From positions 1 to 48,293 of the forward strand of contig JAGWVL010000004.1 of NCBI GenBank assembly GCA_018970885.1: 48,293 bases of DNA, read 5' to 3'. The notes under the pieces are model-generated. The model made no database searches, was not told where the DNA came from, and saw nothing but the letters and a program-made list of their open reading frames with translations. Of the stretch, positions 1-48,293 are shown in pieces (within the stretch, counting starts at the first letter, position 1; each line of letters opens with the position of its first letter). The DNA comes from Actinomycetales bacterium. Its GTDB lineage: Bacteria; Actinomycetota; Actinomycetes; Nanopelagicales; Nanopelagicaceae. A program made the position numbers and the translations under genes.

Positions 1-25
1 AAGTATCGAGAAGTTGTTGATCCAT
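1..25 (-). CDS. possible 5' end of a gene cut by the window edge
   Basis: On the minus strand an ATG lies three bases after the menB stop and stays open to the window edge, reading Met-Asp-Gln-Gln-Leu-Leu-Asp-Thr. Its position directly behind menB fits the next gene of a menaquinone operon, but eight codons are too few to identify a product. It could also be chance. Confidence 0.3.
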
Positions 26-28
26 AAA

Positions 29-907
29 TTATGGGCGCTTAGGGAATTTTCCGAAGTCAGGCTTGCGCTTTTGTTGATATGCGTCACGACCTTCTTGCCC
101 TTCTTCAGTCATGTAAAACAAAAGTGTCGCATCACCTGCAAGCTGTTGTACTCCAGCTAACCCATCTGTTGCAGCATTTAGGCTTGCCTTAAGTAAGCGC
201 AATGCCATCGGTGAATTGCGAAGCATTTCGCGGCACCAAGAAACAGTTTCTGCTTCGAGTTCAGCGAGTGGAACAACGGTGTTTACCAATCCCATATCTA
301 ATGCTTCTTGTGCGTTGTACTCACGTGTCATAAACCAAATCTCACGTGCCTTCTTCTGTCCAACATGTGCAGCGAGTAAACCTGCACCATAGCCACCATC
401 AAATGAACCAACCATTGGACCTGTTTGACCAAACTTTGCATTGTCAGCTGCAATAGTTAAATCACACACGACATGTAGAACATGTCCTCCTCCAATAGCC
501 CAACCGGCAACCATTGCAACGATTGGTTTTGGTGTGCGACGAATTTGAACCTGAAGATCTAAAACATTGAGACGACCGATTCCTTTTTTCGCCAACTTAT
601 CCTCGCCCAAGTAACCATCATCACCGCGGACGCTGATATCACCACCAGAACAAAAGGCTTCGGTGCCTTCACCTGTAAAGATAATGACGCCAACCTCTTC
701 ATTGTCGCGCGCTAAGTTAAAGGCCTCGATTAATTCAATAATTGTTTGTGGACGGAAAGCGTTGCGAAGCTGTGGTCGATTAATAGTGATTTTGGCGATT
801 CCATCACCCATTTGGTATTTGATATCGATGAAATCTTCTCCACCAGGGGCGGTCACCCATTGTGGAATCTGACGGCTACCAAATTCGCGCTTGATCGGCT
901 TGCTCAC
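29..907 (-). CDS. menB: 1,4-dihydroxy-2-naphthoyl-CoA synthase (MenB)
   Basis: Crotonase-fold enzyme that cyclises o-succinylbenzoyl-CoA to 1,4-dihydroxy-2-naphthoyl-CoA in cytosolic menaquinone synthesis. The 292 residues match MenB length. Visible MenB features are the oxyanion-hole segment FCSGGDI, the GGGHVLH turn, and the segment FDGGYGAG followed by [12 protein letters not shown]. The N-terminal GSRQIPQW stretch is also MenB-like. The start is GTG, chosen because GGAGG lies about six bases upstream at 912-916. It is divergent from menE with 41 bases between them, and menA follows menE, so the pathway genes cluster. Identification is by family knowledge and is strong. Confidence 0.95.
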
Positions 908-948
908 ATTTCCTCCATCGTCGTTGCTAGCGATAGCCTACGACGGCA

Positions 949-2001
949 ATGGATAACTCGTCACAACGAAAAATTCTGCGGGTCAGCCCTGCATGCGAAA
1001 TTCCTCAATTAGCGAGGGACATCACAGCGGCTCTCGCAGGTAATGGACCCACCCTTGGATTTGGTGAGGTCATATCTGAGTTCGCCCCAGCACAGGCGGC
1101 GGTAGTCATAGGAACATCTGGAACAACAGGAACGCCAAAGGAGATTTCTCTTTCAGCTAACGCTCTGTTGTCATCTGCTCGCGCATCAAACTCTTTTCTT
1201 GAAGCAAAATCTGGAGATACCTGGTCTTTACTTCTGCCGCTCACACATGTTGCAGCGGTGAATGTCTTTGTGCGCGCAATTGAATTAGGGACTATTCCCG
1301 TTGATCTTCGTAATCACGTGGGTGAGTATCCTCGAGTTGATTTCACTGCAATTGTTCCTACTCAACTTTTTCGCGCTTTAAATGGTGATGATCACTTACT
1401 GAAGCATCTACAGGGAGCAAAGGGTGTTCTTGTTGGAGGCGCTGCACTATCTGCAGGTGTTCGAAATCAAGCCATAGCTGCAGGTATAAGGGTTGTTACA
1501 ACCTATGGAATGAGCGAAACATCTGGTGGCTGTGTCTACAACGGCGAAATTCTTGATGGTGTAGAGCTCGAAATTCGTGGAGGATCTATCTTTATTCGCG
1601 GAAAGGTCCTAGCGCTTAATCTCAATTTAAATGATGGCTGGTTTGAGACTAACGACTTAGGCGAAGTTGTGGATGGCAAAGTTGTTGTAATTGGAAGATC
1701 TGATGATGTGATTATCAGCGGTGGTGAGAATCTTTCTTTAAATAAAGTTGAAAGTATCCTGACTGATTTATTTCCAGCAATCCAATGTGCAGCATTTTCT
1801 GTCGAAGATCCGCAATGGGGAGAATCCTTGCATGTTGCAGTAGTTGGCCAAGTTGATCGTGAGAGCATTACAACTGTACTTGAGAACAGACTTGGAAGTT
1901 TTGCAAAACCAAAGGGTATTCACTTTGTAGAGTCGCTACCATTGCTAGGTATTGGAAAAGTTGATCGTAAGAGATTGGCACAAGGAATATCACATGAATA
2001 A
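949..2001 (+). CDS. menE: o-succinylbenzoate-CoA ligase (MenE)
   Basis: ANL-superfamily adenylating enzyme that activates o-succinylbenzoate with ATP and CoA, one step before MenB. At 350 residues it is short for the superfamily but usual for actinobacterial MenE. Motifs: P-loop GTSGTTGTPK at about residues 55-64, the TTYGMSETSGG adenylate motif, GRSDDVIISGGEN at the hinge, and the catalytic Lys in GKVDRKRL near the C-terminus. A TAGCCT box at 934-939 lies nine bases before the ATG, so the leader is probably very short. The last eight bases overlap menA (ATGAATAA), indicating translational coupling. Confidence 0.93.
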   Translation: MDNSSQRKILRVSPACEIPQLARDITAALAGNGPTLGFGEVISEFAPAQAAVVIGTSGTTGTPKEISLSANALLSSARASNSFLEAKSGDTWSLLLPLTHVAAVNVFVRAIELGTIPVDLRNHVGEYPRVDFTAIVPTQLFRALNGDDHLLKHLQGAKGVLVGGAALSAGVRNQAIAAGIRVVTTYGMSETSGGCVYNGEILDGVELEIRGGSIFIRGKVLALNLNLNDGWFETNDLGEVVDGKVVVIGRSDDVIISGGENLSLNKVESILTDLFPAIQCAAFSVEDPQWGESLHVAVVGQVDRESITTVLENRLGSFAKPKGIHFVESLPLLGIGKVDRKRLAQGISHE

Positions 2002-2842
2002 GTGGATACTTGGCGCCCGTCCGCGCACACTTCCAGCAGCTATCGCACCAGTCGTCGTAGCTACCGCTTTGGTAGGTGCTGATTTCAATTGGTTCCGTGC
2101 AGCCCTTGCATTAAAGGTCGCGGTCTGGCTGCAAATTGGTGTGAACTTTGCAAATGATTACAGCGATGGAGTTAAGGGCACCGATGAAGACCGAGTCGGC
2201 CCAACTCGTTTAGTTGCAAGCGGAATGGCCACCGCTTCAGCGGTAAGGAACGCCGCCTTTATTTCCTTTGCCATCGCAAGCATCGCTGGTGCTTGGCTCG
2301 CACTTTTAACAACACCGTGGTTAATTCTTATTGGAGTTATCTCAATCGCAGCAGCTTGGGGATATACCGGTGGAGATAATCCTTATGGTTATAAAGGCCT
2401 TGGAGATTTATCCGTATTCCTCTTCTTTGGTGTTGTTGCAACCATGGGCACTTACTACACACAAACAGAGAAAATCACCCTACTAAGTTTTATTGTCTCG
2501 ATTCCTATGGGTGCACTCTCTTGTGCAATCTTGGCAATTAATAATTTACGAGACAGACCAAAAGATGCCTTGGCCGGAAAGTTAACGGTTGCGGTTCGCA
2601 TCGGTGATCGCAATGCACGATTGATGTATGCAGCGCTCTTAGCTCTTGCTCACTTTGCTGCAATAGCCACTCTGATTCCAACGGCGCTACTTACTCTCCT
2701 TGTACTGCCAATGAGTATCGCGATTTCAAGGCAGGTTTTAAGTGGAATTTCAGGCAAAGAGCTGATTCCAGTTCTAGGTCGAACCGGAAAGCTGCAAATG
2801 GTTTTTTCTATATTGCTAGCTATTGGGTTAGGGATACACTAA
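1994..2842 (+). CDS. menA: 1,4-dihydroxy-2-naphthoate polyprenyltransferase (MenA)
   Basis: UbiA-family integral membrane prenyltransferase that attaches the polyprenyl tail to 1,4-dihydroxy-2-naphthoate. The start is placed at the ATG at 1994 because the protein then begins MNKWILGARPRTLPAA, the normal MenA N-terminus. The frame is open further upstream, but that extension only overlaps menE. The prenyl-diphosphate site NDYSDGVKGTDEDRVGPTR and about eight hydrophobic helices are present; length is 282 residues. It overlaps the menE stop by eight bases. Its last codons contain the promoter box for the next gene. Confidence 0.93.
   Translation: MNKWILGARPRTLPAAIAPVVVATALVGADFNWFRAALALKVAVWLQIGVNFANDYSDGVKGTDEDRVGPTRLVASGMATASAVRNAAFISFAIASIAGAWLALLTTPWLILIGVISIAAAWGYTGGDNPYGYKGLGDLSVFLFFGVVATMGTYYTQTEKITLLSFIVSIPMGALSCAILAINNLRDRPKDALAGKLTVAVRIGDRNARLMYAALLALAHFAAIATLIPTALLTLLVLPMSIAISRQVLSGISGKELIPVLGRTGKLQMVFSILLAIGLGIH
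2835..2840 (+). promoter_or_regulatory. leaderless -10 box TACACT for the gene at 2847
   Basis: TACACT lies exactly six bases before the ATG at 2847 and runs into the menA stop codon. It matches the TANNNT-N6-start pattern seen throughout the window, so this gene can probably be transcribed separately from menA. Confidence 0.55.
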
Positions 2843-2846
2843 GAAC

Positions 2847-3110
2847 ATGTCAAGACTCATCCCAGTAATTCTGGTCTTTGGTCTAACCATCTACGCACTC
2901 ATTGATTGTGCACGCACAGATGAGTCGCAGATTAAGAACCTTCCAAAGTGGGGATGGTTGTTGCTCATTATCATTTTGGGACCACAGGCTGCTGCGATTG
3001 GACCAATTGCTTACTTAGTCGCGGGACGAAATAAGCGTAAAGGCGGAAGAGCACCAAAGCGCCGCATCCTGCCTCCAGATGATGATCCTGATTTCTTAGG
3101 CAAACTCTAG
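2847..3110 (+). CDS. small PLD-nuclease-N-terminal-type membrane protein
   Basis: An 87-residue protein with two hydrophobic helices (about residues 3-16 and 32-56) separated by YALIDCARTDESQIKNLPKWGW. This matches the PLDc_N (cardiolipin synthase N-terminal-like) family of small actinobacterial membrane proteins: an aromatic-rich first helix, then a Pro-Lys-x-Gly-Trp entry to the second helix. The C-terminal 25 residues are basic and then acidic. There is no catalytic phospholipase domain. Function is unknown; the family is often found near menaquinone genes in actinobacteria. A six-base inverted repeat (AAACTC/GAGTTT) surrounds its TAG stop. Confidence 0.75.
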   Translation: MSRLIPVILVFGLTIYALIDCARTDESQIKNLPKWGWLLLIIILGPQAAAIGPIAYLVAGRNKRKGGRAPKRRILPPDDDPDFLGKL

Positions 3111-3123
3111 GAGTTTCAAAACA

Positions 3124-4014
3124 TTAGAGCCCTGAGTAGGTGTGCTTTCCAGTTCCCCAAATATTTACATAAATATAGTTAAACAAAAATGTTGAGCCAG
3201 CAAAGAGGCATAACCATGCTGCTCGGCGACCGCGCCATCCAATGGTTACACGGGCGTGAAGATATGCCGCGTATGCAACCCAAGTGATGAAGGCCCAGGT
3301 TTCTTTTGGATCCCAACCCCAGTAACGACCCCAAGCACTCTCGGCCCAAATCGCACCTGCGATAACTGAAAATGTCCACAATGGAAATACAAATGCAACT
3401 AGTCGATATGAAAGTAGATCAAGTGACTCTAAATCTGGCAGACGCTTAGCCCACTGTGTTCGCTCGCCCTTGCTCTCCATGCGATCCAGATATAAGTAAG
3501 CGGCAGCAATCACATTTGATAGCAAGAAAACCCCACCAGAAATAATCGCTGTGGAAACGTGAATGAGCAGCCATTCAGACTTAAGCGCAGGAACTAAAGG
3601 TGCACTAGGAACATACAAAACTGTGATTGCTGTACCGATAGTTAATAACACAGATATTGAAACTAAAAGTCCCAACCAACGAAGGTCAAATTTACGAAGT
3701 GCAATTAAATAAGCTCCTGAAAATGCTAAAGCCCCAGTAATTGAGAACTCATACATATTTCCCCAAGGAACTCTGCCTGCAGAAATACCACGGGCGATAA
3801 CTCCGGCAAAGAGTAAGAAGAAGCCTAGGATCATCATCGCTGTTGCGATTCGAGCAACCTTTTCAGTGCGCTTGTAATCCAAAGTTGAGTTCTTGTCCGT
3901 TGGAACCTTTACCGCCCAAGCTGTCTCTAGAGCATGCGCAAGAAAAGAGATTGCATAGACAGCCAAAGCTGAGTACACCAAGTAGTTTGATGTAAAAGCC
4001 CATGAACGTGACAT
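3124..4014 (-). CDS. ccsB: cytochrome c biogenesis protein CcsB (CcsA-type heme handler)
   Basis: Integral membrane half of the System II cytochrome c synthetase, which moves heme to the outer face and ligates it to apocytochrome c together with ResB. The 296-residue protein has about eight helices and the heme-binding WWD-like motif GRYWGWDPKETWAF near residues 228-241, with conserved His residues such as LIHVSTA before it and YLHAR after it. It starts one base after the resB stop, with AAGGGAG upstream as ribosome site. It is the last gene of the five-gene operon starting at 7365. Naming varies (CcsA or CcsB); the function is clear. Confidence 0.93.
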   Translation of the reverse strand: MSRSWAFTSNYLVYSALAVYAISFLAHALETAWAVKVPTDKNSTLDYKRTEKVARIATAMMILGFFLLFAGVIARGISAGRVPWGNMYEFSITGALAFSGAYLIALRKFDLRWLGLLVSISVLLTIGTAITVLYVPSAPLVPALKSEWLLIHVSTAIISGGVFLLSNVIAAAYLYLDRMESKGERTQWAKRLPDLESLDLLSYRLVAFVFPLWTFSVIAGAIWAESAWGRYWGWDPKETWAFITWVAYAAYLHARVTIGWRGRRAAWLCLFAGSTFLFNYIYVNIWGTGKHTYSGL

Positions 4015-5484
4015 CTATTTCTCTCCCTTTAACATCTTTACAAAACCTTGAATTTCAAGCTCGAGCCCTGGGGCTGCATTCTTGGCTAAACCTGCAACTT
4101 CTACATCATCGCCAACACGAATCCAAATACGTCGTCTACGAGTAAACAAAGATGCGAGTAATCCAAGGATCGCAACGATACCGCCAAGCAATGCAAGTTT
4201 CTTTCCGGGATCTGCAACGAAGTTCAGGTTTACCCACTGAACATAACCTTCAAAAGTTATGGATCCACCCTCATAAACATAACTTTCACCAGGCTTTAAC
4301 CCCTTTAATCCGATCTGCTTCATACCTGTCGTATCTATTCGATAAACAGATTGAGGAATTCCTGAGTCGAGACCTAAATCACCGCTCCACACAGAAAGTA
4401 ACAGCCGTGGGTTGAGTGCTTTAGGAAAGGCACTCGCTCCGCCATTTGCACCTTCACGAACATATGTCGGAAGAAAGGAACCTAAGAAACCAATTTGTGG
4501 ATCAGCATCTGGAACTTTGATCGCACCTATTGATCGAAGATTGGCATCTTGCGGAAGAAATGTCACGGGCCCTTGAAATGCAACATCACCTTTTGAATCG
4601 CGAACAGTCACAACTGGTGCATATCCGTTGGCTTGTAGATACACACGTGTACTTCCGATGGTCATTGGACTATTTACTTTGATTCTCTTCTTCTCAATGG
4701 TGGTTGAACCATCTCTCAGTAATGAGACATCTAATGTGTAATCTTCAGGAGCGCTAGTCTCAACGTTGTATTGCGCTACAAACTTATCCACCGTCAACAT
4801 AAATGATGGAATGTTTGAGTCTTTATAAAGTTTCCCATAGTTGAGAGTGTCATAACTCGTAGGGGTATTAACAAATCTCTCGCCAACATTGACGATTGCT
4901 TCACCACGCATACCAAATAGAGAACTGAAACTGATTCCTAATAAAATTAAAATTAAAGCTAGGTGGAAAAAGAGATTTCCAGTTTCACGTGTAAAACCCT
5001 TTTCCGCCGAGATCGAACCGTCAACTTCTAGAACTCTAAAACGTTTTGCTTTAAACCACTTACGTGCAAGTTCTAACTCATTACCTTGTGCGCTCCAAGA
5101 CTGGTGATGCTCTAAACGTGAAAGGTTCTTTGGTGTCGTTGGAGGCAGCGCACGAGCGGCTTTGAAATGTTCAAAGGTGCGTGGCAAAACGCAACCAATT
5201 AATGAGATAAAGAGCAGAATGTAAATCGCGCTAAACCAGGGCGAACCGTAGACATCAAATAAGTAGAAACGATCCATCCAGCGAGCTGCATCTGGCGAAT
5301 CCTTGAAGTATTGACCCACTTGAAGCGGGTTTTGAGTCCGCTGCGGGAATAAAGAACCCGGTATAGCTGCAACGCCAACCATGAGCAGCAAAATCAACGC
5401 TGTTCGCATACTTGTTAATTGTCTCCAGGCGTAGCGAAGTAAACCGACACTATCGAGTTCAGGGATCTGTGTTTGTTGACTCAT
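4015..5484 (-). CDS. resB: cytochrome c biogenesis protein ResB (Ccs1)
   Basis: Second component of the System II cytochrome c synthetase; it holds apocytochrome c and partners CcsB. At 489 residues it has the family layout: three N-terminal helices (TALILLLMVGVAAIPGSLFP, then FSAIYILLFISLIGCVLP, then FFHLALILILLGISFSSLFG), a large extracytoplasmic domain, and a last helix near residues 425-445 (LALLGGIVAILGLLASLF) followed by a basic cytoplasmic tail. Its start overlaps the ccdA stop as TAATG. ResB, CcdA and TlpA in one operon make the system complete. Confidence 0.93.
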   Translation of the reverse strand: MSQQTQIPELDSVGLLRYAWRQLTSMRTALILLLMVGVAAIPGSLFPQRTQNPLQVGQYFKDSPDAARWMDRFYLFDVYGSPWFSAIYILLFISLIGCVLPRTFEHFKAARALPPTTPKNLSRLEHHQSWSAQGNELELARKWFKAKRFRVLEVDGSISAEKGFTRETGNLFFHLALILILLGISFSSLFGMRGEAIVNVGERFVNTPTSYDTLNYGKLYKDSNIPSFMLTVDKFVAQYNVETSAPEDYTLDVSLLRDGSTTIEKKRIKVNSPMTIGSTRVYLQANGYAPVVTVRDSKGDVAFQGPVTFLPQDANLRSIGAIKVPDADPQIGFLGSFLPTYVREGANGGASAFPKALNPRLLLSVWSGDLGLDSGIPQSVYRIDTTGMKQIGLKGLKPGESYVYEGGSITFEGYVQWVNLNFVADPGKKLALLGGIVAILGLLASLFTRRRRIWIRVGDDVEVAGLAKNAAPGLELEIQGFVKMLKGEK

Positions 5485-6209
5485 TAGATCACCGGAACAA
5501 AGTCAGAGATTAATGCTCGAAGTGAGTTCATGATCTGACTCCAGAAACCCAACACTTGCAATACGCCAATAGTAATTAAGAAAATGCCACCGATCTTAGA
5601 AACTAGATCTCCACGACGATAAATGAATGAACGAAGCTTTGCCGATTTATCTAATGACAATCCGGAAAGGATGAAAGGTAAACCAAGACCGAGGCAGTAA
5701 CCAAAGGAAAGAACCGCACCACGGACCGCACTTGATTCTTGAAAAGCCAGAGTTTGAACTGCGGCAAGTGCTGGACCAATACAAGGTGTCCAACCGATAC
5801 CAAAGAGGACTCCCAACATTGGCGCTCCTAATAATCCACCAGTTGTGCGCATCTTTGGTCGAATCGTGGGAGAGAAAGGAAAGCGACCATAAAAAATAAA
5901 TCCTAGAAAAATTGTTAATACGCCAAGAATTCGAGAGATAATTTCCTCATTGGCTGATAGTTGATTTCCTAAACCGCCAAACAAAGCTCCATATGAGATA
6001 AAAACTAAGCTAAAGCCAAGAACAAATAGTAATGATCCCAGCAGCACCTTTCCACGACTTACTGAAAAACCTGCAGCAAATGAAAGGTATCCCGGAACAA
6101 GAGGTAGAACACATGGTGAAAGAAAGGAGATAACACCTGCGATAAAGGCAAATGGAAAAGCTGTGACTAGAAAGCCTGAAAAGATCTGCTCAACAAAGAA
6201 ATCTCTCAT
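5484..6209 (-). CDS. ccdA: CcdA-type thiol-disulfide electron transporter
   Basis: Membrane protein that carries reducing equivalents from cytosolic thioredoxin to the extracytoplasmic thioredoxin-like partner encoded upstream, keeping apocytochrome haem-site cysteines reduced. It has 241 residues and six predicted helices. The two transport cysteines sit in FLSPCVLPLVPGYLSF (near residue 32) and GIGWTPCIGPALAAV (near residue 142), both followed by the usual Pro/Gly pattern. It overlaps tlpA by four bases (ATGA) and resB by one (TAATG), so the operon is translationally coupled. Confidence 0.93.
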   Translation of the reverse strand: MRDFFVEQIFSGFLVTAFPFAFIAGVISFLSPCVLPLVPGYLSFAAGFSVSRGKVLLGSLLFVLGFSLVFISYGALFGGLGNQLSANEEIISRILGVLTIFLGFIFYGRFPFSPTIRPKMRTTGGLLGAPMLGVLFGIGWTPCIGPALAAVQTLAFQESSAVRGAVLSFGYCLGLGLPFILSGLSLDKSAKLRSFIYRRGDLVSKIGGIFLITIGVLQVLGFWSQIMNSLRALISDFVPVI

Positions 6210-6742
6210 TCGGCAGACACCTTCTCGATCAATTCAGAGAGCGAAGCAACAGTCACTACCCCAGAGATACGTGCAGCTACCCGCCCAGTTTTATCCAAAA
6301 TAACCGTCGTCGGGATTGCATTAGCGGGTAATGAGCCTTTAAAACCAATAAGAATCGAGTCATCTATCACCGTTGGATAAGGGATCTTGAATCTACGTTC
6401 AAAGGCTTCAGCATTTGCTGGGTTGTCTCTGGTCAAAATTCCAATGAAGGCAACATCTGTGTACTTATTTGCCAAGGCAACCAAGGTTGGAGCCTCAGCA
6501 CGACATGGTGAACACCATGAAGCCCAAACATTAACAACTGCGACTCTATCTTTCCGATAGGTGTAATTGGATCCGGACAAAGTCATTCCGGTAATTGCAG
6601 GTGCAATCTTACGATCTGAAACCTTGATGTAAGTTGTTGAGCCGTCACCAGATACAAAACTTTCTTCAGAGCTTGAACTTCCGCCACCTCCGCATGCTGA
6701 TAATAAAAATATAAGCATGATTAAAGCGGTAAGTTTTTTCAT
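6206..6742 (-). CDS. resA: TlpA/ResA-type thioredoxin-like lipoprotein
   Basis: Extracytoplasmic thiol-disulfide reductase that reduces the CxxCH cysteines of apocytochrome c, receiving electrons from CcdA. The signal peptide MKKLTALIMLIFLLSAC ends in a lipobox (LSAC), so it should be a lipoprotein anchored to the outer face of the membrane. A Gly/Ser-rich linker follows, then a thioredoxin fold with active site WASWCSPCRAEAP and the cis-Pro region NAIPTTVILD. Length is 178 residues. The start overlaps the upstream phosphatase stop (TAATG). Whether it acts as ResA or as a general TlpA cannot be told from sequence alone. Confidence 0.88.
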   Translation of the reverse strand: MKKLTALIMLIFLLSACGGGGSSSSEESFVSGDGSTTYIKVSDRKIAPAITGMTLSGSNYTYRKDRVAVVNVWASWCSPCRAEAPTLVALANKYTDVAFIGILTRDNPANAEAFERRFKIPYPTVIDDSILIGFKGSLPANAIPTTVILDKTGRVAARISGVVTVASLSELIEKVSAE

Positions 6743-7365
6743 TATTTTTTCTCTGGGAGCAAGTGGCGTGCAGGTTCGGAGTAGGTAAGTCCAGAAATCA
6801 TTCCTTCATCATCAAAGTGAATACTTGTCACCGAAGCCAAGGAGCATTCACGTTTTCGAGGATCATGAAGCATTGACCGATTTTCGATCGCACTTCTTAA
6901 AATCCAAATTGGTAATTGATGAGATACACAAATTGCATCTTTCCCACTTGCTGCTTTATTTGCAGCAAAGACCGCTGCAAGCATGCGAGTGATTTGCTGT
7001 TCGTAAGGCTCACCCCATGATGGCTTCCACGGATTCCATAAGTGTTTCCATGCTGCTGGGTGACGTAAAACCCCATCACCAACGCCAAATGGTTTCCCTT
7101 CAAAAACATTTGCAGCTTCAATTAGTCGTTCATCAGTTGTTATTGAAATGTTGTGTGCAGCTGCGATGGGTGCTGCTGTTTCTTGTGCGCGCTGAAGGGG
7201 TGAGACGTGAAGTGCTCCTAGATCTAAGGTTTTGGACCATTCAGCAATTGTTTTCGCCATTTCTTGCCCACGCTCAGACAAACTCCAGCCAGGCTGACGG
7301 CCGTACAAAATTTTGTCAGGATTATGTACCTCTCCGTGGCGCACTACATGCACTGTTGAACTCAT
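6742..7365 (-). CDS. histidine phosphatase family protein (phosphoglycerate-mutase-like)
   Basis: A 207-residue member of the histidine phosphatase superfamily. The catalytic RHGE appears as VVRHGEVHNPDKILYGR at the N-terminus, the Arg in SPLQRAQETA, and the second catalytic His in CVSHQLP. It lacks the fuller motif set of a true glycolytic phosphoglycerate mutase, so substrate is unknown. It heads the cytochrome c maturation operon, an arrangement also known in mycobacteria and streptomycetes. Transcription probably starts at its own ATG from the box at 7372-7377. Confidence 0.85.
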   Translation of the reverse strand: MSSTVHVVRHGEVHNPDKILYGRQPGWSLSERGQEMAKTIAEWSKTLDLGALHVSPLQRAQETAAPIAAAHNISITTDERLIEAANVFEGKPFGVGDGVLRHPAAWKHLWNPWKPSWGEPYEQQITRMLAAVFAANKAASGKDAICVSHQLPIWILRSAIENRSMLHDPRKRECSLASVTSIHFDDEGMISGLTYSEPARHLLPEKK

Positions 7366-7371
7366 TGGGAA

Positions 7372-7377
7372 AGCATA
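7372..7377 (-). promoter_or_regulatory. leaderless -10 box TATGCT for the phosphatase/cytochrome c operon
   Basis: On the minus strand TATGCT is followed by exactly six bases and then the ATG at 7365. It would drive the operon 7365-3124. No Shine-Dalgarno site is visible here. Confidence 0.65.
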
Positions 7378-7403
7378 AAGCGTCTCTCAAGGAGTTCTCT
7401 CGC

Positions 7404-7409
7404 TAAGGT
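7404..7409 (+). promoter_or_regulatory. leaderless -10 box TAAGGT for the HAD gene
   Basis: TAAGGT, six bases, then the ATG at 7416. It faces away from the box at 7372-7377, so both divergent promoters fit in the 50-base spacer. Confidence 0.65.
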
Positions 7410-7415
7410 AGTGAC

Positions 7416-8183
7416 ATGGCACTCACAAGCAAACGGGCTGCCTTCTTTGATGTCGATAACACGCTTATTCGTGGTTCAGTAATTTACTTCTTGGGCCGAG
7501 GTATGTATCAGCGTGGTTATTTCACTAAGAAGGATATTTCTCGATTTGTTTTGGCGAACCTGAGATTTCGCTTAACGGGTAAGGAAAACAAAGAAGAAAT
7601 TCAAAGGTTCCAGGATGCTGCCACAGATTTTATTGGTGGACACAATGTAAAAGATATCGAAGCAATCGCTCAAGAAATTTATGATGAATATGTCTCCCCT
7701 GCGATGTGGCAAGGAACAATTGATATCGCACAAGCCTTGGTTGCAGAAGGTGTCGAAGTGTATTTAGTTACCGCCGCACCAGAAGACATGGCTATTGTAA
7801 TTGCAAACCGATTGGGTCTAACGGGTGCGCTTGGCAGTAAAGCTGAAATTAAAGATGGAACATATACCGGTCGTATGAATGGACCTTTGTTGCATGGAAA
7901 GGAAAAAGCAATTGCGGTAATTGAACTTGCGGCTGAAAAGGGCTTTGACCTTAGTCAATGTCTAGCATTTTCTGATAGCAACAATGATTTACCACTGTTG
8001 CAATGTGTTGGTCATCCATCGGCAATAAATCCAGATGCGCTATTAGGTTTGCGAGCGATGGCTGAAGGGTGGCCAATTCATGACTTCAGAAAAGCTCGCT
8101 TCATCGGCAAAGCGATCTCCCCCATCGTTGTTCGCTTCGCCGCTCTAGGAACCTGGCTGACTCCGCGTAAACGAAGAGGCTGA
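7416..8183 (+). CDS. HAD-IB family hydrolase (SerB/CicA-like phosphatase)
   Basis: A 255-residue haloacid-dehalogenase phosphatase. Motif I is FFDVDNTLIRGS (nucleophile Asp12, acid/base Asp14), motif II is the Thr in YLVTAAPEDMA, and motif III/IV is SDSNNDLPLL. The cap inserted after motif I and the length fit the HAD-IB subfamily that includes phosphoserine phosphatases and CicA-type proteins; the mycobacterial gene in this neighbourhood is annotated serB1. Substrate specificity cannot be read from the motifs. The C-terminus has a hydrophobic then Arg/Lys-rich end that may sit at the membrane. Confidence 0.85.
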   Translation: MALTSKRAAFFDVDNTLIRGSVIYFLGRGMYQRGYFTKKDISRFVLANLRFRLTGKENKEEIQRFQDAATDFIGGHNVKDIEAIAQEIYDEYVSPAMWQGTIDIAQALVAEGVEVYLVTAAPEDMAIVIANRLGLTGALGSKAEIKDGTYTGRMNGPLLHGKEKAIAVIELAAEKGFDLSQCLAFSDSNNDLPLLQCVGHPSAINPDALLGLRAMAEGWPIHDFRKARFIGKAISPIVVRFAALGTWLTPRKRRG

Positions 8184-8208
8184 TTAACAAGAAGTTCCGA
8201 TATGCCAG

Positions 8209-8214
8209 TAATGT
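8209..8214 (+). promoter_or_regulatory. -10-like box TAATGT upstream of the gene at 8224
   Basis: TAATGT lies nine bases before the ATG at 8224, like the boxes of menE and lysS. A very short leader is expected rather than a strictly leaderless start. Confidence 0.4.
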
Positions 8215-8223
8215 AGGCAAGTT

Positions 8224-10419
8224 ATGGAAATGCGATCCTTCTCCGACTACCTACGTAGTGTTGATGATGAAGCCTTGCTCAATCTTTTTAACGCACGCCC
8301 AGATTTGATTACCCCGGTTCCGGCTGACATCGCATCTCTTGCTGTTCGTGCCTGTTCTGCACCAAGCCTTGCTCGGGCAATTGATTCTCTGAACCAATGG
8401 CAGTTTCAGGTTTTAGAAGCTGCTGCATCGATTAATGAACCCTTTACTGAAAAAGAGGTTGTAGCTCTTACCGAAAAGGAGGCTCAAGCCGCTCTTTCAC
8501 ACTTGGTAATGGTTGGTTTGATTTATCCATCAGATGATGGAATGCGTTTACCCACACAATTGCGTGAAGTAATTGGAGCAGAGCCTGCAGGGCTTGGCCC
8601 GGCATCAATGGTGAAATTGAAATTATCTGAGCTCAAAGATGCACCAGCTGATGCACAAAAAGTTCTGGAACGTCTTATGTGGGGACCACCACGCGGAAGT
8701 GTTGGAGACATTAAAAACCCAGGGCCAGGTGTTGCTTGGCTTTTGGAAAAAAAGTTCCTTGTTCCGCTCGATCAACGAACTGTGATTTTGACTCGTGAGG
8801 TTGCTATTCAACTTCGTGGAGGAAAGGTTCATAAAGAGCGATTTGTCACAGAGCCAAAGTTATCCGGAAGTAGGCGAGATGAGCGCCAAGTAAATCTTGC
8901 TGCAATCGCAAATGTTTCTACAGTTCTTCGCTGGGTTGAAGAGTTGCTTAACTTTTGGGCCGATGAACCGGCCGATGCATTACGTGCCGGTGGATTAGGG
9001 GTAAGAGATCTAAAGGTAATTTCGGCACATTTGGGTATTGATGAATCATGCGCCGCATTTATAGCCGAACTTGCTTACCTGGCATCACTTTTAAGTATTG
9101 ATGGCGATGAAAGAATTATGCCAAGCAATAAGTTTGATATTTGGTTAATGCAAACACCTGCCGATCGCTGGCAGATGTTAGCTTCTCAGTGGTTGATTAC
9201 TTCTCGAGTTAGCGGATTAGTCGGTCGCGCAGAGGCAAAGAATGTTGCCGCTCTCGGTCCAGAGCTAGACCGTGTAAATGCAGCCCGCGTGCGTGCACTT
9301 ACCCTTGATCTTTTACGAGAAAATCCAGGAATCGCTCCTGAATGGAATAGCTTTAAAGAACTCCTTCTATGGCGGGCACCTGTTCGGCGAAACTCATCTC
9401 TGCAAGAAGAGTTAGCGGAATGGACGCTGCGCGAGGCGGAATGGCTTGGAATAACTGGACAGGGAGCTATCTCTAAGTTTGGTCTTGAGTTTCTAAATGG
9501 TGATGATTTAAATTCCATTAACGAGAATCTTCCAAAGACAGTTGATCACATTTTAATTCAGAGCGATAACACAGCAATTGCACCTGGGCCTTTAGAACAT
9601 GAAATCTCACAAGCACTTGCAATGATGGCTGAGATTGAAAGTCGCGGGGGTGCGACTGTTTATCGATTTACTGAGGCAACGATTCGTAGAGCGTTAGACC
9701 ACGGCAAGACTGGCGATGAGATTAAAACCTTCTTAGCAAAAACTTCTAAAACCCCAATGCCACAACCACTGGAGTACTTAATTGCAGATGTAGCAAAGAA
9801 GCATGGAAAGTTGCGGGTTGGAAATACATCTTCATTTATTCGTTGTGAAGATACTGCCTTGATCTCACAAATCATGAATGACAAGAAGTTAGAATTGCTT
9901 TACTTGCGCAGAATTGCCCCTGAAGTTGTTATCTGCGATATGGATGCAACAGATGCGATGCGCTTATTACGAGAAGCAGGATACTTACCAGCTGGTGAAT
10001 CAGCTAATGGCATGATACTTACAGGTCCTAAATCAAACCGTTCAACCGCAAAGCCAAGACCACCACGAATTATTGGTGAAATTGAGACTCCGACTCCTGA
10101 AGTAATTAGCGCAGCTATCCGAGTTATACGAACTGGTGAAAAATCTACTCATCGCCAATCAACGCTACGTCAAGTCGCAAGTGAAGCGCTGGGTCAGCTA
10201 CCTCGAACAACAGCAAATGAAACAATGGAGATTCTCAATCAATTCATCATCGATGAAAAGACCCTTTCAATTGGCTATGCCGATAACAATGGTGGTGTTA
10301 CACACCGAATAATCGATCCAATCCGCATTAGCGCTGGAGCCTTAATTGCACGTGATCACGCTACCGGTGAGGTCCAATCCTTCAGAATTCCACGTATCAC
10401 CGGTGTAGCACCACTATAG
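8224..10419 (+). CDS. helicase-associated protein with XPB/Ssl2-type C-terminal domain
   Basis: A 731-residue protein of the actinobacterial family that partners the XPB helicase (helicase-associated, Helicase_C_3 type), equivalent to the gene beside ercc3 in mycobacteria (Rv0862c from memory). There are no Walker motifs, so it is not itself an ATPase. It starts with an acidic helical region (MEMRSFSDYLRSVDDEALLNL, split here by family resemblance), has a long helical middle with several winged-helix-like segments, and ends in a domain (about residues 430-560) containing VDHILIQSDNTAIAPGPL, typical of this family. An alternative start is the ATG at 8230. Probably a DNA-repair or replication accessory factor; this is inference. 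Confidence 0.8.
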   Translation: MEMRSFSDYLRSVDDEALLNLFNARPDLITPVPADIASLAVRACSAPSLARAIDSLNQWQFQVLEAAASINEPFTEKEVVALTEKEAQAALSHLVMVGLIYPSDDGMRLPTQLREVIGAEPAGLGPASMVKLKLSELKDAPADAQKVLERLMWGPPRGSVGDIKNPGPGVAWLLEKKFLVPLDQRTVILTREVAIQLRGGKVHKERFVTEPKLSGSRRDERQVNLAAIANVSTVLRWVEELLNFWADEPADALRAGGLGVRDLKVISAHLGIDESCAAFIAELAYLASLLSIDGDERIMPSNKFDIWLMQTPADRWQMLASQWLITSRVSGLVGRAEAKNVAALGPELDRVNAARVRALTLDLLRENPGIAPEWNSFKELLLWRAPVRRNSSLQEELAEWTLREAEWLGITGQGAISKFGLEFLNGDDLNSINENLPKTVDHILIQSDNTAIAPGPLEHEISQALAMMAEIESRGGATVYRFTEATIRRALDHGKTGDEIKTFLAKTSKTPMPQPLEYLIADVAKKHGKLRVGNTSSFIRCEDTALISQIMNDKKLELLYLRRIAPEVVICDMDATDAMRLLREAGYLPAGESANGMILTGPKSNRSTAKPRPPRIIGEIETPTPEVISAAIRVIRTGEKSTHRQSTLRQVASEALGQLPRTTANETMEILNQFIIDEKTLSIGYADNNGGVTHRIIDPIRISAGALIARDHATGEVQSFRIPRITGVAPL

Positions 10420-10422
10420 ACT
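10417..10422 (+). promoter_or_regulatory. leaderless -10 box TAGACT for the M20 peptidase gene
   Basis: TAGACT, six bases, then the ATG at 10429. It overlaps the TAG stop codon of the preceding gene, so the M20-XPB pair can be expressed apart from the upstream gene. Confidence 0.65.
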
Positions 10423-10428
10423 TAACCC

Positions 10429-11490
10429 ATGTTGGCAGACCTAGAAGCGTTAGTTAAGTTGGAATCTCCAACTGAAGATCTTCAGTCATGCCGCGATGTC
10501 ATCGAACTTGCAAATCAAATCGCAACCCGAGTTTTAGGTACACCTGCAGATATCCGTGAAGTAAATGGTCGTCCAATCTTTTGGTGGGGATCTTCAACTC
10601 CTGATGTCGTGGTTCTTGCTCACTTAGACACGGTTTGGCCTAAGGGTTCATTTAAACCCTTATGGCAGGTTGAGGGCACCGCTGCACGCGGTCCCGGAAT
10701 CTTTGATATGAAAGCTGGATTCATCCAAGCGTTGTATGCGATGAAAGGAATCTCTGGAAGCGCAGCACTCATAGCAACAACTGATGAGGAAACTGGCAGT
10801 GCGACAAGTAAAGAGTTCATCAAAGAAGTTTCTGCCAAAGCCAAAGCGGTCTTAGTTTTAGAGGCTACTTTAAATGGAAAAGTAAAGACCGGTCGTAAAG
10901 GCACAGCGATGTACCAAGTAAAGATTCATGGAAAGGCATCACATGCTGGACTTGAACCTGAAAAAGGTGTTAACGCAACAACTGAAATTGCACATGCAGT
11001 TTTAGCCATTGCTGCGCTGGAAAATCCAGAGCATGGAACCACAGTTGTCCCAACAACTTTGCATGCTGGAAATACAACAAACACGGTTCCTGATTTGGCT
11101 GTTTTGGATATTGATATCCGCTCATACTCAATGGCAGATCTGCAACGGGTTGATACTGCGATCAAAGCATTGAAACCTGTTAATACTGCTACTCGTTATG
11201 AAGTCACGGGTGGTTTCAATCGTCCTCCCTTGGAAACCTCATCAACAATGGCTTTGTATGAGCGTGCCGAAAAGGTTGCAAAAGAACTAGGAATGCCACC
11301 ACTTGGACATGCATCTGTTGGTGGAGCAAGTGATGGAAACTTCGCCGCTGCTGCAGGGGCACAGGTCCTTGATGGACTCGGAGCTGTAGGAGATGGCGCT
11401 CACGCCGCGCATGAATGGGTAGACATCAGTACCCTTGAAGTTCGCAGCAATTTATTACATGCGCTAATAAAGGATTTACTCAATGAGTGA
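10429..11490 (+). CDS. M20 family metallopeptidase (carboxypeptidase G2-like)
   Basis: A 353-residue two-zinc hydrolase of the M20/CPG2 type that removes an acyl or amino-acid group from small peptides or folate-like substrates. Metal and catalytic motifs: VVLAHLDTVWPKGS (His and Asp), GPGIFDMKAG (bridging Asp), TTDEETGS (catalytic Glu-Glu), and a C-terminal GDGAHAAHEWV (last His ligand). The dimerisation domain sits between, with GKASHAGLEPEKGVNA. No signal peptide, so cytosolic. It overlaps the XPB helicase gene by eight bases, an unusual partner for a helicase. Confidence 0.88.
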   Translation: MLADLEALVKLESPTEDLQSCRDVIELANQIATRVLGTPADIREVNGRPIFWWGSSTPDVVVLAHLDTVWPKGSFKPLWQVEGTAARGPGIFDMKAGFIQALYAMKGISGSAALIATTDEETGSATSKEFIKEVSAKAKAVLVLEATLNGKVKTGRKGTAMYQVKIHGKASHAGLEPEKGVNATTEIAHAVLAIAALENPEHGTTVVPTTLHAGNTTNTVPDLAVLDIDIRSYSMADLQRVDTAIKALKPVNTATRYEVTGGFNRPPLETSSTMALYERAEKVAKELGMPPLGHASVGGASDGNFAAAAGAQVLDGLGAVGDGAHAAHEWVDISTLEVRSNLLHALIKDLLNE

Positions 11491-13132
11491 TGGTCCACTA
11501 ATTGTTCAGAGCGATAAGACACTTCTGCTCGACATCGACCATCCAATGTCAGTTGAGTGTCGACGCGCTATCGCACCTTTTGCTGAGTTAGAGCGCTCGC
11601 CTGAGCACATTCACACATATCGCTTAACACCGCTCGGTTTGTGGAATGCACGCGCTGCCGGCCATGATGCTGAACAAGTTATCGATACCTTAATTAAATA
11701 TTCACGGTATGCCGTTCCTCATTCGATTCTTATCGATGTTGCTGAAACAATGTCTCGTTATGGTCGTCTGCGACTCGAGATGGATCCAGTTCATGGATTG
11801 ATCTTGGTAACAACAGATACCGCGGTTCTTGAAGAGGTAATTCGGGCTAAGAAGATTGCACCATTGTTAGGTGCACGAATTGATGCTGAGACAATTGCTG
11901 TACTGCCAAGCCAGCGGGGACAGATAAAGCAATCACTTTTGCGTTTAGGGTGGCCAGCCGAGGATTTTGCTGGATATGTCGATGGACAGGCGCACGAGAT
12001 CAACTTGTTACAAAATGATTGGAAGATCCGTCCATACCAAGAGTTAGCAGCTGAAGGTTTTTGGCATGGCGGCTCGGGTGTTGTTGTCCTTCCTTGTGGC
12101 GCGGGAAAAACCATTGTTGGTGCAGCGGCTATGGCACATGCCAAAGCAACTACATTGATTTTGGTGACTAATACAGTTGCTGCACGTCAATGGCGCGATG
12201 AGCTTTTGAAGAAAACTTCACTTAATGAGGATGAAATTGGTGAGTATTCAGGTGCCAAGAAAGAGATTCGCCCTGTAACTATCGCGACTTACCAAGTAAT
12301 GACAAAAAAGAAGAATGGCGTCTATGCGCACTTGGATCTCTTCGACTCGTATGACTGGGGCTTGATTATTTATGATGAAGTGCACCTTCTACCTGCACCT
12401 ATCTTCCGCTTTACCGCTGATATTCAATCCCGTCGTCGCTTAGGACTAACCGCAACCTTGGTTCGTGAGGATGGAATGGAGGGTGAGGTTTTCTCACTCA
12501 TCGGACCTAAGCGTTTTGATGTCCCTTGGAAAGAGATTGAAGCACAAGGGTATATCGCACCTGCTGAATGTATAGAGGTTCGAGTTAATCTCACTGAAAC
12601 TGAACGTCTGGCTTATGCGACCGCTGAGCCAGAAAATCGTTATCGTAACTGTGCAACTACCCGTACTAAGCGGGATGTTGTTGAGGTTTTAGTTGAGAAA
12701 CATGTCGAAGACCAGGTATTAGTAATTGGTCAATACATTGATCAACTAGATGAACTTTCGGAGGTTTTGGGTGCACCGCTTATTAAGGGTGAAACTCCAG
12801 TTAAAGAACGCGAAATTCTCTTTAATAAATTTAGATCTGGTGAGATCAAATGCCTTGTGGTTTCAAAGGTAGCTAACTTTTCAATTGATTTACCTGATGC
12901 CACTATCGCTATCCAGGTATCTGGGGCATTTGGTAGCCGCCAAGAAGAAGCACAACGTTTAGGACGAATCCTGCGACCAAAATCTGATGGGCGTGGAGCT
13001 AAGTTTTACTCAGTCATTTCCCGCGACACCATTGATCAAGATTTTGCGCAAAACCGCCAACGCTTCTTGGCTGAACAAGGGTATTCCTACAAAATTATTG
13101 ATGCTGACGATGTTTTTCAAGGGAAGATCTAA
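11483..13132 (+). CDS. XPB-type DNA repair helicase
   Basis: Superfamily 2 helicase homologous to eukaryotic XPB/ERCC3, common in actinobacteria (mycobacterial Rv0861c). The 549 residues hold an N-terminal damage-recognition-like domain (about 1-175), Walker A PCGAGKTIVGA (about 203-212), motif II DEVH (about 298-301), motif III LGLTATLVREDG with the RED motif characteristic of XPB, and motif VI EEAQRLGRILRPK. ThM-like basic residues follow the RED motif. Its start overlaps the M20 gene by eight bases (ATGAGTGA). Its 3' end overlaps the convergent glutaredoxin gene by 38 bases. Confidence 0.93.
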   Translation: MSDGPLIVQSDKTLLLDIDHPMSVECRRAIAPFAELERSPEHIHTYRLTPLGLWNARAAGHDAEQVIDTLIKYSRYAVPHSILIDVAETMSRYGRLRLEMDPVHGLILVTTDTAVLEEVIRAKKIAPLLGARIDAETIAVLPSQRGQIKQSLLRLGWPAEDFAGYVDGQAHEINLLQNDWKIRPYQELAAEGFWHGGSGVVVLPCGAGKTIVGAAAMAHAKATTLILVTNTVAARQWRDELLKKTSLNEDEIGEYSGAKKEIRPVTIATYQVMTKKKNGVYAHLDLFDSYDWGLIIYDEVHLLPAPIFRFTADIQSRRRLGLTATLVREDGMEGEVFSLIGPKRFDVPWKEIEAQGYIAPAECIEVRVNLTETERLAYATAEPENRYRNCATTRTKRDVVEVLVEKHVEDQVLVIGQYIDQLDELSEVLGAPLIKGETPVKEREILFNKFRSGEIKCLVVSKVANFSIDLPDATIAIQVSGAFGSRQEEAQRLGRILRPKSDGRGAKFYSVISRDTIDQDFAQNRQRFLAEQGYSYKIIDADDVFQGKI

Positions 13133-13346
13133 ACCGTTCAGGATCTACCCGCCAATAATCATGGTGTACACCATCAATGTGAGTAACTGGAATTTGCTCT
13201 CCATACAATCTTTGTAACTCTTCATCTCCATCAATTAAAACTTCTTTGATTTCAAAATTTAACTCATCACTTAAAGACTTTAAGACCTTTAATGCATCTT
13301 CACAAAGATGGCAACCAGTTCGGCTATAAATTGTCACGATAGTCAT
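13095..13346 (-). CDS. glutaredoxin family protein (DUF836-like)
   Basis: An 83-residue thioredoxin-fold protein with the redox motif CHLC in IYSRTGCHLCEDALKVL (residues 13-16) and a cis-Pro near EQIPVTHIDG. Such proteins reduce small thiols or disulfides in the cytosol; the in vivo partner is unknown. A mycobacterial counterpart sits near serB1 and proC, which fits this region. The ribosome site AAAGGG lies about seven bases upstream of the ATG, so this gene does not follow the leaderless pattern. Its final codons overlap the XPB gene tail to tail. Confidence 0.85.
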   Translation of the reverse strand: MTIVTIYSRTGCHLCEDALKVLKSLSDELNFEIKEVLIDGDEELQRLYGEQIPVTHIDGVHHDYWRVDPERFRSSLEKHRQHQ

Positions 13347-13428
13347 TTATGCGCCCTTTCTGCCTGTAAATTTGCATAGAGAATTGGTATTTCCTACCCC
13401 TGACCTTAAACCACGCGCAGAGCCCTGA

Positions 13429-13434
13429 TAGCGT
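13429..13434 (+). promoter_or_regulatory. leaderless -10 box TAGCGT for the secreted protease gene
   Basis: TAGCGT, six bases, then the ATG at 13441. This supports the ATG at 13441 over the in-frame TTG at 13435. Confidence 0.6.
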
Positions 13435-13440
13435 TTGGCC

Positions 13441-15816
13441 ATGATGCGCATCAAGGGAATGGGACCCTTTGCCCTTGCTGGCGCGTTAATTCTTGCGCTG
13501 CTAACCGCCCCTGCTGCTCCAGCATTAACATTTAAGCAAATTCCTGCAACAACCTGGGGACATATTTATGCAGGTACCCAACCAGTTTCAACAGCGAGTG
13601 CACCGACTCAAAATAAGAACCTCGAGATCAAATCTAAATTCTCAGTTAAGTACAACAACTTTCCAGAGTGGGCAAAAAAAGAGGTACAGGCAGCTATTGA
13701 TATTTGGGCGGCAAACTTTAAATCCTCAGTAGTGATATCAGTAGATGCTTCGTGGGGTCGTTCAAGTTCTTGGGGAGTTTTAGGCAGCGCCCGCCCTGGC
13801 AGTTTCTTCTCTTCATTCTCTGGAGCACCAGATCCATCATTGTGGTATCCATCTGCGCTAGCAAATGCATTAGCTGGTAAAGATTTAGATAAAGCTAATC
13901 CAGAAATTGTCATTCAAGTGAACTCTGCTGCAACTTGGAATACACGTGGCGATGGTCTGCCAACTAGCAATGAATATGATTTGCAATCTGTTTTCCTGCA
14001 TGAAATTGGCCATGGTCTCGGTTTCCTTTCCAACGATGCATACGATCCTTTTTTTGGTTTAGGAAGTCTGGATCAACCAACTCCTTTTGATGCGTACCTG
14101 CAGACTGCTGATGGTCGTCGTCTTGCTGATCTTCCAACTCCATCAAAGGAGTTAGGTGTTGCACTTACCTCTTCATTGGTGTGGTCAGGTGCAAACGCTG
14201 TCAAAGCAAATGGTGGGGTCAAGCCAAAGATGTATACACCGGCTCGTTACGAGTCGGGTTCATCTACCTCTCACTTAGATGAAGCAACCTTTTCAAAAGC
14301 AGGTGTCGATTCGGTAATGACTCCAAATCTTGATCCAGGTGAAATATTCAAGGAGCCAGGACCATTGTTGCTAGCAATGATGGAGGATCTACGCAGTAAA
14401 CCTCCTGTTGGTGTTGCAACAGATTTGCCACAATCACCACGCAATGCTCAAGCTTTTACCGGTGATTCATCTGCATTGATCTCCTTTGATCCTCCTACAA
14501 ACCTTCGTACCGCTCAGATCACTGAATATATTGTCAAGAATGTAAAGACAGGCCAAGAGAAAAAGACTCTAACTAGTCCCTTGCTAATCACAGGATTAAA
14601 GAATGGAACTTCATACACATTTAGTGTTGCCGCGAAAAATGCCTTAGGGGTATCAGAAGCGGTTATAACAAAGGCTGTTGTTCCTCAACCAGGCTGGAAG
14701 AGCACCGTTCTAGATGGCACAGCTGATGGAAAGACAGTTGCAAGTACAACTTTTAATGGAAAGCCTGCAATTGCCTACACCGACACCAAGAGCGGTGATC
14801 TGAAACTTGCAACCTATGAAGGCAAGGGCTGGAAAAAAGTAACTGTTGATGGCGCGGGTGGATCTGGTGGAAGGACTACAGACAACATTTCTGGTGCTAT
14901 CAGTATGTGTGTTAATGGCAGCGGAGTAAAGCAAACACTGCATATCTTTTATAGCGATGCAACTGAAAAGGATCTTCGCTATGCAACCTACAACGGAAAG
15001 AACTTTGCCTTTGAAACCGTTGATGGAAATGGTCTAGCTGTCAATAATTATGAAGATCCAATACGTGTACGCACTTCAAGTGATGTCAGCGTAGCGAACG
15101 CTTGTGTTGCATCTGCTAGCGCCGTTCAGGTCTTTTACCGTGATGAGACCCAAGGTGTATTGCTAGGTGCAGTCCGCACCAAGGGTGCTCCTTGGAGATA
15201 TGAATTAGTTGATGGTGATCGCAAAACAGATGGTCGCACTACAGGTGATGTTGGTTTCCATCTACAGGCAATCTTTGATGGGACAACAACATATGTTGCA
15301 TACGACTCTGTAATTTCTATGAATCAAAAGAAGGAAATGACAGCTGGAGCGGTCCGAATCGCAACCAGAACTTCAGTTGAAGCAACAGCGTGGCAATATC
15401 AAACACTTGACATTTCAACTGATGATGCACTGATCTTTGGTTTTGATGTTGCATTAGCAAAGACAAGTTCAGGTGTGTTTGCTACCTGGCTTGCAGCCTC
15501 TGCAGCCACAGCACCAAAGGCAAATCAAATTCGTTGGGCGTTTTTAGATAATCCAACAAAGGTATCTAAGGTGACCACTGAAAATTTTGGAATACCAGGT
15601 GAGTACATCACCACCGATGGAAAAACTATTATCTTTAACTGCCAAGAGAGATTATGTGCTCTAGATACAAGCAAGAAAGACCTTGGCCAATCTGCAATCC
15701 GCCTAGTTAGCAGCACCCAAGGCTCTGAACCTACTCAGAGCGCTTGGGTAACTGTAAACAAAGTTAAACACTTGCTTGCCACTATTAATGGAAAGCTTGC
15801 ACTTCTTAAACCGTAA
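13441..15816 (+). CDS. secreted zinc metalloprotease-like protein with FnIII domain
   Basis: A protein of about 791 residues with a signal peptide ending near APALTF (hydrophobic run LAGALILALLTAPAAPA). Around residue 187 is the zinc motif HEIGHGLGF. The usual third metzincin ligand ten residues after the first His is absent, but about 90 residues later comes SHLDEATF, then SVMTPNLDPGE, the pattern of leishmanolysin-like bacterial proteases with a distant third His and a Met-turn. A fibronectin type III domain follows (about 325-415). The last 370 residues hold repeated short beta motifs, possibly propeller-like. Probably degrades extracellular protein; activity is inference. Confidence 0.75.
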   Translation: MMRIKGMGPFALAGALILALLTAPAAPALTFKQIPATTWGHIYAGTQPVSTASAPTQNKNLEIKSKFSVKYNNFPEWAKKEVQAAIDIWAANFKSSVVISVDASWGRSSSWGVLGSARPGSFFSSFSGAPDPSLWYPSALANALAGKDLDKANPEIVIQVNSAATWNTRGDGLPTSNEYDLQSVFLHEIGHGLGFLSNDAYDPFFGLGSLDQPTPFDAYLQTADGRRLADLPTPSKELGVALTSSLVWSGANAVKANGGVKPKMYTPARYESGSSTSHLDEATFSKAGVDSVMTPNLDPGEIFKEPGPLLLAMMEDLRSKPPVGVATDLPQSPRNAQAFTGDSSALISFDPPTNLRTAQITEYIVKNVKTGQEKKTLTSPLLITGLKNGTSYTFSVAAKNALGVSEAVITKAVVPQPGWKSTVLDGTADGKTVASTTFNGKPAIAYTDTKSGDLKLATYEGKGWKKVTVDGAGGSGGRTTDNISGAISMCVNGSGVKQTLHIFYSDATEKDLRYATYNGKNFAFETVDGNGLAVNNYEDPIRVRTSSDVSVANACVASASAVQVFYRDETQGVLLGAVRTKGAPWRYELVDGDRKTDGRTTGDVGFHLQAIFDGTTTYVAYDSVISMNQKKEMTAGAVRIATRTSVEATAWQYQTLDISTDDALIFGFDVALAKTSSGVFATWLAASAATAPKANQIRWAFLDNPTKVSKVTTENFGIPGEYITTDGKTIIFNCQERLCALDTSKKDLGQSAIRLVSSTQGSEPTQSAWVTVNKVKHLLATINGKLALLKP

Positions 15817-15820
15817 TTTT

Positions 15821-15919
15821 TTACTTAGCGTTACGGCGCTGAATGCGAGTCTTCTTGAGAAGCTTTTTATGCTTCTTCTTCGCCATGCGCTTGCGTCGCT
15901 TCTTAATTACGGAACCCAT
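15821..15919 (-). CDS. small ribosomal protein bS22 (AURKAIP1/COX24-domain)
   Basis: A 32-residue, extremely basic protein beginning [19 protein letters not shown] and ending with an Arg-Arg-Asn-Ala-Lys tail. This is the actinobacterial bS22 protein (AURKAIP1/COX24 domain), a 30S subunit component first seen in mycobacterial ribosomes; Rv0500B is the equivalent, also close to proC. It is too short for ordinary ORF cut-offs. The ribosome site is GAGAG-like about eight bases upstream. Its stop lies four bases from the convergent protease gene stop. Confidence 0.92.
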
Positions 15920-15944
15920 AACTCACGCTCTCATTTCTAATGTA

Positions 15945-15959
15945 CGCACTGTATGTGCG
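15945..15959. other. perfect short hairpin CGCAC-TGTAT-GTGCG
   Basis: A five-base-pair stem with a five-base loop sits between the bS22 start and the end of the upstream minus-strand gene. There is no T-run, so an intrinsic terminator is unlikely. It could be an operator or an mRNA processing structure; the bS22 promoter (a TACATT box is nearby) overlaps its edge. Confidence 0.35.
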
Positions 15960-15969
15960 GGGGTTTAGG

Positions 15970-17160
15970 TTACCGCGGAATGAGGGTAAAAATCGAAACC
16001 GATTCTGCGCTTGATGTGACCACCAAGAGCCCTAACTCCTTGGATACTAGGACTCCCAGCACTTCCTTTTGCCCTACCGGCCCGCTATCAGCCGCGATGA
16101 TGGCGCCTTTTGTGTCAAAGGTTAGAAGCAAAGGTGTTGCAGCCTTTGGTTTCCAATTGAGCTGAGGGGTTGCACCATTTGAAATAAACACCGCATAAGT
16201 TGATCCAGCGGTCATCGCAGGACCTGTAGATGGAAAACGAAAAGTCCACATTGGTGCAAATGTTGATGAAAACTTGGTAATAGCAGTCTCACTTTTAGTT
16301 CCAACAACAACTTCTCCACCTAGTAGCAATGTAGATGTGGCACTATTCCAAATTCGCTTTCCTTTAACAGCCGAGCTTCGAATAACATTTGTAATCTTCA
16401 TGGCCTTGGAGATTTTGATCAGAATGCCATCAGTTAAACCTGCAACTTTTTTGCCAGCCAAAGTTTCACTACTTGATCCAGCAATGGTAAAACTTCCATC
16501 CCCGTGGCGCACCACAGCATCGGCTGTTGTTGATACTGCACCAATTTGAAGAAGCTTTCCAAACACTCCTGCTTTATCGGAATTGACTAAAAAGCCTGCG
16601 GTACCTTTTTCATTACCGATGATTCCAACAATGGATGCACCATTGCGATCAACTGAGATTGAGGTAGGAAACAACACTGAACTTGTTGGTAAAGTATTAG
16701 TGAAAGCTAGCGTTCCTGAAGCGGTGACTTTCCAGATCGTTACCGCTTGTAAATTACCTACCAACGTTGCCGGTGGAACTACTGCGTTATCTGGATTTAC
16801 TGGTGTTGCAGTGGGTGTTGGTGGAGTTGAACCTAAAGCTAAAGGTGTAGCACCAGCTATCCAGATATCACCCGCAGCATCTACAGCTGCTGCGGTTGCA
16901 ATGGATGCCGCTGATTGATCCAGAGATAGGTTCCATAACTCTTTTCCGGTGGTATCAATGGCACGTGCATAAGCATTACTTGCTTTGCTTCCATAAATTA
17001 CTAGCGATCTACCTGAAGCCACTACCCCACTTACCTCATCTGGAGTTCCAACAGTTGTCAGCAACTGCAAAGGCTTTACCGAGATCTTCATGGGAGCAGC
17101 GTGTGCAGTTGGAGTAAAAACAAGTGAAGCGATTACAGCAAAGGAAAGTAAGCGTTTCAC
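15970..17160 (-). CDS. secreted repeat protein, possible beta-propeller
   Basis: A 396-residue protein with a clear signal peptide (MKRLLSFAVIASLVFTPTAHA, cleaved near AHA-AP). The rest is built of repeats of about 50 residues with the pattern 'hydrophobic strand, Asp-x-x-Gly, Ile-Trp-Ile-Ala-Gly', as in AAVDAAGDIWIAGATPL and SFTIAGSS, resembling SBBP/delta-60 propeller repeats. A Pro/Thr-rich insert sits near residues 110-130. No enzyme motif is visible. The start is GTG and overlaps the proC stop (GTGA), so translation is coupled to proC. Function unknown. Confidence 0.7.
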   Translation of the reverse strand: MKRLLSFAVIASLVFTPTAHAAPMKISVKPLQLLTTVGTPDEVSGVVASGRSLVIYGSKASNAYARAIDTTGKELWNLSLDQSAASIATAAAVDAAGDIWIAGATPLALGSTPPTPTATPVNPDNAVVPPATLVGNLQAVTIWKVTASGTLAFTNTLPTSSVLFPTSISVDRNGASIVGIIGNEKGTAGFLVNSDKAGVFGKLLQIGAVSTTADAVVRHGDGSFTIAGSSSETLAGKKVAGLTDGILIKISKAMKITNVIRSSAVKGKRIWNSATSTLLLGGEVVVGTKSETAITKFSSTFAPMWTFRFPSTGPAMTAGSTYAVFISNGATPQLNWKPKAATPLLLTFDTKGAIIAADSGPVGQKEVLGVLVSKELGLLVVTSSAESVSIFTLIPR

Positions 17161-17960
17161 GCTAATTCCTGCGAACGATCGCGGGCCGCCTTCATCGCCT
17201 TAGCAACTATTGCATTCAAGTTGTCATTACTAAATGAAGCAAGTGCAGCAGCGGTTGTTCCATTTGGACTAGTTACATTTTCGCGCAAGGTTGTTGCACT
17301 TTTGCCTGATTCATTCAGCAACTTGGCAGCTCCCACGATAGTTTGAATCGTAAGGGTTGTTGCATCTTGATCTGAAAGCCCAAGCTCTTTAGCCCCCGCA
17401 ACCATTGCTTCAACAAAAGCAAAGAAGTAAGCAGGTCCCGAACCACTTGTTGCAGTTACGGCATCCTGCAGATCTTCAGATACCTCAATAACCTTGCCCG
17501 TTGCACCTAGAAAACCAAGAACAAAATCACGTTGAGCAGCTGTGACACCTGCACCCATTGACGCTGCTGCCATGCCTTGTGCAACCAAGGTAGGAGTATT
17601 TGGCATAACTCGAATGACTGGATTACCAGTTCCAAGGCCATTGCTAATAAATGAGATTGTCTTACCGGCAGCAAAGGTGATCACTACAGATGATGGATTG
17701 ATCGAGTCCTTAATCTCCATTAAAACCGATGCCATATCTTGAGGTTTAACTACCAACAACAAGGCATCTGCATCAGCAACATTCGAGGTTAACGGTGCGG
17801 CATTAATTAAATACTTTGAAACCAGCTCTTGCGCACGATCTTCTCGCTTTTCAGAGATAGTAATTCGATCAGGGTCAACACCAGATGAAATCAAAGCGGC
17901 AATAAGGGCCTCACCCATTACACCGGCACCGATAACGGCAACCTTTGATTGCTGATTCAT
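17157..17960 (-). CDS. proC: pyrroline-5-carboxylate reductase (ProC)
   Basis: Cytosolic enzyme that reduces 1-pyrroline-5-carboxylate to proline with NAD(P)H. The 267 residues show the Rossmann start VAVIGAGVMGEALIAALI, the segment VIRVMPNTPTLVAQGM, and the C-terminal P5CR signature region SGSGPAYFFAFVEAM with LRENVTSPNGTTAAAL. Transcription probably starts at its ATG from the box at 17967-17972. The secreted protein downstream overlaps it by four bases. The proC-bS22 neighbourhood is conserved in mycobacteria, where a BldC-type regulator lies between; no such gene is seen here. Confidence 0.95.
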   Translation of the reverse strand: MNQQSKVAVIGAGVMGEALIAALISSGVDPDRITISEKREDRAQELVSKYLINAAPLTSNVADADALLLVVKPQDMASVLMEIKDSINPSSVVITFAAGKTISFISNGLGTGNPVIRVMPNTPTLVAQGMAAASMGAGVTAAQRDFVLGFLGATGKVIEVSEDLQDAVTATSGSGPAYFFAFVEAMVAGAKELGLSDQDATTLTIQTIVGAAKLLNESGKSATTLRENVTSPNGTTAAALASFSNDNLNAIVAKAMKAARDRSQELA

Positions 17961-17966
17961 GTATGA

Positions 17967-17972
17967 AGTCTA
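17967..17972 (-). promoter_or_regulatory. leaderless -10 box TAGACT for proC
   Basis: On the minus strand TAGACT is followed by six bases and the ATG at 17960. It shares bases with the plus-strand TATCCT at 17971-17976 in front of the divergent gene. Confidence 0.65.
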
Positions 17973-17999
17973 TCCTTTATGCCTGTAGGCTCTGCGACT

Positions 18000-18812
18000 A
18001 TGTCAGAAGTTAAAGCAGGATTTGCGCGTGATTGGGTTGAGTTTTTTGACCCCAATGATGCAGAGACAATTTTTAAGTGCGATCTCACTTGGTTAACTTC
18101 CTATTGGACTTGTATTTATGGCGATGGCTGCCAAGGTGTCTTTAAGAGTCAACCAAATTCAGGGTGTTGCACTGAAGGTGCGATGTACACCGACAAAGCT
18201 GATGAGGAGCGAACAATCAAAGCCGCTGCTTATCTGACACCAGAAATGTGGCAGTTCTATAACGAGGCTCGTCCCAAGAAGCCCGGCGGAGAGCTACGAA
18301 TTTCGGAAAAAGATGAGGATGGTGAACGCAAAACTCGTCGCGTCGAAGATGGTTGTATTTTTCTAAACCGTAAAGGTTATGAAGCTGAAGGTTTCACGGG
18401 AACATTTGGTTGCGTCCTGCACCATGTTGCACAGCGCGATGGAAAACACTTTGCTGATACAAAGCCCGACGTGTGCTGGCAGTTGCCATTGCGTCGTAGC
18501 TATGAAACTCGCGAATACGGAGAACGTGAATACACCGTAACTGTAATTGGTGAGTATGAGCGTCTTGCCTGGGGCGATGGAGGCGAAGATTTTGATTGGT
18601 ACTGCACAAGCAATAGCGATGCCCACGTCGGCACAGAGCCTGTGTACATTTCCAACAAATATGAACTTGAGCTCTTGATGGGCAAGGATGCATACGCCGA
18701 GTTAGCGCGTTTGTGTGATCTCAGAATGGAACACATTCGCGATTCTGCAGCACGCTCACTTCCACTATTTATCATTCAGCATCCAGCAACATTGGCTGCC
18801 CAGAAGAAATAG
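18000..18812 (+). CDS. Cys-rich conserved protein, YkgJ/DUF3109-like
   Basis: A protein of about 270 residues with two Cys/His clusters. The first reads CIYGDGCQG then GCCTEGAMY near residues 31-57; the second reads GCIFLNRKGYE, FGCVLHH and PDVCWQLPLR near residues 115-165. This spacing resembles YkgJ/UPF0153 and DUF3109 proteins, which are thought to bind zinc or an iron-sulfur cluster. The exact family is uncertain. The ATG at 18000 is preferred because TAGGCT lies eight bases upstream and the product then begins MSEVKAGFARDW; the ATG at 17979 would add seven residues. Function unknown. Confidence 0.6.
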   Translation: MSEVKAGFARDWVEFFDPNDAETIFKCDLTWLTSYWTCIYGDGCQGVFKSQPNSGCCTEGAMYTDKADEERTIKAAAYLTPEMWQFYNEARPKKPGGELRISEKDEDGERKTRRVEDGCIFLNRKGYEAEGFTGTFGCVLHHVAQRDGKHFADTKPDVCWQLPLRRSYETREYGEREYTVTVIGEYERLAWGDGGEDFDWYCTSNSDAHVGTEPVYISNKYELELLMGKDAYAELARLCDLRMEHIRDSAARSLPLFIIQHPATLAAQKK

Positions 18813-18826
18813 TCAGCCCCTTGTCA

Positions 18827-18832
18827 TAGGGT
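18827..18832 (+). promoter_or_regulatory. leaderless -10 box TAGGGT for radA operon
   Basis: TAGGGT, six bases, then the ATG at 18839. It should drive radA, mutY and the GNAT gene as one transcript. Confidence 0.65.
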
Positions 18833-18838
18833 TACCTC

Positions 18839-20206
18839 ATGGCCAAGGTTGAAAAAGATCCATTCCGCTGCACTGAGTGCGGTTGGACCTCCCAAAAATG
18901 GGTTGGTCGCTGCGGAGAATGCCAGGCGTGGGGCGCGGTTGAAGAGATCGCAGCGCCTAAAAAACTTTCACTAGTTGCTGGAAATGTAACCACGAAAGCA
19001 ACACCTATTGGTGATGTGGATCTTTCCGCTGCACACGCACGTGCAACTGGTGTATCGGAGTTAGATCGTGTTCTAGGAGGTGGATTAGTACCTGGAGCTG
19101 CGATTTTGCTTGCTGGCGAACCTGGTGTTGGTAAATCAACGCTGTTACTTTCAGTTGCAGCTCAAACCGCAGCAAAGGGAATTCCTGCTTTATATATCAG
19201 CGGTGAAGAGTCGGCATCGCAGGTGCGACTTCGCGCAGAGCGAATCAAAGCTATTGATGCTCAATTATTTCTCGCCTCTGAAACAGATCTAGGCGCAGTC
19301 ATCGCACATATCGATGCGGTTAAACCACAACTAGTAATTATCGACTCGGTTCAAACAATTGGTAGCTCTACAGCAGATGGCGCACCTGGTGGTGTAACCC
19401 AAGTACGTGAAGTAGCAGGTGCATTAATTCGTATTTGTAAAGATCGTGATATCACATTACTTCTTGTAGGACATGTAACTAAGGATGGGTCAATTGCCGG
19501 ACCACGTTTACTTGAACACATCGTTGATGTGGTGTTGCAGTTTGAAGGAGAGCGTCATTCACGACTTCGCTTAATCCGTGCGATCAAAAACCGTTTTGGC
19601 GCTTCAGATGAGGTTGGCTGTTTTGATCTCAGTGATACCGGAATTGAATCTGTATTAGATCCAACTGGTTTGTTTACTTCGCGTCATGCAGAACCTGTTC
19701 CCGGAACTTGTGTGACCGTTACCCTCGAAGGTCGTCGGCCATTACTTGCCGAGATTCAAGCGCTCGTTTCTGCAGGACGAGAAAATGATTATGGAAATGC
19801 ACGCCGAGTTGTCTCTGGTTTAGATTCAGCACGCACATCTATGACACTTGCAGTTCTTGAGCTTCGCGCACATATTCGTGTTGGCGGAAGAGATGTGTAT
19901 GCGGCAACAGTTGGTGGCATGAAAATGACAGAGCCAGCCGCTGATTTAGCCCTGGCCTTGGCTGTGGCATCTGCAGCAAAGGGCCTTGCGCTGCCTGCAG
20001 ATCTCGTTGCAATTGGCGAAGTTGGATTAGCGGGTGAAATCCGCAAGGTAAGTGGTGTAACTCGCAGACTTCAAGAGGCCTATCGCCTTGGCTTTAAGCG
20101 CGCATTAGTTCCAACAGGTTCAGATACAAAGATCGATGGCATGGAGATCGTTGAGGTTTCACGTTTAGATGCCGCACTAAAACGGGTAAAAATCACCGGC
20201 GAATGA
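18839..20206 (+). CDS. radA: DNA repair protein RadA (Sms)
   Basis: Bacterial RadA, a RecA-like branch-migration helicase in homologous recombination. The 455 residues show the N-terminal C4 zinc finger CTECGWTSQKWVGRCGEC (residues 9-26), Walker A GEPGVGKST (about 93-101), Walker B LVIIDSVQT, the RadA-specific KNRFG (about 250-254) and a C-terminal Lon-protease-like domain (GGMKMTEPAADLALALA). It overlaps mutY by four bases (ATGA). The radA-mutY association is also seen in mycobacteria, though less tightly. Confidence 0.96.
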   Translation: MAKVEKDPFRCTECGWTSQKWVGRCGECQAWGAVEEIAAPKKLSLVAGNVTTKATPIGDVDLSAAHARATGVSELDRVLGGGLVPGAAILLAGEPGVGKSTLLLSVAAQTAAKGIPALYISGEESASQVRLRAERIKAIDAQLFLASETDLGAVIAHIDAVKPQLVIIDSVQTIGSSTADGAPGGVTQVREVAGALIRICKDRDITLLLVGHVTKDGSIAGPRLLEHIVDVVLQFEGERHSRLRLIRAIKNRFGASDEVGCFDLSDTGIESVLDPTGLFTSRHAEPVPGTCVTVTLEGRRPLLAEIQALVSAGRENDYGNARRVVSGLDSARTSMTLAVLELRAHIRVGGRDVYAATVGGMKMTEPAADLALALAVASAAKGLALPADLVAIGEVGLAGEIRKVSGVTRRLQEAYRLGFKRALVPTGSDTKIDGMEIVEVSRLDAALKRVKITGE

Positions 20207-21054
20207 GTTCGTTAGAAAAACCAATTCTGGCTTGGTTTAAGAAAAACAAAAGAGAACTTCCATGGCGTGACACATCACCGTGGGGTGTCATGGTGAGTGA
20301 GTACATGTTGCAACAAACGCCAGTCAATCGCGTTCTTCCCACATGGTATGAATGGATGGAGCGTTGGCCAACTCCGAAAGATTTAGCGAAGGCAACACCT
20401 GCACAGGTTATAACCGCTTGGGGACGGTTGGGATATCCACGTCGAGCACTTCGCTTACATGCAGCTGCGCAAATCATCGCTGAAGATTTCAACAATAAAG
20501 TTCCCGAGGATCAAGAAACCTTGCAACTGCTGCCCGGTATCGGTGAGTACACCGCTGCTGCGATTGCAGCCTTTGCTTATGAACAACGATCTTTAGTTAT
20601 GGATATAAACATTAGACGTCTACTTGTTCGCGCAATTGATGGAGAAGAACATCCAAAACCAGCACCGACTGCGCACGAGAAAGCACAACGACTAGCGGTA
20701 CTTCCAGAAAAAAATGCGCATGTATGGGCTGCTGCAACTATGGAGCTCGGTGCACTCGTGTGCACCTCCAAGAATCCATCATGTGAACGCTGTCCGATCA
20801 TCGGTCAATGCCAATGGCGAAAAAACGGTTATCCAAAAACTGGATTGATTAGAAAATCACAAGATTGGCATGGCACCGATCGCAAATGTCGCGGAACAAT
20901 TGTTCAAGCATTACGCGAGAATGAATCACTGACGGAATCTGCAATTAAAAAACTGTGGCCCGATGAATCCCAGGTCGAAAAAGCAGTAAAAACACTGCTT
21001 GCAGACCAACTAATTCAGGCACTTCCCCGTCGTCGCTATAGACTGCCGCAATGA
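20203..21054 (+). CDS. mutY: A/G-specific adenine glycosylase (MutY)
   Basis: Base-excision repair glycosylase that removes A mispaired with 8-oxoguanine. The 283 residues contain LPWRD, the catalytic-pocket segment VSEYMLQQTPV, the helix-hairpin-helix LLPGIGEYTAAAI with catalytic Asp in VMDINIRRLL, and the 4Fe-4S loop C-x6-C-x2-C-x5-C (CTSKNPSCERCPIIGQC). The C-terminal NUDIX-like 8-oxoguanine domain of longer MutY proteins is absent; only about 60 residues with a winged-helix look follow the cluster. Coupled to radA and GNAT by four-base overlaps on both sides. Confidence 0.93.
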   Translation: MSSLEKPILAWFKKNKRELPWRDTSPWGVMVSEYMLQQTPVNRVLPTWYEWMERWPTPKDLAKATPAQVITAWGRLGYPRRALRLHAAAQIIAEDFNNKVPEDQETLQLLPGIGEYTAAAIAAFAYEQRSLVMDINIRRLLVRAIDGEEHPKPAPTAHEKAQRLAVLPEKNAHVWAAATMELGALVCTSKNPSCERCPIIGQCQWRKNGYPKTGLIRKSQDWHGTDRKCRGTIVQALRENESLTESAIKKLWPDESQVEKAVKTLLADQLIQALPRRRYRLPQ

Positions 21055-21518
21055 TTCGTTACGCCCGTAAGGAAGATGCACCTCGTATTCATCAGTTGAT
21101 TAAAGATTTAGCTGAGTACGAGAAAGCACCGCTTGAGGCAAAGGCAACGATTCAACAAATTGAAGAGACATTCTTTGGTGATAATCCGGTTGCTTACTGC
21201 CACGTTGCAGAGGACAACGGATTGGTTGTTGGAATCTCTATCTGGTTTCTTAATTACTCAACGTGGATAGGCAAGCCTGGAATCTATCTTGAAGATCTCT
21301 ACGTTGATCCCGCTTACCGAAACAAGGGATACGGGTTAGCTTTCCTGAAAGAGTTAGGAAAGATCTGCGTAGAACGCGATTATGAAAGATTGCAGTGGTG
21401 GGTTCTAGATTGGAACCAACCAAGCATCGACTTCTACATCTCATTAGGCGCAGTGCCCATGGATGAGTGGACGGTGTATCGCGTTAGCGGAGATGCTTTG
21501 AAGAAGTTGGGTTCTTAA
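21051..21518 (+). CDS. GNAT family N-acetyltransferase
   Basis: A 155-residue Gcn5-related acetyltransferase. The acetyl-CoA loop reads DLYVDPAYRNKGYGLAFLKEL, preceded by the beta4 segment GKPGIYLEDL and followed by WVLDWNQPSIDFYISLGA. The whole pattern, including the paired Trp-Trp and YEKAP near the N-terminus, resembles the diamine (spermidine/thialysine) acetyltransferase subgroup, so a polyamine or lysine-like substrate is a reasonable guess. Overlaps mutY by four bases. Its TAA stop shares the palindrome TTAA with the convergent protease gene. Confidence 0.85.
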   Translation: MIRYARKEDAPRIHQLIKDLAEYEKAPLEAKATIQQIEETFFGDNPVAYCHVAEDNGLVVGISIWFLNYSTWIGKPGIYLEDLYVDPAYRNKGYGLAFLKELGKICVERDYERLQWWVLDWNQPSIDFYISLGAVPMDEWTVYRVSGDALKKLGS

Positions 21519-23146
21519 GCTTTTTCAATTTTAACTACATCTCCAAAAGTTCCAGATTCAACAACTGTTATCTTGAAACCATTTGAAATCACCGATTCCC
21601 CCTCTCTTAAGGGTGCTTGCGATAGAAAGAATGGTGGTTGATTTGGGTTTCTATTAGTGGGCAAAATCAATTTCAAGCCGAGGCCGTGCCCGACAACTTC
21701 CAAATCAACTACATAAGGAAGTACGCCTTCACTCGCCTTAGAAATTTTGTAATACAAACCTGCCGCCCGGATAGATTCCAGAACTATTCCTTTGGTTTGT
21801 GAAATTGGAACAACTATTAGTTTCTTTTGATTGCTTTTTACGCTAGATGGCACAATCCAACGTGTTGTTGTTTGATTCGGATTAACGCAATGAATTTGTG
21901 AATCTGTTATGAATCCTAAAATCCATTTTTCCCACGCTGATAAGTCGCCGCCATATGGGGTCATCAGAGTCCATTGACCCATTCCATACTCAGTGTTTAT
22001 GTCCCGCTTGGTGTCTCCATAGTGATCATCTAATCCAAACCCTGAGTGATACAACTCATGAATCCACCAGAACGGGCTTAAAAAGTTTGCGAACTTAACC
22101 GTTTCCAAACCAGACGTAGTAAATGGATACATCGTCGATCCATGTCTTATTACTCCCTCTTGAGTTGAAAAATTCTTCAAGCTTCCTTGCTGAAAATTCA
22201 CAAGGGGAGTTCCTGGAGGCACTACAACAATTACCAGATTTGCTCCACTGAAGTTAATTTTTGAATCAACTACTTGAACTAAGTCTTTAACAAATTTCAC
22301 ATGCTCAGGACTATCGTGTCGCTTCTCATGTTCAATATTGTAGCTAGACACTTTGTTCGGAAATTCGATGTAACTTTCTGGATATCTAATTTCAACAGAT
22401 GATTCACCATCTGAAGAGTACTTTGCCCAGGCTGATAAGACATCGGTGTAGCGACTATAATCTTCTTGAGGAGAGTTCTTAGGTCTTTCAGTGTCACTTG
22501 AATAGATTGGGACAATTTGCACAGTCATTTTTGGTCCTGGAATCTTTGATGAGTTTAAATATTGCACTCTGCTGAGCTCAAACAGATTCAAGAATCCGCG
22601 TTGATTGTTACTCGTACTAGGTTCACTTATTTCGCAATTCTTAATTGCTAAGTCTGCGTTGGAATCTAGGACTGTTATAGGTCTTTTAGTTCCTAATTCA
22701 TACTTTGCGATTCTATATATTCCAGAGCAATAGTTCTTTTGAGAATACGCTGTTTGTAAATCCATGAAATACTGTGGCAAATCACTTTCTAAATCACATG
22801 GCCCCGAATATTGATTTATATATCCAAGATCTGTTGAGCGTACGTTGCTCCAGTCGCGAGTCGTTGGGGTTGGTGTTGGTGTCGGAGTTGACGTTGGCGC
22901 TGGAACAACTGTTTGGGTCGGAGTTGGTGTAGGAGAAGCCACTGGCGCAGGTTTTGGTACCGCAACACCTTTGTTCCAAACTAACTTCTTTCCACTCTTT
23001 ACACATGTGTACTTCTTGCCGTTGTAAGTTGAAGTTGCCCCAACCTTTGTGCATTTACTTCCAGGTGTCACTGCAGCAACTGATAACTGTGCGGTTACCA
23101 ATGAAAGGGAAAGAACCGCGACTAAGCCTGCAAGAAGTTTGCGCAT
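21515..23146 (-). CDS. secreted M6-like metalloprotease with N-terminal Cys-pair module
   Basis: A 543-residue exported protein. The signal peptide MRKLLAGLVAVLSLSLVTA is followed by a short module with two cysteines (about 32 and 48) around NGKKYTCVKSGKKLVWNKG, then a Pro/Thr linker (about 61-96). The protease domain has WWIHELYHSGFGLDDHYGD near residues 360-378 (HExxH plus downstream Asp) and GMGQWTLMTPYGG, the layout of M6/InhA peptidases. The first zinc-motif Gly is replaced by Phe. The start was set at 23146 by a TACCGT box six bases upstream. Substrate unknown. Confidence 0.75.
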   Translation of the reverse strand: MRKLLAGLVAVLSLSLVTAQLSVAAVTPGSKCTKVGATSTYNGKKYTCVKSGKKLVWNKGVAVPKPAPVASPTPTPTQTVVPAPTSTPTPTPTPTTRDWSNVRSTDLGYINQYSGPCDLESDLPQYFMDLQTAYSQKNYCSGIYRIAKYELGTKRPITVLDSNADLAIKNCEISEPSTSNNQRGFLNLFELSRVQYLNSSKIPGPKMTVQIVPIYSSDTERPKNSPQEDYSRYTDVLSAWAKYSSDGESSVEIRYPESYIEFPNKVSSYNIEHEKRHDSPEHVKFVKDLVQVVDSKINFSGANLVIVVVPPGTPLVNFQQGSLKNFSTQEGVIRHGSTMYPFTTSGLETVKFANFLSPFWWIHELYHSGFGLDDHYGDTKRDINTEYGMGQWTLMTPYGGDLSAWEKWILGFITDSQIHCVNPNQTTTRWIVPSSVKSNQKKLIVVPISQTKGIVLESIRAAGLYYKISKASEGVLPYVVDLEVVGHGLGLKLILPTNRNPNQPPFFLSQAPLREGESVISNGFKITVVESGTFGDVVKIEKA

Positions 23147-23152
23147 TGCATT

Positions 23153-23158
23153 ACGGTA
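23153..23158 (-). promoter_or_regulatory. leaderless -10 box TACCGT for the M6-like protease
   Basis: TACCGT, six bases, then the ATG at 23146 on the minus strand. A TTCACT hexamer 17 bases further upstream could serve as -35, and it falls inside the clpC terminator hairpin. Confidence 0.6.
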
Positions 23159-23162
23159 AAGC

Positions 23163-23194
23163 AAAAACCTCGCCTAGTGAACAACTAGACGAGG
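23163..23194 (-). terminator. Rho-independent terminator of clpC
   Basis: On the minus strand an 11-base-pair stem (one G-U pair, CCTCGTCTAGT against ACTAGGCGAGG) with a five-base loop is followed directly by TTTTT. It begins 16 bases after the clpC stop at 23211. This is the clearest intrinsic terminator in the window. Confidence 0.9.
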
Positions 23195-23210
23195 TAATTG
23201 CGGTCAATAA

Positions 23211-25712
23211 CTAAGCGGTAGGCGCTTCTGCAAGATCCTCAGGAGTATCAGGCAGTGATGCCTTTGGTGCTCCCTTAAATGTGAATACAGCTTCAGCGCC
23301 GACACCTTCAACATCTACAACGATGATCTCGCCAGCCTTGAGCTCACCAAACAAGATGCGCTCTGACAATGAGTCTTCGATCTCGCGTTGGATCACACGG
23401 CGCAATGGACGTGCACCCAACAATGGATCGTAGCCACGCTCTGCAAGAAGATCCTTCGCAGCAGGTGTGAGCTCAATGCCCATGTCCTTTGCTTGCAAAC
23501 GATCATCAAGGTTCTTAAGCATGAGATCAACGATCTGAATGATCTGTGGCTTAGTCAACTGGTGGAAGACGATGATGTCATCGATACGGTTGAGGAACTC
23601 AGGGCGGAAGTGTGATTTAAGTTCATCACTTACCTTGCCCTTCATACGCTCATAATTTGTTAGATCATCATCAGAGTTGGCAAAGCCCAGCCCGAGTGAC
23701 TTAGAGATGTCACGGGTACCAAGGTTTGTTGTCATGATGATGACGGTGTTCTTGAAATCTACTGTTCGGCCCTGTGCATCGGTCAGACGTCCATCTTCAA
23801 GTACTTGTAGAAGTGAGTTGAAGATATCTGGGTGTGCCTTTTCGATCTCATCAAAGAGAACTACTGAGAATGGACGACGACGGACCTTTTCGGTGAGCTG
23901 TCCACCCTCGTCATAGCCGACATACCCTGGAGGTGCACCGAACAAACGTGATGCGGTGTGACGCTCTGAGTACTCAGACATATCAAGTTGAATCAATGCA
24001 TCCTGATCACCAAACAAGAATGATGCAAGAGTGCGTGAAAGCTCGGTCTTACCAACACCTGAAGGACCAGCAAAGATAAATGAACCGCCTGGACGACGTG
24101 GATCCTTTAGACCTGCGCGAGTACGACGGATTGCTTGTGACAACGCTTTAATCGCTTGATCCTGTCCGATAACACGGTTGTGTAGTTCATCCTCCATGCG
24201 AAGCAGACGCGCTGTCTCTTCTTCAGTTAGTTTGAATACAGGAATACCAGTCGAAAGAGAAAGTACCTGTGCAATGAGTTCTTCATCAACCTCGGTGACT
24301 TTATCTAGATCTGTGGCCTTCCAATTCTTCTCAGCCTCATGCTTTTCTGCGATTAAGTTCTTCTCTTTATCGCGCAAAGTTGCAGCTAATTCAAAATCTT
24401 GTCCGTCAATTGCAGACTCTTTTTCCTTACGAGCACTTGCAATCTTGTCATCAAACTCGCGTAGCTCTGCAGGGGCTGTCATGCGCTTAATGCGAAGGCG
24501 TGATCCTGCTTCATCAATAAGGTCGATCGCCTTATCCGGTAAGAAACGATCTGAAACATAACGATCAGCCATGTTTGCAGCAGCTGCGAGCGCGCCATCG
24601 GTGATTGATACCCGGTGGTGAGTTTCGTATCTGTCGCGTAGACCCTTCAAAATCTCTATGGTGTGAGCTACTGATGGCTCTTTCACCTGGATTGGTTGGA
24701 AGCGGCGCTCGAGGGCTGCATCCTTCTCTACATGCTTGCGGTACTCATCAAGTGTTGTTGCACCAATTGTTTGTAGCTCACCGCGTGCAAGCATTGGCTT
24801 AAGGATACTTGCGGCATCAATCGCACCTTCTGCAGCTCCTGCGCCTACAAGTGTGTGAATCTCATCGATAAAGAGAATGATGTCACCACGAGTTTTGATC
24901 TCCTTGAGAACCTTCTTGAGGCGCTCTTCAAAATCTCCACGGTAACGAGAACCAGCAACTAAGGCACCTAGATCAAGTGAGTAAAGCTGCTTATCCTTCA
25001 AAGTTTCTGGAACATCATTCTTGTAAATGGCTTGTGCAAGACCTTCAACAACCGCAGTCTTACCAACACCTGGTTCACCTATAAGAACTGGATTGTTCTT
25101 TGTTCGACGTGAAAGAACCTGCATCACACGTTCGATCTCATTTTCACGACCAATAACTGGATCTAGTTTTCCTTCACGTGCTGCCTGTGTCAGATTGCGA
25201 CCAAATTGATCAAGTACTAATGATGTAGATGGAGTGCCTTCTGCCGGTCCTCCAGTTTGTACAGCTTCCTTGCCCTGGTAACCAGAGAGAAGTTGAATAA
25301 CTTGTTGACGAACACGATTCAGGTCTGCGCCAAGCTTTACAAGAACCTGTGCTGCAACTCCTTCACCTTCGCGGATTAAACCAAGAAGGATGTGCTCTGT
25401 TCCAATGTAGTTGTGACCTAACTGCAACGCTTCGCGAAGTGAGAGTTCAAGAACCTTTTTAGCGCGCGGAGTAAATGGAATGTGGCCACTTGGAGCCTGC
25501 TGTCCTTGACCGATGATCTCTTCTACTTGCGCGCGAACGCCTTCAAGTGAGATTCCAAGAGATTCCAACCCCTTAGCTGCCACGCCCTCGCCTTCATGGA
25601 TTAAACCTAAAAGAATGTGCTCGGTGCCGATGTAGTTGTGATTGAGCATGCGTGCTTCTTCTTGGGCCAGCACGACAACGCGACGGGCTCGGTCGGTAAA
25701 GCGCTCAAACAT
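23211..25712 (-). CDS. clpC: ATP-dependent Clp protease ATP-binding subunit ClpC
   Basis: Class I AAA+ unfoldase that feeds proteins to the ClpP peptidase in the cytosol. The start is at 25712, giving [20 protein letters not shown], the standard ClpC N-terminus; the longer frame upstream lacks homology. AAAGGAG lies nine to ten bases upstream. The 833 residues comprise two Clp-N repeats ([21 protein letters not shown], and again about 75 residues on), AAA-1 Walker [10 protein letters not shown], the UVR/M domain ([13 protein letters not shown]), AAA-2 Walker [10 protein letters not shown], and the C-terminal D2-small domain. ClpC1-type, normally essential in actinobacteria. Followed by a strong terminator. 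Confidence 0.97.
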
Positions 25713-25885
25713 GGGTGGTGCTCCTTTGGATCGTTTCTTCGTTAAGCCTAATACCTGCGGGCCTACGCTCGCGAGGCGGAATGCTTCCAACTTTTACAAC
25801 CCCAAATGTGGCGGGGTTATGCCCGAAAATAGAGTAAATCTGGGCCTTTACAGCTTTTTGAGCAATTCTCTGGGCTGCAAATTGC
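25713..25885 (-). promoter_or_regulatory. clpC upstream region with inverted repeats
   Basis: The 173-base spacer between argA and clpC is long for this window. It holds an AACCCC/GGGGTT inverted repeat (25798-25803 and 25813-25818), the palindrome CTCGCGAG at 25768-25775 inside a GC-rich patch, TAGGCT and TACTCT -10-like boxes on the minus strand, and a duplicate of the argA 3' end. It probably contains the clpC promoter and a stress operator. No CIRCE element and no exact ClgR spacing was found. Confidence 0.4.
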
Positions 25886-25902
25886 TTACAGCTTTTTGAG
25901 CA
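25848..25902. repeat. 17-base direct repeat duplicating the argA 3' end
   Basis: The 17 bases TTACAGCTTTTTGAGCA occur at 25848-25864 and again, 38 bases on, at 25886-25902, where they encode the argA C-terminus Met-Leu-Lys-Lys-Leu-stop on the minus strand. The intervening 21 bases are not repeated. It looks like a small duplication scar. Confidence 0.7.
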
Positions 25903-26377
25903 TTCGGGTATTTCCCAGGGTATTGGGCTTGACCGACTCTAAATCCAAGAACTCAGCCACACCAGCATCGTAGGAACGTAGGAGCTCCTTATAGACCTCA
26001 GGCTCAACCGGTGTTCCCTCAATAACTTCAAAACCATGGCGACCAAAGAACTGCGTTTCAAAGGTTAAACAAAAAATTCGCTTCACACCGATTGCTTGTG
26101 CGCGATCAATAATGGAATTAAGGATCTGATGCCCCACACCTTGTCCACGTAGGTTTTCTGAAACGGCAACTGTGCGAACTTCAGCGAGATCTTCCCACAA
26201 CACGTGCAATGCGCCACAACCAACAACTTGATCACCTTCAATTGCAACTATGAACTCCTGAACGCTTTCATACAAAGTTACGGTTTCTTTTGACAGCAAA
26301 CGACCCTCTGGTGCATACGAATCAATTAATTGACGAATACCTTTAATGTCGCGGGTTTGTGCTGGACGAATTTGCAT
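25886..26377 (-). CDS. argA: amino-acid N-acetyltransferase (N-acetylglutamate synthase, Rv2747 type)
   Basis: A 163-residue GNAT protein of the short actinobacterial N-acetylglutamate synthase type, catalysing the first step of arginine synthesis. It resembles mycobacterial Rv2747 closely: VVGCGALHVLWEDLAEVRTVAV, the acetyl-CoA loop LRGQGVGHQI, LTFETQFFGRHGF, and the C-terminal SYDAGVAEFLDL followed by VKPNTLGNTRM. The gene starts three bases after lysS and so is in the same operon. In mycobacteria the slot between lysS and clpC is held by lsr2. Its last five codons are duplicated downstream. Confidence 0.88.
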   Translation of the reverse strand: MQIRPAQTRDIKGIRQLIDSYAPEGRLLSKETVTLYESVQEFIVAIEGDQVVGCGALHVLWEDLAEVRTVAVSENLRGQGVGHQILNSIIDRAQAIGVKRIFCLTFETQFFGRHGFEVIEGTPVEPEVYKELLRSYDAGVAEFLDLESVKPNTLGNTRMLKKL

Positions 26378-26380
26378 TGA

Positions 26381-27901
26381 TTAATCAATTTCAGGCTTAA
26401 CAAGTGGGAACAAAATGGTTTCGCGGATTCCAAGACCTGTTAGCGCCATCAGCAAACGATCAACACCCATTCCCATGCCACCAGTTGGTGGCATTGCAAA
26501 CTCCATCGCACGCAAGAAATCCTCATCAACCTGCATCGCTTCAAGATCACCCTTTGAACCTAGAGTTGCTTGTTCTACTAAACGTTCACGTTGAACAACT
26601 GGATCAATCAGTTCTGAATATCCTGTTGCAAGTTCAAATCCATCAATGTAGAGATCCCATTTTTCTGCAACACCCGGAAGTTCGCGGTGTGCACGAACAA
26701 GCGGAGAGGTATCAACTGGGAAGCCCATCACAAATGTTGGTTCAACCAGTAAATGGCGAGCGACATGCTCGAAGATCTCTTCTGCAAGCTTTCCGGTGAT
26801 CCACTTTGGATCAATTTTCATGCCTAACTTTTCAGCAATTTTCTTCAAATCTGCATACGGGGTAAGGGCTGTAACACTCTCGCCAATGCCATCTGAAATA
26901 GCGTCATACAAGGAGATTTGCTTCCACTGACCACCAAGGTCAGCTTGGCGACCATCATGGTGGGTAACAACATGTGAACCTGAAATTGCCAGCGCTGCGT
27001 TTTGCACAAGGGTGCGAGTTAAATCTGCGATCGACATCCAATCGCCGTAGGCCATGTAACTTTCAATCATCGCAAACTCAGGAGAGTGAGATGAATCTGC
27101 GCCTTCATTGCGGAAATTACGGTTGATCTCAAATACACGTTCTATTCCACCGACAACGCAACGCTTCAAGAAAAGCTCTGGCGCAATACGTAGGTAAAGA
27201 TCCATGTCATAGGCGTTTGAGAAAGATTTAAATGGGCGAGCAGCCGCACCACCATGCATAACCTGCAGCATTGGTGTTTCTACTTCAATAAAGTTTGCCT
27301 TATCAAATGTGTCACGCAATGACTTCATTACTGCAGGACGCAAACGTGCATTGCTGCGAGCTTCTGGGCGGACGATCAAATCTACATAACGCATGCGAAC
27401 GCGTGTTTCTTCAGACATTGGCTTGTGATCATTAGGCAAAGGACGCAATGACTTAGCTGCCAAAGTCCAAGAATTTGCCAAGATTGAAAGTTCGCCGCGC
27501 TTTGATGTGATTATCTCGCCAGTAATAGAAACAATGTCACCAAGATCAATATCCGATTTCCATGAATCGAGAACCTCTTGCCCGACCTTATCCAAAGACA
27601 ACATCGCTTGGAGCTCTGTTCCATCGCCTTCGCGAAGGGTTGCGAAACAAAGCTTTCCGGTATCGCGCTTAAAGATAATTCGACCTGTTAATGACTCAAC
27701 ATCACCTGTTGCTACATCGATTTCAAGAGCAACATACTTCTCGCGAACCTCTTTGAGTGATTTTGTGCGAGGCACAGCGACTGGATACGGCTCAATTTTG
27801 CGCTCCAATAATGATGCGCGTTTTTCACGTCGAATACGGAGCTGCTCAGGCAGATCCTCTTCCCCTTGCGGGCCATTGGAAGGCAAATTCTCTGTGCTCA
27901 T
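26381..27901 (-). CDS. lysS: lysyl-tRNA synthetase, class II (LysS)
   Basis: Cytosolic class II synthetase that charges tRNA-Lys. The 506 residues show an OB-fold anticodon domain (about 60-170, with LTGRIIFKRDTGKLCFATL), motif 1 around ARLRPAVMKSLRDTF, motif 2 RVFEINRNFRNEGADSSHSPEF, and motif 3 GMGMGVDRLLMALTG near the C-terminus. No mprF-like membrane extension is attached. A TAGACT box at 27911-27916 lies nine bases upstream of the ATG in the 20-base gap after coaX, so it may have its own promoter. argA follows three bases after the stop. Confidence 0.97.
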   Translation of the reverse strand: MSTENLPSNGPQGEEDLPEQLRIRREKRASLLERKIEPYPVAVPRTKSLKEVREKYVALEIDVATGDVESLTGRIIFKRDTGKLCFATLREGDGTELQAMLSLDKVGQEVLDSWKSDIDLGDIVSITGEIITSKRGELSILANSWTLAAKSLRPLPNDHKPMSEETRVRMRYVDLIVRPEARSNARLRPAVMKSLRDTFDKANFIEVETPMLQVMHGGAAARPFKSFSNAYDMDLYLRIAPELFLKRCVVGGIERVFEINRNFRNEGADSSHSPEFAMIESYMAYGDWMSIADLTRTLVQNAALAISGSHVVTHHDGRQADLGGQWKQISLYDAISDGIGESVTALTPYADLKKIAEKLGMKIDPKWITGKLAEEIFEHVARHLLVEPTFVMGFPVDTSPLVRAHRELPGVAEKWDLYIDGFELATGYSELIDPVVQRERLVEQATLGSKGDLEAMQVDEDFLRAMEFAMPPTGGMGMGVDRLLMALTGLGIRETILFPLVKPEID

Positions 27902-27910
27902 AGGTAATGA

Positions 27911-27916
27911 AGTCTA
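27911..27916 (-). promoter_or_regulatory. -10-like box TAGACT before lysS
   Basis: TAGACT lies nine bases before the lysS ATG on the minus strand, in the gap after coaX. A leader of only a few bases is expected. It would let lysS-argA be expressed apart from the tilS-coaX operon. Confidence 0.45.
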
Positions 27917-27921
27917 CCGAC

Positions 27922-28686
27922 TCATGCATTTCGTTCGTGAATTAGGCGAAGCCCAATCAGCGTCAAATCAGGCTCATGATGGTCGATAGTTTCTGAAACT
28001 CCGATAATCAATGGTGCTAATCCACCTGTAGCAATGACAGTTGGCTTTGTTGAATAACTTTCTAACAGCTCGGCGGTGATGCGATCTACCAATCCATCAA
28101 CTTGACCGGCAAATCCATAAATCGTTCCAGATTGCAGCGCCTCAACGGTGTTTTTACCAATCACATTCTTCGGCTTAATCAACTCAACTTTGCGAAGTTG
28201 TGCTGCACGTGAAGCGAGAGCATCAACTGAGATCTCGATTCCGGGTGCAAGTGCTCCACCTAAAAACTCTCCCTTTGGTGAAACAACATCAAGGTTTGTG
28301 GATGTTCCAAAGTCAACAACAATCGCAGGACCACCAAAGAGTGTGTGAGCGGCCAAGGTGTTAACAATGCGATCAGCACCGATCTCCTTTGGGTTATCTA
28401 CCAAAAGTGGCACACCTGTTTTGATCCCCGGCTCAACAATTGTGACTCGAACATCTGAAAAGTAATCAGCGATCATGGTGCGAAGTTCACGCAAGGTTGC
28501 AGGTACTGTCGAACAGACAGAGAGACCAGTTAAGTTGTATTCCTCAACTAGTTGGCGGTACTGCAGCCATAGCTCATCGGCTGTACTGCGAGGATCGGTC
28601 TTTACGCGCCACGATCTCACCATTTCCTTGTCATCAAAGATTCCTAGTACGGTATTTGTGTTTCCAACGTCAACAGTTAATAACAT
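27922..28686 (-). CDS. coaX: type III pantothenate kinase (CoaX)
   Basis: Phosphorylates pantothenate, the first step of CoA synthesis from vitamin B5. The 254-residue protein has the ASKHA phosphate motif MLLTVDVGNTNTVLGIF at the N-terminus, the pantothenate-site GADRIVNTLAAH, the second ATP motif VVDFGTSTNLDVV, and ATGGLAPL near the C-terminus. GGGGAG provides a ribosome site; the start lies two bases after the panC stop. PanC next door makes the substrate, so the pair is functionally linked. Confidence 0.95.
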   Translation of the reverse strand: MLLTVDVGNTNTVLGIFDDKEMVRSWRVKTDPRSTADELWLQYRQLVEEYNLTGLSVCSTVPATLRELRTMIADYFSDVRVTIVEPGIKTGVPLLVDNPKEIGADRIVNTLAAHTLFGGPAIVVDFGTSTNLDVVSPKGEFLGGALAPGIEISVDALASRAAQLRKVELIKPKNVIGKNTVEALQSGTIYGFAGQVDGLVDRITAELLESYSTKPTVIATGGLAPLIIGVSETIDHHEPDLTLIGLRLIHERNA

Positions 28687-28688
28687 CG

Positions 28689-29441
28689 TTATCTCCCCAC
28701 CATTTGCATGTTGTCTATTAGGCGAACACCTTCTACCCAGCCAGCAATAATTGCTCTGCGGTTTTCTGTACCGTCATTGGCAGGTGAAAAATCCTTTTCA
28801 TCGATAATCGTTGCGTAATCCTTTTCAAAACTTGGCTCAGTAGACAGGGTTGAGTTCAGTATCTCTTGAGCAATATCTACCGTTGGGGCTAACTTTGCTG
28901 CAGCGAGGGCTCGATGAATTACTAGTGCAATATCTCGCCCACGTTCACTTAATCGAACATTACGTGAAGAGATCGCTAAACCATCAAACTCTCGCACTGT
29001 AGGTACAGCAACAATCTCTACCTTGCTCTTCATAGCTTTGATAATTGTTAGTTGTTGGAAATCTTTTTCTCCAAAAACAGCCTTATCTGGCTTTGCGACT
29101 GCAAATAATCGATCTACAACAGTCACCACTCCATCAAAGTGACCCGGACGAGATGCACCTTCAAACATGTTTCCTAATGGACCTGCACTAAGAATCTTAA
29201 AGCCTTCTGGATAAAGATCTTCGTACTCTGGAAACCAGACTTCATTAGCTCCAGCAATAGTTGCGATTTCGATATCTCGTTGTGGTGTGCGGGGATACTT
29301 TTCTAAATCCTCTTTATTTTCAAACTGAAGTGGATTAACAAAGATACTGACGATGACATCTTTATCCAATGTGCGCGCACGTTTAATCAATGCTTGGTGG
29401 CCTTTATGCAAGGCGCCCATTGTTGGCACTAATACAGTCAA
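28689..29441 (-). CDS. panC: pantothenate synthetase (PanC), short N-terminus
   Basis: Joins pantoate and beta-alanine with ATP to give pantothenate. VPTMGALHKGH with the HxGH motif, FVNPLQF, GEKDFQQL, SSRNVRLS and the C-terminal pocket are all present, so the active site looks intact. The only usable start is a TTG giving MTVLVPTMGALHKGH; there is no ATG or GTG upstream before an in-frame TAA. The product has 250 residues, about 25-30 fewer than usual because the first helix (the 'ELR' segment) is missing. GGAG lies about nine bases upstream. panD, normally adjacent, is absent. Confidence 0.88.
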   Translation of the reverse strand: MTVLVPTMGALHKGHQALIKRARTLDKDVIVSIFVNPLQFENKEDLEKYPRTPQRDIEIATIAGANEVWFPEYEDLYPEGFKILSAGPLGNMFEGASRPGHFDGVVTVVDRLFAVAKPDKAVFGEKDFQQLTIIKAMKSKVEIVAVPTVREFDGLAISSRNVRLSERGRDIALVIHRALAAAKLAPTVDIAQEILNSTLSTEPSFEKDYATIIDEKDFSPANDGTENRRAIIAGWVEGVRLIDNMQMVGR

Positions 29442-29495
29442 TTCAGTGGCTCCAGTCCTTTCGGGGTACCGGGCGAGATACTGCGAACTTTACCG

Positions 29496-29945
29496 CTAAG
29501 CAGGCAATTGCTCCAAAAGTTCTTTTATCGGCCCATGCGTAAGCAGGATCGCATCAGGCTCAATCTCAAACCATGGTTGTAAAACAAAGCGACGTTCATG
29601 CGCACGGGGGTGTGGAAGTTGAAGTTCATCAGCCTTGCTGAGCAATCCACCGTACTGAATCAAATCCAAATCAATTGTTCGCGGACCCCACTGCACAACT
29701 CTTTCCCGGCCTAAACTCTTTTCAATTCCATGAAGCAGAGATAACAAATCCATAGCCGGAAGCTCGCTATTGATTATGCACACAGCATTTAAATAATCAG
29801 GTTGCTCTGGACCACCTACTGGTGTTGTTGAATAATATGAAGAAACGACTTTCACATCAGTTGCCTCGCGCAGTAGAGCAATGGCTAAATCTAGATTTTC
29901 TTGTGGATTGCCTAAATTGGCACCTAATGCAATTACAGCTTTCAT
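29496..29945 (-). CDS. folK: 2-amino-4-hydroxy-6-hydroxymethyldihydropteridine pyrophosphokinase (FolK)
   Basis: Transfers pyrophosphate from ATP to hydroxymethyl-dihydropterin in folate synthesis. The 149 residues carry the HPPK signature: ALGANLGNPQENL at the N-terminus, SSYYSTTPVGGPEQPDYLNAV, and the diagnostic VQWGPRTIDLDLIQYGG with both magnesium aspartates, then LPHPRAHERRFVL. Overlaps folB by four bases (ATGA). A 54-base gap with no gene separates it from panC. Confidence 0.96.
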   Translation of the reverse strand: MKAVIALGANLGNPQENLDLAIALLREATDVKVVSSYYSTTPVGGPEQPDYLNAVCIINSELPAMDLLSLLHGIEKSLGRERVVQWGPRTIDLDLIQYGGLLSKADELQLPHPRAHERRFVLQPWFEIEPDAILLTHGPIKELLEQLPA

Positions 29946-30304
29946 CGAACTCGTGTAACAACCACAGCTATATCTTTTAATTGGGCAGCAACTGGCGCTT
30001 GTGGTTTATGAACTGTCACAGAAACCTGCTGCACCTTTAAATGTTGATTCAAAACCCTTTCAGCGATTCTTCCTGCTAACTTTTCAATCAAGTTAACTGG
30101 ATTACTGGTTATCTCCTCGACAACAAGATCAGTTATCTCTGCATAATTGACAGTGTCTTCGATCGCATCTGAGTTAGAAGGCGCGGTTAAATCGATATCC
30201 AATGTCAGGTCAACAAAAAAGTCTTGTCCATCTTTTCGCTCATGATCGAAAACACCGTGGTACCCAAAGCCATGAATTCCAGTCAAAACAATTTGATCCT
30301 TCAT
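29942..30304 (-). CDS. folB: dihydroneopterin aldolase (FolB)
   Basis: Converts dihydroneopterin to hydroxymethyl-dihydropterin plus glycolaldehyde. The 120-residue length and motifs GIHGFGYHGVFDHERKDGQ, DTVNYAEITDLV, and LIEKLAGRIAERVL match the family, with the catalytic Lys in VTVHKPQAPV. Start and stop overlap folP and folK by four bases each (ATGA), so the three are tightly coupled. Confidence 0.95.
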   Translation of the reverse strand: MKDQIVLTGIHGFGYHGVFDHERKDGQDFFVDLTLDIDLTAPSNSDAIEDTVNYAEITDLVVEEITSNPVNLIEKLAGRIAERVLNQHLKVQQVSVTVHKPQAPVAAQLKDIAVVVTRVR

Positions 30305-31056
30305 GAGCTGAGCAACTCCTTATGTGGTTTCACGCTATGAACTCTAACCGCCCACACACCAGTTGTGCTAAGACGTTTTGTTAAATCAATTGTGGCTTGT
30401 TCTCTCTCATCTGGTGAGTCTCCACCTAAAAATCTCTTGCGAGATGCACCAACTAAGACTGGGTATCCAAGTTTAACAAAACGATCGATCGCATCAATGA
30501 TCGCCCAGTTATGTTCTGCCTCCTTAGCAAAACCAATACCTGGATCGATGATCAAATTATCTTTATGTATTCCTGAATCAAGAGCAGCATCAATCCGTTC
30601 AGTGAGCTCTGCAATCACATCATTAACAACATCACCATATATAGCCCTGGAATTCATGTCTTTTGACTGTCCTCGCCAATGCATTGCAACATAAGGAACT
30701 TTCAGATAAGCCGCCGTTTGTAACATTAAATCATCGGCTAATCCCCCGCTGACATCATTGATGATTGATGCACCCGCTTCAACTGCTGCTTCTGCTGTGC
30801 TTGCTCTCATCGTGTCAATGCTAATTTTTACACCGTACTTAGCTAATTCAGTAATAACAGGAATTGTGCGTGCAATCTCTTCTTTTTCACTAACTCGTTC
30901 TGCACCTGGTCGTGTTGATTCCCCGCCAACATCAATAATGTCGACACCTTCTGCCATCATTTCGATTCCGCGAGCTACCGCTGCTTGGAATTCATTATGT
31001 CTTCCACCATCGGCAAATGAATCTGGAGTTACATTCAAAATGCCCATGACCAACAT
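30301..31056 (-). CDS. folP: dihydropteroate synthase (FolP)
   Basis: Condenses hydroxymethyl-dihydropterin pyrophosphate with p-aminobenzoate; target of sulfonamides. The 251-residue TIM barrel begins GILNVTPDSFADGG, with IIDVGGESTRPGA, SIDTMRASTAEAAVEAGA, IINDVSGG, DPGIGFAK and the final ...RVHSVKPH. All catalytic motifs are intact. An internal ATG three codons downstream gives MGILNVTPDSF, a possible alternative start. Between folE and folB in the folate operon. Confidence 0.96.
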   Translation of the reverse strand: MLVMGILNVTPDSFADGGRHNEFQAAVARGIEMMAEGVDIIDVGGESTRPGAERVSEKEEIARTIPVITELAKYGVKISIDTMRASTAEAAVEAGASIINDVSGGLADDLMLQTAAYLKVPYVAMHWRGQSKDMNSRAIYGDVVNDVIAELTERIDAALDSGIHKDNLIIDPGIGFAKEAEHNWAIIDAIDRFVKLGYPVLVGASRKRFLGGDSPDEREQATIDLTKRLSTTGVWAVRVHSVKPHKELLSS

Positions 31057-31059
31057 GGA

Positions 31060-31641
31060 TTAGCCCTTAGTGATTAAGGAGATCGCTTCTGCACGAGTAG
31101 CAGGATTGTTTAATGCTCCACGCACCGCAGACGTGGTTGTGCGTGCGTGAGATTTCTTGACTCCACGCATCGACATACATAAGTGTTCGCAATCAATGAT
31201 CACAATAACGCCAAGGGGATCTAAGATCTCAACCATTGCATCTGCAATTTGCGTTGTTAATCGTTCTTGAACTTGAGGTCGCTTTGCATACAAATCAACC
31301 AAGCGAGCCAACTTTGAAAGGCCAGTGATCTTTCCACGTGGAATGTAGCCAATATGAGCAACACCATGGAATGGAGTTAAGTGGTGCTCGCAATGCGAAA
31401 AGACTTCGATATCTCGGACAATAACTAACTCTTCATGTCCAATATCAAAGGTTGTAGTCAAAACATCTTTAGGTGATTGCCACAAGCCTTCAAAATTTTC
31501 CTTCATGGCACGTGCTACTCGAGCTGGAGTTTCCCTCAAGCCTTCGCGATCAGGGTCCTCACCTAGGGCAAAAAGCAGTTCACGAACAGCTTTTTCTGCA
31601 CGTTGCTGGTCGTATGGACCAGAAGCGCGACCATCGCTCAT
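31060..31641 (-). CDS. folE: GTP cyclohydrolase I (FolE)
   Basis: First enzyme of folate synthesis, making dihydroneopterin triphosphate from GTP. The start at 31641 ([19 protein letters not shown]) is chosen because it lies seven bases after the ftsH stop; the longer frame would overlap ftsH by 68 bases and shows no homology. The 193 residues include [14 protein letters not shown], the zinc ligands in [19 protein letters not shown] and [13 protein letters not shown], and the GTP-binding [17 protein letters not shown]. Followed by folP after three bases. Confidence 0.94.
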
Positions 31642-31648
31642 CGTGATT

Positions 31649-33700
31649 TTATTTACCGTCACTTGCAGCCTTCCTGCGCCGAGCAGGCTTTTTCTCTTTA
31701 GCAACTGGTTCAACAACTAACCGTTCAGGAACATCAACTGGTGGCTGCTCTGAAGGAATACGGGTTGCAGAGCCTGTCCAGGCAGGACGCTTTGTAACTA
31801 ACTTAACCTTCTTGAAAATTTCTGCGATCTCTTCTTTGTTAAGGGTTTCCTTTTCAAGAAGTTGAATCACCATTTCATCAAGAATCTTTCGGTTAGCAAC
31901 CAAGATGTCAAAGGCTTCTTGATGTGCGTTCTCAATTAATGTGCGAATCTCACGATCGACAACTGCAGCGATGTTTTCGCTGTAATCGCGTTGATGTCCA
32001 TAATCGCGACCAAGGAAAGGTTCAGATGAACCACCACCTAGTTTGATAGCACCGACAGCCTCAGTCATTCCGTACTGAGTAACCATTGCACGTGCAAGAG
32101 CAGTTGCCTTTTCAATATCATTTGAGGCACCTGTTGATGGATCGTGAAAGATTAACTCTTCTGCGGCACGTCCACCCAATGAGTACGCCAATTGATCTAA
32201 CAACTGATTACGTGTTGTTGAGTACTTATCTTCATCTGGAAGAACCATTGTGTATCCCAGTGCGCGACCTCGAGGCATGATCGTGACTTTATGCACTGGA
32301 TCTGTATGTGGAAGCGCATGGGCAACAAGTGCGTGACCTGCTTCGTGATACGCGGTGACGCGACGCTCATCATCATTCATTAAGCGTGACTTCCGTTGTG
32401 GACCTGCCATGACGCGATCAATCGCTTCATCTAGTTCGATGTTGCCAATCGCCACCTTGTTATCACGTGCAGAAAGCAAAGCTGCTTCATTGAGAACATT
32501 TGCAAGATCAGCACCTGTAAAACCAGGTGTGCGACGAGCGTAATCAACTAGCTTTACCTCATCACCGAGTGGCTTACCCTTTGCGTGAACCTGCAAGATT
32601 GCTTCACGCCCTTTGAGATCTGGACGATCAACTGCGATCTGGCGATCAAATCGTCCTGGACGAAGCAAAGCCGGATCCAAAACATCTGGGCGATTAGTTG
32701 CAGCAATCAAAATAACCTTTGAGTTTTCCTCAAAGCCATCCATCTCAACAAGAAGTTGGTTAAGGGTTTGTTCACGCTCATCATGACCGCCTCCCATACC
32801 TGCACCACGTTGACGACCAACAGCATCAATTTCATCGATAAAGACAATCGCTGGTGCATTCTCTTTTGCTTGTGTAAAAAGGTCGCGCACACGGGCTGCG
32901 CCAACACCAACAAACATTTCAACAAAGTCAGAGCCAGAGATTGAATAAAAAGGAACTCCTGCTTCTCCAGCTACGGCGCGCGCTAAAAGAGTTTTTCCAG
33001 TTCCTGGAGGGCCAAATAACAAAACACCTTTAGGAATCTTGGCACCTAGCGGTGCGTACTTTTCTGGCTTAGCAAGGAAATCTTTAATCTCATCAAGTTC
33101 AGCAAGGGCTTCATCTGCACCTGCAACATCCTTAAATGTCGTCTTTGGAACATCATTATCCTGAAGTTTTGCGCGTGACTTTCCGAATTGGAAAACCTTA
33201 TTACCACCCTGTGCTTGACTCATCATCCAGAAAAACAAGAAACCGATCAGTAAGAAAGGAACTATTGAAAAGAGAAATGAAACAAGAATTGACTGGGATG
33301 GAACCTTTACATTCCACCCCTTAGATGGAGGATTTCCGGTAAGCGCGTCAACAATTGTTGGCTCTTGGCGAGCAACATAAAATGCTTCAACCTTTGAAGA
33401 GCCCTTAATGAGCGTGCCAGGGTTAAGAATCAAGCGAATCTTCTGATCTTTATCTACTAACTCAGCAGATTGAACTTGGGCCTTTGAAATCGCATCTAAC
33501 GCCTGGGAAGTTTCAATTTGTGTGTAACGATTTCCAGCTGATGAGATTTGTCCAAATACCGTAACTGCAAAAATTGCAGCAATGATCCAGAAAAGTGGTC
33601 CCCGAAATAGTCTTTGACTCTTAGTTGGAGATTTCTTCGAACTTTGCTTACTCGAAAAACTCTTCTTTACTGGCTTCTTGGGCTTTTGTACTTGTGACAT
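31649..33700 (-). CDS. ftsH: ATP-dependent zinc metalloprotease FtsH
   Basis: Membrane-anchored AAA+ protease for quality control of membrane and some cytosolic proteins. The 683 residues begin with a Lys-rich tail, then TM1 (about 35-53), an extracytoplasmic domain, TM2 (about 140-160), Walker A GPPGTGKT, Walker [13 protein letters not shown], the second region of homology [17 protein letters not shown], and the zinc motif HEAGH with downstream Asp. The C-terminus is Lys/Arg-rich. GGAG lies upstream of the ATG. In the operon after hpt and before folE, as in mycobacteria. Confidence 0.97.
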
Positions 33701-33718
33701 CTATGGAGACTCCAGTGG

Positions 33719-34270
33719 TTATTCGTACATGTGCTTAGCAAGCACACCAATAAATGGAAGGTTGCGATACTTCTCATCAAAGTCGAGTCCGTAACCAATT
33801 ACGAAATCCTTTGGAATATCAAAGCCGACGTACTTAACATCTACTTCAACCTTTGCAGCTTCTGGTTTACGCAGAATTGAAAGAATCTCAACTGAACCTA
33901 CGCCACGAGATTCAAGGTTTGCCTTAAGCCAGGAAAGAGTTAAACCAGAGTCAACGATGTCTTCAATAATCAAAACATTTCTGCCGGTGATGTCACGATC
34001 TAAATCCTTCAGAATTCGAACTACACCGCTGGACTTTGTTCCTGAACCGTAAGAAGAAACCGCCATCCAATCCATATCGATGTGGCGTTGTAATGCACGT
34101 GAAATATCTGCCACCGCCATGACCGCACCTTTAAGAACTCCAACAAGTAGCAGATCTTTACCCTCGTAATCTTTATCAATCTGTGCGGCAAGCTCTTTGA
34201 TACGTGCTTGCAACTGTTCCTCGGTCACGATTACGCGTTCGATGTCGCCCTTGACTGCCTCTAAGTCCAC
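33719..34270 (-). CDS. hpt: hypoxanthine phosphoribosyltransferase (Hpt)
   Basis: Purine salvage enzyme converting hypoxanthine or guanine plus PRPP to the nucleotide. The 183 residues show the LVGVLKGA loop, the SSYGSGTKSSGVVRI flexible loop, the PRPP motif NVLIIEDIVDSGLTL and the base-recognition VGFDIPKDFVIGYGLDFDEKYRNLP. The start is GTG with AGGGAG six bases upstream. Lies between tilS and ftsH, the widely conserved tilS-hpt-ftsH order. Confidence 0.96.
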   Translation of the reverse strand: MDLEAVKGDIERVIVTEEQLQARIKELAAQIDKDYEGKDLLLVGVLKGAVMAVADISRALQRHIDMDWMAVSSYGSGTKSSGVVRILKDLDRDITGRNVLIIEDIVDSGLTLSWLKANLESRGVGSVEILSILRKPEAAKVEVDVKYVGFDIPKDFVIGYGLDFDEKYRNLPFIGVLAKHMYE

Positions 34271-34278
34271 GGTTCTCC

Positions 34279-35241
34279 CTATGGTCGGTGCTGTGAGAGC
34301 GAAAGTCTGCCCGAAATCCGCTCAACCTTCACACCGCCCGGCAAATTGAGCGCACCTTGGCCACTCCAAGCGGTAATTAGCGCCTCAACCGCGCTCACAT
34401 GCTCCCACGAGACCATTCCGGCGGGTGCGCCGGCGGCGTAGATCGCCGCCCTGATCACTCGGGTTCTAACGGCTCGCGGGAGAGTTTCTAGATGAGCACA
34501 ATCCATATCTGAGAGGTCTAAATGTAACTCTTCACGTTTAGCCCAATGATCTAACGCATCGGCATCATCGCGTAATTGATGAGAACTGCGTGCAAGTGCT
34601 TCTGCAATTCCAGGACCAATACTTTTTTCCAAAACTGGCAGAACTTCATTTCGAACTCGAACCCTTGCAAACTCTGGATTCTCATTGTGTGGATCGTTCC
34701 AATAATTAAGTTTCAACTCTTGGCAATACTGTTGATTTTGTTCTCGCGTAATTTCAAGTAATGGTCGTACGTACAGTCCGTTGTGATGTGCCATTCCAGA
34801 AAGTGAACGTGTACCTGATCCTCGTGCTAATCCAAGTAAAACTGTCTCAGCTTGATCATCGCGAGTGTGTCCTAAAAATACCGCAACAGCATTTTTCTCT
34901 TTTGCAACTTCTTGAAGCGCTTGATAGCGAGCTTTACGTGCCGAAGCCTCTAAACCTTCTTTTAAATCAACATTAACTTTTTTAATCATGCAATCTAAAT
35001 CCATGAATTGCATTTGTGCTTTCACATTTTCAGCTTGCACCGCAGAATTTTCCTGCAGTTGATGATCCACTGTCACCCCAATAACAGTAATCACAAACTT
35101 TTTTGATTCAACTGATAGCGCATGTGCAAGAGCTAATGAATCTGCACCACCAGATACAGCAACAAGAACTGTGTCACCTGCTTCATACTTTTCAAGCCAG
35201 GTGCGTACAGCGTTTCTTACCGCTGGGACCGCTGTCGTCAT
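34279..35241 (-). CDS. tilS: tRNA(Ile)-lysidine synthase (TilS)
   Basis: Modifies C34 of the CAU-anticodon tRNA-Ile to lysidine so it reads AUA. The 320 residues carry the PP-loop VAVSGGADSLALAHAL near residue 26, GHTRDDQAETVLLGLARGSG, and RPLLEITREQ followed by NPEFARVRVRNEVLP. It is the short actinobacterial form with a reduced C-terminal domain. It heads the operon tilS-hpt-ftsH-fol-panC-coaX and probably starts leaderless from the box at 35248-35253. Confidence 0.93.
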   Translation of the reverse strand: MTTAVPAVRNAVRTWLEKYEAGDTVLVAVSGGADSLALAHALSVESKKFVITVIGVTVDHQLQENSAVQAENVKAQMQFMDLDCMIKKVNVDLKEGLEASARKARYQALQEVAKEKNAVAVFLGHTRDDQAETVLLGLARGSGTRSLSGMAHHNGLYVRPLLEITREQNQQYCQELKLNYWNDPHNENPEFARVRVRNEVLPVLEKSIGPGIAEALARSSHQLRDDADALDHWAKREELHLDLSDMDCAHLETLPRAVRTRVIRAAIYAAGAPAGMVSWEHVSAVEALITAWSGQGALNLPGGVKVERISGRLSLSQHRP

Positions 35242-35247
35242 GGCTTA

Positions 35248-35253
35248 ACAGTA
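35248..35253 (-). promoter_or_regulatory. leaderless -10 box TACTGT for the tilS operon
   Basis: On the minus strand TACTGT is followed by six bases and the ATG at 35241, within the 20-base gap after the NlpC/P60 gene. It should drive the nine-gene unit down to coaX. Confidence 0.65.
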
Positions 35254-35261
35254 CTGCTGCC

Positions 35262-36464
35262 TTAGACGCGACCACCAAACGGCATCAAACCCTTGATGCT
35301 GTAGATGTTGGAGTACAGCAAGCCTTTACCCTTTGAGTTCGCCTCCCACATCATTCCATTTCCGGCATAAATCGTGATGTGGTGAATAGTCGAAATTGTT
35401 CCCTTGTAGGAATAGAACAAGAGATCTCCTGGAACAAGCTCTTTGAGCGAAACATGCTTTGTGTACCCTGAGTACAGCGCTGAGTTAAGGCGATCCCAGT
35501 TTGGCCAACCTAATCCCGCTGACTTATACGCGGCGTAAACCAAACCAGAACAATCAAATGTATTCGGACCTTGAGTACCCCAAACATAAGGCTTGCGTGC
35601 AAGCACCTGTGATTTAGCAAATGCAACAGCCTTATCGCGTTGATCTTGAGTAGTTCTGATGGTTGAACGTCCTCTAAAGCCTAGATCTGGCCAGATACTC
35701 TTTTGTCCACCAGTTTGTGCAGCAGTTCCCGCTTGGCTTTCTTCAAGCAATGCAAGTTGGCGCTGCTGCTCCAGAGTTGTTCTAACCTTTCGCGCACTCA
35801 TCAACTGGCGCATCAACTCATCTTGAACCTTTTGTAACTTTGCTACTTCCTTAGCTTGCTCAGCCTTCGCATCATCTGCAACTTTTTTAGCAGCTGCTAC
35901 TTTATTTGTTGCGATCAGTTGCACTGCTTTTGCCTCATCTGCAATCTTCTTTGCTTTACGCGCTTCTTCTTCGGCTACTTTAAACCGTGCAAGTGCTACA
36001 GAATTCTGTGCCCCGAGTGTGCTCAAGGTTGAAAGTTGATCAACCAAATCCTGTGGGCCATTTGAACTTAGTAAAGGTTCTATGTCAGTGATGCTTCCAC
36101 CCATAATGTAAGCATTAGCTGCAAGTTTTCCAATTGTTTTATGTGCCTCAGCCACAGCTGCTGCTGTTTCAGCGGCATGCTTTGCTGCAATATTTGCTGC
36201 AGCGGTAGCTATCGCAAGTTCTGCTTGTGCTTTTCTATACAATGCTGTTGCTGCATTAGCTTTTGCTGTTAATGCTCTCAAACTTTGGTTTGCAGCTGCT
36301 AACTTCTTTGCTTGTGCTTCTGCCGCTTTTTTCTTTGCCGCTTCTATTTTCTTTGCCGCTTCAATTTCAGCCAAGGTTGGTTTAGGGGCGGCAAAAGCAG
36401 GTACCGACGAAACCGCCAGCCCTAAAATTACCGCAAGCGAAATCGCCCTAAAACACTTTTTCAC
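35262..36464 (-). CDS. secreted NlpC/P60 peptidoglycan endopeptidase with coiled coil
   Basis: Exported cell-wall hydrolase of the RipA type. The 400 residues have a signal peptide (MKKCFRAISLAVILGLAVSS, cleaved near AFA-AP), a long Ala/Lys-rich coiled coil (about 30-245), and a C-terminal NlpC/P60 domain (about 275-400) with catalytic Cys in NTFDCSGLVYAAY, His in STIHHITIYAG, and third residue near MWEANSK. The start is GTG with a GAAAGG ribosome site six bases upstream. Coiled coils in this class often regulate activity or partner FtsEX-like systems; the adjacent ABC transporter is a different type, so no link is claimed. Confidence 0.9.
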   Translation of the reverse strand: MKKCFRAISLAVILGLAVSSVPAFAAPKPTLAEIEAAKKIEAAKKKAAEAQAKKLAAANQSLRALTAKANAATALYRKAQAELAIATAAANIAAKHAAETAAAVAEAHKTIGKLAANAYIMGGSITDIEPLLSSNGPQDLVDQLSTLSTLGAQNSVALARFKVAEEEARKAKKIADEAKAVQLIATNKVAAAKKVADDAKAEQAKEVAKLQKVQDELMRQLMSARKVRTTLEQQRQLALLEESQAGTAAQTGGQKSIWPDLGFRGRSTIRTTQDQRDKAVAFAKSQVLARKPYVWGTQGPNTFDCSGLVYAAYKSAGLGWPNWDRLNSALYSGYTKHVSLKELVPGDLLFYSYKGTISTIHHITIYAGNGMMWEANSKGKGLLYSNIYSIKGLMPFGGRV

Positions 36465-36501
36465 AATTAACCTTTCGGAGGGAAGGGTTAAAGAATAAAT
36501 G

Positions 36502-36530
36502 CCTAACCTTGGAAAACCACGGTTTTAGGT
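36502..36530 (-). terminator. hairpin after the ABC permease, terminator-like
   Basis: AAAACC and GGTTTT (36513-36518 and 36521-36526) form a perfect six-base-pair hairpin with a two-base loop, embedded in a longer CCTAA/TTAGG pairing. It lies 15-40 bases past the permease stop. The four Ts at the end of the stem could aid termination, but a clean T-run is missing. It could also be part of the NlpC gene leader. Confidence 0.35.
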
Positions 36531-36540
36531 GTGAGTGTCA

Positions 36541-37332
36541 TTAATTAGCTACATCACGTCGAACAAAGAGAATCGATGCGACTAGAGCACCAACTGCAAC
36601 ATAAGCACCTCCGGTAGCAAGCGCGTGTGAATAGCTCACATCTGCATTTCCTCCAGTTGCAATTATCGATAACTGTGATCCGGGCAGCCATGATTGTGTT
36701 GAGTTCTTAACCGCTACCAGCAAATTCTCAACGATTAGTAACCATAGAACCCCCAAGGAAATTGCGCTGATTGGAGAACGTAACAGCAAGCCCAGCACCA
36801 TTCCTATGATCCCAAAGCCGATGACTGAGATAACAACGTTGATAAATGTTGTGTATAAAAACTCGATTCCTTCAGGTGAAAACCACAGTTCGGTAGATAC
36901 ATCTACGGTAGGTGCCAAAATTACAGATGTGGCAATACTAATAATTGCAGATAACACAATCATCGCTAATGCAAAAATTATCATTGAGATTAGTTTTCCG
37001 GCCAGAATCTTCATTCGGCTTGGTTGGCGGATCAACAGATTGCGCAAGGTTCCATAGGTGTACTCCTGAGCGGTTTGCGCTGCAAAAACACACAAGGCGA
37101 TGATTCCTAAGAAGCCACCCACACTTGAAAAGCCTTGAACTCCACCACTAGCTAGTGCCAATACCTCGCGGCTAATTACTCGCCCACGATCGGCGTTTCC
37201 TTGGGGTGAATCAATTAATAAGTACAGCAACGCTGAAAAGAGTCCACTAAAAAATACAACCGCTCCCATGGTTCCTAAAAATAGAGTCGGGCGACGTAAC
37301 TTACGAAGTTCTGCTCTCATGACGTTAAACAT
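36541..37332 (-). CDS. ABC-2 type transporter permease
   Basis: A 263-residue integral membrane protein with six predicted helices, starting MFNVMRAELRKLRRPTLF. It has the typical ABC-2 layout: long first extracytoplasmic loop, then the segment TYGTLRNLLIRQPSRMKILAGKL that contacts the ATPase, and a helix pair near the C-terminus. Overlaps the ATPase stop by one base (TAATG), so the two form one exporter. Substrate unknown; BcrAB/NatAB-type exporters in this class carry peptides, sodium or antibiotics. Confidence 0.85.
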   Translation of the reverse strand: MFNVMRAELRKLRRPTLFLGTMGAVVFFSGLFSALLYLLIDSPQGNADRGRVISREVLALASGGVQGFSSVGGFLGIIALCVFAAQTAQEYTYGTLRNLLIRQPSRMKILAGKLISMIIFALAMIVLSAIISIATSVILAPTVDVSTELWFSPEGIEFLYTTFINVVISVIGFGIIGMVLGLLLRSPISAISLGVLWLLIVENLLVAVKNSTQSWLPGSQLSIIATGGNADVSYSHALATGGAYVAVGALVASILFVRRDVAN

Positions 37333-38237
37333 TACTTATCACCTGTCATTTCAAAAAATGTTTCTTCAAGGTTTGGTAGCTGTGGCGCTAATTGCGCCAG
37401 GGTAATTCCTGCATCAAAGGCTGCCTTGTTGAGTATCGGTGCCCAATCCATTGGGGCCAAGATGTGAACAGAATCATTTCGAATGGCAGCATGATGTCCG
37501 GATTTTTCTGCAATCTCCGCAATTCTAGAAAGATCAGAATAATTTAGTGATTTCGCAATAATTGTTGGCTGTTGTTTAGTCATCAGCTCACCGATTGGTC
37601 CAGCGAAAACGATCTCACCTTTTCGGAGCATTACGATGTGATCACTAATGATTTCAAGTTCAGAAAGTAAGTGAGAAGAGACAAAGACGGTTATTCCATC
37701 ATTTGCTAAATCACGGAGCAATGCACGAACCTCTTGAATGCCTTCTGGATCTAGTCCATTTGTTGGTTCATCTAACATAAGTAACTTAGGATCTGGCAAT
37801 AACGCTGCAGCAATACCTAAGCGCTGCTTCATTCCTAAGGAATAAGTCTTGTACTTTGATTTTCCGCGCTCACCTAAACCAACTTTTTCTAACAAAGTCT
37901 GTACACGTTCAACTGGAAATCCGCCAAGGCGTGCAAGCACCATCAAATTTTCTTGTCCTGATAACGCTGGATAAAAAGCTGGCCCTTCAATCATGGCACC
38001 GACTCTGCTTAAGTACTTGTCTGGATATTCAATGGGCTCACCAAGAATGTGGCCTTGTCCAGTGGTTGGGGTAATTAGACCCAAAAGCATTCGCATAGTT
38101 GTTGTCTTGCCCGAGCCATTTGGGCCAACAAAGCCACACACCGTTCCGAGTGGAACTTCAAAGTTGATGTGTGAGACCGCTAGGCGATCGTCATACTTTT
38201 TAGATAGATCTGAGACTGATATTGCAGTATTTGGCAT
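37332..38237 (-). CDS. ABC transporter ATP-binding protein (CcmA/BcrA type)
   Basis: A 301-residue ATPase that pairs with the downstream permease. Motifs: Walker A GPNGSGKTTTMRM, Q-loop region, signature YSLGMKQRLGIAAALL, Walker B LLMLDEPTNGLDP, and switch His in VFVSSHLLSEL. The C-terminal 80 residues form the regulatory extension common to BcrA/DrrA-type exporters. Divergent from metZ with 26 bases between the starts, so both promoters must be compact. No clean TANNNT-N6 box is seen here. Confidence 0.92.
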   Translation of the reverse strand: MPNTAISVSDLSKKYDDRLAVSHINFEVPLGTVCGFVGPNGSGKTTTMRMLLGLITPTTGQGHILGEPIEYPDKYLSRVGAMIEGPAFYPALSGQENLMVLARLGGFPVERVQTLLEKVGLGERGKSKYKTYSLGMKQRLGIAAALLPDPKLLMLDEPTNGLDPEGIQEVRALLRDLANDGITVFVSSHLLSELEIISDHIVMLRKGEIVFAGPIGELMTKQQPTIIAKSLNYSDLSRIAEIAEKSGHHAAIRNDSVHILAPMDWAPILNKAAFDAGITLAQLAPQLPNLEETFFEMTGDK

Positions 38238-38263
38238 GCCCCTTACTCTGCCACAATTGGCCT

Positions 38264-39490
38264 ATGAGCAATCGACCTTGGGGGTATCAGCCCCGTCAGG
38301 AAACACTGGGACCTGACTGGGAATTACATCCACAAACACATTCAGTACGTGCTGGTCTTGCTCGCACCGGTTTTGGAGAAACATCTGAAGCGCTTTTTCT
38401 AAACAGCGGTTTTACATACTCCTCAGCTGAAGAAGCATTTGATTCATTTGCAGAAGAAACTGATCACTACCTTTATAGCCGTTTCCATAATCCAACAATT
38501 GCAATGTTTGAAAAGCGTTTAGCTGCAATCGAAGGCGCTGAAATGTGCGTTGCAACAGGTTCTGGAATGTCTGCCATGTTTGCCTCTCTTGCCTGCCTTG
38601 TTGAACAAGGTGATCACGTCGTTGCATCTGCCGCGATGTTCTCTTCTTGTCATGTTGTCATAACTGAGTTCTTACCAAAATGGGGTGTTACCTTTGAACT
38701 TGTAAAAGGAAATGATCCAGACGTTTGGGCAAAAGCACTTAATAAGCCAACTAAGGCTGTATTTATTGAAACACCAAGTAATCCATTACTTGAAATCGTT
38801 GATATAGCAATGGTGAGCAAACTTGCTCACAAAGTTGGAGCAACGGTAATTGTTGACAATGTGATGGCATCCCCTGTTTTGCAGAAGCCACTAACACTTG
38901 GAGCAGATGTTGTTATGTACTCAGCAACTAAGCACATTGATGGACAAGGTCGAGTTCTTGCCGGTGCATTGCTGGGCTCTGCTCCATACATTCAGGAAAA
39001 ACTTTTGCCTTTTGTACGTCACACAGGACCAGCACTCAGTGCATTTAATGCTTGGGTACTAGTTAAGTCATTAGAAACTATGCACATGCGGGTCGAGAGT
39101 ATGGTTTCAAATGCCCAAGCTGTTGCAGAATTCCTTGAAAAGCAACCTGCGATCAAATCGGTACGCTACCCAGGATTAAAATCTCATCCAGCTCATGAGT
39201 TAGCGATGAAGCAAATGAACAATGGTGGTGGATCAACTATTGGAATTGAGTTCAAAGGCCCACAAGAAGAGGTGTTTGCCTTTATGAACAAGCTTCGGGT
39301 TATCGATATTTCAAATAACTTGGGCGATAGCAAGTCATTGATAACCCATCCATCATCAACTACTCATCGTCGCTTAGCGCCAGAGGTTCAGGCGGACATG
39401 GGAATTACCCCATCAGTTCTTCGTCTATCAGTCGGCTTAGAGCACTCAAGCGACTTGATTAAGGATTTACAGCAAGCTTTAGCGAAGTAG
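38264..39490 (+). CDS. metZ: O-succinylhomoserine sulfhydrylase (MetZ)
   Basis: PLP enzyme of the Cys/Met metabolism family that makes homocysteine from O-succinylhomoserine and sulfide. The start is set at 38264 (MSNRPWGYQPRQETLG); the upstream extension overlaps the divergent ABC gene. At 408 residues it matches actinobacterial MetZ, with YSRFHNPTIAMFEKRL, ATGSGMSAM, the substrate loop ETPSNPLLEIVD, the PLP lysine in SATKHIDGQGRVL, and DSKSLITHPSSTTH. A CACAAT box six bases upstream of the ATG is an imperfect leaderless -10. Tail overlaps ctaB by 12 bases. Confidence 0.9.
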   Translation: MSNRPWGYQPRQETLGPDWELHPQTHSVRAGLARTGFGETSEALFLNSGFTYSSAEEAFDSFAEETDHYLYSRFHNPTIAMFEKRLAAIEGAEMCVATGSGMSAMFASLACLVEQGDHVVASAAMFSSCHVVITEFLPKWGVTFELVKGNDPDVWAKALNKPTKAVFIETPSNPLLEIVDIAMVSKLAHKVGATVIVDNVMASPVLQKPLTLGADVVMYSATKHIDGQGRVLAGALLGSAPYIQEKLLPFVRHTGPALSAFNAWVLVKSLETMHMRVESMVSNAQAVAEFLEKQPAIKSVRYPGLKSHPAHELAMKQMNNGGGSTIGIEFKGPQEEVFAFMNKLRVIDISNNLGDSKSLITHPSSTTHRRLAPEVQADMGITPSVLRLSVGLEHSSDLIKDLQQALAK

Positions 39491-40348
39491 TTCTGCAACT
39501 ACCAACAAAACTGATAGCAAGCTTAAGTAGGTAATTGACCACTGAAAAATCTTTCCAGCAACGTTTGCATACTCTGGAGATCCTTCTTTAAGTGCGAAGA
39601 GTTGACGAGCAAATACAACTCCAAGCATTACCGTGACCACAAGTGACCACGTTGGTAAATCCGCTGCAAGATTTAACCAAATCGATGAGGTGATCATCAT
39701 GATTGTGTGGAACCACATCTGCTTAAGAACTCGAGCCTTGGTTGCAACGACAGGAAGCATTGGAGTTCCCGCAGCAGCGTAATCATCCTTGTACTTAATC
39801 GCTAACGCCCAGAAATGTGGAGGCGTCCAAAAGAAAATCACAAAGAAAAATGCCCAAGCAATTGGCGACAATGAGTTAGTTACCGCTGACCATCCGATTA
39901 AAACCGGCATACAACCTGCTGCACCACCCCACACAATGTTTTGAGCAGTGCGCTGCTTTAAAGTCATTGTATAGACAACAACATAGAAAACAATTGCGAT
40001 CAACGCTAGTAGCGTTGCCAATGGTGTTGTAAAGTTCCAAAACAAAAGCAATGAAAGTGATCCAATTAACGATGCAAAAATTGTTGCATGTGTCTTAGAG
40101 ATTTGACCAGTAACAATCGGACGCTTTGCTGTACGCGACATCAACTTATCTAAATCACTTTCGATCACCATGTTAAATGCGTTTGCACTTCCGGCAGCTA
40201 AAGTCCCAGCAAAAATAGTTGCGATCGCTAATCCAAAATCTGGCAACCCTTCAGCAGCTAAAACCATCGCCGGTAATGTTGAAACGAGAAGGAGTTCAAC
40301 CACTCGTAACTTCATTAGATCGAGGTATCCCCGCATCGCGCTGCTCAC
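39479..40348 (-). CDS. ctaB: protoheme IX farnesyltransferase (CtaB)
   Basis: UbiA-family membrane enzyme that converts heme B to heme O for the aa3-type oxidase. The 289 residues have about nine helices and both prenyl-diphosphate motifs: NAFNMVIESDLDKLMSRTAKRP and the later DDYAAAGTPMLPV. The start is GTG, placed by a TAATCT box exactly six bases upstream; an ATG four codons on is an alternative. Overlaps metZ tail to tail. Confidence 0.93.
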   Translation of the reverse strand: MSSAMRGYLDLMKLRVVELLLVSTLPAMVLAAEGLPDFGLAIATIFAGTLAAGSANAFNMVIESDLDKLMSRTAKRPIVTGQISKTHATIFASLIGSLSLLLFWNFTTPLATLLALIAIVFYVVVYTMTLKQRTAQNIVWGGAAGCMPVLIGWSAVTNSLSPIAWAFFFVIFFWTPPHFWALAIKYKDDYAAAGTPMLPVVATKARVLKQMWFHTIMMITSSIWLNLAADLPTWSLVVTVMLGVVFARQLFALKEGSPEYANVAGKIFQWSITYLSLLSVLLVVAELLR

Positions 40349-40354
40349 CCGCCA

Positions 40355-40360
40355 AGATTA
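40355..40360 (-). promoter_or_regulatory. leaderless -10 box TAATCT for ctaB
   Basis: TAATCT, six bases, then the GTG start at 40348 on the minus strand. It shows that the pattern also serves GTG starts. Confidence 0.6.
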
Positions 40361-40436
40361 CTCAGCCTTTCGGAGTGTGCCTCCCAGACCTCTCACAGAG
40401 ACAATAGTTACCTTGCTCTCAACGAAGGGATTTACG

Positions 40437-40775
40437 GTGACTGAGAACAAGAAGCCTGAATGGTTTGAGATTATTGATGCAGATGAGAAGCCAGCTCCAC
40501 GCAAGGTATCAAAAACCCGTCCCATAAGCGCGATTCTTGTTACTGGTCTCATGCTGGGAATTGGTTTTGTTATCGTCCAATCTCAGGATCAAACACCTGC
40601 ATCTGCAACATCTGCCGGTGTCAGACAAGTCCAATCAGCACACGCAAATCCAACAACCGCAGATGATTCAGTTAATGAGGTTACAGCAGCCAATAATGTA
40701 GCCAATCCATCAATAGCGAACTTACCTACTAGTGGCGGAGTTGACGATCATGATGATGAAGGGGATGACGACTAA
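40437..40775 (+). CDS. small single-helix membrane protein with acidic His/Asp tail
   Basis: A 112-residue protein of unknown family. The start is the GTG at 40437, chosen because AAGGGA lies about six bases upstream and because the earlier open frame only overlaps ctaB. Residues 1-25 are hydrophilic, 28-46 form one membrane helix (ISAILVTGLMLGIGFVIV), and the rest is low-complexity Ala/Thr/Asn-rich, ending in DDHDDEGDDD. Topology should put the acidic tail outside. The tail could bind metal ions. The propeller gene begins 16 bases downstream. Confidence 0.65.
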   Translation: MTENKKPEWFEIIDADEKPAPRKVSKTRPISAILVTGLMLGIGFVIVQSQDQTPASATSAGVRQVQSAHANPTTADDSVNEVTAANNVANPSIANLPTSGGVDDHDDEGDDD

Positions 40776-40779
40776 CTAG

Positions 40780-40785
40780 TACAGT
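40780..40785 (+). promoter_or_regulatory. leaderless -10 box TACAGT for the propeller gene
   Basis: TACAGT, six bases, then the ATG at 40792, within the 16-base gap after the small membrane protein. Confidence 0.6.
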
Positions 40786-40791
40786 TAGTAA

Positions 40792-41865
40792 ATGCGCTTT
40801 AAATTTTTACTTTCGCTTTTACTAATTTCGTTCTGTGCTCCTGCAACTCCTGCACAAGGCGAAGATACTTCCCCAACTATGAAGTTGATCTACACGATTA
40901 ATGGATCAATATCGCCAAAATCTGTTCGCTCATCAGGTGATGGTGTCGTTAGTGCACACAACATGATGTATCGGCATTCGGTAACGATATATGACGCAAA
41001 AACTTTCGAGCTCTTGCACACCGTCTCCGACTCTGTTTCATTAAAAGATTTTGGTCATTCAAAAATCGACGGAAGCTATAAGGGTGCACCTGTTGAGGGA
41101 ACTTTTTCTCCAGATGGTAAGTATCTATATGTAAGTAACTACTCGATGTATGGTAAAGGTTATAACAAAGAAGGACATGACACTTGCTCACCTTCATCTG
41201 GCTATGACAAGAGTTTTGTGTATCGGATTAATCGCATTAACTACCAAATAGATTCGGTCTATCCCGTTGGATCAGTGCCTAAAGTTGTCGAAATTACTCC
41301 GGATAACAAATATGTTTTGGCAGCTAATTGGTGTTCCTATACCGTTTCAGTGATTTCAGTTGAGCAGAACAAAGTTGTCAAGACGGTCAAGATTGGGCGC
41401 TACCCGCGCGGGATAGCTATAAGCAATGACTCTACGAAGGCCTATGTTGCCGAAATGGGTGGTAATCGTATCCATGTGATTAATCTGCAAGATTTTTCAA
41501 CCTCATACATTCCGATTGGAAGTAACCCTCGAGCAATAGTTTTATCTCCTGATAACTCAACGATGTATGTCACGATGAATCTTTCAGGTCGAGTTGCTTC
41601 GTGGGATCTCGTAGCAAATAAAGCTGGTAAGTCTGTTAGAACGGGTGAAGCTGCACGAAGTCTAGCTATCTCAGCTGATGGTTCAGCTCTCTATGTTGTT
41701 AACTTCAAGAGTGACACGATGTCACGTGTTAGGACTAGTGACATGAAAGTTACCCAAAATATCAAGGTCTGTAATGAACCAATTGGTATCTCTTACGATG
41801 TTCCTACCGGTAACACCTGGGTAGCCTGTTACAAAGGACAAATCAAGATCTTTTCAAACAATTAA
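40792..41865 (+). CDS. secreted YVTN-type beta-propeller protein
   Basis: A 357-residue exported protein: signal peptide MRFKFLLSLLLISFCAPATPA, then about seven repeats of the YVTN/lactonase type with the pattern 'YVxxxxxxxVxVIDxxxxxV', as in VVEITPDNKYVLAANWCSY, GIAISNDSTKAYVAEMGGN and AIVLSPDNSTMYVTMN. A Cys-containing insert (HDTCSPSSGYD) is present in the first third. No enzyme site stands out; such propellers bind ligands or cell-surface partners. Its TAA shares TTAA with the convergent dacB stop. Confidence 0.8.
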   Translation: MRFKFLLSLLLISFCAPATPAQGEDTSPTMKLIYTINGSISPKSVRSSGDGVVSAHNMMYRHSVTIYDAKTFELLHTVSDSVSLKDFGHSKIDGSYKGAPVEGTFSPDGKYLYVSNYSMYGKGYNKEGHDTCSPSSGYDKSFVYRINRINYQIDSVYPVGSVPKVVEITPDNKYVLAANWCSYTVSVISVEQNKVVKTVKIGRYPRGIAISNDSTKAYVAEMGGNRIHVINLQDFSTSYIPIGSNPRAIVLSPDNSTMYVTMNLSGRVASWDLVANKAGKSVRTGEAARSLAISADGSALYVVNFKSDTMSRVRTSDMKVTQNIKVCNEPIGISYDVPTGNTWVACYKGQIKIFSNN

Positions 41866-43028
41866 GGTGCTGGAGAAATCTCTGCCGGGATGTTTGGGGC
41901 GGCGATTCTTCCTAAGACTCGATCAATTGCTGCACGGGCTTTGTTGAGCGCAGAATTACCTTTTGCTATCTCATCGGCCAAAGTTACAAAGATATATTCA
42001 CGATCCGTTGATTGAACATAACCTGCAAGGGTTGCTGTTCCATTCAGAGTTCCTGTTTTAGCTCTCACTAAACCTACCGCTGACGGAGCTGTTGTTAAAA
42101 AGCGAGTTCTTAAAGTTCCAGAAACTCCACCAACTGGTAGACCCAAGTAAATTAATGCAAACTTTTCATCTTTGCGTAGCTTGTACAAAAGTTCACCCAT
42201 CAAATGAGCTGTGATCTTGTTTTTCCTCGATAGGCCACTGGCATCTGCAACAACTAACTTTGAATCATCAATTTCAAACTTGGCCAGAATCTCTCTAAAA
42301 ACTTTATCGACACCCTTTTCATCCATACTGAATCCAGCAGCTTTAGCTGACAACCGAGCTAAACGTTCGGCAATTAAGTTATCGCTCCACAGAAGTGTCC
42401 AATCCAAAAGGGCTGCGACCGTTGGAGAGTTTTCAGACACAATCTGCTCACCCATTGAAATGAATGCTTCATCATCTGTTACTGACTTCATGGCAGGCTT
42501 GAAATTTCTCTTTGCCCAAAAGGATTTTAAATTAGCTACATCTTGAGAATAAAGTCCACTATAGATAACTTTGTAATTCTTCAGTGATCCTTTGTTGAAC
42601 TCTTTGACGTAAGTTAGAGTTCGAAAACCCATGTAGGGCAAAGAGGCTCGATTCATTTTGCGAGCAATCTTGTGATCCAAACTAATCCAAGGATCATATG
42701 AGCCTCTAACTATAACCGTTTTGATTTCTGGATTTATACTTACGGTTGTATTGAAAACTGATGTTGCATCTAGGTACTCAACGGTCACAGCACCTGTCAG
42801 CATTTTCATTACCGATGCGGGTTTACGTTGTGAATATGCATTCTTTTCATAGATGACCGCACCTGTACTGCCATCGATAACAATCATCGCTGGGTTTGAA
42901 AGGGTTTGGCTCTGTAGCAATTCATCAAATGCGGCAGGAATTGATTCTGGACCTAACACTGCCTGCGCAGGCAACACTGAAAAAACCGTGGCAAGAATGA
43001 TCGCGATTAATCGGTAAAGAAAAGGCAT
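41862..43028 (-). CDS. dacB: D-alanyl-D-alanine carboxypeptidase/endopeptidase (PBP4 type)
   Basis: Exported class C penicillin-binding protein that trims peptidoglycan peptides. The 388 residues carry a signal peptide (MPFLYRLIAIILATVFSVLPAQA), the active-site SxxK in RKPASVMKML (near residue 70), SDN in LLWSDNLIAERLA, and KTG in RAKTGTLNGTATLAGYV. A PBP4-type insert lies between SxxK and SxN. It follows the four-helix membrane protein by nine bases and is likely cotranscribed. A dacB lies in the matching mycobacterial region beyond tilS. Confidence 0.92.
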   Translation of the reverse strand: MPFLYRLIAIILATVFSVLPAQAVLGPESIPAAFDELLQSQTLSNPAMIVIDGSTGAVIYEKNAYSQRKPASVMKMLTGAVTVEYLDATSVFNTTVSINPEIKTVIVRGSYDPWISLDHKIARKMNRASLPYMGFRTLTYVKEFNKGSLKNYKVIYSGLYSQDVANLKSFWAKRNFKPAMKSVTDDEAFISMGEQIVSENSPTVAALLDWTLLWSDNLIAERLARLSAKAAGFSMDEKGVDKVFREILAKFEIDDSKLVVADASGLSRKNKITAHLMGELLYKLRKDEKFALIYLGLPVGGVSGTLRTRFLTTAPSAVGLVRAKTGTLNGTATLAGYVQSTDREYIFVTLADEIAKGNSALNKARAAIDRVLGRIAAPNIPAEISPAP

Positions 43029-43037
43029 TATTTCTTT

Positions 43038-43385
43038 CTAGCGCCAGGACGCTATAACGATGTTTGTAATTGTAAGGCCAATCATCATCAACCAAACATT
43101 CTTTGAAAGCTCTGGCTTTTTAACATTTTTATAACCCAGTGACAAGATAACAACAAGGATCACAAACTTAATGCCAACCTTTGTATGGTTTAAGATCTCA
43201 TCAGGTTTAACTGTTTCATGTAGTCCGACCAAGATTAAACCAGCAACAAGTGCGGTCAATCCGGCATGAAGTACCCCAGGATTTAAGGTACGGGGGGACT
43301 TATTAGACTGCAATAAAAGTAGAACTAAAATGCCGAGAACAGAGAGAAGATGAATTACATACGCGACCGTGTTGATAGCTGACAT
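43038..43385 (-). CDS. four-helix membrane protein of unknown function
   Basis: A 115-residue protein with four predicted helices (about residues 5-25, 38-58, 69-85, 95-113). Notable is HAGLTALVAGLILVGLHE and the helix FVILVVILSLGYKNV. Conserved in actinobacteria as a hypothetical membrane protein; I do not recognise a function. It heads a two-gene unit with dacB and starts leaderless from the box at 43392-43397. Confidence 0.7.
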   Translation of the reverse strand: MSAINTVAYVIHLLSVLGILVLLLLQSNKSPRTLNPGVLHAGLTALVAGLILVGLHETVKPDEILNHTKVGIKFVILVVILSLGYKNVKKPELSKNVWLMMIGLTITNIVIASWR

Positions 43386-43391
43386 GCATTC

Positions 43392-43397
43392 AGTTTA
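43392..43397 (-). promoter_or_regulatory. leaderless -10 box TAAACT for the membrane protein/dacB unit
   Basis: On the minus strand TAAACT is followed by six bases and the ATG at 43385. Its first two bases are shared with the plus-strand box at 43396-43401. Confidence 0.7.
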
Positions 43398-43401
43398 GAG
43401 T
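43396..43401 (+). promoter_or_regulatory. leaderless -10 box TAGAGT for the TrmH gene
   Basis: TAGAGT, six bases, then the ATG at 43408. The two divergent boxes overlap by TA, so the whole 22-base spacer is used by both promoters. Confidence 0.7.
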
Positions 43402-43407
43402 GCATAC

Positions 43408-44055
43408 ATGTCTTCTCCAACAACCCCAGCCAGTATCGGCCCAGGTGAATTTTTCCCTGTTGTTGGTGTTGGACCTCATAGCAAGCCTTGGCCAGAAGGT
43501 GATCAATACGATCCTGAATTATTACTGAATGGTGATCGCAGAAATGTCCTAGATCGCTATCGCTATTGGAGCGTGGAAGCGATCGTCGCAGATTTGAATA
43601 CCAAGCGGCATAAATTACAGATTGCAATTGAAAATTGGCAACATGACCTCAATATTGGATCAATTGTCAGAACTGCAAATGCTTTCAATGTTTCTGGAGT
43701 GCATATTGTTGGCAAACGCGATTGGAATAAGCGTGGTGCAATGGTGACTGATCGATATCTAACTGTTATTCACCATCCAACAATTGAAGATTTTGTAAAA
43801 TACTGCCAAGAAAATAACCTTCCAATCATTGGCATAGACAATGTGCCAAGTTCAAAGAAATTGGAATCAGCAACCTTGCCTGAGAGTTGTGTCCTTTTAT
43901 TTGGTCAAGAGGGTGCGGGTATGTCTGATGAGGGAATCGCTGCTTGCGAAGTTTTGTATGAAATAAATCAATATGGTTCGACACGTTCCATGAATGCATC
44001 AGCAGCAGGTGCAATCGCGATGTATCACTGGGCCTTACAACACCTACCGCGATGA
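43408..44055 (+). CDS. TrmH/SpoU family RNA 2'-O-methyltransferase
   Basis: A 215-residue SPOUT methyltransferase acting on tRNA or rRNA ribose with S-adenosylmethionine. Motif 1 is HDLNIGSIVRTANAFNVSG with the catalytic Arg, motif 2 is VLLFGQEGAGMSDEGI, and motif 3 is INQYGSTRSMNASAAGAIAMY, forming the knotted cofactor site. An N-terminal segment of about 70 residues has no recognised RNA-binding fold. The target nucleotide cannot be read from sequence. Overlaps the MFS gene by four bases. Confidence 0.9.
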   Translation: MSSPTTPASIGPGEFFPVVGVGPHSKPWPEGDQYDPELLLNGDRRNVLDRYRYWSVEAIVADLNTKRHKLQIAIENWQHDLNIGSIVRTANAFNVSGVHIVGKRDWNKRGAMVTDRYLTVIHHPTIEDFVKYCQENNLPIIGIDNVPSSKKLESATLPESCVLLFGQEGAGMSDEGIAACEVLYEINQYGSTRSMNASAAGAIAMYHWALQHLPR

Positions 44056-45215
44056 AAAGAATTTGGCTTTCTCGTAACTTAGTGCTTCTTACACTTGTCT
44101 CTCTCACTCAAGATGCAGCAAGTGATTTGTTATACCCACTACTTCCAATTTTGCTCACTGGGGTTATCGGTGCAGCTCCACTTGCATTGGGATTAATTGA
44201 AGGATGTGCTGAAGCAGCTGCAGGTTTTGCGAAGCTTTATGCTGGCAAATACAGTGATCGCATCGGTCGTAAACCTTTCGTAGTTGGTGGGTACTCCTTA
44301 GCGGGATTCGGAAAGGTCTGTGTTGTCTTTGCAACCGCTTGGCCTACAGTATTTTTTGGCCGTGTTACCGACCGAATCGGGAAAGGTATGCGTAGCTCTC
44401 CGCGTGATGCACTGATCAACGATTCAGTTCCAAAGGAACATCTCGGAAAAGCCTTTGGTTTTCACAGATCTGGAGACAATTTAGGAGCTGTTATTGGCCC
44501 TGCCTTAGCTTTGCTGGGGTTAGCTTTGCTCGATGATGATGTTCGCGCCGTTGCCAAATGGGCGCTGATACCTGCCTTGCTATCAGGGTTACTCACCTTA
44601 TTCATCAAAGACACCTTTAAAAGGCCTACTAAAGAGAAGGTAGCGGTAAGCAAAAACTACAAAGTTCCTAAAGAAATCAAATTTCCGATTGCAACGCTAG
44701 TAGCAATCCAATTAACAAACATTCCAGATGCGCTTCTATTGCTGCGTCTCCATCAAATTGGATTTACAACCAAAGAGGTAGTTCTTTCTTATATGCTTTT
44801 TAGTTTTGTAACAATGCTTGGAGCATATCCTGCAGGTCTAATAGCAGATAAATTGAATCCTAAGTTGGTGTATGCAATTGGTTTGCTTGCATTTGCTGTT
44901 GGTTACATTTCGTTGGGATTAACTCAAAATCATACTGTCGCTGTTATCGCAATTATTATTTATGGTCTGTTCCCTGCCTTGACAGATGGTGTTGGAAAAG
45001 CTTGGATCGCATCGCTAAGTCCAGATAATCATCGTGGAAAGATTCAAGGTGTGTACCAATCATCAATGAACTTTGCGATTTTAGGTGCAGGAATTTGGGG
45101 TGGTGCATTATGGAGCAGTGGTGCAATTCAGTGGCCACTAGTAATTGCTGGTGTTGGGGCTGCTATTGGTGCGCTAGTTCTTCTAATAGTCCGTCCACTG
45201 CGCGTTCAACCATAG
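44052..45215 (+). CDS. MFS transporter
   Basis: A 387-residue major facilitator transporter with twelve predicted helices. The loop 2-3 motif A is GKYSDRIGRKPFVVGGY and its repeat in the second half is GLIADKLNPKLVYAIG. The segment GKGMRSSPRDALINDSVP marks a subgroup often annotated as 'drug or sugar permease' in bacteria; substrate is not known. Coupled to the methyltransferase gene (ATGA) though the two functions are unrelated. Its 3' end overlaps the phosphatase gene by 53 bases. Confidence 0.88.
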   Translation: MKRIWLSRNLVLLTLVSLTQDAASDLLYPLLPILLTGVIGAAPLALGLIEGCAEAAAGFAKLYAGKYSDRIGRKPFVVGGYSLAGFGKVCVVFATAWPTVFFGRVTDRIGKGMRSSPRDALINDSVPKEHLGKAFGFHRSGDNLGAVIGPALALLGLALLDDDVRAVAKWALIPALLSGLLTLFIKDTFKRPTKEKVAVSKNYKVPKEIKFPIATLVAIQLTNIPDALLLLRLHQIGFTTKEVVLSYMLFSFVTMLGAYPAGLIADKLNPKLVYAIGLLAFAVGYISLGLTQNHTVAVIAIIIYGLFPALTDGVGKAWIASLSPDNHRGKIQGVYQSSMNFAILGAGIWGGALWSSGAIQWPLVIAGVGAAIGALVLLIVRPLRVQP

Positions 45216-45696
45216 CCAAAGTTGCTTCATAAGCTTCATCACTTTGGTTGTACGGATCAGGTACCTCTAACTTAAAGTAATCGGCAGAGTTTGGATCTAT
45301 TCCCTTTAATTCCGGATCAAAACTTCTTAAGTAGAAAACCTTTGCTCGGTGCTCTTCGCTCTCTGCCATCGAAATAACATTGTGATAGTTACTAGAGTCC
45401 ATGACCAAAATCAAATCATGAATAAAGAAATCATTACTTTTAAACTGCTTAGCCGTGTGCTCATGTTTATAGCCAGCCTTTTCCCAGATTTTTTTCGACG
45501 ACGGGTGTGGGCCTTGTCCGATATGCCATGGACCTGTTCCTGCGCTATCCACTGTAATTACCGGGGATTTAATCGACCTCTTTTTGTTAGCCAATACCGC
45601 AGCTGCCATTGGTGATCTACAGATATTGCCTAAGCAGACCATCGTGATGCTTAGCTGATCTCGTCCTTTAATTGAGGAGATCACGCTCAGGTTCAT
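45163..45696 (-). CDS. low molecular weight protein-tyrosine phosphatase
   Basis: Cytosolic or exported LMW-PTP like mycobacterial PtpA. The P-loop is VCLGNICRSPMA and the general-acid Asp is in VPDPYNQSDEAY. PtpA alignment shows that the beta-1 residues 'LSITM' just before the P-loop belong to the domain, so the start must lie upstream of the ATG at 45642. I place it at 45696 (or GTG at 45684), giving about 177 residues and an overlap of 29 bases with the TPR gene. Substrate unknown; a TPR partner upstream may matter. Confidence 0.8.
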   Translation of the reverse strand: MNLSVISSIKGRDQLSITMVCLGNICRSPMAAAVLANKKRSIKSPVITVDSAGTGPWHIGQGPHPSSKKIWEKAGYKHEHTAKQFKSNDFFIHDLILVMDSSNYHNVISMAESEEHRAKVFYLRSFDPELKGIDPNSADYFKLEVPDPYNQSDEAYEATLAMVERAVDGLLEELAHQ

Positions 45697-46618
45697 CCTC
45701 AAGTGCCTCTTGAACCGACTTGAGGCGGCGTTCAATCTCATCAGCTTCATCTACGCGCCCCTGCATGCGCAAGATCTTGGCGATTCGAGATTCAATGTCA
45801 ACGATGAACTCAAAATCTTTGGGTTCATCTTCGCTGACAATTGCTAGGACATTTTCTAAAGTAGCTAAGCCTTCATCAAATTTTTCAAGCAGGATTTGAG
45901 CTTTACCAAACTCAAAAGAGGCAAAGGTCTCGCGACGATGATCATGTCCTGTCTCAAACACATCAATAGCTTTACGAGCGGTTTCAAGAGCTAGTTCGCC
46001 CTCGCCTAACTCAATTAAACAAGAAGCCATTTTTTGGTCGCAACGCGCTACATGAATTACCTCTTTGTTGCGCTTAAACAATGAGCGAGCCTCTTTGAAG
46101 GCTTCGATCGCTTTTTCGTAATTCTTAAGTTCGCGTTGTGCACATCCAATCAGATGTAGATCATTTGCTGCACCGATTTCATTTCCGTCAACAAGATGCT
46201 CTTGCGCGCACTCATTCATAGTTTCAACAACTTTGTCGTACTTCTTAGATGAGTACCACCATTCACCCAAAGTGCAGGCAAGTTCTAAGGCAATTGGTGA
46301 TTTGTTCTCTCGCAGAATTTCGACCGCTTTGCTCATTGCCGTTGCCGCTTCATCCATGCGCTTGAGTTGATTGAGGTTGTAACCAATCGCTGAATACGCC
46401 TGTGCTAAACCTTCGGAAGAAACTGATGCACCAAGTTGCGAATAAATATCACGTGCAGTTTCAGCAAGTGCTAACGCTTCATCGTATTGACCGCGTGCAT
46501 AAATTCGCGCACTTAATTCGTAGTAAGTACTGGCACGTTCTTCACCTTCAACTTCAGGGATTCGATCCCAGAGCATCTCTTCGGTGACGAGTTCTTCCAT
46601 GCCTTCGTCTTCACTCAT
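45668..46618 (-). CDS. tetratricopeptide-repeat protein
   Basis: About 316 residues built of TPR helices: ARIYARGQYDEALALAETA, AYSAIGYNLNQLKRMDEAA, LIGCAQRELKNYEKAIEAF and ALETARKAIDVFETGHDH, among others (about six repeats). Both ends are strongly acidic. The start is the ATG at 46618 rather than the TTG two codons earlier; TAAGGT lies seven bases upstream. It may be a scaffold or partner for the overlapping phosphatase; that link is inference. Confidence 0.85.
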   Translation of the reverse strand: MSEDEGMEELVTEEMLWDRIPEVEGEERASTYYELSARIYARGQYDEALALAETARDIYSQLGASVSSEGLAQAYSAIGYNLNQLKRMDEAATAMSKAVEILRENKSPIALELACTLGEWWYSSKKYDKVVETMNECAQEHLVDGNEIGAANDLHLIGCAQRELKNYEKAIEAFKEARSLFKRNKEVIHVARCDQKMASCLIELGEGELALETARKAIDVFETGHDHRRETFASFEFGKAQILLEKFDEGLATLENVLAIVSEDEPKDFEFIVDIESRIAKILRMQGRVDEADEIERRLKSVQEALEDEPERDLLN

Positions 46619-46625
46619 GAACAAG

Positions 46626-46631
46626 ACCTTA
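46626..46631 (-). promoter_or_regulatory. -10-like box TAAGGT before the TPR gene
   Basis: TAAGGT lies seven bases before the ATG at 46618 on the minus strand, one base more than the common spacing. A leaderless or one-base leader transcript is likely. Confidence 0.5.
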
Positions 46632-46642
46632 TACGCATCTGG

Positions 46643-47986
46643 TTAAGGACGACTGGGAATATCAATCTGTGCCACCGGCCATTTTGAAGTTTTGACCGCT
46701 TTGAGCACCTCGGTGGTGACCTGTGTGACCTGTTTTTGTGCCACGGAATCAAAGGTGTGACCCCAAGGGCAACGGTTTTTCATCGCACAAACCCAGGCGT
46801 TGGTGCCCATATTCATTACCGAGGCTCCACTGGGAGCGTTGTAATAGGTAGACATCGCGACAAATCCCTTTTCAGTGGGACTTATTGCAGCTCGCGCAAC
46901 GACCTGGACACCTGGACCAATAGTTCCCATTGCCGTGTCAGCTTCATATCCATACAGACCTTTAATAACAGCATCCTGACCCAATACTGCAAAGGGCCAC
47001 ACATTATTTGAAATCAAATCCTTCTTAATACCTAAAGCAAAATATTGAGAACCAAGTAAGAGTGATTCGGGTTGATTTACTTCTCTATATGGTTTGCGAC
47101 CTGAGATCTCTCGGCCATTTACATTAGTGATTGCATACGCTGTATTTCCTCCAAAAGCAATTAAATGTTTTCTGGCTGCAACCGCTGCTTCAATTCGCTG
47201 GCGCATTTGCAAAGTCCAGTATTCGCTATGACCACCAACAACGATCGCTTTGGTGGAATCAAAAACCGCTGGATTGTTATCGACATCTAGATCTGTAACA
47301 AAGTTGATATCTAAACCAAGTTTTTCCATCAAAGTAAGTAATGGCTGTTCCATGTATCTGAACTGTCCAGAACCATCACCATCATATGGACGATTAAAGG
47401 TTACTGATTGCGCACTTGTTTCACGATTGCCATCAGCACCCTTGTATAAGGATGAGCCGCCCCATTGGTTATAACTTTGCCAAGTTAAAACCGATGAGAT
47501 GAAAGTTAGATCACTTGGCGCGTTTCCATAAACTGTAAAAGGCACAAAAGTTGCTGCGCGCAGATTATTGGAGAGTTTGATTAGGTACTGACCTGGTGGT
47601 GTTTTTGAATCTATCGAAATCTGAGTTGGGGATTTCAAAAGTTTCACAAGGCGAGCGCCAGAGTTGTTGTAGTAACCCATTCGATAAACCGATGCGGTGA
47701 ACTTCTTGGAACCAACAGTTGTCAGAGTTAACTTATCGCCGCAGGTTGCGCTACTTGCACTGACATACCCTTCAATACGTGGAACATCTTTGCGTCGAGA
47801 AAAATCGGCGCTGTACAGCAAGGGGACTCCCGCGCTCCATTTCTTATCCCCAGCTTTTTGATTTTCGCGGGCTACCCATCCAGGGGATTGATCCCAACCG
47901 CAGGTAGCGGCGGTCGCTGAAATCGGCCACAGATGGGCAACCAGCATTACCGCCACGAGGAATTTACGCTTAGGGAATTTACGCAT
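46643..47986 (-). CDS. secreted N,N-dimethylformamidase-beta-like protein
   Basis: A 447-residue protein with a signal peptide (hydrophobic run FLVAVMLVAHLWPISATA after MRKFPKRK) and similarity to the C-terminal domain of the N,N-dimethylformamidase large subunit family: YRMGYYNNSGARLV, WQSYNQWGGSSLY, FNRPYDGDGSGQF, DVDNNPAVFDSTKAIVVGGHSEYWT and LIAFGGNTAYA. Classical dimethylformamidase is cytosolic and needs a small subunit; here the protein is exported and alone. Probably an extracellular hydrolase or a carbohydrate-binding relative. Substrate unknown. Confidence 0.75.
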   Translation of the reverse strand: MRKFPKRKFLVAVMLVAHLWPISATAATCGWDQSPGWVARENQKAGDKKWSAGVPLLYSADFSRRKDVPRIEGYVSASSATCGDKLTLTTVGSKKFTASVYRMGYYNNSGARLVKLLKSPTQISIDSKTPPGQYLIKLSNNLRAATFVPFTVYGNAPSDLTFISSVLTWQSYNQWGGSSLYKGADGNRETSAQSVTFNRPYDGDGSGQFRYMEQPLLTLMEKLGLDINFVTDLDVDNNPAVFDSTKAIVVGGHSEYWTLQMRQRIEAAVAARKHLIAFGGNTAYAITNVNGREISGRKPYREVNQPESLLLGSQYFALGIKKDLISNNVWPFAVLGQDAVIKGLYGYEADTAMGTIGPGVQVVARAAISPTEKGFVAMSTYYNAPSGASVMNMGTNAWVCAMKNRCPWGHTFDSVAQKQVTQVTTEVLKAVKTSKWPVAQIDIPSRP

Positions 47987-47992
47987 GGGAGC

Positions 47993-47998
47993 ACTCTA
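47993..47998 (-). promoter_or_regulatory. leaderless -10 box TAGAGT for the dimethylformamidase-like gene
   Basis: TAGAGT, six bases, then the ATG at 47986 on the minus strand. Confidence 0.65.
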
Positions 47999-48044
47999 TG
48001 CCACGCTCAATCGCCTACTCTTGGCAGATGCGAATCGTTTGCAT

Positions 48045-48050
48045 TAACCT
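48045..48050 (+). promoter_or_regulatory. leaderless -10 box TAACCT for cbiM
   Basis: TAACCT, six bases, then the ATG at 48057. A leaderless mRNA leaves no room for a cobalamin riboswitch. Confidence 0.6.
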
Positions 48051-48056
48051 ATACCC

Positions 48057-48293
48057 ATGCATATTCCTGATGGATTTATCGATGTCCAAACCTCTGCGAT
48101 CTTTGCTGGTCTAGCCGCTGCTGGTGTGGGTACCGCGCTCAAGGGCGCTCGAACACAGCTTGATGAAAAGACCGCGCCTCTTGCAGGCCTAACCGCGGTC
48201 TTTATCTTTGCGGTGCAGATGCTCAACTTTCCGGTAGCTGCTGGAACAAGTGGTCACTTATTGGGTGGTGCTTTGGCCGCTGTCTTAGTTGGG
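48057..48293 (+). CDS. cbiM: energy-coupling factor transporter permease CbiM, partial
   Basis: The first 79 codons of a gene cut by the window edge. It begins MHIPDGFID, the invariant CbiM/NikM N-terminus whose first residues bind the Co or Ni ion, and continues with hydrophobic helices and the conserved segment FPVAAGTSGHLLGGALAAVL, which matches CbiM. It is the substrate-binding membrane component of a cobalt or nickel ECF importer; cbiN/cbiQ/cbiO would be expected downstream. Metal choice cannot be told here. Confidence 0.9.
   Translation, partial: MHIPDGFIDVQTSAIFAGLAAAGVGTALKGARTQLDEKTAPLAGLTAVFIFAVQMLNFPVAAGTSGHLLGGALAAVLVG

Follow-up and report, generated by a model that had tools for sequence, protein, structure and literature searches.

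The 22 nucleotides that separate two divergent start codons in this actinobacterial DNA very probably form a single bidirectional promoter of the housekeeping sigma-70 type. As predicted from the sequence, it would belong to the class with transcription start sites (TSSs) 23 bp apart, would be leaderless in both directions, and would start both a trmH-MFS operon and an operon made of a gene for a 115-aa protein and dacB. The window, i.e. the whole stretch of 48,293 nucleotides that was analysed, comes from a host that is probably a freshwater member of the Nanopelagicales, to judge by its closest named relatives in a genome collection, which are uncultured actinobacteria and include records of Candidatus Planktophila and Candidatus Nanopelagicaceae. 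The features of the locus are as follows.

41862 to 43028, minus strand: dacB, D-Ala-D-Ala carboxypeptidase (S13), 388 aa, downstream of the 115-aa gene (Pfam PF02113; NCBIfam TIGR00666 barely over its cut-off)
43038 to 43385, minus strand: hydrophobic protein of 115 aa (small membrane protein), predicted leaderless, with neither a Pfam nor an NCBIfam match
43372 to 43377, plus strand: probable -35 element TTGATA of the trmH promoter, 18-bp spacer, in codons of the 115-aa gene
43386 to 43407, no strand: intergenic spacer, GCATTCAGTTTAGAGTGCATAC, 22 nt as read from the sequence, the entire gap between both start codons
43392 to 43402, no strand: conserved core AGTTTAGAGTG, from the alignment, with both overlapping -10 hexamers
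43392 to 43397, minus strand (read 43397 to 43392): -10 hexamer TAAACT of the promoter of the 115-aa gene and dacB, 6 nt from the ATG
43396 to 43401, plus strand: -10 hexamer TAGAGT of the trmH-MFS promoter, 6 nt from the ATG, fitting TANNNT
43408 to 44055, plus strand: SpoU/TrmH-family RNA 2'-O-methyltransferase, 215 aa, predicted leaderless (Pfam PF00588, E 4.7e-30; score under every NCBIfam equivalog cut-off)
43415 to 43420, minus strand: weak candidate -35 TTGGAG of the minus promoter, 17-bp spacer, within trmH, poorly conserved in the alignment
44052 to 45215, plus strand: MFS transporter, 387 aa (Pfam PF07690), its start overlapping the trmH stop

The layout described in the earlier note for 43383-43410 is exact in every coordinate. 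The start codons, ATG at 43383-43385 on the minus strand and ATG at 43408-43410 on the plus strand, are 22 nt apart, both hexamers stand 6 nt from their starts, and the TA at 43396-43397 is common to the two, giving the pseudo-symmetric overlap A GTT TA GAG T. Each hexamer also contains an in-frame stop (TAA and TAG), with three codons from stop to start on either side of this locus (L112), and therefore no earlier start is possible for either ORF. RNA polymerase would bind such a promoter in either orientation, and the overlap of the -10 hexamers through the self-complementary TA would set the opposed start sites, as predicted from the sequence, 23 bp from each other. Transcription would then begin on the A of each AUG, leaving both mRNAs leaderless. 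Both directions may be active within the same cell, and at any one instant one bound polymerase would be expected from the geometry to block the other.

The leaderless reading draws on a census of 400 kb from each of four relatives of the same genus together with the window, with simple ORF calls for genes of at least 100 aa, each taken from its first ATG. Of 1506 such genes, 204 have TANNNT exactly 6 nt upstream of the first ATG and 75 have it 7 nt upstream; any other distance from 0 to 39 nt is represented by 7 to 36 genes. The peak at 6 nt is so far over the other distances that the leaderless reading is more than chance. On the plus side of our locus, TAGAGT leaves no room for a leader; on the minus side, TAAACT stands at the same distance, and the 35 orthologous loci arranged in this way have no Shine-Dalgarno match. 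Both hexamers are thus placed as the -10 elements of leaderless genes, and the proposal that two leaderless promoters oppose each other here and overlap in their -10 hexamers finds support as a prediction. In the sampled stretches, 25 divergent pairs with both starts leaderless lie within 150 nt; seven of them, from three gene families, have a spacer of 22 nt, more than any other length.

Similar elements are described in Mycobacterium tuberculosis, where TANNNT precedes 73% of primary start sites by 7-12 bp, 22-26% of genes are leaderless and no -35 element is conserved; closely juxtaposed divergent promoters are called common there, and prpD/Rv1129c is a divergent pair with both genes leaderless (PMC3898074). 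Our locus resembles these promoters in TANNNT and in leaderless divergence, whereas a fixed 22-nt spacer or a shared -10 is not given in the available part of that report.

Relatives bear directly on the minus-strand start. The 115-aa gene was found in 53 loci, and the distance from the predicted minus TSS to its start was taken as the predicted leader. This leader is 0-1 nt in 35 loci, all lacking a Shine-Dalgarno match, and 21-62 nt in the other 18, of which 17 have a match; the exception, L047, has an uncertain start. The dacB gene is present in 49 of the 53 loci, and the sequence ends too early in three of the rest. A further 16 loci lack the 115-aa gene, and all of these have dacB as the divergent neighbour; six of them still have an AUG at the predicted minus TSS. 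The Shine-Dalgarno rule fails in these 16 loci, with no AUG at the predicted TSS in ten and a match in one of the 16, a count weakened by the fact that starts there were taken from the longest ORF only.

In five of the six loci that keep this AUG (L010, L022, L041, L052 and L062), it opens minus-strand ORFs of 8, 8, 16, 22 and 22 codons near the trmH start, which finish at, overlap, or stop 4 nt before the start of dacB. The sixth AUG ORF is fused in frame to dacB. A leaderless bicistronic design described for Corynebacterium glutamicum likewise places a short fore-cistron without a leader before the next gene, which benefits from its translation (PMC10367133). As presented there, that design is engineered and includes a Shine-Dalgarno motif, whereas the short ORFs of the relatives appear, judging by their sequence, to be the remains of a lost 115-aa gene.

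These comparisons also allow us to weigh a simpler reading, namely that only the trmH promoter is real, the minus-strand TAAACT being a by-product and the minus operon starting elsewhere, for example inside trmH. Such a reading would fit the 18 of 53 loci in which the minus start has moved, with the core fixed relative to trmH, and the -35-like TTG that is clear on the trmH side only. We consider it unlikely, because the minus AUG falls exactly at the predicted TSS wherever the Shine-Dalgarno match is missing (35 of 53 loci) and the moved starts nearly always have one, because the five loci with short ORFs retain an AUG at the very same base, and because the enrichment of the layout described below is two-sided. 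As for the -35 regions, the earlier note had placed each of them within the coding sequence of the opposite gene, and by geometry this holds. TTG occupies positions -36 to -34 of trmH in 29 of the 34 leaderless loci with the exact 22-nt arrangement, in five of the six loci without the 115-aa gene that keep the AUG, in seven of 18 loci with a displaced start (including L027, displaced by 1 nt), and in none of four others. A conserved TTG is reported to be absent from actinobacterial promoters (PMC8407463).

Orthologs of trmH show how firmly the bidirectional promoter is kept. Loci were gathered from two collections (30 and 80), whose genomes are partly common to both, so that the counts are not independent. 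Alignment rows had been picked by the core itself, and conservation was therefore counted in 71 loci with a TrmH identity of at least 80%, a set not picked by the core. The loci are related, and in a redundancy check 52 of 63 differed from one another at more than 6 of 124 bases. The core AGTTTAGAGTG is exact before trmH in 62 of the 71 loci, 57 of them at -16 and five at -17 from the start used. The remaining nine comprise one locus with a single base changed, six with AAGATAGATTG in its place, and two without the core (L085 and L088, one of them without a usable start). The spacer bases flanking the core vary strongly in the alignment, and beyond the set with at least 80% identity trmH often retains a TANNNT box but not the core.

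The earlier note had proposed conservation of the 22-base spacer as a check. Among the 53 loci with the 115-aa gene, the spacer is exactly 22 nt in 34, is 1 nt longer in one, and in 18 the minus start is at least 21 nt further off, so that its length is kept in part only. Since the core stays and a Shine-Dalgarno site accompanies the moved starts, this variation argues for a promoter rather than against it. Taken at the level of sequence, the conservation of the trmH core looks like a real conserved design whose layout recurs in relatives.

Conservation as proof of something special is tempered by unidirectional leaderless controls. The leaderless gene at 18839 has five different TANNNT hexamers among 29 orthologs, with TA and T fixed. 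Of the 30 loci of the gene at 10429, 13 keep TANNNT 6 nt from the start, and a third control, the gene at 47986, is too divergent to be of use. When genome G014 was compared with G015, G186 and G063, all seven free positions were kept in 3 of 20, 3 of 17 and 3 of 16 comparisons of unidirectional leaderless genes, and in 15 of 15 comparisons of bidirectional promoters from two gene pairs, where one of the seven positions (A at -16) is fixed by the selection of those sites. Conservation of the full 10-base core is not unique: of ten leaderless genes conserved in three genomes, three, trmH among them, keep theirs unchanged. Most of the unidirectional leaderless boxes compared vary more than the trmH core, which is nonetheless not alone in its constancy.

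Such constancy might also be expected if the core were the binding site of a dedicated regulator, its conservation having little to do with promoters. All three N positions are conserved in both hexamers, unlike in the control gene at 18839, which speaks for a regulator site. Yet the core sits precisely where two -10 elements are expected, and other 22-nt pairs have different cores that are equally stable. In addition, AGTTTAGAGTG is not enriched elsewhere in the genomes; 41 genomes contain it 40 times and the reversed word 37 times, which points to no dispersed site, and the idea of a regulon was dropped. We regard a dedicated regulator as very improbable.

The layout of the bidirectional promoter is not confined to trmH. 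We searched for the pattern CAT-N6-ANNNTANNNT-N6-ATG, with the same pattern reversed as control. In 60 genomes of the genus, the 22-nt layout gives 172 matches against 20 for the reversed pattern, and neither the 17-nt layout (34 against 33) nor the 28-nt layout (32 against 24) is comparably enriched. When each TANNNT box stands 6 nt from its AUG, an overlap with few fixed bases requires a spacer of 17 or 22 nt, and of the two the 22-nt form alone is enriched in the genus. Outside the genus but within the class (137 of 148 genomes), the 22-nt layout has 66 matches against 18 and the 28-nt spacing 9 against 14. In 109 of 119 genomes from the rest of the phylum, the layout is only slightly enriched (69 against 47). 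Five genomes hold 21 layout matches, of which 16 were examined; 11 of these are flanked on both sides by ORFs of 50 codons or more, and five on one side only. The matches listed (75 of 172) hold 30 cores, 13 of which recur in at least two genomes, and gene pairs with the layout include MgtE-N/CBS with EamA, a DUF554 protein with a YitT-like protein, and TauE with a ThiS-like protein.

The window's own genome has a further 22-nt pair (L117, G000:C10:19961-19988) between an MgtE-N/CBS protein and an EamA transporter, and its near-palindromic core AAGGTACCCT is found in seven of the matches listed. Another divergent pair in the window, at 7365-7416, has both starts predicted leaderless and a spacer of exactly 50 nt in all five sampled genomes; its middle differs among them, and one of its -10 regions (GCTTTATGCT) is invariant. 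The pair at 17960/17979 was considered as a second example in the window and rejected, as the plus start is placed later in relatives. For the ORF listed from 17979, the ATG at 18000 is the probable start codon: in many relatives the alignment begins only near residue 3 and no start is present at that place, and a TAGGCT located 8 nt upstream of 18000 is mostly conserved.

The founding paper on bacterial bidirectional promoters, by Warman, Grainger and colleagues, reportedly dates from 2021. Such promoters are described as having opposed start sites 7-25 bp apart and a -10 sequence shared through symmetry (PMC12825309, PMC10268837), with 18, 10 and 23 bp as the common distances in Escherichia coli (PMC12825309). 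Our locus is alike in its shared -10, in its site between divergent genes and in a predicted distance of 23 bp, which is among the common ones. It differs in that both predicted start sites are start codons, so that the promoter is the entire intergenic region. In addition, leaderless starts here show no enrichment (34 against 33) of the 18-bp form, the most frequent one in E. coli. In the portions available of the literature on leaderless genes with bidirectional promoters, we recognised no description of this combined layout.

The earlier note had gone further and suggested that the two polymerases exclude each other, making a minimal switch between the dacB operon and trmH-MFS. Its first half stands: with overlapping -10 hexamers, simultaneous binding is ruled out sterically, a point also made in PMC12825309. 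The same source describes E. coli promoters of this class in which strong activation one way represses the other direction, which speaks for a switch. However, basal transcription from five E. coli bidirectional promoters is given there as too low for competition, no regulator site was identified at our locus, and AGTTTAGAGTG is not a dispersed regulon site. Since competition in E. coli was not seen at the basal level and appears on activation, we take the switch as unproven and, the promoter having no known activator, as quite improbable. Most likely, the bidirectional promoter would be a compact means for a small genome to express two operons constitutively, both of them housekeeping-like and unrelated to each other.

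More tentatively, and with some doubt, the 22-nt palindrome-like block from start codon to start codon may be a standard genomic part in leaderless-rich actinobacteria, in which every base serves both directions. Its sequence might set the ratio of the two operons, so that it would be constant for each gene pair and different between pairs; when a flanking gene changes, the block would stay, and the gene would gain a Shine-Dalgarno leader or leave a short leaderless ORF. Symmetric bidirectional promoters and leaderless genes are both known, and together they would give a single layout that is predictable and recognisable in the bare sequence. The orthologs of this locus offer a natural experiment, in which the promoter stays as it is and a gene would pass from leaderless to Shine-Dalgarno translation or back.
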